Source: Thermoleophilaceae bacterium (GTDB lineage Bacteria; Actinomycetota; Thermoleophilia; Solirubrobacterales; Thermoleophilaceae). Taken from it: a stretch of DNA of 51,808 nucleotides. Below the pieces are notes generated by a model, which searched no databases, was not told where the DNA came from, and saw only the letters and a list, made by a program, of their open reading frames with translations. Made by a program: the position numbers and the translations under genes. The stretch lies in the NCBI GenBank assembly GCA_040901445.1, contig JBBDYQ010000023.1, positions 8,605 through 60,412 of the forward strand. Direction: 5' to 3'. Each line of letters begins with the position of its first letter. The first letter of the stretch is position 1. Of the stretch, positions 1-51,808 are shown piece after piece.

Positions 1-36
1 GGGGGGGGGGGGGCCCCCCCCCCCCCCCCCCCCCCC
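1..36. other. Poly-G/poly-C run, probable contig-end artefact
   Basis: Positions 1-13 are all G and positions 14-36 are all C, directly followed by ordinary GC-rich sequence. A G run joined to a C run at the exact edge of a sequence is typical of a sequencing or assembly artefact (for example no-signal poly-G reads joined to their reverse complement). It should not be read as biological. Confidence 0.75.
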
Positions 37-53
37 ACGATTCTTCCCCCCTG

Positions 54-1793
54 TCAGCGGCGCGGGCGGCGCAGGATCAGCACGCGCTCGCAGTTGCGAA
101 CGCGGTCGCCCGGGTTGACCCGCGCGACGTCGCGGCCGGAGCCGCAGTCGACGGTGTCGCGGCCGCCGGCTGTGGACGCGTTGATCACGTCGTTGCCGCC
201 GCCGCCCAGCAGGCGGTCGCTGCCGTTGCCGCCGTCGAGGTAGTCGCGGCCGTTGCCACCCGAGAGCAGGTCGTTGCCGAACCCGCCACTCAGGCGGTCG
301 GTGCCGCTCCCGCCCCACATCCGGTCGCTGCCGGAGCCGCCGGTGAGCTTGTCGTTGCCGCTGTCGCCGTACAGCCGGTCGACGCCGGTGCCGCCGTTGA
401 GGATGTCCCGGCCGCTCCCGCCCGAGAGCAGGTCGGTGCCATTGGAGCCGTCCAGGTTGTCGTTGCCGGAGCCGCCCTCCAGGCAGTCGTTGCCGCGGCC
501 GCCGGAGACCCGGTCACGCCCGCCCAGGGCGAAGATCCGGTCCGAGCGGTTGGTGCCCGTGATCCGATCGGCGCTGTTGGTGCCGAGGATCGCGATCTGC
601 GACCCGAAGGTGCCGCGCGAGCAGCGCCTGCCGGCGTTGGAGGGCACCTGGTCGGGGGCGATGATCGTGCCCCCGGTCGGGATGCCCACGCCGAACGGCA
701 GGATGCACTGGCCCTGGCCGTTGTCCACCGAGCCGGTGGGGCACGGCGGGACCACGATCAGGATGCACTGCCCGGCGCCGTTGTCGATCGACCCCGCCGG
801 GCAGGGCGGCCCGACGATCAGGATGCACTCGCCCGCCTCGTTGCGGATGGAGCCCTCCGGGCAGTTGCCGTCGGGTCCCTCCGGCACGACGCACTGGCCC
901 TGGGAGTTCTCCGTGGAGCCCTCCGGGCACGGCGGGCGCACGATGATCACGCACTGGCCCTGGCCGTTGTCGATCGAGCCCGCGGGGCACGGCGGCGTGA
1001 TGATGAGCACGCACTGGCCCTGGGCGTTCTGGATCGTGCCCGCTGGGCACGCCGGCACGGCGCAGACCGCGCCGCTGCGATCGACCGTGGACTCGCCGGC
1101 GACCACACGGGCGAGCGGCTCGGGGGCGCCGAGCAGCTGCACCTCGAGGGCGCGGATCGTGAGCGACTGCGAGGCGTCCCCGGGGCCGCCCGTCGCGATC
1201 TGCTTGGCGATCTCGATCTTCACGAGCGGGTCGAGCCCGATCTCCGTGAGGAGCGCCGCGATCTGCGTGAGCGCGTCGTTGAGGCTGAGCTCCTCGCCGT
1301 TGACGCGGATGGTGACCGCCTCGCTGGAGGAGGAGAAGGTGGGTGTGCCGCCGACACACGATGCCGTGGCGCGCGACGTGAGGCCCTCGACCTCGATGAC
1401 GAGGACGTCCTCGCCGCCGCTCTCGATCTCCACCCGGGCGTTGGCCGCTCCGGCCACCGCCACCGGCATCTGGCTGAAGGTGAGGCCGCCCGCGCTGAGC
1501 AGGTCCGAGCGGGCATACACGCCGTCGGCGACCACGCGGATCGTCGGGAGCAGGGGATCGAGCAGTCCGCTCGTGCCCTGGTCCACGGCCGGCGTGGTGG
1601 CGTCGTCGCGGGCGCAGCGCTCCGCATCCTGGTTGGCTGCGACCGGCTCCAGCAGGGTGTCCCCCGCCAACTCGACGCGCAGAGCGCTTGCCTCGCAGCT
1701 CCAGTTCGCACTTCCCTGCGCAGCGGCCGGTGCGGCCATGATCAGCATGGCGACACACACCGCCCCCGTCAACAGTCCGTTGTTACGGCGCAT
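54..1793 (-). CDS. Secreted protein with Cys-rich repeats and RTX-type calcium-binding repeats
   Basis: The protein has 579 residues. It starts with a Sec signal peptide (residues 1 to about 26, ending AAPAAAQG). A domain of roughly 215 residues follows that resembles the 'choice-of-anchor P' family of actinobacterial secreted proteins. Next come six copies of a roughly 20-residue unit of the form CPxGSxxNxxGQC, separated by hydrophobic IIVxPP linkers. The C-terminal third is a run of RTX nonapeptide repeats (GGxGxDxL type), which bind calcium in a beta-roll after export. I chose the ATG at 1793, not the one at 1835, because GGGAGG lies 7 nt upstream and the signal peptide then begins properly. 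RTX proteins are exported; no type I secretion genes are nearby, so the signal peptide suggests Sec export. The exact role (adhesin, cell-surface or matrix protein) is unknown. The C-terminus is complete despite lying near the contig end. Confidence 0.85.
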   Translation of the reverse strand: MRRNNGLLTGAVCVAMLIMAAPAAAQGSANWSCEASALRVELAGDTLLEPVAANQDAERCARDDATTPAVDQGTSGLLDPLLPTIRVVADGVYARSDLLSAGGLTFSQMPVAVAGAANARVEIESGGEDVLVIEVEGLTSRATASCVGGTPTFSSSSEAVTIRVNGEELSLNDALTQIAALLTEIGLDPLVKIEIAKQIATGGPGDASQSLTIRALEVQLLGAPEPLARVVAGESTVDRSGAVCAVPACPAGTIQNAQGQCVLIITPPCPAGSIDNGQGQCVIIVRPPCPEGSTENSQGQCVVPEGPDGNCPEGSIRNEAGECILIVGPPCPAGSIDNGAGQCILIVVPPCPTGSVDNGQGQCILPFGVGIPTGGTIIAPDQVPSNAGRRCSRGTFGSQIAILGTNSADRITGTNRSDRIFALGGRDRVSGGRGNDCLEGGSGNDNLDGSNGTDLLSGGSGRDILNGGTGVDRLYGDSGNDKLTGGSGSDRMWGGSGTDRLSGGFGNDLLSGGNGRDYLDGGNGSDRLLGGGGNDVINASTAGGRDTVDCGSGRDVARVNPGDRVRNCERVLILRRPRR

Positions 1794-1925
1794 TCGCGTT
1801 CCCTCCCGCGGGTGAATTGGGCCCCAGTAGAACATGACATCCAGGGACGGTCAAGGGGTACGCAGGACGTGGCCGGGGTCTGGACGGAGCCGCCCGATCC
1901 GGGGCAGCGTCCACTCCCGGCGGCA

Positions 1926-1957
1926 GAGCGGAGAGGGCGGGATTCGAACCCGCGAGA
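1926..1957 (-). repeat. tRNA-Ser 3'-end fragment, att-like direct repeat (distal copy)
   Basis: These 32 bases are identical to 5060-5091 and contain the 3' acceptor strand, discriminator and T-arm of tRNA-Ser(GCT) in the same orientation. Beyond 1957 the sequence diverges: it has no plausible anticodon arm, so this is a fragment and not a functional tRNA gene. Confidence 0.8.
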
Positions 1958-2036
1958 TGCGAGCGCGCATCCGGCGGCTCAGCAGGTGCCTGCGCTCATA
2001 GGCGCAGCATCGGAGCTCCACGCGGCACGCACAGGC

Positions 2037-2042
2037 TAGATT
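2037..2042 (+). promoter_or_regulatory. Candidate -10 hexamer (TAGATT) for a leaderless methyltransferase gene
   Basis: TAGATT fits the TANNNT form of actinobacterial SigA -10 elements and ends 6 nt before the GTG at 2049. No Shine-Dalgarno sequence is present, so the transcript probably begins at or next to the start codon. No convincing -35 is visible. Confidence 0.4.
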
Positions 2043-2048
2043 CCGACC

Positions 2049-2705
2049 GTGCGCGACCCACTCGGTCTCAACGAGCGCTTCTTCGCTCTCTACTACCCGG
2101 TCCTGTGCGGAATCTCGGAGCGCGGCGGGCAGCGCGAGATCCGCCGCGAGCTGATCGGCCAAGCTTCGGGACGGACTCTCGAGATCGGCGCCGGGAGCGG
2201 TCTCAACCTTCCCCACTACACGGAGGCGGTAACCGAACTGGTCGTGAGCGAGCCCAGCCCGCACATGCGAAAGCAGCTTCGAGCTCGGCTCACCGAAGTC
2301 GCACCGCCGGTCGGCTCCTGGGCGGTGGTGGACTGCGGTGGCGAGGAGCTGCCGTTCGACGACGCGAGCTTCGACACCGTCGCCGCTACGTTCGTTCATT
2401 GCACGATTCCGCGCCCGCAGCGGGCGCTTGCGGAGATCGCTCGCGTGCTCCGCCCCGGGGGCCGCTATCTCTTCCTCGAGCACGTTCGTGCCGGAGACGG
2501 GACGGTTCTCGGTCGGTTCCAGGACCTCGTCGAGTTTCCCCACCGCTACCTCGCCGCCGGTTGCCACCCCAACAGACGAACCGAGGCGATCCTCGCTGCT
2601 TCCCCGCTCCAGATCGAGCGGCTCGAGCATGGCACCCAACCACGCGCGTTTCCGACAGTCCGCCCAAGCATCATCGGCGCCGCACGACGACCGCGCTCGG
2701 CATGA
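2049..2705 (+). CDS. Class I SAM-dependent methyltransferase
   Basis: The 218-residue protein has the glycine-rich SAM-binding motif LEIGAGSGLN at residues 44-53. The acidic residue ending strand 2 is E68 (VVSEPSP). A post-I region CGGEELPFDDASFDTV and the late motif RVLRPGGRYLFLEH are typical of UbiE/Methyltransf_11-type small-molecule methyltransferases. The N-terminus (RFFALYYPVLCGISERG) resembles the METTL7/phospholipid-type subgroup. The substrate cannot be read from sequence. It starts with GTG and has no Shine-Dalgarno, only a -10-like hexamer just upstream. It lies inside the tRNA-Ser-bounded segment, tail-to-tail with the next reductase gene. Confidence 0.85.
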   Translation: MRDPLGLNERFFALYYPVLCGISERGGQREIRRELIGQASGRTLEIGAGSGLNLPHYTEAVTELVVSEPSPHMRKQLRARLTEVAPPVGSWAVVDCGGEELPFDDASFDTVAATFVHCTIPRPQRALAEIARVLRPGGRYLFLEHVRAGDGTVLGRFQDLVEFPHRYLAAGCHPNRRTEAILAASPLQIERLEHGTQPRAFPTVRPSIIGAARRPRSA

Positions 2706-2801
2706 CGCCGGAGAACAGGGTCGTGCGGCAAACGCTGCGAGGAGCGCCCGGTCGGTCGTTCCGATGACCGGAGGAGTGGGCGGCGACGACGGCGCCCGCG
2801 C

Positions 2802-3479
2802 TCACACGTGCCGCGGCCGATCGATGGCTGGTGCGGCGCTCTTGGCCGTGAACGTCAGGTGTGTGACGCCGCTGGGGCTCGATACCGCTTCGATGTCGTA
2901 GTCGTTCTCCAGCCCCTCCAGCCCGTCCCAGAGGCGGACGCCGCGCCCCAGCATGATCGGGACCTGCACGAAGTGCATTTGATCGACCAGTCGCTCGGCG
3001 ATGAAGTCTCGGGCTACGGTTACTCCGCCGCCGATGCGGACATCTTGTCCGTCTGCGGCTTCGCGGGCGGTTGCGAGTGCCTCGGCGGGTGAGGCGTCGA
3101 GGAAGTGGAAGGTGGTGCCGCCCTCCATCTCGATCGGCGATCGCGGCCGGTGGGTGAGCACGAACGTCGCGGTGTGGAACGGCGGGTTCGGTCCCCACCA
3201 GCCCTTCCAGTCCGGGTCGTCCTGCCAGCCGGGCGGGCCGAACTTGCCGGCTCCCATGATCTCAGCACCGATTCCAGGCCCCCAACCGGCCGCAAAGCGG
3301 TCGTCGACGGTGGTGCTACCGCCGTCCTGCCCGTTCATGGCGCGCCATGACCGGGTGGTGATGAACCATTCCATGAGCCGGTGGCCCGCGTGACCGAACG
3401 GCGCGTCGAGGGATTGGTGCTCTCCGGTGGAGAATCCGTCGAGGGAGACCGCGAAGTTGTGGATACGACTGAGTGACAT
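2802..3479 (-). CDS. Dihydrofolate reductase family protein (RibD C-terminal domain)
   Basis: The 225-residue protein begins IHNFAVSLDGFSTGEHQSLD, the usual opening strand of RibD C-terminal/DHFR-like reductases. It has an inner GGGVTVARDFIAERLVDQ motif (NADPH-binding region) and the late LGRGVRLWDGL motif. I chose ATG 3479 because AGGAAAG lies upstream at normal spacing; an upstream in-frame extension to 3572 has no family similarity. Proteins of this group are predicted NADPH-dependent reductases, but their substrates are generally unknown. A second, different member of the same superfamily lies only about 320 bp away (3802-4374), which is unusual and suggests the segment was built from related cargo. 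Confidence 0.85.
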   Translation of the reverse strand: MSLSRIHNFAVSLDGFSTGEHQSLDAPFGHAGHRLMEWFITTRSWRAMNGQDGGSTTVDDRFAAGWGPGIGAEIMGAGKFGPPGWQDDPDWKGWWGPNPPFHTATFVLTHRPRSPIEMEGGTTFHFLDASPAEALATAREAADGQDVRIGGGVTVARDFIAERLVDQMHFVQVPIMLGRGVRLWDGLEGLENDYDIEAVSSPSGVTHLTFTAKSAAPAIDRPRHV

Positions 3480-3602
3480 GAAGCTTTCCTTTCTGTCAAT
3501 AACCGGCGTTGATCGCCCATTGGGCGGCGAAAGCCCGTTCGTATGCGGGCCGCGCTTCGCCGCGGGCGACATAGGCAGACGATGGTCATCGCGAGGCGCC
3601 CC

Positions 3603-3704
3603 TCAGGTTCGCCCCGTGGCGTCATCCACGTCGGTCACGAGCTCGTCCGGCTGCTCGGCGGCAACGGCGAGGGACAGAAACAGCGCGGCCGCTGCTTTGC
3701 GCAT
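3603..3704 (-). CDS. Small ORF, signal-peptide-like N-terminus
   Basis: This ORF of 33 residues begins MRKAAAALFLSLAVAAEQ, which resembles a secretion signal, and ends in an acidic stretch. GAGGAG sits about 8 nt upstream of the ATG. It occupies the 322-bp gap (3480-3801) between the two reductase genes, in which I see nothing else. It may be a remnant of a longer secreted protein, or chance. Confidence 0.3.
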   Translation of the reverse strand: MRKAAAALFLSLAVAAEQPDELVTDVDDATGRT

Positions 3705-3801
3705 CGGACGATCTCCTCGTCTCGCGGTCAGGGTCATCCACACAGAGACTCGGCCCACTTTGGAAACCCATCGCTGGCCGCCGAAAAGTCGATGTGCGGT
3801 G

Positions 3802-4374
3802 TCAGTCCGACTCGACGCGGGCGCGTCCGTAGCGCTCGTAGATCACGCGCGAGCCAAACGTCCTGGTTTCGATCAGGTCCAGCGGGACGTCTTCGGTGAC
3901 CGGCGGCAGGAACGGCGTGCCGCCACCGACGACGACCGGATAGCGGAACATGCGCAGCTCGTCGACGAGGCCGAGCTCGATCGCGGTCGCAGCCAGGCCG
4001 GCGCCGCCGATCTCGATGTCCTTGTCAGTCGCTTCGAGCGCCGCGGCGGCCTCATCGGCCACCGACGCCCCGGCAAGCCGGGCGTTGCCCTGGACGCTGT
4101 CGAGCGTGCGGCTGAAGACGACCTTCGGGATCGCGCACCAGACGTCGGCGAATGCCGCCCCGAGCTCGGTCTCGCGCAGCGACGGATCCGTCTCCCACAC
4201 CAGCATCGTCTCGTAAAGCCTGCGGCCGAGCAGACAGCCGCCGAGCTCGCGGACTTTCGCGGTGTGGAAACGAAACAGCTCGTCGCTGGGGGCCGACCAC
4301 CCGAACGCGCCCTCGCGGTCGGCGATGAAGCCGTCCACCGAGACGCTCATCGAGTAGATCAGCATCGGCTTCAC
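3802..4374 (-). CDS. Dihydrofolate reductase family protein (RibD C-terminal / YyaP-like)
   Basis: The 190-residue protein starts MKPMLIYSMSVSVDGFIADR, the hallmark opening strand of the small YyaP/YwjB-type DHFR-like proteins. It continues with LLGRRLYETMLVWE, a central region with DIEIGGAGLAATAIELGLVDEL (cofactor-binding region) and the closing PVVVGGGTPFLPP motif. It is predicted to be an NADPH-dependent reductase of unknown substrate. The start is GTG at 4374; the ATG at 4365 (MLIYSM) is possible. It is divergent from the methyltransferase at 4400 with a 25-bp gap and no Shine-Dalgarno, so the two probably share a compact promoter. Confidence 0.85.
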   Translation of the reverse strand: MKPMLIYSMSVSVDGFIADREGAFGWSAPSDELFRFHTAKVRELGGCLLGRRLYETMLVWETDPSLRETELGAAFADVWCAIPKVVFSRTLDSVQGNARLAGASVADEAAAALEATDKDIEIGGAGLAATAIELGLVDELRMFRYPVVVGGGTPFLPPVTEDVPLDLIETRTFGSRVIYERYGRARVESD

Positions 4375-4383
4375 GGGTGCGTG

Positions 4384-4394
4384 ATGCTATTGAT
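4384..4394. promoter_or_regulatory. Candidate bidirectional -10 region between divergent leaderless genes
   Basis: In the 25-bp gap, TAGCAT (minus strand, 4389-4384) lies 9 nt before the GTG at 4374, and TATTGA (plus strand, 4388-4393) lies 6 nt before the ATG at 4400. Neither gene has a Shine-Dalgarno, so one AT-rich core could drive two leaderless transcripts. Confidence 0.4.
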
Positions 4395-4399
4395 CGGGC

Positions 4400-4933
4400 A
4401 TGGCGGGCAAGGCATCGGAGCGGTTCGTCTGGGCGGTCGACACTCTGGAGGTCCGCCCGGCCGACCGCCTGCTCGAGGTCGGCTGCGGCCACGGCGTCGC
4501 GGTCTCCCTGGTCTGCGAGAGGCTGACGACGGGAACGATCACCGCGATCGACCGCTCGCCCAGGATGATCGAGATGGCCACGCGGAGGAACCGCGTGCAC
4601 GTCGACGCGGGCAGGGCTGTGCTCGAGGCCATCGCGCTGGAGGACGCGGACCTCGGCGATCGGCGCTTCGACAAGGTCTTCGCGTTCAACGTCGCGCCCT
4701 TCTGGCAGCAGCCGGAGGCGGCGCTCGGTGCCGTCCGCGAGCACCTCGCCCGAGACGGGACCGTCTACCTCTTCTGGGACGCGCGCCACTCCGCGCCGGG
4801 GCGAGCCCGGGACCTCGGGAACGAGCTAGCCGACCGGCTACACGAGGGCGGATTCTCCGTCGACAGGGTGCTGGTCGAGGACCTGCGCCCGGTCCCCGCG
4901 GTCTGCGCAATGGGCCGGCCCCAGGGCGGATGA
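4400..4933 (+). CDS. Class I SAM-dependent methyltransferase (short)
   Basis: The 177-residue protein has SAM motif LLEVGCGHG at residues 24-32 and D51 at the end of strand 2 (ITAIDRSPRMIEMA). FDKVFAFNVAPFW follows as the motif IV region and GTVYLFWDARH as the motif VI region. This is a compact Methyltransf_11/25-type enzyme; the substrate is unknown. The ATG at 4400 has no Shine-Dalgarno and is preceded by a -10-like sequence, consistent with leaderless expression. It is the last gene before the tRNA-Ser and lies within the tRNA-bounded segment. It is not closely similar to the methyltransferase at 2049. Confidence 0.85.
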   Translation: MAGKASERFVWAVDTLEVRPADRLLEVGCGHGVAVSLVCERLTTGTITAIDRSPRMIEMATRRNRVHVDAGRAVLEAIALEDADLGDRRFDKVFAFNVAPFWQQPEAALGAVREHLARDGTVYLFWDARHSAPGRARDLGNELADRLHEGGFSVDRVLVEDLRPVPAVCAMGRPQGG

Positions 4934-5059
4934 ACCACGGGCCGCAACACCGTGTCGCGTTCCCATGCGAGCGCAACTCTTGGCGGTCCCGGCCGAGAGC
5001 GTTGCTCTCGCGTGCAGGCGACAGCGGTCGGTTCAAACACGGGCAACCCTCGCCTGCTC

Positions 5060-5091
5060 GAGCGGAGAGGGCGGGATTCGAACCCGCGAGA
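5060..5091 (-). repeat. att-like direct repeat, tRNA-proximal copy
   Basis: Identical over 32 bases to 1926-1957. It covers the 3' acceptor strand and T-arm of the intact tRNA-Ser(GCT), where tyrosine-recombinase elements commonly have their core att site. Confidence 0.75.
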
Positions 5092-5151
5092 GAGCGTGAG
5101 CCCCCTACTCGCTTAGCAGGCGAGTGCCTTCAGCCACTCGGCCACCTCTCC
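5063..5151 (-). tRNA. tRNA-Ser (anticodon GCT)
   Basis: The reverse strand folds as an 89-nt class II tRNA. It has acceptor pairing GGAGAGG/CCTCTCC with discriminator G, anticodon stem CTCGC/GCGAG around loop CTGCTAA (anticodon GCT), a long serine-type variable arm and a T-arm GCGGG-TTCGAAT-CCCGC. CCA is not encoded. It reads serine AGC/AGU codons. Its 3' end is duplicated at 1926-1957. Confidence 0.95.
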
Positions 5152-5204
5152 GTGCGCTTTCCCCCGGGCACGGCCGGGGGAGGATCGATTGTAGGCGCAG
5201 GGGC

Positions 5205-6839
5205 CTATTCGGGCTCGACGGTCCAGCGGCCGTCGGCGTGCTTGACGACGCGCACCCCCGGGCCATCCTCCACGCCGACCGACAGCTCACCCGAGTCCAT
5301 GTCGATCTCCACGCGTAGCACCACGCGCCCGCGCGGCTCGGCCTCTTTCGCGGGCGCGGCGGGGGGCGGCGTGGGCGCAGGGGGGGGTGACACCGAGTCG
5401 GGGTCGCCGAGCGCCGGGGCGGACTCCGGCGGCACGGGAACGGGATCCTCGGCGGCGGGCACCGGCTGCTCGGGCGGGCCCTTGCGGTCCACGGCCTTCA
5501 GCGGCGTGGTGGGGAGGTCGAGATCCGGGCCCTCGGGATGCTCGCCCTCCTCCACCGGCGGCAGCGGGTCGGAGACCTCGGCGGCCGGGTGAGACGGGGG
5601 CGTGGACGACGGGATGGGGGCGAACATCGTGGCGCCGGGAGCGGGCCGCCCCGACGGCGCGAGGGCGACCTCGAGGACCGTGTCCCCCACCTCGATGCGA
5701 TCGCCTGCCGACAGCCGGCACGGCGCCTCGAGGCGGTGGCCGTTCACGAACGTCCCGTTCGTGGAGCCGAGGTCCTCGATCGTGAGGTCGCCGTCCGCGC
5801 TGGCGACCATCGCGTGCCGGCGCGAGATCTCGGGGTCGCGGCCGAGCTTGCCGTCACCCTCGGCGTGACGGCCGATCAGGAACTCGCCGGCCACCGCGAT
5901 CTGAGTGCCGGCGGCGCGGCCCTCGACCACCTTCAGCACCGGCTCGCCCCGGGGGGCGCCCGCGGGCGGCGCGGCGGCGGGCTCGGGCACGCCGGCGGCG
6001 GCGCGTGCGGCGTCGATCAGCGCGGTGCACGACGGGTGGCGGTCGTCGGGATCCTTCGCCATCGCGGTGGCGATCACGTCGTCGAGCGCGGCCGGAACAT
6101 CGGGCCGCTTCTCGGTGAGCCTGGGCGGCGAATCCTGGATGTGCCCGTAGAGCACCTCGACGTCGCGCGCCTTCGGGAACGGCACCTCCCCCGTGAGGCA
6201 CTCGTAGAGCACGCAGGCGAGCGAGTAGATGTCCACGCGGTGATCGAACGGCTTGGCGAGGATCTGCTCGGGCGCCGTGTAGTCGATCGTGCCCACGAAC
6301 GAGCCCTGCTGCGTGAGGGCGAAGCTGTCCGAGGACGGGTTCTTGCTCAGCCCGAAGTCGGTGAGGTAGCAGCGATCCGAGCCGCCGGGCCCGGCGCCCG
6401 GCTCGAGCATGATGTTGCCGGGCTTGACGTCGCGGTGCAGGAGGCCGGTGGCGTGCGCGGCGTCGAGTGCGGCCGCGACCTGGGCCAGGATGTCCACGGA
6501 CCGCGCAGGGTCCAGGCGGCCCTCGGCGGCGAGCAGCGCCTTGAGGTCGGTTCCGTCCACGTACTGCATGGCCATGTAGAGGACGCCGTCCTCCTCGCCC
6601 GCGTCGTACAGGGACACGACGTTGGGGTGGTCGAGCGACCCGGCGTAGCTCGACTCGCGCTCGAAACGCGCGCGGAAGCCCTCCTCCGTCGCGAGCGACG
6701 GGCTGAGGACCTTGAGCGCGCAGACCTGCCCCGTCTCGACGTGCTCGCCACGGAAGACGACCCCCATCCCGCCCTGCCCGACCTGCTCGGTCAGGCGGTA
6801 GCTGCCGAGGGTGCTCCCGGGTGCTGGCTGGTCCGGCAT
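5205..6839 (-). CDS. Ser/Thr protein kinase with C-terminal FHA domain
   Basis: The 544-residue protein has an N-terminal Hanks-type kinase domain (about 14-280): glycine loop GQGGMG at 21-26, ATP-binding lysine K43, catalytic HRDVKPGN at 135-142, DFG at 161-163 and the activation-loop end GTIDYTAPEQ. An FHA phosphothreonine-binding domain follows at about 300-395 (GRHAEGDGKLGRDPEISRRH, then GSTNGTFVNG). A long Pro-rich linker and a roughly 50-residue C-terminal module complete it. There is no membrane segment, unlike PknB-type kinases with PASTA domains, so it is probably cytosolic. Start ATG 6839 directly precedes the kinase fold; the in-frame extension to 6965 is rejected. It is divergent from the DUF445 gene. 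The partners are not evident from its neighbours. Confidence 0.92.
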   Translation of the reverse strand: MPDQPAPGSTLGSYRLTEQVGQGGMGVVFRGEHVETGQVCALKVLSPSLATEEGFRARFERESSYAGSLDHPNVVSLYDAGEEDGVLYMAMQYVDGTDLKALLAAEGRLDPARSVDILAQVAAALDAAHATGLLHRDVKPGNIMLEPGAGPGGSDRCYLTDFGLSKNPSSDSFALTQQGSFVGTIDYTAPEQILAKPFDHRVDIYSLACVLYECLTGEVPFPKARDVEVLYGHIQDSPPRLTEKRPDVPAALDDVIATAMAKDPDDRHPSCTALIDAARAAAGVPEPAAAPPAGAPRGEPVLKVVEGRAAGTQIAVAGEFLIGRHAEGDGKLGRDPEISRRHAMVASADGDLTIEDLGSTNGTFVNGHRLEAPCRLSAGDRIEVGDTVLEVALAPSGRPAPGATMFAPIPSSTPPSHPAAEVSDPLPPVEEGEHPEGPDLDLPTTPLKAVDRKGPPEQPVPAAEDPVPVPPESAPALGDPDSVSPPPAPTPPPAAPAKEAEPRGRVVLRVEIDMDSGELSVGVEDGPGVRVVKHADGRWTVEPE

Positions 6840-6921
6840 CCCGCTGTGTTCTACCAATAAGGCCCGGGAGGCAACGCTGGCCGGGCGCTGCGGGGTGGCG
6901 TAGGGTCGACGAGGGAGCGCC

Positions 6922-8193
6922 TTGGACGACCACCTGCTGCACCTCATCACCATCCCGCTGTTCACCGGCGCGATCGGGTACGTGACGAACTGGAGCGGCG
7001 TGTGGATGCTCTTCTACCCCGTGCACTTCCGGGGCGTGCGGATCCCGGCGCTGCGCCCGCTCGTGCGCCTCCTCCCGCGCAAGGTGCAGCAGATCCCCGG
7101 CCTCGTCCACGGCGGCGTGGGCTGGCAGGGGATCATCCCCTCGCGCGCGGCAAAGATGGGCAGCATCGCGGTGGACAAGGGCATCGCGAAGCTGGGCACC
7201 GCCGCGGAGTTCTACCGTCGGCTGGAGCCGGACAAGATCGCCGAGCACATCCTCACCACCGCCCGCGGGGACATGCGCGAGGTGGTGGAGCAGATCATGC
7301 AGCGCGAGCACCCGCAGCTGTGGAACGACCTGCCGCCGCGCTTCCGGGAGGCCGTGCACGCGCGCGTGCAGCAGCAGCTGCCCGACATCGTCCGCGGCGT
7401 CACGGACCAGATCGGCACGCACGTGGACCAGCTACTCGACATCAAGCTCATGGTCATCCGCCACATCGACGCCAACCCGGCGCTGATGAACCGCATCTTC
7501 CTGGAGATCGGGCGCAAGGAGCTGCGCTTCATCGTCAACTTCGGCTTCTGGTTCGGCCTGCTGCTCGGCTTCCCGGTGGCGTACCTGACGGAGTTCGTGC
7601 TCCCCTGGTGGTGGGTGTTGCCGCTGTTCGGCGTGATCGTCGGCTACACGACGAACCTCGTCGGGATCCGGATGATCTTCGAGCCCGTGGAGCCGCGCGA
7701 GGTCCGCGGCTTCCTCATCCAGGGCCTGTTCCTGCGGCGCCAGCGCGAGGTCGCCGACGTCTACGCGAAGATCATCGCCGACGACGTCGTCACGCTCAAC
7801 AACATCGGCCGGGAGCTGCTGCACGGCCCGCGAGCGGACCGGACGCGACGGATGATCGAGAGCGCCATGCGGCCGGCCGTGGACCGCGCGGTGGGCCGCG
7901 CCCGCGCCGCCGTGCGCGTGGCGGTGGGCACGCGCGAGTACGACGCCATCCGCGAGTCGGTGGCCACCGAGGCGGTGGAGTACACGATGACCCCGCTGGC
8001 CGACTCCGAGTTCAACCGTCGCCAGAGCGCCGCGGTGCGCTCGCTCATCTCGGCGCGCATGCGCGAGATGGCCCCGGCGGACTTCTCGGAGATGCTGCGC
8101 ACCGCGATCAAGGAGGACGAGTGGCTGCTCTACCTGCACGGCGCCGTGCTGGGCTTCGGCGCGGGGTTGGTGCACCTCGCGGTCTTCGGGTGA
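6922..8193 (+). CDS. DUF445 family membrane protein
   Basis: The 423-residue protein opens with a hydrophobic segment carrying GAIGYVTNWSGVWMLFYPV. The same signature is repeated near residues 240-260 (VIVGYTTNLVGIRMIFEPV), the internal duplication typical of DUF445/YheB-like proteins. A second hydrophobic stretch is at about 208-245, and a C-terminal one (LHGAVLGFGAGLVHLAVFG) ends the protein; the parts between are amphipathic helices. The start is TTG, supported by GAGGGAG at normal spacing. The family's function is unknown; members are anchored in the cytoplasmic membrane. It is convergent with the small gene at 8317. Confidence 0.88.
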   Translation: MDDHLLHLITIPLFTGAIGYVTNWSGVWMLFYPVHFRGVRIPALRPLVRLLPRKVQQIPGLVHGGVGWQGIIPSRAAKMGSIAVDKGIAKLGTAAEFYRRLEPDKIAEHILTTARGDMREVVEQIMQREHPQLWNDLPPRFREAVHARVQQQLPDIVRGVTDQIGTHVDQLLDIKLMVIRHIDANPALMNRIFLEIGRKELRFIVNFGFWFGLLLGFPVAYLTEFVLPWWWVLPLFGVIVGYTTNLVGIRMIFEPVEPREVRGFLIQGLFLRRQREVADVYAKIIADDVVTLNNIGRELLHGPRADRTRRMIESAMRPAVDRAVGRARAAVRVAVGTREYDAIRESVATEAVEYTMTPLADSEFNRRQSAAVRSLISARMREMAPADFSEMLRTAIKEDEWLLYLHGAVLGFGAGLVHLAVFG

Positions 8194-8316
8194 CGCCCTC
8201 CTGGTGTCCGCGCCGGGAAGGGGGCGCGGTGCCAGTTCAGCTCAGATCGCGATGTGGCCGGCGTGCACCGTGACGAAGGTCGGGTTGTGCGGGTGCTCGG
8301 CACGTCCGGGGGTACT

Positions 8317-8634
8317 TCAGGCGCGGGCCCAGCCGCGGCCCGCGAGCGCGGTGGCGGCGCGCATGTCCGACAGGGTCTTGTCCCCGGTCGCCACGAGCAG
8401 TCGCGTGGCACCCTGAACGGTCTGCTCGCCGGCGGCGCGGGCCACCGGCCGGATCGTCCCGATCAGCATCTCGAGCAGCACCTCCGCGGGGGGCTCGCCG
8501 CCGAACGCGTCGTCCGGGAGGTCATCGAGCAGGCCGCTGAGCAGGTCGCCGAGCATGAGACCGGTTCGAAGCAGCGTCTCGACGAACTCGCGGACGTGAT
8601 CGTCCTCCCCGGCGGGCGTGAATGAAGGTCGCAT
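8317..8634 (-). CDS. Hypothetical protein, 105 residues
   Basis: An acidic, mostly helical small protein with leucine-rich segments (FVETLLRTGLMLGDLLSGLLDDLP) and no recognised domain, signal peptide or membrane helix. It begins with ATG after only a weak purine stretch. Its codon composition and GC-rich third positions match neighbouring genes, which supports a real gene. It is convergent with the DUF445 gene. I do not recognise a function. Confidence 0.6.
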   Translation of the reverse strand: MRPSFTPAGEDDHVREFVETLLRTGLMLGDLLSGLLDDLPDDAFGGEPPAEVLLEMLIGTIRPVARAAGEQTVQGATRLLVATGDKTLSDMRAATALAGRGWARA

Positions 8635-8959
8635 GCCCAGTCAAGACCCGCGGGCCGAGGGTTCGCCCCCTGGCCGGCGCGCCCGCGCTGCGAACATCCG
8701 AGCGGTGCCGGCCGACATCCCCGCCCATGGGTTCCCTCATGACCTCGACGGTCATCTCGCGCTCGCGTGGATGGGGGAGGACATTCCAGGGCTTGAGCGG
8801 GGAGTAGGGGACGGTATCTGAACCCCGCGTTCCGCGAACGGATCCGGCGCCTCCACGGGGTGCTCCATCCGGGTAGCGGATGACCCAGGGCTCTCGCGAT
8901 GCGAAAAGCGCGGCGGCGTCGCCGCTTCTCTTCCGCGGGCCGGTCAGACGCTCGCTTAG
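8635..8959. other. Intergenic region with one hairpin, no supported gene
   Basis: Between the small gene at 8634 and the dehydrogenase remnant at 8960 I see no open frame with coding character. The only structure is the hairpin at 8910-8932. The region may be degraded sequence next to the insertion-element remnant. Confidence 0.5.
8910..8932 (+). terminator. Candidate intrinsic terminator
   Basis: GCGGCG and CGCCGC form a 6-bp GC stem around a 4-nt loop, followed by TTCTCTT, a modest T-rich tail. It could serve the plus strand, but no complete plus-strand gene lies directly upstream. Confidence 0.3.
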
Positions 8960-9195
8960 TCCAAGCTCGCGAACGCAAGCTTCGCCCTGGGATTGAATCG
9001 CCGCCTGCGCGCCGCCGGCTCGCCCGTCAAAAGCGTGCTCGCGCACCCGGGCTACTCCGCCACGAACCTCCAGAGCACCGGACCGACCGGAATGATGAAG
9101 GCGCTCTTGGCCGTGAGCAACCGCGTGGTCGCGCAAGGGGCCGAGCAAGGCGCGCTGCCGACCCTCTACGCGGCGACGGCCCCCGATGTCGAGGG
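8960..9195 (+). pseudogene. Short-chain dehydrogenase remnant (C-terminal part)
   Basis: The frame starting at 8960 reads SKLANASFALGLNRRLRAAG and later VLAHPGYSATNLQSTGP, the region after the catalytic YxxxK of a short-chain dehydrogenase/reductase of the retinol-dehydrogenase-like type. The alignable part ends at about TAPDVEG. An in-frame TAG lies immediately before the serine where the tyrosine should be, and the Rossmann half is missing. The 3' end of the family (usually GxxYIGPDG onward) is replaced by transposase sequence. So this is a fragment truncated at both ends, probably by the neighbouring insertion element. Confidence 0.65.
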
Positions 9196-10013
9196 GAGGG
9201 CGGCGCGGGTGGTTGCGCGACGCCAGGCGCCGGCTCGAGGAGCGGCGCGACGCCGAGGCCAGGCCGATCCCGCGCTCACGCCCCGAGCGGCTTGCCGAAT
9301 CGAAGCGCCGCCTGGAGGAGGAGCACGCCGTCGAGTGCCAGGCGAACGCGGCCTATGAGGACTACCGCGCGCGCGGGGTGATGAAGGACGGGCGCCGCTT
9401 CGGGCGGCCACCCAAGCCCTACCAGCCGCCTCAGGCGCCGGCCGGGAAGGTCAATCTGACCGACCCCGACTCGCGCAACGTCAAGACCCGGGTCGGCTGG
9501 GTGCAGGGCTACAACGCGCAGGCCGCCACCAACGACGAGCAGATCGTGATCGCCGCCGAGGTGACGGCCGACTCGCCGGATTTCGGGCACCTCGAGCCGA
9601 TGGTCACGGCCGCCCAGTCAGAGCTCGAGGCGGCCGGGGTCAGCGGCACCCCGGAGGTCGTGGTCGCCGATGCCGGCTACTGGCACCAGCAGCAGATGGA
9701 GACGATCGTCAACCGCGGCATCCAGGTGCTGGTCCCGCCCGACGCGAGCAAACGCAAGGGCGCCCGGCCGGGCTGGAACGGCGGCGCCTACGAATTCATG
9801 CGCCGAGTGCTCGGAACCGACCACGGCGGCGGGCTCTACAGCAAACGCCAAGCGATGATCGAGCCGGTGTTCGCGCACGTGAAGTTCAACCGACGGATCG
9901 ACCGCTTCCAACGACGAGGAAGATCCGCGGTCCGCTCGGAATGGCGGCTGATCACGGCCACCCACAACCTGCTGAAGCTCTACAAGCACGAAACCGCGCC
10001 CGCGACGGGCTGA
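9196..10013 (+). pseudogene. IS1182-family transposase, N-terminally truncated
   Basis: The roughly 270-residue reading frame matches the C-terminal half of IS1182-type DDE transposases. It contains GYNAQAATNDEQIVIAAEVT, the catalytic-region VVADAGYWHQQQME and the terminal signature KRQAMIEPVFAHVKFNRRID through EWRLITATHNLLKLYKH, with the conserved final Glu. The N-terminal half of the family, with the first catalytic Asp, is absent. The sequence upstream of about 9196 belongs to a dehydrogenase remnant. The copy is therefore dead. A TTTACGCAACAGCC sequence at about 10095-10108 could be the right inverted-repeat end, but no left partner is visible. Confidence 0.8.
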
Positions 10014-10197
10014 TCGGCCGCCCCGACCGCGACGACTTAACCGTCACCCACGCGGGTCGACACCGAGTCCACCGGCCGCCTCGCTGCAGCACCATTTACG
10101 CAACAGCCACCGCTGATTGCGATTACGCCCGGCGCAGGTGTCCGTCGCACTTGCCAGCCGGTGTTCCTGGGGCGAGTGGTCCAGGCACCGGGCGCCG

Positions 10198-11907
10198 CTA
10201 CCCCCGCTGGAAGGTGACGGACTGGCTGGCGCGGCCGCCGAAGTTCGGGTTGATGCCCTCGAAGGTGAAGCTCTGCGTGTCGCCCGGCGCGTCGAAGGAG
10301 GAGGAGAGCCCGTTCGCTGTGAGGCAGAGGCTGAGGTTCAGCGTGTAGGTCAAGGTCGCGTTCGGGTTCGCCGGCTGGTCGGTCCGTGAATCTATGAACC
10401 CGCCGCCGCCGCCGTTGAAGACGGAAGGCGCGGAGGTGGGCGGGCCGAGGTTCGGATCGCCCTCGGAGAACGCGGTCTGCGGGCACACATTCCCCGTGGG
10501 CGGTATCTCTACTGCGTAGGCCAGGCCGCCCACGTCCGTCCAGGTGCCTGATTCCCCAGTGTTTGGCTGAGGATCTTCCGCGATGCGCCGGCGCTGGGGT
10601 CGCCAGAACGTCAGGCTGACCTTCACTTCGCCGGTGTTCGGATCGGCCTTGACGGGGTACGGGTTATCGAGCGCTCCCGGGTCGCCCGGGCTCTCCGGAG
10701 TGCCGCTCGCGACCGGGTACGAGACTGTCACTGGAGGCTGTTGGCCGTCGCTGAAGGAAACGAGCGCCGGCACCGTCGCGAAGATGTATCGCTGCGTGGC
10801 GAGGTACGGAGCGCAGGAGGCGCTCTGCGGCGGGCACTGGCCCTCGGGAACGCCCGTGGCGACCCACTGGATCAGCGTGTCGCCGGTGCCTATCTGGGTG
10901 CTCGTGGCGCCGTGCCGCAGTCTCACTCCCCCGCGCGAACCCGGTGGCAGCCCGGCCGGCGGTGGCGGTCCCGGCGTGAGCGTTCCGAAACCGTCGCCGT
11001 CGGCGTCGAGCTCGTCGGGGAAGCTCTTGATCACGGCTGGGCAGCAGAACGACTCGATCACGGTTCCGGTGGTCGGCGGGTTCCCGCTGGAGCAGTAGAC
11101 GAGGCCTTCTCGGGTTGGGGTTGCCGAATCGTCTGTTCCGCAGTCGAGCTCCGCAGAATCGCCGGCCAGGACATCGATTCCGAGCATCCCGAAGCTCGGC
11201 AGAGCGGCGTCGATGCTCGCGTCGCTGAAGACCGGCGCGCCGAGCGAGTTCCGCGGGTTGGCGTTCACGGTCTGCTCCAAGAAGAGAGTCAGGTCGGAGA
11301 AGACGTGAAAGGGGGGCAGGGCCTGAGCAGCACGGGCCGCCGTCGATCGGTCGACGTCGTCCAGGACCAGATCCCCGTCGTCGTCGATGTCGATCGAGTC
11401 GGGCACTCCGTCGAAGTCCACGTCACCCGGGATCCGCTCCCGCGGTGGCCGAGAGCGCACGCGGCCGAACTTCCCGGCGCCGATCGGGACACCCCTCCGC
11501 GCCCGCGCGCTACGTGTCGGGTCGATCCATTTCCTCCGAACTCTCCTCGAAACCCTGGCGTAGCCCCGGCGCACCCCGATCCGGCCGAGCTGCGCTCCGG
11601 ACCGGACGCCGACGATCGCGCGCCTTCCCCTGCTCGCGCGGCCGACGACGATGGGTCCGGCGTACTTGCCGTTCGGCGCCCGCAGGTGCAGGGTGACGCG
11701 CCCTGCTGGCGGCCTGAGTGTGAACCTGCCCCGGCTCGCTCGCACCGCCGCCGCCCTGCCGTCCAGCGCGAGTGCGATCACCGTGTAACCGGGCTTGCTC
11801 AGCTTCCCTGTGATGCGCTTCGGCGCCGCCGAGGCGGGCGCGACGACGGTGAGGACCGCAACAGATGTGGCCAGCCACGACGCGCCGACGCGGGTTTTTA
11901 GTCGCAC
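10198..11907 (-). CDS. Secreted protein with DxDxDG calcium-type motif; paralogue of the 33435 gene
   Basis: The 569-residue protein has a Sec signal peptide (cleavage near ASAAP, residues 24-29). A small beta-domain at 30-115 (TGKLSKPGYTVIALALDGRA...) resembles a carboxypeptidase-regulatory-like fold. A basic linker rich in Arg follows, then a thrombospondin type-3-like acidic motif at 162-184 (DFDGVPDSIDIDDDGDLVLD). The roughly 380-residue Cys-containing C-terminal region matches no family I recognise. The GTG start at 11907 is supported by GGAAGG 7 nt upstream. The whole architecture recurs in the gene at 33435-35075, so the two are paralogues. Function unknown; it is predicted to be extracytoplasmic and calcium-binding. 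Confidence 0.8.
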   Translation of the reverse strand: MRLKTRVGASWLATSVAVLTVVAPASAAPKRITGKLSKPGYTVIALALDGRAAAVRASRGRFTLRPPAGRVTLHLRAPNGKYAGPIVVGRASRGRRAIVGVRSGAQLGRIGVRRGYARVSRRVRRKWIDPTRSARARRGVPIGAGKFGRVRSRPPRERIPGDVDFDGVPDSIDIDDDGDLVLDDVDRSTAARAAQALPPFHVFSDLTLFLEQTVNANPRNSLGAPVFSDASIDAALPSFGMLGIDVLAGDSAELDCGTDDSATPTREGLVYCSSGNPPTTGTVIESFCCPAVIKSFPDELDADGDGFGTLTPGPPPPAGLPPGSRGGVRLRHGATSTQIGTGDTLIQWVATGVPEGQCPPQSASCAPYLATQRYIFATVPALVSFSDGQQPPVTVSYPVASGTPESPGDPGALDNPYPVKADPNTGEVKVSLTFWRPQRRRIAEDPQPNTGESGTWTDVGGLAYAVEIPPTGNVCPQTAFSEGDPNLGPPTSAPSVFNGGGGGFIDSRTDQPANPNATLTYTLNLSLCLTANGLSSSFDAPGDTQSFTFEGINPNFGGRASQSVTFQRG

Positions 11908-12142
11908 TCCGAGTCCTTCCGCCACCAGCCTACACCCGTTGTGTCCCTCCGCGAGTGGTCTGGTGGTCAGCGCGACACACCCCGACGGCCCGGCTCTTCG
12001 AGACGGGCTCCTCGCATCAGCCTCTCGCGAGCGGTGGGTGAGGATGACACGCAGTCGTGTGCTTCGCCACCGAACTCGCGCTCGCTTTCCCAGGGAAGCG
12101 GCACTCCCGACGGTTCGACAGCCCAATGCTTGCTTGCTTAGG

Positions 12143-12231
12143 CGGAGGGGGTGGGATTCGAACCCACGGGACCCCTGACGAGGCCCAACGGCTTTCAAGG
12201 CCGCCGCATTCAACCGCTCTGCCACCCCTCC
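12143..12231 (-). tRNA. tRNA-Ser (anticodon TGA)
   Basis: The reverse strand gives an 89-nt class II tRNA. It has acceptor GGAGGGG/CCCCTCC, anticodon stem GCGGC/GCCGT with loop CTTGAAA (anticodon TGA), a long variable arm and a T-arm GTGGG-TTCGAAT-CCCAC. CCA is not encoded. It lies 43 bp downstream of serS on the same strand. Confidence 0.95.
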
Positions 12232-12274
12232 GTGGCAGGGCGAGCGTAGCGCCGGCCCAACTGCGAAGAGGTGA

Positions 12275-13513
12275 CTAGGGCGCTCTGATCTCCGGCGGCG
12301 CGCCGTAGGCGTGCAGCACCTCCGGCACCGCGACGGTGCCGTCATCCGCCTGGTGGTTCTCCACGAGCGCGATGATCGTGCGGCCCACCGCCACCGCCGT
12401 CCCGTTGAGCGTGTGGACGTGCTCGACCGGCCCGCCGTCCGGCCGCCGCCGGATGTCGAGGCGGCGCGCCTGGTAGTCGGTGGTGTTCGAGCACGAGGTG
12501 AGCTCGCGGTAGCGGGCCTGGCCGGGGAGCCATGCCTCGAGGTCGTACTTCTTGGCGGCCGAGGCGCCGAGGTCGCCCACGGCGATGTTCACCACGCGGT
12601 AGGGGATCTCGAGCGCCTGGAGGATGGCCTCCTCGATGGCCAGGAGGCGCTCGTGCTCGGCGGGGGAGGCGTCCGGCGGGACGAACGCGAACATCTCGAC
12701 CTTGTCGAACTGGTGCACGCGGAAGATGCCGCGCGTGTCCTTGCCCGCCGCGCCCGCCTCGCGGCGGAAGCAGGGCGAGAACCCGGCGTAGCGGCGGGGC
12801 AGCGTGGCGGCGTCGAGGATCTCGCCCGCGTGCAGCGACGCCAGCGGCACCTCGGAGGTGCCCACCAGGTAGAGGTCGTCGTCTGCCACGCGGTAGATCT
12901 GCTGCTCGGTGTCGGGGAGCATGCCGGTTCCGTAGAGGGCCTCCTCGCGCACGAGCACGGGCGGGACCACGGGCTCGAAGCCCCGCTCCATCACAACGTC
13001 GAGCGCCCAACGCACCAGCGCGAGCTCGAGCAGCACGAGCGGGCCCTTCAGGTACGCGAAGCGCGAGCCGGACGTGCGCGCGCCGGCCTCCATGTCCACG
13101 AGGCCCCCGAGCAGCTCGAGGTGGTCGCGCCCCTCGCGCCCGGCCTCTCCCCACTCGCGCAGCACGGTGTCCTCGTCGGGAGCGCCGGGGTCGGGCAGGT
13201 TGGCGACGGACGCGAGGGCGGCCTGTAGCTCCTCGTCCACCTCCGCCACGGCCGTGCGCAGCTCCTTGACCCTGGCGCTGACCTCGCGCATGTCGGCGAT
13301 CGCCTCGGAGGCGTCATCGCCGGAGCGTTTGGCCTCCGCGATGGCGTCGCTCGCGCGGTTCTGCGAGGCCTGAAGGCCCTCGACCTCGGGCAGCAGCTCA
13401 CGCCGGCGCGCGTCAAGCTCCAGCACGCGGTCGAGCACCTCGGCGTGGCCCCGGCGGGCCAGTGCCGCACGGGCGGCGTCGGGATCGCGGCGGATCTGCT
13501 TGAGGTCGAGCAC
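12275..13513 (-). CDS. serS: Seryl-tRNA synthetase
   Basis: The 412-residue protein has the expected length. It has the N-terminal antiparallel coiled-coil arm that grips the long variable arm of tRNA-Ser (about residues 25-105). The class II catalytic core carries the TxE serine-binding loop (VGTSEVPLASLH, about 218-228), motif 2 (FSPCFRREAGAAGKDTRGIF, about 245-264, then VHQFDKVEMF) and motif 3 (NGTAVAVGRTIIALVENHQ). It charges tRNA-Ser in the cytosol. The start is GTG at 13513, 18 bp after the cytochrome c gene, so the two may share a transcript. The tRNA-Ser(TGA) lies just downstream, placing the enzyme and a substrate side by side. Confidence 0.96.
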   Translation of the reverse strand: MLDLKQIRRDPDAARAALARRGHAEVLDRVLELDARRRELLPEVEGLQASQNRASDAIAEAKRSGDDASEAIADMREVSARVKELRTAVAEVDEELQAALASVANLPDPGAPDEDTVLREWGEAGREGRDHLELLGGLVDMEAGARTSGSRFAYLKGPLVLLELALVRWALDVVMERGFEPVVPPVLVREEALYGTGMLPDTEQQIYRVADDDLYLVGTSEVPLASLHAGEILDAATLPRRYAGFSPCFRREAGAAGKDTRGIFRVHQFDKVEMFAFVPPDASPAEHERLLAIEEAILQALEIPYRVVNIAVGDLGASAAKKYDLEAWLPGQARYRELTSCSNTTDYQARRLDIRRRPDGGPVEHVHTLNGTAVAVGRTIIALVENHQADDGTVAVPEVLHAYGAPPEIRAP

Positions 13514-13531
13514 CGCGGGGCGGACCGCGGG

Positions 13532-13945
13532 CTACGGAGAGCCGGAGGAGCCGCCGCCCTCTGCAGCTTCCTGGCCCGAGTAGCGCTCGAGGAAGGCGGC
13601 CACCTTCTCCGCGTCCTCGCCGACGACGATGTTGGCGGGCATGATCGCGCCGGAGAAGCCGCCGTTGCGGATGGCGAAGAGGACGTCGTCGGCCTCGACC
13701 TTGCGCGTGTTGAAGTTCGGCCCGTTGGTGCGCTCGCCGCCGTCCACCTGGCCCTCGGGCTTGGAGCCGCGCGATGCCGCGGCGTCGAGCGTGTGGCAGC
13801 CGCTGCAGCGCTCGTTGAAGAGCTCCGCGCCCTCGCGCAGCGCCGTCTGGCTCTCCGGAACCTCGATCTCCTCGCCGCACCCGGCACCGACGGCGGCGAG
13901 GCCGGCGAGCGAGATGGCCAGGAGCGTCTTGGGGGCCCGGTGCAC
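13532..13945 (-). CDS. c-type cytochrome lipoprotein
   Basis: The 137-residue protein has an N-terminal lipoprotein signal with a lipobox ending at C23 (VGAGC). The single haem-binding motif is CSGCH at 47-51, with the probable axial Met at M102 (GAIMPANIV). The spacing fits a small class I cytochrome c (Cytochrome_CBB3 type). It would be a membrane-tethered electron carrier on the outer face. The start is GTG with no Shine-Dalgarno, only 23 bp from the divergent cupredoxin gene; a -10-like TAATAT lies 8 nt upstream, suggesting leaderless expression. The pairing with a blue-copper lipoprotein suggests a shared electron-transfer role. serS follows 18 bp downstream. Confidence 0.9.
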   Translation of the reverse strand: MHRAPKTLLAISLAGLAAVGAGCGEEIEVPESQTALREGAELFNERCSGCHTLDAAASRGSKPEGQVDGGERTNGPNFNTRKVEADDVLFAIRNGGFSGAIMPANIVVGEDAEKVAAFLERYSGQEAAEGGGSSGSP

Positions 13946-13953
13946 GGCGGCGC

Positions 13954-13960
13954 ATATTAT
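13954..13960. promoter_or_regulatory. Candidate bidirectional promoter core, cytochrome c / cupredoxin
   Basis: In the 23-bp gap the AT-rich block reads TATTAT on the plus strand (13955-13960, 8 nt before GTG 13969) and TAATAT on the minus strand (13959-13954, 8 nt before GTG 13945). Both genes lack Shine-Dalgarno sequences. One near-symmetric -10 region could thus start two leaderless mRNAs. Confidence 0.5.
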
Positions 13961-13968
13961 CCGGCGCC

Positions 13969-14364
13969 GTGCGACGCCACCTTCTCACGGTCTCGCTCGC
14001 CGCAACGGTCGCCCTCGCGGGCTGTGGAGGCGATGACGACGACGAGCCGGGCCGCACCGCGACCGTCGGCGTGGGGGCAGGCGTCCAGGTCGTCGGCGAC
14101 GAGTACTCGTTCGACCCGGAGACGGTGATCGTGCCGGCCCAGGGCGGCCAGGCGGAGCTCGAGATCACGCTGGTGAACGGGGGCGCCCTGGCGCACAACC
14201 TGCGCGTCTTCCAGGGCGGCGACGAGATCGGCGGCACGCCCACCTTCCAGGGCGGGGAGACGCGCAGCGGCACGGTCACGCTCTCGCCGGGCAGCTACGA
14301 GATGATCTGCACCGTGGGCAACCACGAGCAGCTGGGCATGACCGGCACCCTCGAGGTCCGTTAG
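13969..14364 (+). CDS. Plastocyanin-like cupredoxin lipoprotein
   Basis: The 131-residue protein has a lipoprotein signal with the lipobox Cys at C19 (ALAGC) and an acidic spacer of Asp residues. A cupredoxin domain follows (about 35-131). The type 1 copper ligands can be placed as H76 (LAHNLRVF), C114, H119 and M124 (MICTVGNHEQLGM). It would be a membrane-anchored one-electron carrier outside the cell. The start is GTG at 13969, without Shine-Dalgarno and probably leaderless. It is divergent from, and probably functionally linked to, the cytochrome c gene. Transfer from or to a terminal oxidase is plausible, but none is in this window. Confidence 0.9.
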   Translation: MRRHLLTVSLAATVALAGCGGDDDDEPGRTATVGVGAGVQVVGDEYSFDPETVIVPAQGGQAELEITLVNGGALAHNLRVFQGGDEIGGTPTFQGGETRSGTVTLSPGSYEMICTVGNHEQLGMTGTLEVR

Positions 14365-14464
14365 AGGACTTCGGCGCCTCCCGCAGAAACAAGGGTCGCT
14401 CCCGGCGGCGGCCGTGACGACCCCTCTACAGACGCGACGGACATGCGCCTTGGGTCGTCTCATT

Positions 14465-14489
14465 CGGCGGCGATTGATGGTCGCCGCCG
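14465..14489. other. Perfect 9-bp inverted repeat upstream of ku
   Basis: CGGCGGCGA and TCGCCGCCG flank a 7-nt loop in the 200-bp gap before ku. There is no T-rich tail, so it may be a weak terminator for the cupredoxin gene or an operator/mRNA structure for ku. Nothing else is seen in this gap. Confidence 0.4.
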
Positions 14490-14564
14490 GGGCACCCCCT
14501 CCTCCGTGCAAGGCGCGCTGCAACACTCCACACCAAGCGCGCGCCCTGTCACACTCACTCGTCT

Positions 14565-15437
14565 ATGCGCGCAATCTGGAAGGGCACGATCTCCTTCGGG
14601 CTCGTGAACATCCCGGTCGCCCTCGGGATCGCCACGCAGCGCTCGGACCCGAAGTTCCGCACGCTCGACGCCGAGGCGCTGCAGCCCATCAAGCAGCAGA
14701 TGTTCTCCCCCGCGCGCGGCGAGGTCATCTCCCGCGACGACACGGTGAAGGGCTACGAGTTCTCCAAGGACCGCTTCGTGGTGCTCAGCGACGAGGAGCT
14801 CGACAGCGTGGCGGTGGAGCGCCGCCGCAGCATCGACATCCTCGGCTTCGTGGAGGCCGGGGACGTCGACCCCGTCTACTACGACCGCACCTACTACCTC
14901 GAGCCCCAGGACAACGCGGACAAGCCCTACGCCCTCCTGCTCGAGGCGCTCACCGAGACCGGCAAGGCCGCCATCGGCAAGCTCGTGCTGTCGAGCAAGG
15001 AGCACCTCGTGCTCCTGCGTCCCGCCGGGCGCACGCTGGCCATCGAGCTCCTCTTCTACCCCGAGGACGTGCGCTCGAAGGCCGAGGTCGAGGAGCGCAT
15101 GGAGGGCGTGAAGACCACGAAGGCCGAGCTGGAGATGGCGAAGCAGCTCGTGGACAGCCTCACCGAGCCGTTCGACGCCAAGGCCTACGAGAACGAGCAC
15201 AAGCGCGAGCTGATGGCGCTGATCGAGCGCAAGCAGGCGGGCGAGACGATCGAGATCGCGCCCGAGGCGCCCGCCCAGGCCGAGCCGGTGCCCGATCTCA
15301 TGAGCGCGCTGAAGGCAAGCCTCGAGCAGGCCAAGGGCGACGACGGCAAGCCGGCCAAGAAGCCGCGCGCGAAGGCGGGCTCCAACGGGTCCGCCAAGAA
15401 GGCGCCGGCCAAGAAGCGCGCGAAGTCGAAGTCCTAG
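14565..15437 (+). CDS. ku: Non-homologous end-joining protein Ku
   Basis: The 290-residue protein begins MRAIWKGTISFGLVNIPVAL, the diagnostic start of bacterial Ku. The Ku core continues through KGYEFSKDRFVVLSDEELD, YYDRTYYLEPQ and the HLVLLRPAGRTLAIELLFYP segment. Bacterial Ku forms a homodimeric ring on DNA ends and recruits LigD. The last roughly 30 residues are rich in Lys and Ala (KKAPAKKRAKSKS), the extended basic tail that helps DNA binding in many actinobacteria. No ligD gene is in this window. There is no clear Shine-Dalgarno before the ATG. Its stop overlaps the stop of the convergent gene in a CTAG tetranucleotide. Confidence 0.96.
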   Translation: MRAIWKGTISFGLVNIPVALGIATQRSDPKFRTLDAEALQPIKQQMFSPARGEVISRDDTVKGYEFSKDRFVVLSDEELDSVAVERRRSIDILGFVEAGDVDPVYYDRTYYLEPQDNADKPYALLLEALTETGKAAIGKLVLSSKEHLVLLRPAGRTLAIELLFYPEDVRSKAEVEERMEGVKTTKAELEMAKQLVDSLTEPFDAKAYENEHKRELMALIERKQAGETIEIAPEAPAQAEPVPDLMSALKASLEQAKGDDGKPAKKPRAKAGSNGSAKKAPAKKRAKSKS

Positions 15438-15838
15438 CCGTCCGGCAGCTTCTTGGCGAGACGGACGAGCGTGCCCGCGCGCGAGGGGTGCACCTGCACC
15501 TCGTCCATCATCTCGTTCATGAAGGCGAGCCCCCGGCCGCGCTCTGGAAGGTCACCGCGAGGATCCACGCGCGGGACGAACATGCCGCTGTCGTGCACGC
15601 AGAGGACGAGCGAGTCGTCCTCGACGGTGGCCCACAGGTCGATCGTGTCGCCGGGCTGTGAGCCGTGCTCGATGGCGTTGGCCACCGCCTCGCCGAAGGC
15701 GCTCTTGATCGCATAGCGCGACTCCTCGGCGAAGCCGGCGGCGGCCGCGGCGCCTTCGGCGAAGTCGCGGACATCGGGCATGCGCGCGAAGTTCGCGTCG
15801 ATCTCGAGCTCTCGTTCCGTGAACCGTGCCGCGCTCAT
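15434..15838 (-). CDS. ATP-binding protein, anti-sigma factor kinase type (RsbW-like)
   Basis: The 134-residue protein is a single GHKL ATPase domain. It has N-box AFGEAVANAIEHGS, G1 box VHDSGMF and G2-like ERGRGLAFMNEMMDEVQV. Proteins of this size and type (HATPase_c_2) act as anti-sigma serine kinases in partner-switching stress circuits; they bind a sigma factor or phosphorylate a STAS-domain antagonist. No cognate partner is adjacent. Two further members (47412, 47868) and one STAS protein (48331) occur 32 kb away. It is convergent with ku, with a 4-nt stop overlap, and divergent from the flavin reductase. Confidence 0.85.
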   Translation of the reverse strand: MSAARFTERELEIDANFARMPDVRDFAEGAAAAAGFAEESRYAIKSAFGEAVANAIEHGSQPGDTIDLWATVEDDSLVLCVHDSGMFVPRVDPRGDLPERGRGLAFMNEMMDEVQVHPSRAGTLVRLAKKLPDG

Positions 15839-15844
15839 TACGGT

Positions 15845-15860
15845 TCGTGTTATCGCACGA
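15845..15860. promoter_or_regulatory. Inverted repeat in divergent 21-bp gap
   Basis: TCGTG and CACGA are perfect 5-bp arms around TTATCG, ending on the A of the flavin reductase ATG. The position between two divergent starts suggests an operator or shared promoter element, but the motif is short. Confidence 0.3.
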
Positions 15861-16357
15861 TGACCGGATCCTCCGACACCGCCGCCTATCGCGACGCCAT
15901 GGGCTCGTTCGCCACGGGCGTCGCCGTGGTCACGAGCGTTGGCGAGAACGGACCCTCCGGGCTCACCGCGAGCGCCATCTGCTCGCTCTCGATCGACCCG
16001 CTGCTGATGCTCGTCTGCCTCGACCGGGGCTCACGCACCCTGCGCGCCATCGAGCACTCCGGCCGGCTCGGCGTGAACGTGCTCGCCGGCGGCCAGGAGG
16101 AGCTTGCGCGCGGGTTCGCCCTGAAAGGGCCGGAGCACGAGAAGTTCCACGGCGTGGGCTGGACGGATCGCGCCGGCGTGCCGCTGCTCGACGGCGTCGT
16201 GGCGTGGCTCGCCGGCGACGTGACCGAGCTGCTGCCCGGCGGCGACCACCTCATCGCCGTGGTCGCGGTGACGCACGTGGAGGCGCCGGGGGGCCACCCG
16301 CTCGTGTACTTCCACGGCCGCTTCCGGGGGCTGGACCCGGACGCTTCGGGCGGATAG
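15860..16357 (+). CDS. Flavin reductase family protein (FMN-binding split barrel)
   Basis: The 165-residue protein has the Flavin_Reduct domain over nearly its whole length: FATGVAVVTS near the N-terminus, GLTASAICSLSIDPLLMLVC (flavin-binding strand and loop), RLGVNVLAGGQEELA and the closing PLVYFHGRFRGL. Such proteins use NAD(P)H to reduce FMN/FAD for a partner monooxygenase, or act as small flavoprotein oxidoreductases (HpaC/DIM6 type). No monooxygenase is adjacent, so the partner is unknown. ATG 15860 is chosen because the family similarity begins there; the in-frame extension to 15665 is antisense to the neighbouring ATPase gene. A methyltransferase follows 9 bp downstream. Confidence 0.88.
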   Translation: MTGSSDTAAYRDAMGSFATGVAVVTSVGENGPSGLTASAICSLSIDPLLMLVCLDRGSRTLRAIEHSGRLGVNVLAGGQEELARGFALKGPEHEKFHGVGWTDRAGVPLLDGVVAWLAGDVTELLPGGDHLIAVVAVTHVEAPGGHPLVYFHGRFRGLDPDASGG

Positions 16358-16360
16358 CGT
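16355..16360 (+). promoter_or_regulatory. Candidate -10 hexamer (TAGCGT) before the 16367 gene
   Basis: TAGCGT ends 6 nt before the GTG at 16367 and includes the stop codon of the preceding gene. It fits the TANNNT pattern seen before other starts here. Because the stop codon supplies TAG, this case is weaker than the others. Confidence 0.25.
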
Positions 16361-16366
16361 CGGCGC

Positions 16367-17221
16367 GTGAGTGCCGACGAGTACCGCGCCGCCAGCCACG
16401 CCCAGTGGGAGGGCGCCGCGGAAGCGTGGGAGCGCAATGCCGAGCGCCTCGACGCGGGGGGCGGCGCCGGTCGCGCCGCGGAATGGGTGCTGGAGGCGGC
16501 CGGCCTCGAGGCCGGAGCCGACGTTCTCGAGCTGGCGTGCGGCCCTGCCGGCGTGGGGCTCGCGGCGGCCGAGCGGGTGGGCCGCGGCGGGCACGTGCTG
16601 TGCACCGACTTCGCGGCCCCCATGGTGGAGGCGGCGGCGCGCCGAGCGCAGGAGCGCGGGCTGGACAACGTCGACGCGCGCGTGCTCGACGCCGAGCGGA
16701 TGGAGCTCCCCGATGGCACGTTCGACGCCGTGATCTGCCGCTTCGGCTACATGCTCATGGCCGATCCCCCGGCCGCGCTGGCCGAGACGCGGCGCGTGCT
16801 CGCCCCCGGCGGACGGGTGGCGCTGGCGGTGTGGGCGGAGGCGGACGCCAACCCGTGGATCGGCTCGTTCATGCGCCCGATCATGGAGCACTTCGACGCC
16901 CCGCCGCCCGCGCCGGGAGCGCCCGGGATCTTTTCCCTGGCCGATGCCGACCGCCTCACCGGGATGCTCCGCGACGCCGGCTTCGACGACGTGCACAGCG
17001 AGCGGCTGGAGGCCGTGGAGCGCCACGCCTCGGCCGACGCCTGGTGGGCGTTCACGTACGAGATGACGGCGCCGCTGCGCGGCCTGCTCGACTCGATGGG
17101 CGACGAGGATCGGGAGGCGGTTCGCGCGCGTGCATATGAGGCGGCCGCCGCCTTCGCCGACGGCGACACCCTCGCGTTGCCCTCGGCGGTGCGCGTGGCG
17201 TCGGCGCGACGGGCGGGTTAG
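16367..17221 (+). CDS. Class I SAM-dependent methyltransferase
   Basis: The 284-residue protein has SAM motif VLELACGPAGVG at 53-64, D81 at the end of strand 2 (HVLCTDFAAPMVEAA), DAERMELPDGTFDAVICRFG as the post-II/motif IV region and RRVLAPGGRVALAVW as motif VI. This is the UbiE/Methyltransf_11 type with a C-terminal extension that probably caps the substrate site. The substrate is unknown. It starts with GTG 9 bp after the flavin reductase stop, so the two may be co-transcribed. Its stop overlaps that of the convergent DUF559 gene by 4 nt. Confidence 0.88.
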   Translation: MSADEYRAASHAQWEGAAEAWERNAERLDAGGGAGRAAEWVLEAAGLEAGADVLELACGPAGVGLAAAERVGRGGHVLCTDFAAPMVEAAARRAQERGLDNVDARVLDAERMELPDGTFDAVICRFGYMLMADPPAALAETRRVLAPGGRVALAVWAEADANPWIGSFMRPIMEHFDAPPPAPGAPGIFSLADADRLTGMLRDAGFDDVHSERLEAVERHASADAWWAFTYEMTAPLRGLLDSMGDEDREAVRARAYEAAAAFADGDTLALPSAVRVASARRAG

Positions 17222-18096
17222 GGGAGCAGCTCGGTCAGCTCCTCGAGCATCTGTTGCGGGTGCTCGAAGACATCGCCCCAGGTGTAGCGGCGGAAGTGGT
17301 CGCCCCGGGCGTAGGCCTCGCGCTCGCGCTTGCGGTCCTGCTCCCAGGAGTGGCGGCTGCTGTGGAAGGTGTAGGAGTCGAGCTCGACGGTGAGCTTCTG
17401 TTTGAGCCAGCGGCAATCCACCTTTTTGCTGCCGGCGTATTGGTTGGTCTCGTCCGGGAAGAGGAGGTTTGCCTCTTTGAGCCGTGCCAGGAACTTGCGT
17501 TCCAGGGCACTTAGGGAGACGTGGGTTTCTCCCCGCATGGCTCTGCGCAGCTTGTTGGCGCCGGGGCTCCCGGGGCGGTGGTCGAGCACCTGCTCCACCT
17601 GTCCCGGCGTGGTCCTGTAACGGCCCCGGGCCTCGTGGAAGGCGAGCGCCAGCTCCTCGTCATCGAGTCGCGCCGCGATGTCCACCAGCGTACGCGCCAC
17701 GGTGGTGGTGGGGATGCTGTCGAAGGTCCATCTCTCGACGCGCCGGCAGCGGTGGGTGACGAGCCCCCCGACCCTGGAGTCGGTCAGCGCGCTGACCTCC
17801 GGCTCGGGCGCCCGCCTGCGCCGGACCAGCCCCATCCGGTAGGCGGCGGCCAGCCCGCTCAGCGCAGCGCCCTCACCGCAGGCCTTGACCGCGGCCATGT
17901 ACGTCGCGTCGGTGCTCGGCGGACCCGCGCGATAGACGGCTCGGTACACCCGGACCAGCGCGCCCTTGAGCACCCGGCGGTCGATCTGGGGCGCGCTGAT
18001 GCCGGCCTCGACCAGCTCCGCGCGGCTCGCGACACCGTACGAGCGCGCCGTCAAACCGGCGATCGTCTGCTCGACCGTGCGGAGTTGACCACCCAT
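17218..18096 (-). CDS. AbiEi-antitoxin-like N-terminal domain + DUF559 (Vsr-like) C-terminal domain protein
   Basis: The 292-residue protein has an N-terminal winged-helix-like region (about 12-60, [20 protein letters not shown], then [16 protein letters not shown]) typical of the AbiEi antitoxin N-terminal domain. The middle resembles the AbiEi C-terminal region ([20 protein letters not shown]). The C-terminal DUF559 domain (about 205-290) contains [20 protein letters not shown] and [17 protein letters not shown], a Vsr/PD-(D/E)xK-like nuclease fold with Asp and Glu residues in place. This fusion is common in actinobacteria, often without an AbiEii toxin. None is adjacent here, so it is probably an orphan DNA-binding or nuclease-like protein, not a toxin-antitoxin system. 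Confidence 0.82.
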
Positions 18097-18157
18097 GCGG
18101 TGGCTAAGTCCGCACGGTGGCGAGGTTCGCCCCGCCCCCGGGGCTCCGCGCCGAGCC

Positions 18158-18592
18158 TCAGAGGCCGCCGCTCTGCACGGCGCGCAGCACCAGCGTGACG
18201 ATCAGGAGCGTGCCGATGGTCATCACGCCCATCTCGCGCAGCACGACCGCCCGGGCCACCCGGCGCTTCTCCTCGTCGGGGAGCGCCTCGACGTCGTCGT
18301 GCTCGGCCAGCACCTGCTGGGCGGCGCCGGCGCGCATGCCCTCGGCGAAGAGAGTCACCACCAGCGGCGCGATGCCGTAGACCACGTGCAGGCCGTCCGG
18401 CGCGCGCATGCCGCGTGCGAAGAGGATGAAGCCGAGCACCGCCTGGACCACCACGACAGCCTGCGCCACCCGCAGCAGGTACCAGAAGGCCACCGACGGC
18501 TCACGCCGCAGCCAGGCCACCCCGCCCCACCCGGCGGCGAGCAGGTTGAAGGCCAGGACGGAGATGCCCACGACGGCGTGGACGCTGCTCAC
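18158..18592 (-). CDS. Small integral membrane protein, four predicted helices
   Basis: The 144-residue protein has hydrophobic segments at about 5-27, 36-60, 69-84 and 118-138, with a charged cytoplasmic loop ([18 protein letters not shown]) before the last helix. No family is recognised. The start is GTG with a good Shine-Dalgarno, GAGGTG 7 nt upstream. It is divergent from nuoA with a 64-bp gap, so the two may share regulatory DNA. The membrane location and position suggest, but do not prove, a link to respiration. Confidence 0.72.
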
Positions 18593-18634
18593 AACGCGAC
18601 ACCTCGCACTATGTGGCAGCGTGTCACAAACCGG

Positions 18635-18642
18635 TATATAAC
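18635..18642 (+). promoter_or_regulatory. Candidate nuo operon promoter (-10 TATATAAC)
   Basis: TATATA/TATAAC is the only AT-rich block in the nuoA upstream gap and ends 14 nt before the ATG. No Shine-Dalgarno precedes nuoA, so the operon mRNA is probably leaderless or nearly so. A -35 is weak (TGGCAG at 18614-18619). The block is near-symmetric and could also serve the divergent membrane-protein gene. Confidence 0.45.
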
Positions 18643-18656
18643 CCGCGCACCCCGCG

Positions 18657-19025
18657 ATGCTGAAGAGCTATCTCCCAGCCCTCGTATTCCTCTTCCTGGG
18701 CCTGATCACGGGCACGGCCTTCACCCTCCTCAACCGCGTCCTGGGTCCCAAGGGCAAGGGCGCCGCGCGCGAGAAGGTCAAGCACGAGCCGTACGAGTGC
18801 GGCCTGCCGTCGGAGGTCACGAAGACCTTCCGCTTCGGCATCAGCTTCTACCTCATCGCGATGCTCTTCATCCTGTTCGACATCGAGGTGGTCTTCCTCT
18901 ACCCCGTTGCGGTGCAGCTGGAGGCGTTCGGCGTGTTCGCGCTCGTGGAGACGATCGTCTTCATCGCCCTGCTGCTCGTCGCGTTCATCTTCGTCTGGCG
19001 GAGGGGAGCCCTCGATTGGAAGTGA
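18657..19025 (+). CDS. nuoA: NADH-quinone oxidoreductase subunit A
   Basis: The 122-residue protein has three membrane helices (about 4-24, 62-84, 90-113) and the conserved [11 protein letters not shown] loop between helices 1 and 2, followed by [20 protein letters not shown]. It is part of the membrane arm of complex I at the quinone-site junction. It is the first gene of a 14-gene operon in canonical A-N order. The ATG has no Shine-Dalgarno and lies close behind a -10-like TATATAAC. Confidence 0.96.
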
Positions 19026-19624
19026 CCCGCCACAAGGCCGGCGGCGGCGAGTTCCGCGCGCGCGGGCTGCGCGCCCAGCAGATGCTGCGCGGGCAGCTCG
19101 AGGACCGCGACCTTGACGAGTTCGTGGAGGAGCGCGTGATGCTCACCACCCTCGAGAAGGCGCAGAACTGGGCGCGCAAGAACGCCATGTGGCCGCTGGG
19201 CTTCGGGCTGGCCTGCTGCGCGATCGAGATGATCACCGTGATCGGCTCGCCGCGCAACGACATCTCGCGCTTCGGGGCCGAGGTGGTGCGCGCCTCCCCC
19301 CGCCAGGCCGACATGATCATCCTGAGCGGCCGGGTGTCGATCAAGATGGCGCCGGTCATCCGCCGCATCTACGACCAGATGCTCGAGCCCAAGTGGGTGA
19401 TCTCGATGGGCGCGTGCGCATCGAGCGCGGGAATGTTCAACAACTACGCGCTGGTCCAGGGCGCCGACAAGTTCCTGCCGGTGGACGTGTACATCCCGGG
19501 CTGCCCGCCGCGCCCCGAGGCGCTGATCTACGGCGTCATGAAGCTCCAGAAGCTGGTCGAGCAGAACCCGGACATGGGCTGGCGCGAGCGTTACAAGGCA
19601 GAGGGGACCGAGGAAATTGCCTGA
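19016..19624 (+). CDS. nuoB: NADH-quinone oxidoreductase subunit B
   Basis: The 202-residue protein carries the N2 [4Fe-4S] ligands C67, C68 (GLACCAIEM), C134 ([10 protein letters not shown]) and C163 (GCPPRPEA). N2 is the terminal cluster that passes electrons to quinone. I chose TTG at 19016 because GAGGGGAG lies 7 nt upstream; GTG at 19022 is the alternative but is spaced too far. With the TTG start the gene overlaps nuoA by 10 nt. The first 40 residues (charged, [17 protein letters not shown]) form a longer N-terminal extension than in E. coli. Confidence 0.95.
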
Positions 19625-20126
19625 TGCCACGGGCTTGGAGCTCATCGCCCAGGGCGTGCGCGAACGCCACGGCGACGACGCGGTGGTGGGCACCTCGTAC
19701 TTCCGCGAGCAGGCAACCCTCGACGTCAAGCCGGCGTCGGTGAAGGACGTCATCGCCGGCCTGCGCGGCGAGTTCGAGTTCCTCGCCAGCGTGCACGGCT
19801 GCGACTACCTCCCCGAGGAGCCGCGCCTGGGCATCCACTATCAGCTGCTGAGCATGGTCCGCCTCGACCGCCTGAACGTGAGGACGCGCGTCGGCGTCGA
19901 GGCGCCCGAGGTGCCCTCGATCGTCGAGCTCTACCCCGGCGCCGACCACCAGGAGCGCGAGGTGTTCGACATGTTCGGCGTGGTGTTCGACGGGCACCCC
20001 GACCTGCGCCGCATCCTCATGCCCGAGGACTACGAGGGCTTCCCCCAGCGGCGCGACTTCCCGATGGGCGGCGAGCCGGTGCTGTTCACCTTCAACGAGC
20101 ACGAGACACCGCGCTGGTATGACTGA
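19617..20126 (+). CDS. nuoC: NADH-quinone oxidoreductase subunit C
   Basis: The 169-residue protein has the 30-kDa subunit signature: [20 protein letters not shown], then [20 protein letters not shown] and [11 protein letters not shown]. It stabilises the quinone-reducing connection between NuoB and NuoD. It starts with TTG, overlapping the nuoB end by 8 nt, with GAGG just upstream. It is separate from nuoD, not fused as in some proteobacteria. Confidence 0.95.
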
Positions 20127-21393
20127 CCGCCCCACCGACGTCCCCTACCGCGAGCGGGAGAAGTCGGTCACGCTCGAGCGGCTCGACCAGCCGGACCTTC
20201 CGATCGAGGGCACCGAGCTGGAGCACGAGACCGACCTCTTCACCATCAACATGGGGCCGCACCACCCGGCCACGCACGGGGTGCTGCGGCTGCTGCTCAC
20301 GCTGCAGGGCGAGGTGGTGCGCGAGCTCACGCCGCTGATCGGCTACGTGCACACCGGCATCGAGAAGAGCTGCGAGGACCAGGCCTACTGGAAGGTCATC
20401 CCGTTCGTCGAGCGGATGGACTACCTCTCCTACTACTTCAACATGGGGGCCTACTGCATGGCCGTCGAGAAGCTGCTCGACGTCGAGGTGCCCCCGCGCG
20501 CGGAGTACCTGCGGGTGATCCACTGGGAGCTCAACCGGATCGCCAGCCACCTGTTCTGGGTGGCCACCTCGATGCTCGACGTGGGGGCCGTCACGTTCCT
20601 GTGGTGGGGCTGCCGCGAGCGCGACTACGTGCTCGACCTGTTCGAGATGTCCAGCGGCCAGCGGCTGCACACGCGCTACTTCCAGGTGGGCGGCGTGGTG
20701 GAGGACATCCCGCCCGGGTTCGAGGCCAAGGTGCGCGAGTTCTGCACGATGCTGCCCAAGCGCCTCGACCAGTACGAGGCCGTGCTGGACAAGAACGAGA
20801 TCTTCCTGCAGCGCATGAAGGGCGTCGGGGTGGTGGACGAGGAGACCCTGCTCGGGCTGGGCGTCACCGGGCCGCTGCTGCGCGCCACCGGCAACCCGTG
20901 GGACATGCGCAAGGCCATGCCCTACTCCGCCTACGAGGACTTCGACTTCAAGATCCCGGTGGGCACGGTGGGCGACAACTACGACCGCTACCGCGTGCGC
21001 ATGGCCGAGATGCGCGAGTCGTGCCGGATCGTGGAGCAGGCGCTGGACGGCCTCCCGGAGGGCGACTGGATCACCGACGACCGCAAGGTCGCCCTGCCGC
21101 CGCGCCACGAGCTGGCCACCTCGATGGAGGCGCTCATCCACCACTTCAAGCTCGTGACCGAGGGCATGCGCGTGCCGCCGGGCGAGGTGTACGTGCCGGT
21201 GGAGTCGCCGCGCGGCGAGCTGGGCTGCTTCGTGGTCTCGGACGGCTCGGCCAAGCCCGCCCGCGTGCACATGCGCGACCCGAGCTTCGTGAACCTCCAG
21301 GCGCTCAAGCCGATGGGCGAGGGTGGCCTGATCGCGGACCTGATCGCCTGCATCGCCATGCTCGACCCGATCCTCGGCGGCATCGACAGGTGA
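20119..21393 (+). CDS. nuoD: NADH-quinone oxidoreductase subunit D
   Basis: The 424-residue protein is the 49-kDa subunit. It has the quinone-site loop GPHHPATHGVLRLLLTLQGE, YVHTGIEKSCED, the hydrogenase-like RIASHLFWVATSMLDVGA and a C-terminus ending LDPILGGIDR. With NuoB it forms the quinone-reduction chamber. The ATG overlaps nuoC by 8 nt. Confidence 0.96.
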   Translation: MTDRPTDVPYREREKSVTLERLDQPDLPIEGTELEHETDLFTINMGPHHPATHGVLRLLLTLQGEVVRELTPLIGYVHTGIEKSCEDQAYWKVIPFVERMDYLSYYFNMGAYCMAVEKLLDVEVPPRAEYLRVIHWELNRIASHLFWVATSMLDVGAVTFLWWGCRERDYVLDLFEMSSGQRLHTRYFQVGGVVEDIPPGFEAKVREFCTMLPKRLDQYEAVLDKNEIFLQRMKGVGVVDEETLLGLGVTGPLLRATGNPWDMRKAMPYSAYEDFDFKIPVGTVGDNYDRYRVRMAEMRESCRIVEQALDGLPEGDWITDDRKVALPPRHELATSMEALIHHFKLVTEGMRVPPGEVYVPVESPRGELGCFVVSDGSAKPARVHMRDPSFVNLQALKPMGEGGLIADLIACIAMLDPILGGIDR

Positions 21394-22067
21394 CCGGCCC
21401 GCACTTCGGCGACGAGGGCTACCTCGGTCCCATGAGCGGGCGCCCGTCGCGACTTCGCGGCTGGGACGAGCCGGCCGACCTCGGCAAGGACCCGGCTGTC
21501 ATCCCGGACCTGGCGGAGATCGACGTGCCCGACGAGCTGCGGCGCGAGATCGAGGCGCACATGGCCAGGTACCCGGATCGTCACTCCGCGACGCTGCCCG
21601 CGCTGGGGGCGGCGCAGAAGCGTCACGGCTGGTGCTCGCCGCTCGCGATCTCGCAGGTGGCCGCCGTCATGCGCGTGACGCCCGCCTACCTCTCGAGCGT
21701 GGCCACCTTCTACGACATGCTGCGCACCGAGCCCACGGGCAGCCGCTACGTGTACGTGTGCACGAGCGTGTCGTGCTGCCTGCGCGACGCCAAGGGCGTG
21801 TACGACGCCATCGCCGAGGCCGCGACCGCCCTCGGCGTGGAGGGCGTGGAGATTCGCGAGTTCGAGTGCCTCGGCGCCTGCGACATGGCGCCCATGGCGT
21901 CGGTCGACGGCCGCTACGTAGGCCCGCTGGCGAGGTCCGACGCGCCCGAGATCGCGCTCGCGGTCAAGGAGGGGCGCGACGTGCTTCCCGGCCGCGGCCT
22001 CGAGGGCTCCGACTACCGCCTGCCCTGGGAGGACGGGCCGCGGGGGAACGAGGAGCCCGAGGCGTGA
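21390..22067 (+). CDS. nuoE: NADH-quinone oxidoreductase subunit E
   Basis: The protein has a thioredoxin-like domain with the N1a [2Fe-2S] ligands in CTSVSCCLRDA and ECLGACDMAP. It is part of the NADH-oxidising module with NuoF and NuoG. The GTG at 21390 overlaps the nuoD stop as GTGA, giving 225 residues. ATG 21432 would give 211 residues and is an alternative. A roughly 40-residue C-terminal tail, acidic at its end, follows the cluster region. Its presence shows the complex oxidises NADH and is not the headless 11-subunit form. Confidence 0.93.
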   Translation: MTGPHFGDEGYLGPMSGRPSRLRGWDEPADLGKDPAVIPDLAEIDVPDELRREIEAHMARYPDRHSATLPALGAAQKRHGWCSPLAISQVAAVMRVTPAYLSSVATFYDMLRTEPTGSRYVYVCTSVSCCLRDAKGVYDAIAEAATALGVEGVEIREFECLGACDMAPMASVDGRYVGPLARSDAPEIALAVKEGRDVLPGRGLEGSDYRLPWEDGPRGNEEPEA

Positions 22068-23350
22068 CCGAGACCCGCCTGCTCCTGGAGCACATCGACG
22101 AGCCCGGCCTCGCCACCATCGACGGCTATGAGCGCCTGGGCGGGTACGGCGACCGCCTGCGCCGGGCGCTGACGGAGTTCGAGCCGGAGCAGCTCGTGGA
22201 GGAGCTCGAGTCCTCGGGACTGCGCGGCCGCGGCGGCGCCGGCTTCTCCATGGGCAAGAAGGCGAGCTTCATCCCCCACGGCTCGATGGACACGTACCTC
22301 TGCTGCAACGCGGACGAGTCCGAGCCCGGCACCTTCAAGGACCGGCTGCTGATGCAGAAGAACCCACATCTGCTGATCGAGGGGATCATCACCGCCGCCT
22401 ACGCCGTCGGCGCCACCAAGGCGTTCATCTTCATCCGCGGCGAGTACAGCCACCAGGCCGACGTGCTCGACAGGGCGCTGGCCGAGGCCCAGGAGCGCGG
22501 CTACGTGGGAGAGCGCATCCTCGGCACGAGGTTCTCGCTCTCGCTGGTGGTGCACCGCGGGCAGGGCGCCTACATCTGCGGCGAGGAGACCGCCCTGCTC
22601 GACGGGCTCGAGGGCAAGCGCGGCAACCCCCGGCTAAAGCCGCCGTTCCCGGCCAACCAGGGCCTCTATCAGGGCCCCACGCTCATCAACAACGTCGAGA
22701 CGCTCTGCAACGTGCCGCTGGTCGCGGAGAAGGGGGCGGACTGGTACCGCCGCAACGGCACGGAGAAGTCGCCCGGCACGAAGGTCGTGTCGGTGTCGGG
22801 CAACGTGCAGCGGCCGGGCAACTACGAGGTCGCGCTGGGCATCCCCGCGCGCGAGATCATCTTCGGCCTGGCCGGAGGGCCGCCGGAGGGCCGGCGGGTG
22901 AAGTGCTGGTTCCCGGGCGGGTCGTCGGCGCCGGTGCTCACCGAGGAGCACCTCGACCTCGCCTACGACTTCGAGACGATGGCGGAGGCGGGCTCGATGC
23001 TCGGGTCCGGCGCGATCATCGTGGTGGACGACTCGATCCCGCTGGTGTCCGTGGCGCTGCGCCTGGCCGAGTTCTACCGGCACGAGTCGTGTGGAAAGTG
23101 CTCGCCCTGCCGGGAGGGCACGAACTGGAGCGTGAAGCTGCTGGCGCGCATGGACTCGGGCGAGGCCACGCCGATGGACATCGAGATCCTCGCCTCGGTC
23201 CAGCAGAACATCATGGGCAACTGCCTGTGCGTGCTCGGAGACTCGATGGCCATGCCGCTGTCCTCGATGGTCAAGTACTTCCGCGAGGAGTTCGAGGAGC
23301 ACATCGAGCGCGCGCGCGAGCGCTCCGAGCTGGCCATCGGGGCGGCCTAG
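22064..23350 (+). CDS. nuoF: NADH-quinone oxidoreductase subunit F
   Basis: The 428-residue protein has the NADH/FMN site: GLRGRGGAGFSMGKKASF, then CNADESEPGTFKDR. The N3 [4Fe-4S] cluster sits in SCGKCSPCREGT plus a later Cys (GNCLCVLGDS). It takes hydride from NADH to FMN and passes electrons to NuoE and NuoG. The GTG overlaps the nuoE stop (GTGA), with GAGGAG 8 nt upstream; the longer in-frame extension to 21632 is antisense noise. Confidence 0.96.
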   Translation: MTETRLLLEHIDEPGLATIDGYERLGGYGDRLRRALTEFEPEQLVEELESSGLRGRGGAGFSMGKKASFIPHGSMDTYLCCNADESEPGTFKDRLLMQKNPHLLIEGIITAAYAVGATKAFIFIRGEYSHQADVLDRALAEAQERGYVGERILGTRFSLSLVVHRGQGAYICGEETALLDGLEGKRGNPRLKPPFPANQGLYQGPTLINNVETLCNVPLVAEKGADWYRRNGTEKSPGTKVVSVSGNVQRPGNYEVALGIPAREIIFGLAGGPPEGRRVKCWFPGGSSAPVLTEEHLDLAYDFETMAEAGSMLGSGAIIVVDDSIPLVSVALRLAEFYRHESCGKCSPCREGTNWSVKLLARMDSGEATPMDIEILASVQQNIMGNCLCVLGDSMAMPLSSMVKYFREEFEEHIERARERSELAIGAA

Positions 23351-25785
23351 TGCCGCGCCCCGAGAAGAGGTGGGTCACGTTCGAGATCGACGGCCGCGAG
23401 GTGCGCGCGCCGGAGGGCTCGATGCTCGTGGACGCCGCCAAATACGGCGACGTCGAGATCCCGGTGTTCTGCTACGAGCCCAAGCTCGGCGCGCCGGTGG
23501 GCGCGTGCCGCATGTGCCTGGTCGAGGTGGAGGGCATCCCGAAGCTGCAGACCGGCTGCTCCACGCCTGTGAAGGACGGCATGGTGGTGTCCACGCTGTC
23601 GGACCAGGTGAAGACGGCGCAGGAGGCGGTGGTCGAGTTCCTGCTCGTGAACCACCCCCTCGACTGCCCGGTGTGCGACAAGGGCGGCGAGTGCCCGCTG
23701 CAGGACATCACCATGGGCTGGGGCCCGGGCCGCTCGCGCTTCATCGAGCCCAAGCGCCACTTCAAGAAGCCCGTCGAGCTGTCGCCGCTCGTGGCCATCG
23801 ACCGCGAGCGCTGCATCCTCTGCTACCGCTGCGTGCGCTTCTCGCAGGAGGTGTCCGAGGACTACCAGCTCGTCTTCCTCGAGCGCGGTGACCACACCTT
23901 CGTGGGCACCCACGACGGGCACCCCTACGTGGGCCCGTTCAGCGGCAACATCATCGAGCTCTGCCCGGTGGGCGCCCTCACCTCCAGTGCCTACCGCTTC
24001 CGCGCACGGCCGTGGGACGTGGAGGAGGCCGGCTCGATCTGCACGATGTGCCCGAGCCAGTGCAACGTGCAGTTCACGGTTCGCGACGACGCCCGCATCC
24101 TGCGCGTGATGGCGCGCGACAACGAGGACGTGGACGACGGCTGGCTCTGCGACCGCGGCCGCTTCGGCTACCAGGCAATCCACTCCGAGGAGCGCATCAC
24201 CCGGCCACTGCTCAACGAGGGCGGCTCGCTGCGGCCCGTGTCGTGGGAGAAGGCGCTGGAGGCGGCCGCCTCCGGGCTGAGGCGTGCGGGCGCCGGCACG
24301 GCCGCGCTCGCGGGCGGCGAGTCCACCAACGAGGAGGGCTTCCTGCTGCAGCGGCTGCTGCGCGACGCGCTGCACTCGCCGCACGTGGACTCGCGTGCCG
24401 GCGGCGCGCTTGACGCGCCGCACGCCCGCGCGCTCGCCGCTCCCGAGCTGTCGGTGCCGGTCTGGGACGTGGACAACGCGGGCGCGATCCTCGTGGTGGA
24501 CACCGAGCTGGTTGATGAGGCGCCGATCGTGGACCTGCGCGTGCGCAAGGCCGCGCGGCGCAGCCGCGCGAAGGTGGTGGTGGCCACCAGCCGCCCTGGG
24601 ACGCTCGACCCGAACGCCGACGCCGTGCTGCGCTTCTCACCCGGCGCGGTGGAGGCGGCGCTCGCCGCGCTGGCGGGCGGGGGCGAGGACGAGGACCTGG
24701 CCCGCCGCGCGGGCGCCGACGCCGGAGCGATCCGCGAGGCGGCCGCCCTTCTGCGCGACGCCGGCCCAGTGGTGGTCATCTGGAGCGAGCGCATCTCCCA
24801 CGGCGAGCGCGGCAGCCAGGCGCTGGCCGCTCTGCTCTCGCTGGCGCGCGGGCTGGGCCTGGCGGGCACGCCCGGCGCCGGGCTGCTCGAGATCCCCGCG
24901 GGCACCAACGGCCGCGGCCTGCGCGAGGTGGGCTGCCTGCCCAGCCTCGGCCCGGGGCTGGCGGACGCGCCCGAGGCCGGGCGCTCGGCGCCGGACATCG
25001 CCCGGGGCCTGGCCGAGGGCGGGCTCAGCGCTCTCGTGCTCCTGCACGCGGACCCTCTGCGCACCCACCCCGACCGCGCCGGCTGGGAGCGCGCGCTCGA
25101 CAGCGCCGACACGGTGGTCTGCTTCTCGGACTTCCTGACGGAGTCGGCCCGCCGGGCCGACGTCGTCTTCCCCGCCGAGGCCTACGCCGAGAAGGAGGGC
25201 ACGGTCACGCATCCCGACGGCCGGCTGCAGCGGCTGCGCCAGGCCATCGGGCGTCCGGGTGAGGTGCGCGCGAGCCGGCAGGTGCTGGCGGACCTGTGCG
25301 ACCGCCTCGGCGCCGAGGCGGCGCCCGACGTCAGCGCTCAGATGTTCGAAGCGGTGCCGTTCTACGCCGGGCTCACGCTGGAGGAGATCGGCGGGCGGGG
25401 CGTGCGCTGGCAGGAGCGCGAGGCCGCCGCGCGGGTCCCCGCCGCCGAGCACGCGGACGAGGCGCTCGAGACTCCGCCCGAGCCGGCCGGCGGCCTGCGA
25501 CTGGGCACCCGGCGCTCGCTGTGGGCCGCGCGCGAGACCGAGCACTCCCCGGTGCTGCGCTTCCTCGCACCCGGCCAGCGCGCCGAGCTCGCGCCTGAGG
25601 ACGCCCGGCGGCTGGGCATCGCCGCGGGCGACCGCGTGCTGGTGTCGGTCAACGGGACGAGCGTGCAGGCCACCGCGGCGCTGCGGGCGGCCATGCCGGA
25701 GGGCACCGTCTTCCTGGTCGAGGGCACCGCGACCGACAACCCCAACGTCCTCACGCAGCGGTCGGTGGAGGTGCGCAGGGCGTGA
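23350..25785 (+). CDS. nuoG: NADH-quinone oxidoreductase subunit G
   Basis: The 811-residue protein has an N-terminal [2Fe-2S] domain (CYEPKLGAPVGACRMC), the His/Cys and Cys clusters (HPLDCPVCDKGGECPLQ; CILCYRCVRF, with a later ELCPVG) and the additional N7-type motif CTMCPSQCNV. A molybdopterin-oxidoreductase-like domain and a C-terminal dinucleotide-binding-like domain follow. It holds the Fe-S wire of the NADH module. The start is GTG at 23350, sharing one base with the nuoF stop. The C-terminal part is highly Ala-rich and less conserved, as usual for actinobacterial NuoG. Confidence 0.95.
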   Translation: MPRPEKRWVTFEIDGREVRAPEGSMLVDAAKYGDVEIPVFCYEPKLGAPVGACRMCLVEVEGIPKLQTGCSTPVKDGMVVSTLSDQVKTAQEAVVEFLLVNHPLDCPVCDKGGECPLQDITMGWGPGRSRFIEPKRHFKKPVELSPLVAIDRERCILCYRCVRFSQEVSEDYQLVFLERGDHTFVGTHDGHPYVGPFSGNIIELCPVGALTSSAYRFRARPWDVEEAGSICTMCPSQCNVQFTVRDDARILRVMARDNEDVDDGWLCDRGRFGYQAIHSEERITRPLLNEGGSLRPVSWEKALEAAASGLRRAGAGTAALAGGESTNEEGFLLQRLLRDALHSPHVDSRAGGALDAPHARALAAPELSVPVWDVDNAGAILVVDTELVDEAPIVDLRVRKAARRSRAKVVVATSRPGTLDPNADAVLRFSPGAVEAALAALAGGGEDEDLARRAGADAGAIREAAALLRDAGPVVVIWSERISHGERGSQALAALLSLARGLGLAGTPGAGLLEIPAGTNGRGLREVGCLPSLGPGLADAPEAGRSAPDIARGLAEGGLSALVLLHADPLRTHPDRAGWERALDSADTVVCFSDFLTESARRADVVFPAEAYAEKEGTVTHPDGRLQRLRQAIGRPGEVRASRQVLADLCDRLGAEAAPDVSAQMFEAVPFYAGLTLEEIGGRGVRWQEREAAARVPAAEHADEALETPPEPAGGLRLGTRRSLWAARETEHSPVLRFLAPGQRAELAPEDARRLGIAAGDRVLVSVNGTSVQATAALRAAMPEGTVFLVEGTATDNPNVLTQRSVEVRRA

Positions 25786-26801
25786 CGTTCGCGGCGCTCC
25801 CCCTCGCTGAGGTCGGCTTCGCCGAGGACACCTGGATCCAGATCGTGAAGTCGCTCGTGATCTTCGCGTTCGTGCTCCAGGTCGTCCCGCTCATCCTGCT
25901 GCTCGAGCGCAAGCTGCTCGGCCGCTTCCAGTCGCGCTACGGCCCCAACCGCGTGGGCCCCTACGGCCTGCTGCAGCCGCTGGCCGACGTGCTCAAGCTG
26001 CTGTCCAAGGAGCACTCGACGCCCAAGACCGCGGTGCCGTGGATGATGGCCGTGGCCCCGGTGATCTCGATCTTCACCGCGGTCGCCGTGCTCGCGATCA
26101 TCCCGTTCGGCGAGCGCGGCTTCTGGGGCGACTCGTTCGGCCTCTACGGCATCGACGTCTCGATCGGGATCCTCTACTTCTTCGCCTTCGGCTCCTTGGC
26201 CTCCTACGGGCTCATGCTCGGCGGCTGGTCGTCGGGCTCGAAGTACTCCTTCCTCGGGGCCATGCGCTCGGCGGCGCAGCTCATCTCCTACGAGGTGGCC
26301 ATCGGGCTGTCGCTGCTCGGCGTGGCCATGCAGGCCGGATCGCTCTCGCTCACCGAGATCGTGGCCGCGCAGGACCAGCTCTGGTTCGCGGTGCCGCAGT
26401 TCGCCGGCTTCATGATCTTCCTCGTGGCCGGCTTTGCCGAGACCGCGCGCGCCCCGTTCGACATGCCCGAGGCGGACGCCGAGATCGTCGCGGGCTACAA
26501 CACCGAGTACGGCGGGATGCGCTTCGGCTCGTTCTTCATGGCCGAGTACATCGAGATGCTGATCATCGCGGGCATCGCCACCGCCTGCTTCCTGGGCGGC
26601 TGGCACGGCCCCGGCCCCGACGCGCTCGGCCCGCTCTGGGTGCTCCTGAAGATGTTCGCCTTCGTCCTGCTCTTCATCTGGATCCGAGCCACCCTGCCGC
26701 GCCTGCGCTACGACCAGCTGATGTCGTTCGGATGGAAGGTGCTGCTGCCCCTGGCGACCCTCAACGTCCTCGTGACCGCGATCTTGGTGGTGACCACATA
26801 G
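25782..26801 (+). CDS. nuoH: NADH-quinone oxidoreductase subunit H
   Basis: The 339-residue protein has eight or more membrane helices. Hallmark motifs are ERKLLGRFQSRYGPNRVGPY, LADVLKLLSKE and the quinone-channel loop ETARAPFDMPEADAEIVAGY. It forms the quinone entry channel linking both arms. The GTG overlaps the nuoG stop as GTGA. Confidence 0.96.
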   Translation: MTFAALPLAEVGFAEDTWIQIVKSLVIFAFVLQVVPLILLLERKLLGRFQSRYGPNRVGPYGLLQPLADVLKLLSKEHSTPKTAVPWMMAVAPVISIFTAVAVLAIIPFGERGFWGDSFGLYGIDVSIGILYFFAFGSLASYGLMLGGWSSGSKYSFLGAMRSAAQLISYEVAIGLSLLGVAMQAGSLSLTEIVAAQDQLWFAVPQFAGFMIFLVAGFAETARAPFDMPEADAEIVAGYNTEYGGMRFGSFFMAEYIEMLIIAGIATACFLGGWHGPGPDALGPLWVLLKMFAFVLLFIWIRATLPRLRYDQLMSFGWKVLLPLATLNVLVTAILVVTT

Positions 26802-27344
26802 ATGACTGAACGCTGGCAACCGGCCGACGCCGACGTGGTGGAGGTCCAGCGCGGGCCCGAGCCCGGCGGCCTCGGCGGCGCCTACCGCACCTTCGGCATG
26901 ACCCTGCGCGGCCTGCGCACCACGCTCGGCCGCCTGGCGGAAGAGCCGGTGACCGTGGAGTACCCGGAGGAGAAGACGCCGGTGTACCCGCGCTTCCGCG
27001 GCCGCCACAAGCTCCAGCGCTTCGAGGACTCGGGGCTGGAGAAGTGCGTGGGCTGCTCGCTCTGCGTTGCGGCCTGCCCCGCCGACTGCATCCGCGTGGT
27101 GGCGGCCGAGAACACGCCGGACCACCAGGTCTCGGCCGGCGAGCGCTACGCCGCGGTCTACGAGATCAACATGACGCGCTGCATCTTCTGCGGCTACTGC
27201 GAGCTGGCGTGCCCGTTCGACGCGATCACGATGGGCAACGACTACGAGCTGGCCGACTACGAGCGCTCCGACCTCATCTTCACGAAGGAGATGCTCCTCG
27301 CCGACTCGATCGAGAAGACTCCGCTGCGGCGAGAGGGCGAGTAG
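26802..27344 (+). CDS. nuoI: NADH-quinone oxidoreductase subunit I
   Basis: The 180-residue protein binds two [4Fe-4S] clusters (N6a/b) in [15 protein letters not shown] and [15 protein letters not shown]. An N-terminal extension of about 45 residues ([20 protein letters not shown]) contains the usual amphipathic membrane-contact helix. ATG directly follows the nuoH stop with no gap. Confidence 0.96.
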
Positions 27345-27353
27345 CGGCGACCC

Positions 27354-27884
27354 ATGTGGTTCGAGCAGGTCATGTTCTTCTTCGCCGCGCTGCTCGCCGT
27401 GGCGGGCGCGCTCGGCGTCGTGGTCCTGCGCAACCCCTTCTACTCGGTGCTCGCGCTCGTGGGGCACCTGTTCGCGCTGGCCATCCTCTTCCTGCTGCTG
27501 TCGGCGGAGTTCCTGGCCGCGGCGCAGGTGGTGGTGTACGCGGGAGCCGTGATGGTGCTGTACGTGTTCGTGGTGGCCTACGTCGGAGGCATCGAGGAGG
27601 CCGTGGCCGACGACAGCGCCCCGCGGCGGCTCGGGCCGCTGTTCGCCGCCGCGCTGTTCGTGGAGCTGTGCTTCGCGATCGTCGGCACCGGCCTCGGCGC
27701 CATCGACACTCGCGGCGCCGAGACCGGCGAGGGCTTCGGCTCTCCGGGCCAGATCGGCGAGCTGCTGCTGTCGAAGTTCCTCATCCCGTTCGAGGCGGCC
27801 TCGTTCCTTCTGCTGATCGCAGCGGTGGGCGCCGTGCTGCTGGCGCGGCGGCGGCGGGGACTCGAAGAGATGGGCGGCGCCTGA
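27354..27884 (+). CDS. nuoJ: NADH-quinone oxidoreductase subunit J
   Basis: The 176-residue protein has five hydrophobic helices, including the conserved LLSAEFLAAAQVVVYAGAVM segment with the pi-bulge helix. It is a membrane-arm proton-path subunit. It starts 9 bp after nuoI and overlaps nuoK by one base. Confidence 0.95.
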   Translation: MWFEQVMFFFAALLAVAGALGVVVLRNPFYSVLALVGHLFALAILFLLLSAEFLAAAQVVVYAGAVMVLYVFVVAYVGGIEEAVADDSAPRRLGPLFAAALFVELCFAIVGTGLGAIDTRGAETGEGFGSPGQIGELLLSKFLIPFEAASFLLLIAAVGAVLLARRRRGLEEMGGA

Positions 27885-28183
27885 TGGACCTCGTCTGGTT
27901 CGTCGTCCTCTCCGCCTTCATCTTCTGCATCGGCGCGGCCGGCGTGCTCACGCGGCGCAACCCGCTCGTGATCCTGCTCTGCCTCGAGCTGATGCTCAAC
28001 GCCGGCAACCTGGCGCTCGTTGCCTTCTCGAAGATGCACGGCGTGGGCGACGGCCAGGTGTTCGCCCTGATCGTGATGGTCGTGGCCGCGTGCGAGGTGG
28101 TCATCGGGCTCGGCCTGATCGTGGCCATGTACCGCCGCCGCCTGCCCATCGACGTCGACCAGATGAGCGAGCTGCGCGGATGA
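27884..28183 (+). CDS. nuoK: NADH-quinone oxidoreductase subunit K
   Basis: The 99-residue protein has three helices with the conserved membrane glutamates in ILLCLELMLNAGNLALVAF and VVAACEVVIGLGLIVAMYRR. It is an Mrp-like proton-path subunit. The ATG shares its A with the nuoJ stop (TGATG). Confidence 0.95.
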   Translation: MDLVWFVVLSAFIFCIGAAGVLTRRNPLVILLCLELMLNAGNLALVAFSKMHGVGDGQVFALIVMVVAACEVVIGLGLIVAMYRRRLPIDVDQMSELRG

Positions 28184-30192
28184 CCGCCGCCCAGACCTTC
28201 GGCTGGCTGATCCTGGCGTTCCCGCTGCTCGGGACGCTCGTGATCGCCTTCGGCTGGCGCGCGCTGCCCGGCCGCTCGGCGGGCTGGATCGGCACGGGCG
28301 CGATCGCGCTGGCGTTCCTCTCGGCGGTGGGCGCGCTTGTCTCGATCCAGGGGCTGGGCGAGGAGGAGCGGGCCGTGACCGCGAGCGCCTTCGCCTACGC
28401 GGAGACCGCCGGGTTCAGCGTGGACTTCGGGATCCTGGTGGACCCGCTGTCGGTGTTCATGTGCCTCGTGGTGGCAGGCGTCTCGTCGCTCATCCACCTC
28501 TACTCGGTGTCCTACCTCAGCTCCGACGAGGGCTACGCGCGCTACTTCGCCTACCTCAACTTCTTCGTGCTCTCGATGCTGCTGCTGGTGCTGGCGGGCA
28601 ACCTCGTGCTGCTCATCGTTGGCTGGGCGTTCGTGGGCGCGGCGTCGTACCTGCTGATCTCGTTCTGGTACCGGCGCCAGACCGCGGTGTACGCCGGCAT
28701 CAAGGCGTTCGTGATCAACGTGATCGGCGACGTGGGCCTGGTGGTGGCGGCGTTCCTGCTCTTCAACGAGACCGGCGCGCTGGACTACGCGGGCGTCTTC
28801 GAGGGCGCGCGCGAGGGCTTCTCCACCAACGACGGCACGCTGGTCGCAGCCTGCCTGCTGCTGCTCGTGGGCGCGTTCGCCAAGTCGGCTCAGCTGCCGC
28901 TGCACACCTGGCTGCCGGACGCCATGGAGGGCCCCACCCCGGTCTCGGCGCTCATCCACGCCGCCACCATGGTCACGGCGGGCGTGTACCTCATCGCGCG
29001 CACGCACCCGCTGTTCGAGCTGGCGCCGGCGGCCGCCGACGTGGCGGCCATCATCGGCCTGGCCACGGTGATCTTCGCCGCCACGGTGGCGCTCGTGGTC
29101 ACCGACCTCAAGCGGATCATCGCCTACTCCACGATCTCGCAGATCGGCTACATGATCCTGGGCGTCTCGATCTTCGCCTACGGCGCGGGGCTGTTCCACC
29201 TCATGACGCACGCATTCTTCAAGGCGCTGCTGTTCATGGGCGCGGGCTCGGTGATCGGCGCGATGGGCGGCGTCCAGTCGATCGATCGCATGGGCGGCTT
29301 CCGCAAGGCAATGCCGTTCACGTTCATCACGTTCACGATCGGCGCGCTCGCGCTCGCGGGCTTCCCGCTGATGTCCGGGTTCTTCTCGAAGGACGAGATC
29401 GTCGCCTTCACCTTCAACCGCGGCGGGCTCTACGTGCTCATGGGAATCGGCGCCTACCTCGCGGCGCTGCTCACCGCCTTCTACGCGTTCCGGATGGTGT
29501 TCCGCGTGTTCTGGGGCGAGCCGGTGCCCGAGGCGCGCGAGCTCGAACAGGGGCACCTGGCCCACCACGACCCGGCCAACCCGATGACGGGCGAGGCCGA
29601 GGACTCAGATGTCGGCTTCCCCGGCCCCGAGCACCACATCGCGGAGCGCGAGGCGCCGATGCGCGCGGCCATGGGCGCGCTCGCGGTGCTGTCGGTGCTG
29701 GGCGGCCTGGTGGCCATCCCGGGCGTCACCGACACGCTCGAGCACTTCCTCGAGCCTACGTTCGCCGAGTCGGCCGGCTTCCACGAGCATCCCTCCACCG
29801 GCGCCGAGGTGCTCGGCCTGGTGGTGGGAGGTCTCATCGCGATCGCCGGCATCGCGGGCGCCTGGGCCGTGTACCTGCGCAGGCCGGGGGTGTCGCTCGA
29901 GCTGCGCGACCGCTTCCGCGCCGTGCACGGCTTCCTCGAGCGCAAGTGGTGGTTCGACGAGCTCTACGACGCCGTGTTCGTCCGGCCCGCCGCCACGGCC
30001 GGCCGCATCGGCAACTCGGTCATCGAGAGCGCCCTCGTGCAGGGCGTGATAGTGGGCGGCGCCACCGGCGTGGTGCGCGCCGGCACCTCGTTCGCCCGCG
30101 CCATCCAGTCCGGCTACGTGCGCGCATACGCGCTGCTGCTGTTCATGGGGCTCTTCGCCCTGGCCCTCTACTTCCTGATCGTGAGCTCCTGA
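28180..30192 (+). CDS. nuoL: NADH-quinone oxidoreductase subunit L
   Basis: The 670-residue antiporter-like subunit has the conserved core LHTWLPDAMEGPTPVSALIH, then AATMVTAGVYLIAR, and the KRIIAYSTISQIGYM lysine helix. The C-terminus carries the long lateral helix and a final anchor helix (ALLLFMGLFALALYFLIVSS). It is a distal proton pump unit. The ATG overlaps the nuoK stop as ATGA; the longer in-frame frame from 28090 is rejected. Confidence 0.96.
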   Translation: MTAAQTFGWLILAFPLLGTLVIAFGWRALPGRSAGWIGTGAIALAFLSAVGALVSIQGLGEEERAVTASAFAYAETAGFSVDFGILVDPLSVFMCLVVAGVSSLIHLYSVSYLSSDEGYARYFAYLNFFVLSMLLLVLAGNLVLLIVGWAFVGAASYLLISFWYRRQTAVYAGIKAFVINVIGDVGLVVAAFLLFNETGALDYAGVFEGAREGFSTNDGTLVAACLLLLVGAFAKSAQLPLHTWLPDAMEGPTPVSALIHAATMVTAGVYLIARTHPLFELAPAAADVAAIIGLATVIFAATVALVVTDLKRIIAYSTISQIGYMILGVSIFAYGAGLFHLMTHAFFKALLFMGAGSVIGAMGGVQSIDRMGGFRKAMPFTFITFTIGALALAGFPLMSGFFSKDEIVAFTFNRGGLYVLMGIGAYLAALLTAFYAFRMVFRVFWGEPVPEARELEQGHLAHHDPANPMTGEAEDSDVGFPGPEHHIAEREAPMRAAMGALAVLSVLGGLVAIPGVTDTLEHFLEPTFAESAGFHEHPSTGAEVLGLVVGGLIAIAGIAGAWAVYLRRPGVSLELRDRFRAVHGFLERKWWFDELYDAVFVRPAATAGRIGNSVIESALVQGVIVGGATGVVRAGTSFARAIQSGYVRAYALLLFMGLFALALYFLIVSS

Positions 30193-31811
30193 TGCTCGAC
30201 ATCCCGCTCAGCGTCCCGCTGTTCCTGCCGTTCGCGGCGGGGCTCGCGGGCATGTTCGCGCCGAAGGTCGCGCGCTGGCTCGTGCTCGCGGCGTCGGCGG
30301 GAGTGCTCCTCTACTTCATCGCCATGCTCGCCGACTTCGACTCGGGCGGCGGCCTGCACTACGTGACCGACGAGACCTGGATCGAGGAGCTGGGCGTGCA
30401 CTACGCGCTCGGCGTCGACGGGCTCAACATCTTCCTCGTGGGGCTCACCGCGCTGCTGTGGACGGCGGCCGTGGGCTGGGCGGCCGCGCGGGAATGGGAC
30501 CGGCCGCAGCACTTCTTCTTCCACCTGGGACTGGCCGAGACGGCCGTGCTCGGCGCCTTCCTCGCCCAGGACCTCGCGCTGTTCGTCGTCTTCTTCGACC
30601 TGATGCTCGTGCCGTTCTACTTCCTGGTGGGCATCTGGGGCGAGGGCGACCGCGTGCGCGCCACCACCAAGCTCGTGATCTACACGCTCGCCGGGTCGCT
30701 CCTCATGCTGGCCGGCGCGGTGGCGCTGGGCGTGCTCTCCACACCGGAGGGCGGTGCGATCTCGTTCCTGTTCTCCGACCTCGAGCAGCGCACGACCGAG
30801 GCCGGCACCCAGTACTGGATCTTCGCGCTGTTCGCGCTCGCGTTCCTCGTCAAGGCTCCGGCGTTCCCGCTGCACGGCTGGATGCCCGACGCCTACCGGG
30901 CCACGCCGATCCCGGTTCTGGTGCTGCTGTCGGCCGTGCTGTCGAAGGTCGGCGTGTACGCGTTCCTCAAGATCGTGCTGCCGATCCTGCCGGAAGCCTC
31001 GCACCACTTCCAGGAGATCCTCATCGCCATCGCGGTGGTGTCCATCCTCTACGGCTCCGTGCTCGCGTTCTCGCAGGACGAGGCGCGCCTGGTGGTGGGC
31101 TACTCGTCGATCGCGCAGCTCGGCTTCATCGTGCTCGGGATCTTCTCGCTCGACCAGAAGGGCGCCCAGGGCGCGCTCATGCAGATGGTCAACCACGGGC
31201 TGGTGGCGGCGGCGCTGTTCTTCATCATCGCCGTGCTGGGGGCGCGAGCCGGCGGCTCGGAGTCGCTCGAGCGGATGGGCGGCATCGCGCTGCGGGCGCC
31301 TGTGCTGGCCGCGCTGTTCCTGGTCGTCTCCCTGGCCACGCTGGCCATGCCCGGCACGCCCAACTTCGTGGGCGAGATCCTGATCCTCTTCGGCGTCTTG
31401 GAGCAGAAGCTCGTGTGGGGCGTCGTGGCCAGCACGGGCGTGGTGCTGGCCGCCGTGTACATGATCCGGATGTTCCAGCGGGCCATGCACAACCGCGCCG
31501 GGCCGGCTGTCGAGTCGCGTGAGATCGGGCGGCTCGGGCTCGGCGTGCTCGCGCCGCTCACCGCGATCATCGTGGCGCTGGGCGTGTACCCCCAGCTCAT
31601 CCTCGAGCGCACCGAGCCGGCGACCGAGGCCAAGACCGCCGAGGCGCGCGCGCTCGCGGTGCCACCGCCGCCCGCCGCGGCCGAGGGCGCCGTGCCGCAG
31701 GGGCGTCCGTTCCTGCCGCCGGGCGCGGAGGGGCTGCCGCCCGGAGCCGTGCCGCCGCAGGGCCAGGTGCCTCAGGGGCAGGGGCCGCAGGGGCAGGTGC
31801 CTGTCCCGTGA
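30192..31811 (+). CDS. nuoM: NADH-quinone oxidoreductase subunit M with proline/glutamine-rich C-terminal tail
   Basis: The 539-residue antiporter-like subunit has the signature PLHGWMPDAYRATPIPVLVL and a conserved EARLVVGYSSIAQLGFIVLG helix. It is unusual in carrying about 50 extra residues (roughly 490-539) after the last helix, made of Pro, Gly, Gln and Ala with PQGQ-type repeats. Typical NuoM ends soon after the final helix. The tail is probably a disordered extramembrane extension. The ATG shares its A with the nuoL stop. Confidence 0.94.
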   Translation: MLDIPLSVPLFLPFAAGLAGMFAPKVARWLVLAASAGVLLYFIAMLADFDSGGGLHYVTDETWIEELGVHYALGVDGLNIFLVGLTALLWTAAVGWAAAREWDRPQHFFFHLGLAETAVLGAFLAQDLALFVVFFDLMLVPFYFLVGIWGEGDRVRATTKLVIYTLAGSLLMLAGAVALGVLSTPEGGAISFLFSDLEQRTTEAGTQYWIFALFALAFLVKAPAFPLHGWMPDAYRATPIPVLVLLSAVLSKVGVYAFLKIVLPILPEASHHFQEILIAIAVVSILYGSVLAFSQDEARLVVGYSSIAQLGFIVLGIFSLDQKGAQGALMQMVNHGLVAAALFFIIAVLGARAGGSESLERMGGIALRAPVLAALFLVVSLATLAMPGTPNFVGEILILFGVLEQKLVWGVVASTGVVLAAVYMIRMFQRAMHNRAGPAVESREIGRLGLGVLAPLTAIIVALGVYPQLILERTEPATEAKTAEARALAVPPPPAAAEGAVPQGRPFLPPGAEGLPPGAVPPQGQVPQGQGPQGQVPVP

Positions 31812-33349
31812 GCCTGCTCGCCCAGATCCAGGCGCCGGAGATCGACTACCAGGGCATCTCGCCGCTGTTCGCGCTCGTGGGCGGCACGGTGGTCGTGCTG
31901 ATGGTGGGCCTGCTGCGCCCGGCCGCCGTGCAGCGCGTCGTGGTCCCCGCGCTCACCATCGTCACGCTCGCCGCCGCCGCCGGGCTCACGATCTGGAACT
32001 GGCAGCCCGGCGACGTCGAGCCGATCATCGAGAACGCGCTGGCCGTGGACGCGCTGGCGCTCGGGCTCGCCATGCTGTTCTACGTCTCGGGGCTCGCGGC
32101 GGTGGTGCTGTCGGTGCGCTCCGACGCTGTGCGCGAAGCCGGCGCGGGCGAGTACCACGCGCTGCTGCTGGGATCGATCACCGGCATGGTCGTGCTCGCA
32201 TCCGCCGAGAACCTGATCACGCTCTTCATCGGGATCGAGCTGCTGTCGATTCCGCTGTACGTGCTCTGCGCGGCGCGGGTGCGCTCCGCTCCCTCGCTCG
32301 AGGCGGGGCTGAAGTACCTCATCGTGGGATCGGTCGGCTCGGCCACGCTGCTCTACGGGCTCGCGCTGATCTTCGGCGCCACCGGCGCCACGGACTTCGA
32401 TGCGATCGCGGCGGCCATCGGCGCGTCCGACGGCGTCTCGGTCACCGACCCGCTGCTGCTCACCGGCATCGCGCTCTCGCTCACCGGGCTCGCCTTCAAG
32501 GCGTCGGTCGCGCCGTTCCACCAGTGGACGCCCGACGTCTACCAGGGCGCCCCCACCCCCATCACCGCGTTCATGGCGGTCGCCACCAAGGCGGCCGCGT
32601 TCGCCATCTTCCTGCGGCTGCTCGACCACGCGCTGGTGACCTCGCAGGTCGAGTGGGGCCCGGCGCTGTTCGCCCTCGCCTGCGTGACGATCGTGATCGG
32701 CAACGTGGGCGCCATCGCCCAGAGCTCGCTCAAGCGCATGCTCGCGTGGTCCGGCGTGGCGCAGGCGGGATACCTGCTCGCGGGCGTGGTGGTGGGCACG
32801 CGCCTGGGCCTGCAGGCCACCGCCTTCTACCTCGCCGTCTACCTGCTGATGAACATCGCGGCGTTCGCGGTGGTCATCGCGCGGGAGCGCGTGTCCGAGC
32901 ACGGCGACGACATCCGCTCCCTCGACGGCCTGGGCCGCGCCGCGCCGCTGCTGGCCTGGCCGATGACCATCGCCATGCTGGCCCTGGCCGGCATCCCGGG
33001 CACGGCAGGCTTCATCGGCAAGTTCTATCTGATCGACGCCTCCGTGGCGGGCGAGTACGAATGGATGGGCATCGCCATCGTCGTGGGCTCGATGATCTCC
33101 CTCGTCTACTACCTGCGGGTACTCGCCGTGATGTGGATGGGGCCCTTCGAGATCGAGCTTCCCGGGCCGCTGCGCCGCCGCGTCAAGCCCGTGGGCGGCT
33201 GGTCGCCCGAGGCGGATCCGCGGGCGCAGCCGGAGGTCGTGGCGGTGGCCGTGATCGCCGCCGCGGCCACGATCTTCCTCGGGATCTGGCCGGACCCGCT
33301 GTTCGACCTCGCCCGCGACGTGGGCACGTCGCTGTCGAGCCTGCGCTGA
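31808..33349 (+). CDS. nuoN: NADH-quinone oxidoreductase subunit N
   Basis: The 513-residue antiporter-like subunit has the signature PFHQWTPDVYQGAPTPITAF and the lysine helix SLKRMLAWSGVAQAGYLLAG. It closes the canonical A-N operon. The GTG overlaps the nuoM stop as GTGA. An 85-bp gap without an obvious terminator separates it from the next gene. Confidence 0.95.
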   Translation: MSLLAQIQAPEIDYQGISPLFALVGGTVVVLMVGLLRPAAVQRVVVPALTIVTLAAAAGLTIWNWQPGDVEPIIENALAVDALALGLAMLFYVSGLAAVVLSVRSDAVREAGAGEYHALLLGSITGMVVLASAENLITLFIGIELLSIPLYVLCAARVRSAPSLEAGLKYLIVGSVGSATLLYGLALIFGATGATDFDAIAAAIGASDGVSVTDPLLLTGIALSLTGLAFKASVAPFHQWTPDVYQGAPTPITAFMAVATKAAAFAIFLRLLDHALVTSQVEWGPALFALACVTIVIGNVGAIAQSSLKRMLAWSGVAQAGYLLAGVVVGTRLGLQATAFYLAVYLLMNIAAFAVVIARERVSEHGDDIRSLDGLGRAAPLLAWPMTIAMLALAGIPGTAGFIGKFYLIDASVAGEYEWMGIAIVVGSMISLVYYLRVLAVMWMGPFEIELPGPLRRRVKPVGGWSPEADPRAQPEVVAVAVIAAAATIFLGIWPDPLFDLARDVGTSLSSLR

Positions 33350-33434
33350 CGCAGGGCGGAGATGCCGAAGCGCTGATCTGCCGAGCTTGCCGTGTAGCTC
33401 CGACGGGTGTACGGTCGATGGCGAAGGGCTCGCC

Positions 33435-35075
33435 ATGCAGCCGAGAACCACCGTCGCCGGGTCGTGCCTGGCCGCGTCACTCGTGGTTCTCGTCGTGAGC
33501 GCACCCGCTGCCGCCGCGCCGCGGACCATCAGCGGCACGCTGAGCGAGCCCGGCTACACCGTGATCGCGCTTGCGGCGAACGGGAGGGCGGAGGCGGTCC
33601 GACCGCGGCGCGGCAGGTTCAGGCTCCGCCCGCCGTCCGGGACCGTGACACTGCACCTGCGGGCGGCGGACGGCGCCTATGCCGGGCCGGTCGTCGTCCG
33701 GCGTGCCGGCAGGCGCGCTCTACTCGGCGTCAGGGCGGGCGCCCGGCTCGGCAGGATCACGGTCCGGGACGGATACGCCCGCACGGCGCGGAGGCTGCGC
33801 CGGCGGTGGCTCGACTCGCGCCGCTCGGCGCGGGCGCGGAGGGGAGTCCCCATCGGCGTAGGGAACTTCGGCCGCGTCCGCTCGCGGCGCACCCGGACCC
33901 CGGCTCCCGGCGATCGCGACATCGACGGCATCCCGGACCGGCTCGACATCGACGACGATGGCGACCTGGTACTCGACAAGCTGGATCGCTCCCGGCGGAC
34001 GCGGGCGGCCCAGAGTGGCGGCCAGGACCCCTTCGACCTCGCCACCAGCCTCGGCGCCGTCCCGCTGGAGCGCACCGCGAACGTCAACGCGGGTTCGACC
34101 GACGCGCAGATCGACACGGTGCTTCCGGACTTCGGGTTCCTGTCGGTGTCCGTGCCGCGGTCCGGCTCGGCCGAGCTCGACTGTGGCGGCACCCCGAACC
34201 CGTCGCCCCCGCCGCCGTTGGCCGGCGGCCTGAGCTACTGCTCGTACGGCGGCACCGGGCGTGTCGAGCTGCCGCCCCCGCGCAACGTCTTCCCCGAGTG
34301 CTGCGACACGGACGGCGACGGCTTTGGGGCGCTCGAGCCGGTGGTCGTCGGTCCCGACTTCCTCATCTTCCACCTCGATCACGGCGCCACCTCCTCGCAG
34401 ATCGGGACCGCCGACACCCTGATCCTGCGGGTGACCGACGCGGGCCAGGAGACCAAGCTCGCGGACATGAACCAGTTCATCTTCGCCACCGCGCCGGCCC
34501 TGGCGTCGTTCGTCGCCGAGGACGGCACGACGACGGTCGTCCCTTATCCCGTCTCGGCCGGAGACCCCGGGACGCTCGAGAACGGCTTTCCGCTGGTCGA
34601 TGGACCGGACGCGGGCTCCGACGTCCAGGTCACCGTGACGCTGTGGCGGCCCCAGCGCAGGCCGACCTCCCAGCAGGAGTGCGTGCAGCCACCGGCGCCG
34701 ACGTGCGTGCAGACGGAGTGGATCGACGTCGGCGGGCTCGACTACGCGGCCGCCAGCCGCGAGGGGCAGGTGCGCACCAGCGACTCCGGCTGGTGTCCGC
34801 AGTCCGCGTTCGCGACAGCCGATCCCAACCTGTCCCCGGGCTTCCCCGACCCGCAGGGAGGCGGGTTCAGGGATCGTGCCCCGTCGGGGCGGCCGAGCGT
34901 GACGAACACCTTCACCTACACGCTGAACCTCACGGAGTGTCTCCAGCGCTACGGGCTGACGTTCAACCCGGGTCAAACGCAGGCCTTCCATCTCCAGGCG
35001 TTCACCCCGATCACCGGCGCCGGCAGCGCCGGCGTCGACAACACGTCGACCCTGGTGTCCTTCACGCGGCGATAG
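33435..35075 (+). CDS. Secreted protein with DxDxDG calcium-type motif; paralogue of the 10198 gene
   Basis: The 546-residue protein has a Sec signal peptide (LVVLVVSAPAAAAP). The same order of parts as the 10198-11907 protein follows: a beta-domain SGTLSEPGYTVIALAANGRA, an Arg-rich linker, an acidic motif DIDGIPDRLDIDDDGDLVLD and a Cys-containing C-terminal region ending in NTFTYTLNLTECLQRYGLTF. Conservation is highest in the first 190 residues. The ATG at 33435 has GAAGGG upstream; a -10-like TACGGT is at 33410-33415. It lies 85 bp after nuoN but is probably a separate unit. Function unknown; predicted extracytoplasmic and calcium-binding. Confidence 0.8.
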   Translation: MQPRTTVAGSCLAASLVVLVVSAPAAAAPRTISGTLSEPGYTVIALAANGRAEAVRPRRGRFRLRPPSGTVTLHLRAADGAYAGPVVVRRAGRRALLGVRAGARLGRITVRDGYARTARRLRRRWLDSRRSARARRGVPIGVGNFGRVRSRRTRTPAPGDRDIDGIPDRLDIDDDGDLVLDKLDRSRRTRAAQSGGQDPFDLATSLGAVPLERTANVNAGSTDAQIDTVLPDFGFLSVSVPRSGSAELDCGGTPNPSPPPPLAGGLSYCSYGGTGRVELPPPRNVFPECCDTDGDGFGALEPVVVGPDFLIFHLDHGATSSQIGTADTLILRVTDAGQETKLADMNQFIFATAPALASFVAEDGTTTVVPYPVSAGDPGTLENGFPLVDGPDAGSDVQVTVTLWRPQRRPTSQQECVQPPAPTCVQTEWIDVGGLDYAAASREGQVRTSDSGWCPQSAFATADPNLSPGFPDPQGGGFRDRAPSGRPSVTNTFTYTLNLTECLQRYGLTFNPGQTQAFHLQAFTPITGAGSAGVDNTSTLVSFTRR

Positions 35076-35105
35076 CGCCTTCGCGCGGGTCAGTCGCCGA
35101 GCGCA

Positions 35106-36674
35106 CTACTCCACCACGAGCCCGTGGCGCATCGTGTTCTCGGTGACCACGCGCGGCTCTGTGAACTGGAGCAGGTAGTCCGGCCCGCCGGCCTTGGCGC
35201 CCACACCGGAGAGGCGGTTGCCGCCGAAGGGCTGGCGTCCCACCATCGCGCCGGTGATGTGGCGGTTCACGTAGAGGTTGCCCACCGGCAGCCGGGCGGT
35301 GACCTCACGGACGGTGTCGGGGCTGCGCGAGAAGAGGCCGCCGGTGAGGGCGAACGGGGACGCCTCCACGGTGTCGCAGGCCGCGTCGATGCTCGGCACG
35401 CGCTCGACCGTCACCAGCGGTCCGAAGATCTCGTCGCGCAGCACGGCGGAGTCCGGTGGCAGGTCCGTAGCCAGCGTCGGCGCGTGGAACCAGCCCTCGT
35501 CCGGCACGTCTCCGCCGCCGGCTGCGACGCGGCCTTCGGAGGCGGCGAGCTCGGCGTAGCGGCGCACGCGGTCGTGCGCCTCCTCCTCGATGACCGGCGG
35601 GACGTCGGTGCCGAACGTGTCCGCCTGCCCCACCCGCAGCGTCGCGACCGCGCCCTCGATGCGCTCCAGCAGCCTGTCGACCAACGCCTCGTGGGCGAGC
35701 ACGCGCGCGCAGGCCGAGCATTTCTGGCCCGCATAGACGAACGCCGAGCGCACGATGGCGGGGACGGCCTCGTCGAGGTCGGCGTCGGAATCGACGATCA
35801 CGCAGTTCTTGCCGCCCATCTCGGCCACGACGCGCTTCACGTGGCGCTGGCCCGGCGGCGTCTCGGCGGCGGCGCGGATGATCTCGAGCCCGACCGCGCC
35901 GGAGCCGGTGAAGGCGATGGCGTGCACGCCCGTGTGCCTGACGAGCGCGGCGCCCGCGTCGCCGAGGCCCGGCAGCAGCGCGAGCGCGTCCGGCGGAACG
36001 CCCGCCTCGTGGAGCGCGCGCACGAGCTCGCCGGCGCAGCCCGGGGACTGCTCGGCCGGCTTGAGCACCACCGCGTTGCCGGTGGCCAGGCCGGCCGCGG
36101 TCATCCCGCAGGGGATGGCGAGCGGGAAGTTCCACGGTGAGATGACCGCCACCACGCCGCGCGCCACGTGGCGCATGGCGTTGCGCTCGCCGGGCACCTG
36201 CAGCAGCTCGGGGCCGCGCTCCAGGGCGACCGCCTCGCGCGCGTAGTACTCGAGGAAGTCGATGGCCTCGCAGACGTCGGCGTCGGCCTCGCCCCACGGC
36301 TTGGCGCACTCGCGCACCTGCAGCGCGGCGAGCATGAGGCGGCGCTCGCGCAGGAGGGCAGCCGCCCGGATGAGGATCTCGGCTCGCTCCGCCGCCGGCA
36401 GTGCGCCCCACCGGCGGGCGGCCTCGGCGGCGCGGCGCACGGCCTGCTCCACGTCGCGCTCGCCCGCGGCGCCCGCCACGGCCACCACCCGCGCGGGGTT
36501 GCCGGGGTCGGTGGACTCGATGCCCTCCGCGCCCCCTGCGTCACCGCCGATCAGCACGGGCACGCGCAGCGGCAGCCGCGGCTCGAGCTCGCGCAGCCCG
36601 CCCAGCAGCGCCTCGCGGTCGCGCGAGCGGCGCAGCTCCAGCGTGGGCTCGTTGCGAAACGGCGGCAGGCTCAC
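35106..36674 (-). CDS. L-glutamate gamma-semialdehyde (1-pyrroline-5-carboxylate) dehydrogenase
   Basis: The 522-residue protein is a full aldehyde dehydrogenase. It has VISPWNFPLAIPCGMTAAGL and AFTGSGAVGLEI (NAD-binding region), the general-base glutamate in VAEMGGKNCVIVDSDADLDE, the catalytic Cys in YAGQKCSACARVL and the C-terminal GNLYVNRHITGAMVGRQPFG. These match the PutA/PruA-type P5C dehydrogenases. It oxidises glutamate semialdehyde to glutamate in proline catabolism. Its GTG overlaps the stop of the proline dehydrogenase gene (GTGA), so the two are translationally coupled. Confidence 0.93.
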   Translation of the reverse strand: MSLPPFRNEPTLELRRSRDREALLGGLRELEPRLPLRVPVLIGGDAGGAEGIESTDPGNPARVVAVAGAAGERDVEQAVRRAAEAARRWGALPAAERAEILIRAAALLRERRLMLAALQVRECAKPWGEADADVCEAIDFLEYYAREAVALERGPELLQVPGERNAMRHVARGVVAVISPWNFPLAIPCGMTAAGLATGNAVVLKPAEQSPGCAGELVRALHEAGVPPDALALLPGLGDAGAALVRHTGVHAIAFTGSGAVGLEIIRAAAETPPGQRHVKRVVAEMGGKNCVIVDSDADLDEAVPAIVRSAFVYAGQKCSACARVLAHEALVDRLLERIEGAVATLRVGQADTFGTDVPPVIEEEAHDRVRRYAELAASEGRVAAGGGDVPDEGWFHAPTLATDLPPDSAVLRDEIFGPLVTVERVPSIDAACDTVEASPFALTGGLFSRSPDTVREVTARLPVGNLYVNRHITGAMVGRQPFGGNRLSGVGAKAGGPDYLLQFTEPRVVTENTMRHGLVVE

Positions 36675-37963
36675 GGGGCGGCCAGCAGCTCCTCCACCGG
36701 CGCCCCGCGCGCCTGGGCGCCGAGGAACGAGTCGTTGGCGGTGTTCTCCAGCAGTCTGCGCACGAGGTAGGCCATGCCGGCGACGAGGTCGCCGACCGGG
36801 CAGTACACACGCACGCGGTGCCCGCGCGTGGCAAGCGCCTGACCGAGCTCGTCGCCCAGCCCACGCAACACCTGGAGCTCGAGCTCACGGCCGTCCGCGT
36901 AGGCGATGGCGTGCGCCACCGAGCGCAGGTTGTGGGAGGCGATGGCCACCCGCACGAGCGGGGCGGCATCCAGGAGGCGGCGGGTGAGAGCCTCGAAGTT
37001 GCGGTCGCAGTCGGCCTTGGACTCGAACACCGGCGGCGACCAGCCGTGCTGGCGCGCCTCCACCACCTCGTGGTCCCAGTACGCGCCCTTCACGAGCCGC
37101 ACGACGAGCGGCGGCGTGCGCGGGCACGACCGCGCCCAGGCGAGGATGCGGTCGAGCTCGGCGGGCGAGTCGCGCAGGTAGGCCTGGAGCACGAGTCCGG
37201 CGGACGGCCCCCCGGCGAACTCCTCCTCGCCCAGCAGGTCGAGTACGAGGTCGAGGGTGGTCTCCAGCGAGTCGAGCGACTCCATGTCGATGTGCAGGTG
37301 GGCGCCGAGCTCGCGCGCGCGGCGCAGCAGCGGGCGCAGCCGGCCGGCGGCGTCCTCGCGCCCCAGGTCCGGAGCGTCGGGGCGCATGAGCGGCGTCAAC
37401 GCGGACACCTTCACCGACAGGTTGGCGTCCGCGGCGGGGAGGTCGCTCGCGGCGGCGGCCTCCGCCAGCTCGTCGAGCGCCTCGGCGCAGCGGGCCGCGT
37501 AGCGGTCGGCCTCGGCGGCGCTGACGGTGGCCTCGCCGAGCAGGTCCACCGACGCGGCGACGCCCCGGCTCCAGAGACCGCGCAGCTCCCCGCGCGCCGC
37601 GCGCGGGGACTCCCCCGCGATGAAGCGGTGGGCCATGTGCCGCACGCCCGCCGCGGCGGCGGCCCCGAGTGCGGCGCGCCCCGTCCTGGAGCGCGCCATG
37701 CGCACCGCCATGTCGAGCGACGGCGGCCGTTCGGGCAGCTCGTCCAGGAAGCCGGTGAGGTGCCGGGCGAGGTCGTCGAGCGAGCGGCAGGCGGGGGTGA
37801 CGTCCACGAAGCGGAACAGCGCGGCCTTGAGCTCCTGGTCGGTGGCGGCCAGCGCCATGGCTCGCTCGTCGATGGCCTTGAGCGGGTTGCGCGTGCGGGA
37901 CGGGTAGGCGGCGTCCAGCGCCCGGCCGACCTCGAGGATGGCCGGCTGGAGGTCGCTCGCCAT
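36671..37963 (-). CDS. Proline dehydrogenase
   Basis: The 430-residue protein has the FAD-binding beta-alpha barrel motifs of PutA-type PRODH: LSVKVSALTPLMRP, HIDMESLDSLETTLDLV, PLVVRLVKGAYWDHEVVEA and the closing RVYCPVGDLVAGMAYLVRRL plus LENTANDSFL. It oxidises proline to P5C and delivers electrons to quinone, so it joins the same respiratory chain as the nuo complex. The N-terminal 90 residues resemble the PutA helical region. ATG 37963 has no Shine-Dalgarno; TAGCCT (minus, 37976-37971) ends 7 nt upstream, suggesting leaderless expression. Confidence 0.92.
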   Translation of the reverse strand: MASDLQPAILEVGRALDAAYPSRTRNPLKAIDERAMALAATDQELKAALFRFVDVTPACRSLDDLARHLTGFLDELPERPPSLDMAVRMARSRTGRAALGAAAAAGVRHMAHRFIAGESPRAARGELRGLWSRGVAASVDLLGEATVSAAEADRYAARCAEALDELAEAAAASDLPAADANLSVKVSALTPLMRPDAPDLGREDAAGRLRPLLRRARELGAHLHIDMESLDSLETTLDLVLDLLGEEEFAGGPSAGLVLQAYLRDSPAELDRILAWARSCPRTPPLVVRLVKGAYWDHEVVEARQHGWSPPVFESKADCDRNFEALTRRLLDAAPLVRVAIASHNLRSVAHAIAYADGRELELQVLRGLGDELGQALATRGHRVRVYCPVGDLVAGMAYLVRRLLENTANDSFLGAQARGAPVEELLAAP

Positions 37964-37970
37964 GCTTCGC

Positions 37971-37988
37971 AGGCTACCGGCGTACCAT
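37971..37988. promoter_or_regulatory. Candidate bidirectional promoter, proline dehydrogenase / molybdopterin oxidoreductase
   Basis: The 31-bp gap holds TAGCCT on the minus strand (37976-37971, 7 nt before ATG 37963) and TACCAT on the plus strand (37983-37988, 6 nt before ATG 37995). Neither gene has a Shine-Dalgarno. Both hexamers fit TANNNT. Confidence 0.45.
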
Positions 37989-37994
37989 CGCCAC

Positions 37995-39989
37995 ATGGAC
38001 CGCCTCGTCCGCGGGGCCTGCCCGCACGACTGCCCGGACACCTGCGCCATGCACGTGAGCGTGGACGACGGCGGGCGCGCCACCAGGGTGGCGGGCGATC
38101 CCGAGCATCCGGTGACGGCCGGGTTCCTCTGCGGGAAGGTGTCGAACTACCTCGACCGCGTGTACGCGGAGGACCGGCTGCTGCACCCGCTCGTGCGCGA
38201 GGACGGCGACTTTCGGCGAGCGTCCTGGGACGAGGCGCTCGACCGCGTGGCGGCCGGCCTGCAAGGCGCGATCGATCGCCACGGCCCCGAGTCGATCCTC
38301 CCCTACAGCTACGCGGGCACGATGGGCCTGGTGCAGGGCAACTCCATGAGCGCGCGCTTCTTCAACGCCCTCGGGGCCAGCGAGCTGGTGCGCACCATCT
38401 GCGCCACCGCCGGATTGGCCGGCACGGCGGCGATCCACGGCCTCTCGCCCGAGGTGGATCCCGAGGAGTGGCCGCACGCGCGCTACCTGCTGGTGTGGGG
38501 CTGGAACCCGATGTCCACCGCGCCGCACCTGTGGCGCTTCATGCTCGAGGCGCGCCGGCGCGGCGCCGAGCTGGTGGTCGTGGACCCGTTCCGCAGCCGC
38601 ACGGCGCGCGTGGCGGACGAGCACCTGCGCCCGCTCCCGGGCACCGACGCCGCGCTGGCGCTGGGGATGATGCGCGCGATCGTGGACGCCGGGCTGCACG
38701 ACGAGGACTGGTGCCGCGCCCACGCCACGGGCTACGACGAGCTGATCTCACGTGTCCACGAGCGCAGCACGGAGCACTGGGCCGAGCTGTGCGGCGTGCC
38801 GGCGGAGCAGGTGGAGCGGGCGGCGCGCGGGTTCGCCGGCACCAACCCCGCGCTGTTGCGCCTGGGCGTCGGCGCGCAGCGCCACGCGGGCGCTCCCGCC
38901 GCCTACCGCACGGTGGCCTGCATCCCCGCCCTCACCGGCGCCTGGCGCCGGCGCGGCGGCGGCTTCTCCTACATCCCCACGGCCACCGCGGGCGCCGTCT
39001 CGTCCCGGCCGCTGGAGCGCACCGACCTGCGGCCGGGCCCGGTGCGGACCATCAACATGTCGCAGCTCGGCGAGGCGCTGAACGGCGATCTCGACCCGCC
39101 GGTGGCGGCGCTCGTGGTGTGGAACTCCAACCCGGCGCAGGTGGCCCCCGACCAGGAGCGCGTGCTGGAGGGGCTTCGCCGCGACGACCTCTTCACCGTC
39201 GTGCTCGAGCAGTTCATGACCGACACGGCGGCCCATGCCGACGTGGTGCTGCCAGCCACCACCCAGCTCGAGCACACGGACGCCGTCTTCTCCTGGGGGC
39301 ATCACTACATGACCTGGAACGAGCGGGCGATCGAGCCGCTCGGCGAGGCCAGGACGAACAGCGACACGTTCCGGCTGCTGGCCGCGCGGATGGGCCTCGG
39401 CGACCCGTGCTTCTCCCAGACCGACGAGGAGATGCTGGCCGACACCTTCGCGCGCGGGCCGGTGCCGCTGGCGGAGCTGCGCGAGCGCGGCTGGGTGAAG
39501 ATCGACCTCGGGCAGGGCCCCGCCCCCCACGCCGAGGGCGGCTTCGGCACGAAGTCGAAGAAGGCGGACCTCGCGCTCGGCCCATACGAGCCGCCCGCGG
39601 AGGTGGCCGACGAGGCGCTGGCCGCGCGCTTCCCGCTCGCTCTGCTCACCCCCAAGACCCACCTCTTCCTCAACTCCACCTTCCCCAACCAGGAGCGCCA
39701 GCACAGCGCGCAGCCCGAGCCGTTCGTGGTGCTGCACCCGCGCGACGCCGTCCCGCGCGGGATCGACGACGGCGCACGCGTGCGGGTGTTCAACGACCGC
39801 GGCTCGTACCGCGTGCGCGCGCGGGTGTCCGACGACGCGCGCCGCGGCGTGGCCGTGGCACCTATGGGCTGGTGGAACCGCGACTACGAGGACGGGCGCT
39901 CGAGCCAGGTCACCACGCCGCAGCTGCTCACCGAGGACGGGGCGGCGCCTACCTTCAACGACAACCGGGTAGAGGTGAAGGCGTTGTGA
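37995..39989 (+). CDS. Molybdopterin-dependent oxidoreductase (formate dehydrogenase/DMSO reductase superfamily)
   Basis: The 664-residue protein has an N-terminal [4Fe-4S] motif CPHDCPDTCAM with a fourth Cys in GFLCGK. The bis-MGD binding domains follow (YLLVWGWNPMSTAPHLWRFM, LLRLGVGAQRHAGAPAAYRT, VVWNSNPAQVAPDQERV, ADVVLPATTQLEHTD). The C-terminal molydop-binding domain contains THLFLNSTFPNQER and RGVAVAPMGWWNRD. There is no Tat signal, so it is cytosolic. The substrate is unknown. A Cys in RTICATAG could be the molybdenum ligand, but this is a guess. It is coupled to the following glutaredoxin-like gene by a GTGA overlap. Confidence 0.9.
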   Translation: MDRLVRGACPHDCPDTCAMHVSVDDGGRATRVAGDPEHPVTAGFLCGKVSNYLDRVYAEDRLLHPLVREDGDFRRASWDEALDRVAAGLQGAIDRHGPESILPYSYAGTMGLVQGNSMSARFFNALGASELVRTICATAGLAGTAAIHGLSPEVDPEEWPHARYLLVWGWNPMSTAPHLWRFMLEARRRGAELVVVDPFRSRTARVADEHLRPLPGTDAALALGMMRAIVDAGLHDEDWCRAHATGYDELISRVHERSTEHWAELCGVPAEQVERAARGFAGTNPALLRLGVGAQRHAGAPAAYRTVACIPALTGAWRRRGGGFSYIPTATAGAVSSRPLERTDLRPGPVRTINMSQLGEALNGDLDPPVAALVVWNSNPAQVAPDQERVLEGLRRDDLFTVVLEQFMTDTAAHADVVLPATTQLEHTDAVFSWGHHYMTWNERAIEPLGEARTNSDTFRLLAARMGLGDPCFSQTDEEMLADTFARGPVPLAELRERGWVKIDLGQGPAPHAEGGFGTKSKKADLALGPYEPPAEVADEALAARFPLALLTPKTHLFLNSTFPNQERQHSAQPEPFVVLHPRDAVPRGIDDGARVRVFNDRGSYRVRARVSDDARRGVAVAPMGWWNRDYEDGRSSQVTTPQLLTEDGAAPTFNDNRVEVKAL

Positions 39990-40201
39990 GCGAGCGGATC
40001 ATGTACGTCAAGCCCGGCTGCCCCTACTGCGAGGCGGCCCGCGAAGGGCTCCGGGCCGATGGCCTGGACTGGGAGGAGCGCGACGCCAGCGCCGATCCGG
40101 CCTTCCGCGAGGAGCTCTTCCGGCACTCCAAGGACACCGGCATCGTGCCCACGATCGTGGCGCCCGACGGGGTGACGATCGGGTGGGACGGCAACGGCTG
40201 A
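39986..40201 (+). CDS. Glutaredoxin-like small redox protein
   Basis: The 71-residue protein has the redox motif CPYC at residues 12-15 after a first strand (IMYVKPG). A thioredoxin-fold core follows with the cis-Pro region TGIVPTIVAPDG and a closing VTIGWDGNG. It resembles short glutaredoxins or the UXX-star redox proteins. The GTG overlaps the molybdopterin enzyme stop (GTGA), so it is co-translated and may reduce or maintain that enzyme. It is too short to contain a second domain. Confidence 0.85.
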   Translation: MSERIMYVKPGCPYCEAAREGLRADGLDWEERDASADPAFREELFRHSKDTGIVPTIVAPDGVTIGWDGNG

Positions 40202-40230
40202 CGGGTCCGCTGAGCGACCGGTCGGGTCGC

Positions 40231-40236
40231 TAGTCT
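40231..40236 (+). promoter_or_regulatory. Candidate -10 hexamer (TAGTCT) for the ThyX-like gene
   Basis: TAGTCT ends 11 nt before the ATG at 40248. No Shine-Dalgarno is present between, so a very short leader is likely. Confidence 0.35.
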
Positions 40237-40247
40237 CAGCCGCCCCG

Positions 40248-41840
40248 ATGGAGTACCCCACAGAGACCTGGACGGAGGAGGAGCGCGCAGTGCTCGCGCC
40301 CCACTTCACGAGCCTCGACGGCCCCGTCTTCGCCCTCGTCAACCTGCCCGAGACGGTCAAGGGCGCCCTCTTCGCCCGCTATTCGCGCTACCAGGGCACG
40401 CTGCGCCGGCTGTTCCTCGAGGAGTTCGCGGGCGACCTGGAGGGCGGCGTGCGGGCCACGTTCGACTGCGCTGAGGGCCAGCGCGCCGCCGGGCTCTACG
40501 AGCGCATCTTCCTCGGCTACGGGGACGACTCCGTGGCCCAGCTCGGCGGGGCGCACGTGGCCATGGAGTGGGTCTCCAACGTGGTCACCAAGGTGCTTCA
40601 GCGCCCGCGGCTGGGCGCCTATCTGGAGCAGTCCACGCGCTACATCCCCTACGACGGGGCCATGCCCGGCGGCGGCTACCGCTACTGGCGCGACGCCTCG
40701 CTGGGCCCGGAGTACGCGCGGGCGATGGACTCGCTCTTCGACACCTACGCCGCCTGCCTGCCGCGCGTGGAGACGTGGGCGGCCGAGCGCTTCCCCCGCG
40801 CCGAGGGCGAGCCCGAGTCCGCGCACCGGCGCTCCATCCGCGCCAAGGCGCTCGACCTCCTGCGCGGACTGCTGCCCGCGGCCTCGCTCTCCCACATGGG
40901 CATGTTCGCCACCGGCCAGGCGTACGAGCAGCTGCTGCTCCACCTGCTGGCCTCGCCCCTGCCCGAGGCCCGCGAGTACGGCCGCATGATCCTGGCCGAG
41001 ATCAAGAAGGTCATGCCCAGCTTCGTCGCGCGCGTGGAGCGCCCCGAGCGAGGCGGCGAGTGGGTGTCGTTCCTCGAACAGCGCGAGGCGGCGGCCGACC
41101 GCTGGGCCGGCCGGCTCGGGCTCGACCGCGCCACGCGCGACGAGGACACGCGCCCGTCGGTCAAGCTGCTCGAGGTCCGCGGCACCGAGGACGACCTGCT
41201 GGCGGCCCTCCTGTTCGAGAGCTCCGCCGTCTCGGAGGACGAGGCGCGTGCCGCGGTGCGGGTGCTGCCGCCCGACGAGCGCGCGCAGATGCTGGCCGAG
41301 CTCGTGGGCGAGCGGGCCAACCGCCGCCACCGGCCGGGGCGCGGCTTCGAGTCGGTCTCCTACCGCTTCGAGATCGTGTCCGACTACGGCGCCTTCCGCG
41401 ACCTGCAGCGCCACCGCCTGATGACCGTGCAGTGGCAGACGCTCGGGCCGCACCTCGGCGCGGGCGTGCCGGCCGAGCTCGACGACGCCGGTGTGGGCGA
41501 CGCGTACCGCGAGGCGCTGGAGCGCTCGCGGGAGGAGCACGAGCGGCTGGTGGACGCCGGGCTGCCCAGCCTCGCGCCCTACGCCCTCTGCCTGGGCTAC
41601 CGCATCCGCTACGTGCTGGACATGAACGCCCGCGCCGCCATGCACCTCATCGAGCTGCGCTCCGGCCGCGAGGGCCATCCCGCCTACCGTGCGGTCGCGC
41701 ACGAGCTGCACCGCCAGATCGCCCAGGTCCACCCCGCCGTGGCCGCGGCCATGACCCACGTGGACTCCGACACCGAGCCGCGTCTCGAACGCATCCTCTC
41801 CGAAATTCGCACACACGCCCGCCAGGCACAGCGCGTCTGA
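40248..41840 (+). CDS. ThyX-like protein with two tandem FAD-dependent thymidylate synthase modules
   Basis: The 530-residue protein is about twice the length of a typical ThyX and appears to contain two ThyX-like modules. The first has RPR at 119-121 followed after seven residues by S129 (LQRPRLGAYLEQSTRY), so the ThyX motif RHRx7S has His replaced by Pro. The second has RHR at 388-390 followed after seven residues by T398 (RHRLMTVQWQTL), so Ser is replaced by Thr. The C-terminus has the ThyX-like NARAAMHLIELRSGREGHPA. ThyX makes dTMP from dUMP with FAD and folate; whether this long form does so is uncertain. It starts with ATG after a -10-like sequence. Confidence 0.75.
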   Translation: MEYPTETWTEEERAVLAPHFTSLDGPVFALVNLPETVKGALFARYSRYQGTLRRLFLEEFAGDLEGGVRATFDCAEGQRAAGLYERIFLGYGDDSVAQLGGAHVAMEWVSNVVTKVLQRPRLGAYLEQSTRYIPYDGAMPGGGYRYWRDASLGPEYARAMDSLFDTYAACLPRVETWAAERFPRAEGEPESAHRRSIRAKALDLLRGLLPAASLSHMGMFATGQAYEQLLLHLLASPLPEAREYGRMILAEIKKVMPSFVARVERPERGGEWVSFLEQREAAADRWAGRLGLDRATRDEDTRPSVKLLEVRGTEDDLLAALLFESSAVSEDEARAAVRVLPPDERAQMLAELVGERANRRHRPGRGFESVSYRFEIVSDYGAFRDLQRHRLMTVQWQTLGPHLGAGVPAELDDAGVGDAYREALERSREEHERLVDAGLPSLAPYALCLGYRIRYVLDMNARAAMHLIELRSGREGHPAYRAVAHELHRQIAQVHPAVAAAMTHVDSDTEPRLERILSEIRTHARQAQRV

Positions 41841-41865
41841 GTCTCGGCCGATCGTTGGGCGCTAC

Positions 41866-41889
41866 GCCAACGTATGGCAACATGTATGT
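41866..41889. promoter_or_regulatory. Candidate operator upstream of vapBC
   Basis: Two short inverted repeats lie directly before the antitoxin start: GCCA-ACGTA-TGGC (41866-41878) and ACAT-GT-ATGT (41880-41889). Ribbon-helix-helix antitoxins usually autorepress from such palindromes. The arms are only 4 bp, so this is tentative. Confidence 0.3.
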
Positions 41890-41890
41890 C

Positions 41891-42112
41891 ATGAAGCGCA
41901 CGACGGTCTATCTCCCGGATGACCTCAAGCTCGCGCTGGAGCGCGCCGCCGCGGCGCAGGGCCGCAGCGAGGCGGAGCTGATCCGCGAGGGCGTGGGGCG
42001 GGTCACACTCGACTTCGAGCACCCGCCCCCGCGCGTCCCGCTCTTCGAGAGCGGCGATCCGACGCTTGCCGAGCGGGCCGAGGAGCTGCTCGACGGCTTC
42101 GGCGAACGGTGA
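41891..42112 (+). CDS. VapB-type ribbon-helix-helix antitoxin
   Basis: The 73-residue protein opens MKRTTVYLPDDLKLALERAA, the beta-strand and first helix of a ribbon-helix-helix fold, followed by GRSEAELIREGVGRV. The C-terminal half, rich in Pro and acidic residues, would wrap the toxin. The ATG at 41882 (three residues longer) is possible. It overlaps the PIN-domain toxin gene by 4 nt (GTGA), the usual antitoxin-first arrangement. Confidence 0.85.
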   Translation: MKRTTVYLPDDLKLALERAAAAQGRSEAELIREGVGRVTLDFEHPPPRVPLFESGDPTLAERAEELLDGFGER

Positions 42113-42528
42113 TCGTGCTCGACACGAGTGGCGTCCTCGCAGCGCTGGACGCGTCGCAACGCCACCACGCCGCGGCGGCCGCGGCGCTCGCGGCGGCCGG
42201 TCCGCCGCTCGTCCTGTCGCCCTTCGTGCTGGCCGAGCTCGACTATCTGCTTGCCACGCGCGTGGGCCGCGCGGCGCAGCAGGCACTGCTCGTGGAGGTG
42301 GCGCGCGGCGCGTACACGCTGGCGCCGTTCGGCGCAGGCGGCGTAAGACGCGCGATCGCGATCCTCGAGCGGTACGCCGATCTCGACCTCGGGCTTGCCG
42401 ACGCGTCGATCGTGGTCCTCGCCGAGCGGCACGGGACGCGCGATCTCCTGACCCTCGACGAGCGGCATTTCCGGGCGCTGCGCGCATCGCGCGGCCGCGG
42501 GTTCCGGCTTCTGCCCGCCGACGCGTAG
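42109..42528 (+). CDS. VapC-type PIN-domain ribonuclease toxin
   Basis: The 139-residue PIN-domain protein has the acidic catalytic set visible as D5 (IVLDTSGVL), E43 (FVLAELDYLL), D98 (LADASIVVLAE) and D117 (LTLDERHF). VapC toxins cleave RNA, often initiator tRNA or rRNA, when the antitoxin is lost. The start is GTG overlapping the antitoxin stop. All key residues are present, so the pair looks intact. Confidence 0.9.
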   Translation: MIVLDTSGVLAALDASQRHHAAAAAALAAAGPPLVLSPFVLAELDYLLATRVGRAAQQALLVEVARGAYTLAPFGAGGVRRAIAILERYADLDLGLADASIVVLAERHGTRDLLTLDERHFRALRASRGRGFRLLPADA

Positions 42529-42539
42529 CCGCCGTCCGG

Positions 42540-42545
42540 TAGCGT
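42540..42545 (+). promoter_or_regulatory. Candidate -10 hexamer (TAGCGT) for rpe
   Basis: TAGCGT ends 8 nt before the rpe ATG, with no Shine-Dalgarno, in the 25-bp gap after vapC. It fits the recurring leaderless pattern. Confidence 0.4.
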
Positions 42546-42553
42546 CCGCCGCC

Positions 42554-43234
42554 ATGAACGCCGAGCTCCTGCGCGATCGCAGGATCGCCCCCTCGATCCT
42601 CGCCGCGGACTACAGCCGGCTGGGGGAGCAGGTGGGCCAGGTCATGGACGCGGGCGCGCGCGTGATCCACGTGGACGTGATGGACGGGCACTTCGTCCCG
42701 CCCATCACGATCGGGGCGCTGGTCGTGTCATCGCTGCGCGAGCAGGTGCATGCCGCGGGCGGCTTCCTCGACGTTCACCTGATGATCGAGCGACCCGAGC
42801 AGCAGGTGGCCGCGTTCGCGGACGCCGGCGCGGACATGATCACCGTGCACCAGGAGGCCACCCCGCACGTGCACTACGCGCTCAAGGCGGTGCGCGAGGC
42901 GGGCTGCCTGGCCGGGCTGGCCATCAACCCCGCCACCCCGGCGGAGGTGGTGGTCGAGCTACGCGACGTCATCGACAACCTGCTCTGCATGACCGTCAAC
43001 CCCGGCTGGGGCGGCCAGAGCTTCATCGAGTCGTCGGTGGGGCGGGTGGCGCGGCTGCGCAAGCTTGTGCCACCCGGCCTGCCCATCGAGGTGGACGGGG
43101 GCATTGACGCCCGCACCGCGGCGCCCTGCGCGGAGGCGGGCGCCACGCTGTTCGTGGCAGGCTCCGCGGTGTTCGGCGCCCCGGATCCAGCGGCCGCCTA
43201 CCGCGAGGTGGCCGCGGCGGCCGGCGCAACCTGA
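42554..43234 (+). CDS. rpe: Ribulose-phosphate 3-epimerase
   Basis: The 226-residue TIM-barrel protein has all the family signatures: APSILAADYSRLGEQV, the metal/catalytic IHVDVMDGHFVPPITIG, LDVHLMIERPE, the phosphate-binding MTVNPGWGGQSFIES and PIEVDGGIDARTA. It interconverts ribulose-5-phosphate and xylulose-5-phosphate in the pentose phosphate pathway. The length is normal. The ATG has no Shine-Dalgarno and follows a -10-like hexamer. Confidence 0.96.
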   Translation: MNAELLRDRRIAPSILAADYSRLGEQVGQVMDAGARVIHVDVMDGHFVPPITIGALVVSSLREQVHAAGGFLDVHLMIERPEQQVAAFADAGADMITVHQEATPHVHYALKAVREAGCLAGLAINPATPAEVVVELRDVIDNLLCMTVNPGWGGQSFIESSVGRVARLRKLVPPGLPIEVDGGIDARTAAPCAEAGATLFVAGSAVFGAPDPAAAYREVAAAAGAT

Positions 43235-43269
43235 GTTTCGGACCGCGCGCGAGGGGTAGCGCCCGAGAC

Positions 43270-43353
43270 ATGAGCACGACGACCAACGACCCCGGCGCGC
43301 TGGCCGTGGGCTTCCTCATCGGCCGCGCCATCGCGAAGCGGGGCCAGCCGTGA
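43270..43353 (+). CDS. 27-residue micro-ORF coupled to the DUF4235 gene
   Basis: The ORF MSTTTNDPGALAVGFLIGRA (first 20 of 27 residues) has a short hydrophobic centre and a basic end. Its stop overlaps the next gene's GTG as GTGA, as in truly coupled genes. GAGGGG lies 13 nt upstream, a little far. It may be a small membrane peptide or a leader that couples translation. Confidence 0.45.
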   Translation: MSTTTNDPGALAVGFLIGRAIAKRGQP

Positions 43354-43625
43354 AGTTCGTCTTCATGCCGTTCAGCATCGCGGTGGCCCTCTTCGGCGGG
43401 CTCGTGGGGAAGAAGGTCTTCGACGAGGTCTGGGGGCTCTTCGACGAGGAGGAGCCGCCGGAGGGCGGTCACCGCGACGTGCCGTTTCCCAAGCTGCTCA
43501 TCGCGCTGGCGCTCGAGGGCGCGATCTTCAAGCTGGTCAAGGGCCTGATCGACCGCAGCCTGCGCTCGGCCTTCTACCGGACCACGGGAAGCTGGCCCGG
43601 CGAGATCGAGCCCGAGCCCGAGTGA
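43350..43625 (+). CDS. DUF4235 family small membrane protein
   Basis: The 91-residue protein has one N-terminal hydrophobic segment (FMPFSIAVALFGGLVGKKVFD), a DUF4235-like middle (HRDVPFPKLLIALALEGAIF, KLVKGLIDRSLRSAFYRTTG) and an acidic end. DUF4235 is widespread in actinobacteria, with no known function. The start is GTG overlapping the 27-residue ORF. The spacing after rpe (115 bp) suggests a separate unit. Confidence 0.85.
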   Translation: MKFVFMPFSIAVALFGGLVGKKVFDEVWGLFDEEEPPEGGHRDVPFPKLLIALALEGAIFKLVKGLIDRSLRSAFYRTTGSWPGEIEPEPE

Positions 43626-43708
43626 CCCGGTAGCTCAGCCCGCCACGGGCTCCAGCACCACGAGCGGGAGCCTACGGCCGCCCCTGGCGGGAGGGCGCCC
43701 TGGCCACA

Positions 43709-43714
43709 TAAGGT
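43709..43714 (+). promoter_or_regulatory. Candidate -10 hexamer (TAAGGT) for the SnoaL-like gene
   Basis: TAAGGT ends 10 nt before ATG 43725. The same bases could be read as a weak Shine-Dalgarno (AAGGTGG), so the two readings compete. Confidence 0.3.
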
Positions 43715-43724
43715 GGACGGCGTC

Positions 43725-44129
43725 ATGGGAACCGACGTCGAAATCGTCCGGCGTGCCTACGCGGCCTTTGCGCGCCGCGATCTCGACCGCATGCTGGAGC
43801 TCGTGGATCCGCAGATCGAGTTCTGGACGGTGACGGCCGAGGAAACCGGCCGCGACGAGCCATACCTCGGAGCCGACGGCATGCGCCGGTACTTCGCCGA
43901 TGCGGACGCCGTCTGGGACGAGCTGCGGCTCGTGCCGCACGTCTTCGAGAGCCGCGGCGACCTGATCGTGGCCACTGGCCGGGTGTACGCGCGCCGGGGC
44001 GGCCAGGTGATCGACAGCTCGGCGGGCTGGCACTGGCGGGTGCGCGACGGGCGCATCGTCTACGGCCGGGTGTTCCGCTCCGGCGAGGAGGCCCTCGCGG
44101 CGGCGAACGGCGCCCCCGGGACCACCTGA
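43725..44129 (+). CDS. SnoaL-like / nuclear transport factor 2 fold protein
   Basis: The 134-residue protein fits the NTF2-like fold: an opening helix VEIVRRAYAAFARRDLDRML, ELVDPQIEFWTV, the helix YLGADGMRRYFADADAVWDE and closing strands GWHWRVRDGRIVYGRVFRSG. Members are small-molecule isomerases or binding proteins; the substrate is unknown. I chose ATG 43725 because the fold begins right there; GTG 43713 would add four residues. Confidence 0.85.
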   Translation: MGTDVEIVRRAYAAFARRDLDRMLELVDPQIEFWTVTAEETGRDEPYLGADGMRRYFADADAVWDELRLVPHVFESRGDLIVATGRVYARRGGQVIDSSAGWHWRVRDGRIVYGRVFRSGEEALAAANGAPGTT

Positions 44130-44184
44130 TCCGGCCGGTCTAGGACGAGCGCGCCCACCCGTCAACCCTCGAGCCGGTCCGCGT

Positions 44185-44409
44185 CTACTCGTCCACTATG
44201 TCCCGCTTCGGGCCCTCCCAGGGCTCGGCCTCCGGGTCGTCGGACGGGTGCGGCTCGCTGGTGCTCTGACTGCCGCCGGGCGGGTGCGGCTCCTCGCCGG
44301 AGGGCTTGCCGTCGGGATCGCGCGAGCGGTCACCGGGATCCTTGCTGCCCGGGGGCTCCGGAAAGCCGGTGGGCGGCTCATCGGGCTTCTCGGGGTGGGG
44401 ATCGGACAT
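44185..44409 (-). CDS. Disordered Pro/Glu/Asp-rich small protein
   Basis: The 74-residue protein consists almost wholly of Pro, Glu, Asp, Ser, Gly and Lys, with no hydrophobic core, so it is predicted to be intrinsically disordered. It begins MSDPHPEKPDEPPTGFPEPP, with GGTAGG upstream. Function is unknown. Low complexity makes chance coding possible, but the frame is open and the start is reasonable. Confidence 0.5.
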   Translation of the reverse strand: MSDPHPEKPDEPPTGFPEPPGSKDPGDRSRDPDGKPSGEEPHPPGGSQSTSEPHPSDDPEAEPWEGPKRDIVDE

Positions 44410-44461
44410 GGGTTCTGCCTACCCACGGCGCAGCAGGGAAAACCCGGGGCCCGGCATCGAC

Positions 44462-44467
44462 TACGGT
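44462..44467 (+). promoter_or_regulatory. Candidate -10 hexamer (TACGGT) for the DUF5987/GMC pair
   Basis: TACGGT ends 7 nt before GTG 44475, with no Shine-Dalgarno between. It fits the TANNNT leaderless pattern. Confidence 0.35.
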
Positions 44468-44474
44468 TCAACAG

Positions 44475-45107
44475 GTGGCCGGGGAGGAGCTGAGCCGCCG
44501 GGACTTCCTGGAGCGCTCCGGGGCGCTCGGGATCGGGGCCGTCGTCGCGGCCGCCGTGCCCGCTGCCATGGCGGCACCTCCCTCCATGGCCACCGAGCCG
44601 CTGCTCCCGGACGCCACCCTCCAGGCCTTCGCCGACACGATGCTCCCCGGCCGCATCGCACGCCGTACCGACCTCGGCAACGCGATCCACCCGCTCGCGA
44701 TCGCCGGCGTGGACGACCTGCCCGGTGCGGTCGAGGCCGACGCCCTCGCCCTCTACAACCATCCGAAGATCGGCTTCGGCGTGCTCACCCCGGTCTTCCT
44801 CGCCGACCTCGAGCCGCGCGCGCTCCTGCGCGGCGGCGACTTCCTCCAGCTCCCGTTCGACGAGCGCACGCGCGTGGGCGTGGAGGGGCTGGCCTTCTCC
44901 AATCCGCTGCGGGTGATCTGGGAGGCGGCGGCCGCCGTGCCCTTCACCGCCTTCTGCGCCGCGGCGCTGGTGCCGGAGCAGACATCGGAGCGCGCGTCGG
45001 GCTACCGCGTGATGGGGCTGCCCGGCCGCGCGCCCGCCGGCTACCCCGACGCGTCCTACGGCCGCGTGCTGGCCGGCGAGCGCACGGGCACGGGATCGCT
45101 GCCCTGA
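44475..45107 (+). CDS. Tat-signal subunit (gluconate 2-dehydrogenase subunit 3 / DUF5987-like)
   Basis: The 210-residue protein has a twin-arginine signal (LSRRDFLERSG, then a hydrophobic Ala/Val stretch) and a helical domain with the LQAFADTMLPGR motif common to gluconate dehydrogenase gamma-like and DUF5987 proteins. It probably forms a complex with the GMC oxidoreductase encoded next (TGATG overlap). Because that partner has no signal peptide, this subunit may carry it through the Tat system. The start is GTG, probably leaderless. Confidence 0.8.
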   Translation: MAGEELSRRDFLERSGALGIGAVVAAAVPAAMAAPPSMATEPLLPDATLQAFADTMLPGRIARRTDLGNAIHPLAIAGVDDLPGAVEADALALYNHPKIGFGVLTPVFLADLEPRALLRGGDFLQLPFDERTRVGVEGLAFSNPLRVIWEAAAAVPFTAFCAAALVPEQTSERASGYRVMGLPGRAPAGYPDASYGRVLAGERTGTGSLP

Positions 45108-46741
45108 TGGCCGAGCGGGTGGACGTGGTGATCGTGGGCTCGGGCTTCGGCGGGGCGATCGCCGCCTACCGCCTGGCCGAGCTCTTCCACGCCGCGGGGC
45201 GGGACCCGAGCGGCATCGTCGTGCTGGAGCGCGGCGAGCGCATGGGCCACACGGACTTCAAGCAGTCGATGCACATCGACCACCTCTCGCGCGTGTACAA
45301 CCTGATCCAGGGCCAGGGCGCGCAGATCGTGACCGCGAACGGCGTGGGCGGCGGCTCCAACCTCTACCTCGCCGCGTCGCTGCGCGCGCCGAGCGAGACG
45401 TTCGAGCGCCACGACCGGCGTCCCGGCGACGGGCCGCGCCGGCGCATGTGGCCCTCCGCCATCTCGCGCTCGAGCCTCGACCCCTTCTACGCGATGGCCG
45501 AGCAGGCGCTGCGGGTGAGCCGCCCGAGCTGGGATCAGGTGTCGAAGTCCGGCGGCCTGTGGGCGGCCACGCTCGCCGCCGCCGGCCACACCTGCGACCG
45601 CGTGCCGCTGGCGATCTCTCCCGAGCGCTGCGTGGACGCCAAGTGGTGCCACACCGGCTGCATCTTCGGCGCGAAGAACTCGCTCATCACCAACTACCTC
45701 CCGGCCGCCGAGGCGCTGGGCGTGCGCGTGCTCCCCGGCCACGAGGCCCAGGTCGTGCGCCAGACGTCCGCACGGCCGTGGCGCTACGTGGTGACCACCA
45801 CGCCGCAGGGCTCGCTGCCGGTGGAGCTGGAGTGCAAGGCGCTCGTGCTGGCCTGCGGCGCCATGGCCACGCCGCCGCTGCTGATGCGCTCGCGCCTGTT
45901 GCTGCCGTCGCTGTCCTCGCAGGTCGGCCGCCACCTGGGCGTGAACGGCGACCACGTGGCGGCGGTGGAGTACGACCCTCAGAAGGTGCGCGACGTGCTG
46001 GGCCTGCCCGGCTACGGCGCGTTCCACAAGGGCAGGCCGATCACCACGATGACCTACGACTTCTGGCGCGGGCGCGACGGCGAGCGCTTCACGCTGCAGG
46101 AGATCTTCCTCTCCACGCTCACGAACTTCCTCTACGACGACGGCCGTGAGCCGGCCGGTGAGCCGTCGTGGTGGGGGCTGCAGAAGAAGCAGGCGGTGGC
46201 GCGCTGGAGCGACCGCATCGAGCTGCTCGCGATGGTGGAGGACACCAACGACGGCGAGTTCCTCCCGCTCCAGCTCTCGGGCGACGGCATCCGCCCCAAC
46301 GACGGCCCGCTCACCATCGGGACGTTCCGCTACGAGCTGTCGGAGCAGTCCCGGCGCGTGCGCGCCGCCGCCGACGCGGCCATCAAGCACGTGGCGGAGC
46401 GCAACGGGCTCGGCCGCTTCATGAAGCTCACCGAGACCGACGGCGCATACGCGGCACACCCGCTCGGCGGCTGCCGCATGGCGGAGTCGGGCGACCTCGG
46501 GGTGGTCGATCATGCCGGTCGCGTCTTCGGCTACGAGGGCCTGCTCTGCGTGGACTCCTCGATCGTGCCCACGTCGCTGGGCGTGAACCCCTCGCTCACG
46601 ATCGCGGCGCTCGCCGAGCGCTGCGCGGCCGGGCTGGTGGAGGACGCCGCCGGCCTCGGGCTGCCCGCGAAGCCCAAAGGCTTCGGGCCCGGCGTGCCCG
46701 AGGAGACGGTGGGCGAAAGGGTGCTCCCCGCGGCCGGATAG
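45107..46741 (+). CDS. GMC-family FAD oxidoreductase (cholesterol oxidase-like)
   Basis: The 544-residue protein has an FAD Rossmann motif VVIVGSGFGGAIAAYRLAE at the N-terminus (GSGFGG at 11-16). GVGGGSNLYLAASLRAP follows, then a Cys-rich CHTGCIFGAKNS segment found in cholesterol-oxidase-like and long-chain alcohol oxidases. The C-terminal catalytic region is AAHPLGGCRM and VNPSLTIAALAERC (His and Asn). It oxidises an alcohol, possibly a sterol or fatty alcohol; the substrate is unproven. It has no signal peptide and is coupled to the Tat-signal subunit by a one-base overlap. Confidence 0.88.
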   Translation: MAERVDVVIVGSGFGGAIAAYRLAELFHAAGRDPSGIVVLERGERMGHTDFKQSMHIDHLSRVYNLIQGQGAQIVTANGVGGGSNLYLAASLRAPSETFERHDRRPGDGPRRRMWPSAISRSSLDPFYAMAEQALRVSRPSWDQVSKSGGLWAATLAAAGHTCDRVPLAISPERCVDAKWCHTGCIFGAKNSLITNYLPAAEALGVRVLPGHEAQVVRQTSARPWRYVVTTTPQGSLPVELECKALVLACGAMATPPLLMRSRLLLPSLSSQVGRHLGVNGDHVAAVEYDPQKVRDVLGLPGYGAFHKGRPITTMTYDFWRGRDGERFTLQEIFLSTLTNFLYDDGREPAGEPSWWGLQKKQAVARWSDRIELLAMVEDTNDGEFLPLQLSGDGIRPNDGPLTIGTFRYELSEQSRRVRAAADAAIKHVAERNGLGRFMKLTETDGAYAAHPLGGCRMAESGDLGVVDHAGRVFGYEGLLCVDSSIVPTSLGVNPSLTIAALAERCAAGLVEDAAGLGLPAKPKGFGPGVPEETVGERVLPAAG

Positions 46742-46845
46742 AGCCCGCCGCCACAACGACCACGTGATCGCGTCGCGTCCGAGCGCATTCCACAGGAGGC
46801 GCGACCCGGCGCCTACCATGTGCTCGTGGACCTGGCGGGACGCGC

Positions 46846-47289
46846 ATGATCGAGTTCGCGCACGCGGGGCTCCGCGGCGCGATCGCCGCGATGGCGATGA
46901 GCGGCATGCGCGCCTTCACCACCGGTCTCGGAATCGTGGGGGAGAGCCCGCCCCAGGCCATCGTCCGTCAGCGGGCGCACGGCCTCATCCGCCTGGTGCC
47001 GCGCGGGCGACGGCGGGCCGCGATCGAGCTCGCCCACTGGAGCTATGGCGCAGCCGGCGGCGCCGCGTTCAGGACGCTTCCCGACGACCTGAGGCGGCGG
47101 GCGTGGGCGGGCCCCGTGTACGGCTTGGCAGTGTGGCTTGGATTCGAGCTCGGCGTGGCTCCCGTCCTGGGCCTCAGCCAGGCGAAGAAGCCTCGGGTCA
47201 AGGAGCGACTCGCCCTGGCGGTCGACCACCTTCTCTACGGGCTGGTGCTCTCGGAGATGAGGGCCCGCCCGCAGGAGGGACAGCGGTGA
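46846..47289 (+). CDS. Membrane-associated hypothetical protein (DUF1440/YagU-like)
   Basis: The 147-residue protein has hydrophobic stretches near 8-22 (GLRGAIAAMAMSGMRAF), 65-80, 88-108 (GPVYGLAVWLGFELGVAPVL) and 125-137, and conserved-looking HWSYGAAGG and AVDHLLYGLVL. This pattern resembles DUF1440-type integral membrane proteins of unknown function. It is a single gene with no clear Shine-Dalgarno and lies between the GMC pair and the anti-sigma-type genes. Confidence 0.7.
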   Translation: MIEFAHAGLRGAIAAMAMSGMRAFTTGLGIVGESPPQAIVRQRAHGLIRLVPRGRRRAAIELAHWSYGAAGGAAFRTLPDDLRRRAWAGPVYGLAVWLGFELGVAPVLGLSQAKKPRVKERLALAVDHLLYGLVLSEMRARPQEGQR

Positions 47290-47411
47290 CACCGAGACTC
47301 GTCGGCGCCGCGGCGTAGACCGCGAGTCCGATTAGCGCACGTACCCGCAAGACAGGCGCCCGATGCCCAACCGCCGCCGCTCTGCGCGTACACCGGGCGC
47401 CCGCCGGGTAG

Positions 47412-47837
47412 GTGGATATCGTGCCTCAGGGTATGGCGGAGCGGGAGCGCCTGGCGTTCGAGTTGACGGCCGACGAGCGCGCGGCCGCACAGGCGCGGCA
47501 CCGCGTGGTCGCGGCGGCACGCGCATGCGTGCGCGACGAGGGCGCCGACACCCTGGGACTGCTCGTGAGCGAGATCGTGACGAACGCGGTGGTGCACGGC
47601 GGGGAGGGCCGCGCGCTCGAGGTCGTGGCATCGCTCAGCGAAAGGTCCGTCCGCGTGGAGGTGTGCGACGACGGCGAGGGCTTCGTCCCCCACCCGCGGG
47701 CGCTCGCGCCGGATGACGTGGGAGGCTGGGGCCTCTTCCTCGTCGAGCAGCTGGCCAGCTCGTGGGGCGTGAGCTTCAGCGGCCGGACGACCGTCTGGTT
47801 CGAGCTCCCCTGCCTGCCCGTGGCGCGGGCTGCATAA
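47412..47837 (+). CDS. ATP-binding protein, anti-sigma kinase type (first of a tandem pair)
   Basis: The 141-residue GHKL ATPase has N-box LLVSEIVTNAVVHG, G1 box VEVCDDGEGFVP and G2 box VGGWGLFLVEQLASSWGVSF. It is a typical HATPase_c_2 anti-sigma or histidine-kinase-like regulator. The start is uncertain: GTG 47412, GTG 47421 or ATG 47433; none has a strong Shine-Dalgarno. A related gene follows 30 bp downstream, and a STAS-domain gene converges from the other side, suggesting a partner-switching module. Confidence 0.82.
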   Translation: MDIVPQGMAERERLAFELTADERAAAQARHRVVAAARACVRDEGADTLGLLVSEIVTNAVVHGGEGRALEVVASLSERSVRVEVCDDGEGFVPHPRALAPDDVGGWGLFLVEQLASSWGVSFSGRTTVWFELPCLPVARAA

Positions 47838-47867
47838 AGGTCGTCGTTCCAGCGGCCGATAGAGCCA

Positions 47868-48350
47868 GTGGACGTGCTTCGCTCACAGGACACCCGGGCT
47901 CAGCTGGCCGCCGCCGTGCCCGTCGCGCGCCTGCAGCCCTGCCCGCCCGAGGGCGGCTCGCTGGAGCTCGTCTTCGAGGTTCCGGGCGGACGTGCCGCGC
48001 CGAACGCCGCCCGCCGCGTGCTGCTCGAGAAGGACGGCGCGCTTCCCGAGGGGATGCGTGCCGACCTCCTGCTGCTCCTTTCCGAGCTCGTGTCGAACGC
48101 GGTGCTGCACGGCCGGGTGGGCCCGGAGTCGAGCATCGGGATCGACGTGCGCGGCGCCGATCGCGTCTTGCGCGTCGAGGTGACCGACCCGGGCGCGGGC
48201 TTCGACTGGGAGCGGCGCCGCCGTGAACGCCCCCGCCGTGAGGGCGGCTTCGGTCTGGCCCTGGTGGAGCGGATCGCCGAGAGCTGGGGAATCGAGCGTC
48301 AGCGCGGCCACACGCTCGTGTGGTTCGAGCTCAGGACGCCGGCGCGCTGA
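47868..48350 (+). CDS. ATP-binding protein, anti-sigma kinase type (second of a tandem pair)
   Basis: The 160-residue GHKL ATPase has N-box LLSELVSNAVLHGR, G1 box EVTDPGAGFDW and G2 box EGGFGLALVERIAESWGIER. It resembles the preceding gene throughout and probably arose by tandem duplication. The start is GTG. Its last 20 nt overlap the end of the convergent STAS gene. It probably binds or phosphorylates a STAS antagonist; the sigma factor involved is not in this window. Confidence 0.83.
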   Translation: MDVLRSQDTRAQLAAAVPVARLQPCPPEGGSLELVFEVPGGRAAPNAARRVLLEKDGALPEGMRADLLLLLSELVSNAVLHGRVGPESSIGIDVRGADRVLRVEVTDPGAGFDWERRRRERPRREGGFGLALVERIAESWGIERQRGHTLVWFELRTPAR

Positions 48351-48771
48351 CGCCCCGCCCGCCTCCGCCGACCGCCCGCACAGCCGCTGTTGCATCGTCG
48401 TAGAGCGGCAGCACCCCGTCCAGCGCCGTGAGCTCGAAGAGCTTGCGCACGCCGTCCGGCCGGCAGGACACCGCCAGCGTCCGGCCCTCGCCCCGGAGCG
48501 CGCGCCACAGCGCCACCACCACGTGCAGGCCGCTCGAGTCCATGAACGGGACGCCCTCGAGATCCAGGACCGCAGGCCCCTCGCCCTCGCGGACGGGTCG
48601 CAATCCCCGCTCGAAGCGGTCCATGGTGTCGAGGTCGAGCTCGCCTCGCACGGACGCCACGGGGACACCGTCCACGGTGCGGAGCGCGACCTCCAGTTCG
48701 TGCGCTGCCTTCGTCACCTTGCTCGATCGTTCGGTCGTGCCGGGGGCGGGCGCGAGCGCGCCACTGCTCAT
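48331..48771 (-). CDS. STAS-domain anti-sigma factor antagonist
   Basis: The 146-residue protein has a STAS domain (about 27-125): VASVRGELDLDTMDRFERGL, AVLDLEGVPFMDSSGLHVVV and LAVSCRPDGVRKLFELTALD. The conserved serine of the DSSGL motif is the expected phosphorylation site for an anti-sigma kinase. Its ATG overlaps the ftsH stop as ATGA, so it is translationally coupled to the protease gene. The two adjacent GHKL ATPases on the opposite strand are the obvious candidate partners. Confidence 0.88.
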   Translation of the reverse strand: MSSGALAPAPGTTERSSKVTKAAHELEVALRTVDGVPVASVRGELDLDTMDRFERGLRPVREGEGPAVLDLEGVPFMDSSGLHVVVALWRALRGEGRTLAVSCRPDGVRKLFELTALDGVLPLYDDATAAVRAVGGGGRGVSAPAS

Positions 48772-50588
48772 CCGACGGATGTTTGAGGGCCCGCCTCGCC
48801 GTTTTCGCCCAGCAGGCGCAGGAAGTCCTCGCGGTCGATCGTCTCGCGGCTCAGCAGTTCCTCGGACACCCGGATGAGCTCGTCACGGCGCTGCTCGAGC
48901 AGGTCGCGCGCCACGCGGTGGGCGCGCTCGACCTCGGCGTGGATCTCCGCGTCGATGGCGCGGGCCACCTCGGGCGAGTAGTCGGGCTCGTTGCTGAACT
49001 CGCGGCCGAGGAACGGCTGGCCGTGGTCGCGGCCGAACACGCGCGGGCCGAGCTTCTCGCTCATCCCGTGCCGCATGACCATCTGCTTCGCGATCCCGGT
49101 AACGCGTGCGAGGTCGTCGCCGGCGCCGGATGTCATCTCGTCGAAGACGATCTCCTCCGCGGCGCGCCCGCCCAGCGCGACGGCCATGCGGTCGCGCAGC
49201 TCCGCCGCCGTGGTCAGGAAGCGATCCTCGGTGGGGAGGTTGATGGTGTAGCCCAGCGCCTGGCCGCGCGAGACGACGCTGATCTTGTGCACCGGATCGG
49301 TGTTCTCCAGGTAATGCGCCACCAGCGCATGGCCCATCTCATGAAACGCCGTCACCCGCCGCTCCTTCTCGCTCATCACCCTCGTCTTCTTCTCCGGACC
49401 GGCGATCACCCGCATGATCCCCTCCTCCAGATGCAGATGGCCGATCTCCCTGTGGCCCTGGCGGGCCGCCAGCAGCGCCGCCTCGTTCACCAGGTTCGAG
49501 AGATCCGCGCCCGTGAAGCCGGGAGTCTGCGCCGCCAGGTTGTCGAGATCGATCTCCTTCGCCAACGGCTTGCCCCTGGTATGCACCGCCAGGATCTGAG
49601 CGCGGCCCTTGCGATCAGGGCGGTCCACCACGATCTGGCGATCGAACCGCCCCGGCCGCAGCAGCGCCGGGTCGAGGATGTCGGGCCGGTTGGTGGCCGC
49701 GATCAAGATCACGTTGTCCTTCATCTCGAACCCGTCCATCTCCACCAGCAGCTGGTTCAGCGTCTGCTCACGCTCGTCATGACCACCGCCCATACCCGCA
49801 CCCCTATGACGGCCGACGGCATCGATCTCGTCCATGAAGATGATGCACGGCGAGTTCTGCTTCGCCTGCTCGAACAGATCCCGCACCCGCGACGCCCCCA
49901 CACCCACGAACATCTCCACGAAATCGCTGCCCGAGATCGAGAAGAACGGCACCCCAGCCTCACCCGCAACAGCACGCGCCAGCAACGTCTTGCCCGTACC
50001 CGGCGGCCCATACAACAACACGCCCTTCGGGATCCGCGCCCCCAGCGCCTGGAACTTCTTCGGGTTCTCGAGGAACTCCTTGATCTCGTGCAGCTCCTCG
50101 ACCGCCTCCTCCACCCCCGCCACATCCCGAAACGTGATCTTCGGCGCGTCAACGGCCACCTTCTTCGCGCGCGACTTGCCGAACGACATCAGCTGCGAGC
50201 CGCCGCCCTGCATCCGGCTGATGAGGAAGATCCACAGCCCGATGAAGAGCACGAACGGGAGCGTGTAGGCGAGCACGCGCAGCAGCCCGCCGCCGCCCTT
50301 CGACTTGACGTCCACCGCCACGCCGTTCTCGGCGAGGGTGTCCACGAGCTGCTGCTCGAGGTTGTCGGGGAAGGCGGCGCCCTCGCTCTTGCCGGACGCA
50401 TAGGTCAGCTCGATCGAGTTGTCCTCGGTGTGGAGCACCACGGACTCGACCTCGCCGGCGCGGACCTGGCCGAGGAACTCGGTGTAGGTGGGCCCCTCGT
50501 CGCCGCCGCCCAGGACGGAGCTCAGCGCCACGCCGACGAGCACCGCTGCGATGAAGCCGATGATGGCCGCGCGGGCGAAGCGGCGCAT
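48768..50588 (-). CDS. ftsH: ATP-dependent zinc metalloprotease FtsH
   Basis: The 606-residue protein has the two-helix membrane anchor (about 5-27 and 104-123) with an extracytoplasmic domain between. The AAA+ domain follows with Walker A GPPGTGKT at 194-201, Walker B FMDEID near 251-256, sensor-1 LIAATNRPD and the arginine-finger region RPGRFDR. The M41 protease domain carries the zinc site HEMGH at 416-420 with the third ligand region [10 protein letters not shown]. It degrades misfolded membrane and regulatory proteins. ATG 50588 gives the normal N-terminus. The downstream STAS gene is coupled by ATGA, an unusual partner. Confidence 0.96.
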
Positions 50589-50737
50589 CAGCGCCTGCTC
50601 GCGACAGCGGGCCCGTTGCGGGCGGGTGCGCCGGAAGCCACGACCAGGTCCATCAGGCCTGCGCGTACCCGTTCGATCCCGCGGATAACCGGGCGGGCGG
50701 CTCGTTTTGGGGTGTGACGCCTCGGGTACGCGCGGGC

Positions 50738-51484
50738 ATGGCCTCGGAAAGAGCCGATCTCGTCCACGTGATCGACGTCGATCCTGATCTCGCGCGCGCC
50801 TTGGATCCGGAGAGCACACGGCAGGCCCGCGAGCAGCTCGTTGCGCGCGTGGAGACGGTCGCACCCGGGCGCAGGCGCGGGACGTGGGGCCCGCCCAACC
50901 CGGAGGGGCACCTCGGCCTGCTCGTGGTGGAGGGACTGCTCACGCGGCAGCTCACCATCGGGCGCACACGCTGCGCGGAGCTCCTCGGCCCGCCCGACCT
51001 GCTGCGCCCATGGGACCACGACGGCGGCTTCTCCCTGCCGGTCGGCGCGCGCATCGACTGGGAGGTGTTCGTCGCCACGCGGTTCGCCGTGCTCGACAGG
51101 GCTTTCATCGAGCGAGCATCGGCCTGGCCGGAGTTGATCGCCGAGCTGGCGGCCCGAGGCATCTGGCGGGCGCAGTCGCTGGCGGTCCACCAGGCGATCG
51201 GCAGCATGACCCGTGTGGACGAGCGCGTCCTGCTCCTCTTCTGGCACCTGGCCGAGCGCTGGGGGCGGGTGAAGACGGAGGGTGTGGTGCTGGAGCTGCC
51301 GCTCACCCACGAGCTGCTGGCCAGACTGGTGGGCGCCCAGCGCCCGTCGGTGACCACGGCCATCGGCCAGTTGGCCGAGCGGGAGCTGGTCCAGCGGCTC
51401 CCGGACCGCACGTGGCTGCTGCCCCACTCCGCGGTCGCGGAGATCGAGCCGCTGTTCGATGCCGCGCGCGCACGCGTGGCTTAG
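50738..51484 (+). CDS. Crp/Fnr-type transcriptional regulator
   Basis: The 248-residue protein has an N-terminal cNMP-binding-like domain that is poorly conserved, without the full cAMP phosphate-binding cassette. A central dimer helix follows, and a C-terminal winged helix with LTHELLARLVGAQRPSVTTA (helix-turn-helix, about residues 193-215). It is probably a DNA-binding regulator responding to an unknown signal. ATG 50738 is chosen; GTG 50714 would add eight residues. It is divergent from ftsH, with a 149-bp gap. Confidence 0.83.
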   Translation: MASERADLVHVIDVDPDLARALDPESTRQAREQLVARVETVAPGRRRGTWGPPNPEGHLGLLVVEGLLTRQLTIGRTRCAELLGPPDLLRPWDHDGGFSLPVGARIDWEVFVATRFAVLDRAFIERASAWPELIAELAARGIWRAQSLAVHQAIGSMTRVDERVLLLFWHLAERWGRVKTEGVVLELPLTHELLARLVGAQRPSVTTAIGQLAERELVQRLPDRTWLLPHSAVAEIEPLFDAARARVA

Positions 51485-51495
51485 CCCAACAGCTA

Positions 51496-51516
51496 ACCGT
51501 CGGTCGAGACGACGGT
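51496..51516 (+). terminator. Hairpin after the Crp/Fnr gene, possible terminator
   Basis: ACCGTCG and CGACGGT form a perfect 7-bp stem with a 7-nt loop, 11 nt after the regulator stop codon. There is no T-run, so a Rho-independent role is uncertain, but the position fits a transcript end. Confidence 0.4.
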
Positions 51517-51703
51517 GATCCTGGCCGCCCGCGGGGGCGGCGAGTCGCCGGCGCCTGCGCCCGCATGCCAGGCGATCCAGCGGGCGAGGTGGCCGATCAG
51601 GTTGATAATGCCCACTGGTTTTCCGCTCTGCCAAGCGCCAAACCGGGGTGGTCAGGCCACTGACACCCGTCGCCCCGGGTAGGCGAGAAGGCCAAAGGAG
51701 GCG

Positions 51704-51802
51704 ATGACAAGTGGGCTGCAGAGGGCGGCAGTGTCCTGCTTTGGGCGGCTGGACGACGGGCGGTCTCCATTGGTCATCGCAACAGTGGTGCTGTTGAGAT
51801 GA
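51704..51802 (+). CDS. Possible 32-residue ORF at window edge
   Basis: The ORF starts at an ATG only 2 nt after a strong AAAGGAGG, too close for an ideal Shine-Dalgarno. It reads MTSGLQRAAVSCFGRLDDGR and ends in a short hydrophobic stretch (LVIATVVLLR). No homology is recognised and it may be chance. Confidence 0.2.
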   Translation: MTSGLQRAAVSCFGRLDDGRSPLVIATVVLLR

Positions 51803-51808
51803 CTGGAA

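What the first reader, a model, noticed from the sequence alone, without database searches (positions are those of the whole stretch)
40248..41840. Double-length ThyX-like protein with complementary motif substitutions
Two ThyX-like motif regions about 270 residues apart each keep the seven-residue spacing of RHRx7S, but the first is RPRx7S and the second RHRx7T. Neither half has the complete signature. ThyX works as a homotetramer with shared active sites, so a fused two-module protein could build composite sites, or could have lost thymidylate synthase activity.
Basis: partly seen in the sequence, partly recalled or inferred. Interest (0 to 1): 0.6.

Follow-up and report, generated by a model that had tools for sequence, protein, structure and literature searches.

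The report
Tandem ThyX with split active site
This bacterium makes the DNA building block thymidylate with what looks like a double-length version of the enzyme ThyX, in which each half has lost part of the active site so that only the two halves together could complete one; the same arrangement recurs, with one apparent origin, in many bacteria and large phages.

Summary
The 530-aa ORF at 40248-41840 (+) holds two complete ThyX folds, and the family is conserved.

Mapped on M. tuberculosis ThyX, the C-terminal half keeps the flavin-side residues (R95-H96-R97, R199) but has lost S105/R107/Y108. The N-terminal half keeps S105/R107/Y108 but has lost the RHR motif and R199. In canonical ThyX these two sets meet in one site from two different subunits. 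The split holds in essentially all of 117 aligned tandem proteins from Thermoleophilia, Acidimicrobiia, Euzebya, Parabacteroides, Bacillus/Paenibacillus plasmids and large phages. A tree of the halves points to one ancestral tandem.

The host genome has no ThyA, no other ThyX, no DHFR and no TK1-type thymidine kinase. Across 149 class genomes the tandem form and the known thymidylate synthases exclude each other (Fisher p ~ 2e-27), and DHFR occurs only with ThyA.

Best reading: a working flavin-dependent thymidylate synthase acting as a pseudo-tetramer of two chains with two composite sites. Loss of activity is unlikely. Activity and assembly are inferred, not shown. Databases already call such proteins "FAD-dependent thymidylate synthase"; I found no paper describing the split site. 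New variant of a known kind.

The parts
40248..41840 (+). tandem (double-length) ThyX gene, 530 aa plus stop
   Evidence: conserved in 60 of 149 class genomes
40320..41033 (+). half 1: N-terminal ThyX domain (about residues 25-262), dUMP-side module
   Evidence: AF2 of half 1 alone pLDDT 84.1, pTM 0.81; VIA-align Z 11.4 to Mtb ThyX 2af6 (203 aligned, rmsd 6.2) and 3gwc (195 aligned, rmsd 4.4); all of the top 47 rows are ThyX-fold entries, the next row is Z 4.5
40530..40532 (+). S95, equivalent of Mtb S71 (contacts FAD phosphates from a third subunit in canonical ThyX)
   Evidence: S in 116 of 117
40602..40610 (+). RPR (residues 119-121): degenerate RHR of half 1; H96 position is P or G in all 65 actinobacterial members
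40620..40643 (+). YLEQSTRY (residues 125-132): S129/R131/Y132 = Mtb S105/R107/Y108, the dUMP-binding and lid residues
   Evidence: invariant 49/49 in the class; S and R 117/117, Y 112/117 overall
41118..41156 (+). linker between the two ThyX folds (about residues 291-303)
   Evidence: between helix 266-289 and strand 304-311 of the model
41145..41777 (+). half 2: C-terminal ThyX domain (residues 300-510), FAD-side module
   Evidence: Z 15.9, rmsd 2.4, 193 aligned to T. maritima ThyX
41409..41417 (+). RHR (residues 388-390) = Mtb R95-H96-R97, FAD and dUMP contacts
   Evidence: R and H 117/117; third residue R in 109 of 117
41439..41450 (+). T398-L399-G400-P401: degenerate S-x-R-Y of half 2
   Evidence: position 398 not conserved; S in 5 of 117, R at 400 in 4 of 117, Y at 401 in 0 of 117
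41625..41660 (+). N460 to R471: R471 = Mtb R199 (dUMP), R462 = Mtb R190 (FAD)
   Evidence: phmmer alignment; R471 117/117, lost in half 1 of all 117

Best explanation
It is a working flavin-dependent thymidylate synthase of the ThyX (Thy1) superfamily made as one tandem chain. SHOWN by sequence, modelling and genome survey: two ThyX folds in one protein; complementary loss of active-site residues; this loss fixed throughout a large family with one apparent origin; it is the only recognisable thymidylate synthase in its genome. INFERRED: two chains assemble into a pseudo-tetramer resembling the canonical homotetramer. Half 2 binds FAD through RHR 388-390 and supplies R471. Half 1 supplies S129, R131 and the Y132 lid over dUMP, and probably S95 to the FAD phosphates. 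There are thus two composite sites per pair of chains instead of four, and the two reciprocal positions (half 1 as flavin side, half 2 as dUMP side) are dead. Chemistry is inferred to be that of ThyX: a methylene from CH2-tetrahydrofolate passes through the flavin to dUMP and tetrahydrofolate is released, so no DHFR is needed.
For: Two Thy1 matches and two ThyX folds. Published structures place R95 and R199 of one subunit opposite R87, S105, R107 and Y108 of another in one dUMP/FAD site, with S71 and R190 from a third (PMC6514825); T. maritima R78 contacts the flavin, and S88 and Y91 are critical for activity (PMC11940539). Residue mapping comes from direct alignment to Mtb ThyX. In 117 tandem proteins half 1 has S105 and R107 117/117 and Y108 112/117 but R199 0/117; half 2 has R95-H96 117/117 and R199 117/117 but Y108 0/117 and S105 5/117. 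Halves 1 and halves 2 each form one group on a tree, also with motif columns removed. The host genome (100% complete) has no ThyA, no second ThyX, no PF00186 DHFR and no PF00265 thymidine kinase, but has thymidylate kinase. Mutual exclusion with single ThyX or full ThyA in 149 genomes, Fisher p 2e-27. DHFR is found only in the 7 ThyA genomes and in 0 of 60 tandem genomes. Neighbours of distant homologues fit the pathway: dCMP deaminase in phage Tunturi_5, dCTP deaminase in Euzebya, DHFR in P. distasonis.
Against: No assay or multimer model. Model coordinates could not be read, so the distance between the two half-sites was not measured. R87 of the dUMP side is N111 in actinobacterial members, and H69 is D93. 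The FAD contact R190 sits in half 2 in actinobacteria but mostly in half 1 in phage forms, so which half plays the third-subunit role is unclear. The protein scores below the NCBIfam ThyX equivalog cut-off (52.3 against 87.9). A dNK-family kinase in the genome leaves some thymidine salvage possible.
Confidence: 0.8

Rival explanations
1. Inactive or repurposed ThyX pseudoenzyme: the fusion has lost thymidylate synthase activity and does something else, while dTMP comes from salvage or an unknown enzyme.
For: Neither half has the complete signature; score under the NCBIfam equivalog cut-off; the C. glutamicum ThyX shows that some ThyX proteins are dispensable (PDB 3ge9 title); a dNK-family kinase exists in the genome.
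Against: Catalytic residues are nearly invariant, each in one half. No other thymidylate synthase in the genome and near-complete mutual exclusion with ThyA and single ThyX. No PF00265 thymidine kinase in any of the 28 tandem genomes of its own order.
Confidence: 0.06
2. Composite-site enzyme of ThyX type but with another main substrate or product, such as UMP methylation (as in Streptomyces cacaoi PolB) or a modified pyrimidine in the phage members.
For: The top Foldseek hit is PolB, a UMP/dUMP methylase. Phage members are very divergent, and jumbo phages can make modified pyrimidines (PMC7824862).
Against: In the bacteria the protein replaces thymidylate synthase one for one. PolB's lead in the Foldseek list is negligible, and VIA-align ranks thymidylate-making ThyX entries higher (Z 15.9 against 14.6).
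Confidence: 0.08
3. The two halves do not share sites: one half alone, using substitute residues, carries a non-composite active site and the other is structural.
For: R121 (the second R of RHR) is retained in half 1 of all 65 actinobacterial members of the Thermoleophilia and Acidimicrobiia sets; half 2 has its own invariant residues (R359, R360, R365, D385, Q387, Q397) of unknown role.
Against: In both the plasmid/phage and the actinobacterial lineages each half keeps the set that the other loses. R121 is not kept in most phage forms.
Confidence: 0.06

Closest known systems
Canonical homotetrameric ThyX / FDTS (Pfam PF02511; M. tuberculosis, T. maritima, H. pylori)
   Same: Fold of both halves; key dUMP/FAD residues R95, H96, R97, R199, S105, R107, Y108 and S71 all present when counted over both halves; genomes without ThyA and DHFR
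   Different: Two domains in one chain; neither domain carries the whole RHRx7S...SxRY signature; predicted two sites per pseudo-tetramer instead of four; R87 replaced by N and H69 by D in half 1 of actinobacterial members
Proteins annotated 'FAD-dependent thymidylate synthase' or 'thymidylate synthase', about 490-565 aa (Euzebya pacifica, Miltoncostaea oceani, Parabacteroides distasonis, Bacillus licheniformis plasmids, Microcystis phage Ma-LMM01, Tunturiibacter phage Tunturi_5)
   Same: Same tandem architecture and same split of residues
   Different: Identity 22-44%; phage and Bacillus forms mostly keep H69 and R190 in half 1; Bacillus forms read RHNR in half 2
Thermus thermophilus Thy1 with an extra C-terminal domain (PDB 6j61)
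   Same: ThyX with additional sequence; aligns with half 2 at Z 15.6
   Different: 270 aa chain: one ThyX domain, not a tandem
ThyA (PF00303)
   Same: Same metabolic step
   Different: Unrelated; absent from this genome

Membership tests
ThyX/Thy1 superfamily (PF02511) | Profile match above the curated cut-off | tested here: met
   108.3 bits against 24.8, two stretches
ThyX/Thy1 superfamily (PF02511) | ThyX fold | tested here: met
   Half 2 Z 15.9; half 1 Z 11.4
Canonical ThyX (TIGR02170 equivalog) | Score over the NCBIfam cut-off 87.9 | tested here: not met
   52.3 bits
Canonical ThyX | RHRx7S signature within one domain | tested here: not met
   RPRx7S in half 1, RHRx7T in half 2; split fixed in 117 relatives
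Canonical ThyX | Full set of dUMP/FAD residues present in the polypeptide | tested here: met
   Met only by adding the halves; exceptions R87 to N111 and H69 to D93
Canonical ThyX | Homotetramer with sites at the interface of three subunits | not testable with these tools
   No multimer prediction available; inferred pseudo-tetramer of two chains
Canonical ThyX | FAD-dependent methylation of dUMP | not testable with these tools
   Needs an assay; genomic context agrees
ThyA (PF00303) | Thymidylat_synt profile | tested here: not met
   Only PF02511 hits the protein; no ThyA in the genome

The most novel reading that the evidence does not exclude
An ancient, monophyletic branch of ThyX, spread over several bacterial phyla, plasmids and large phages, whose flavin-side and dUMP-side half-sites were parted for good between two fused domains. 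These enzymes would be obligately pseudo-heterodimeric with half the usual number of sites, and would be the sole dTMP source of much of Thermoleophilia and probably of many Acidimicrobiia.
Probability: 0.65. Interest if true: 0.7.

Novelty: new variant of a known kind. Interest (0 to 1): 0.62.

Why it matters
Thymidylate synthesis is essential. Here a second architecture for the flavin-dependent enzyme appears, hidden under the name of the standard one. Because each site needs one half of each kind, the protein is a natural test of which ThyX residues act on the flavin side and which on the nucleotide side. It lets single sites be mutated without changing all four, and it bears on whether ThyX subunits act independently. 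It also warns that motif-based calls (RHRx7S in one domain) miss or misjudge the only thymidylate synthase of many actinobacteria and large phages.

Tried and rejected
Chance motif: the R.R.{7}[ST] pattern alone is not significant (expected 0.61 per shuffled protein), so it was not used as evidence. Conserved operon: the glutaredoxin gene upstream recurs near the gene in only 1 of 20 related loci examined, so it was dropped. Separate genes for the two halves: only fragments and short pieces were seen. Independent fusions in phages and actinobacteria: the trees do not support them, though several half-2 branches are very long. Literature: nine full-text searches, one on Ma-LMM01 and look-ups in seven papers found no description of a tandem or split-site ThyX; only open-licence papers are held, so this is weak evidence of absence. 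Leduc 2004 (PMC409905) was not held.

Full report
What is there. The ORF at 40248-41840 (+) encodes 530 residues. Pfam finds only Thy1, in two stretches; the whole-genome search scores them separately at 6e-12 and 8e-17. The spaced motif alone would not be convincing (0.61 expected per shuffled protein). AlphaFold2 on a 40-sequence alignment gives pLDDT 87.7 and pTM 0.87 with the same order of secondary-structure elements twice. Half 2 (300-510) aligns with T. maritima ThyX at Z 15.9, rmsd 2.4, 193 residues. Half 1 predicted alone (pLDDT 84.1) aligns with M. tuberculosis ThyX at Z 11.4; the first 47 entries are all ThyX-fold proteins and the next row falls to Z 4.5. So there are two ThyX folds, not one.

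Which residues each half keeps. Direct alignment to Mtb ThyX maps half 1 with an offset of 24 (R119 = R95, S129 = S105, R131 = R107, Y132 = Y108, S95 = S71) and half 2 so that R462 = R190 and R471 = R199. In solved ThyX, dUMP is held by R95 and R199 of one subunit and by R87, S105, R107 and the lid Y108 of another, while FAD is held by RHR 95-97 of the first and by S71 and R190 of a third (PMC6514825). T. maritima R78 contacts the flavin and S88 and Y91 are critical (PMC11940539). Half 2 therefore keeps the flavin-side set and half 1 the nucleotide-side set; each has lost the other set.

The split is a family trait. In 49 class relatives YLEQSTRY (125-132) and RHR (388-390) are invariant, while the RHR position of half 1 reads RPR, RGR or WGR and the S position of half 2 is anything. 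In 117 tandem proteins, including Acidimicrobiia, Euzebya, Parabacteroides, Bacillus/Paenibacillus plasmids and IMG/VR contigs, half 1 has S105 and R107 in 117, Y108 in 112, R199 in none. Half 2 has R95 and H96 in 117, R199 in 117, S105 in 5, Y108 in none. Some of these loci were fetched by patterns containing RDLQRHR or YLEQST, so conservation of the pattern used is partly by construction for those. The absence of RHR in half 1, the absence of SxRY in half 2, and the six records found by tblastn are not.

One origin. On a tree of 42 first halves, 42 second halves and 16 single ThyX, each group is one side of a branch (SH-aLRT 99, 97, 80). With the motif columns removed the same holds (97, 84, 94). 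Long branches among the phage second halves make details unsure.

It is the thymidylate synthase of its host. The genome (100% complete) has no other Thy1 and no ThyA, no PF00186 DHFR, no PF00265 thymidine kinase, but does have thymidylate kinase; a dNK-family kinase of unknown specificity is present. In 149 genomes of the class, 60 have the tandem form, 70 a single ThyX, 7 a full ThyA; the tandem overlaps a single ThyX once and ThyA never (Fisher p 2e-27; genomes of one lineage are not independent, so p overstates the number of events). In its own order, genomes without the tandem mostly carry a single ThyX instead. DHFR is found exactly in the 7 ThyA genomes, as expected if the tandem enzyme, like ThyX, returns tetrahydrofolate. 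Contig lengths that coincide between the searches identify members as Conexibacter arvalis, Patulibacter minatonensis and Miltoncostaea oceani, so the class is Thermoleophilia. The form is also common in Acidimicrobiia and is full length in roughly 115-120 of 396 phylum genomes.

Mechanism. I infer that two chains form a pseudo-tetramer with two composite sites: half 2 holds FAD and supplies R388 and R471, half 1 supplies the serine, arginine and tyrosine lid over dUMP. The reciprocal two positions lack both sets and should be dead. The third-subunit role (S71, R190) is less clear: in most phage forms half 1 keeps H69, S71 and R190, which suggests half 1 plays it; in actinobacteria R190 is Q224 in half 1 and R462 in half 2.

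Known or new. Databases already name such proteins FAD-dependent thymidylate synthase. I found no text describing the tandem form or the split site (searches listed under tried and rejected), in an open-licence library only. It belongs to the Thy1 superfamily but fails the tests of a canonical ThyX (one-domain signature; NCBIfam cut-off).

Noticed in passing
L087-L092 (single ThyX of G121, G142, G124, G139, G025, G055): In class genomes lacking the tandem form, four of them from its own order, the replacing single ThyX reads RHRAGSAFSQESLRY or RHRAGAAYSQESLRY, i.e. RHRx8S, one residue longer than the standard signature.
   Followed up: no
L094:354-2378 (-): A single ThyX with an insert beginning right after RHR (RHRIGCLPGDTVVTLV...), looking like an intein; the open frame is 675 aa.
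   Followed up: no
L068 and L082 (G122:C1 and G122:C2): One genome has two tandem ThyX genes, one on a contig of 815,643 bases that matches the Miltoncostaea oceani plasmid NZ_CP064357.1.
   Followed up: partly
L184 (NZ_OY725790.1): Parabacteroides distasonis carries a tandem ThyX of actinobacterial type (40% identity) close to a dihydrofolate reductase gene; the record is called a plasmid but its genes look chromosomal.
   Followed up: partly
G004, G016, G022, G034: Genomes of the class with neither ThyX nor a full ThyA, only a weak partial ThyA match; G004 and G016 have thymidine kinase. Their dTMP source is unclear.
   Followed up: no
39986-40201 (+): A 71-aa glutaredoxin gene (PF00462) ends 46 bases before the tandem ThyX gene; a similar gene lies near it in L105 but not in 19 other loci checked.
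   Followed up: partly
42109-42528 (+): PIN-domain protein (PF01850) downstream, preceded by a short ORF: a likely VapBC-type toxin-antitoxin pair between the ThyX gene and ribulose-phosphate 3-epimerase.
   Followed up: no
L122, L153 record titles: Metagenome bins labelled Bifidobacterium breve carry the tandem ThyX, and the label looks wrong.
   Followed up: no
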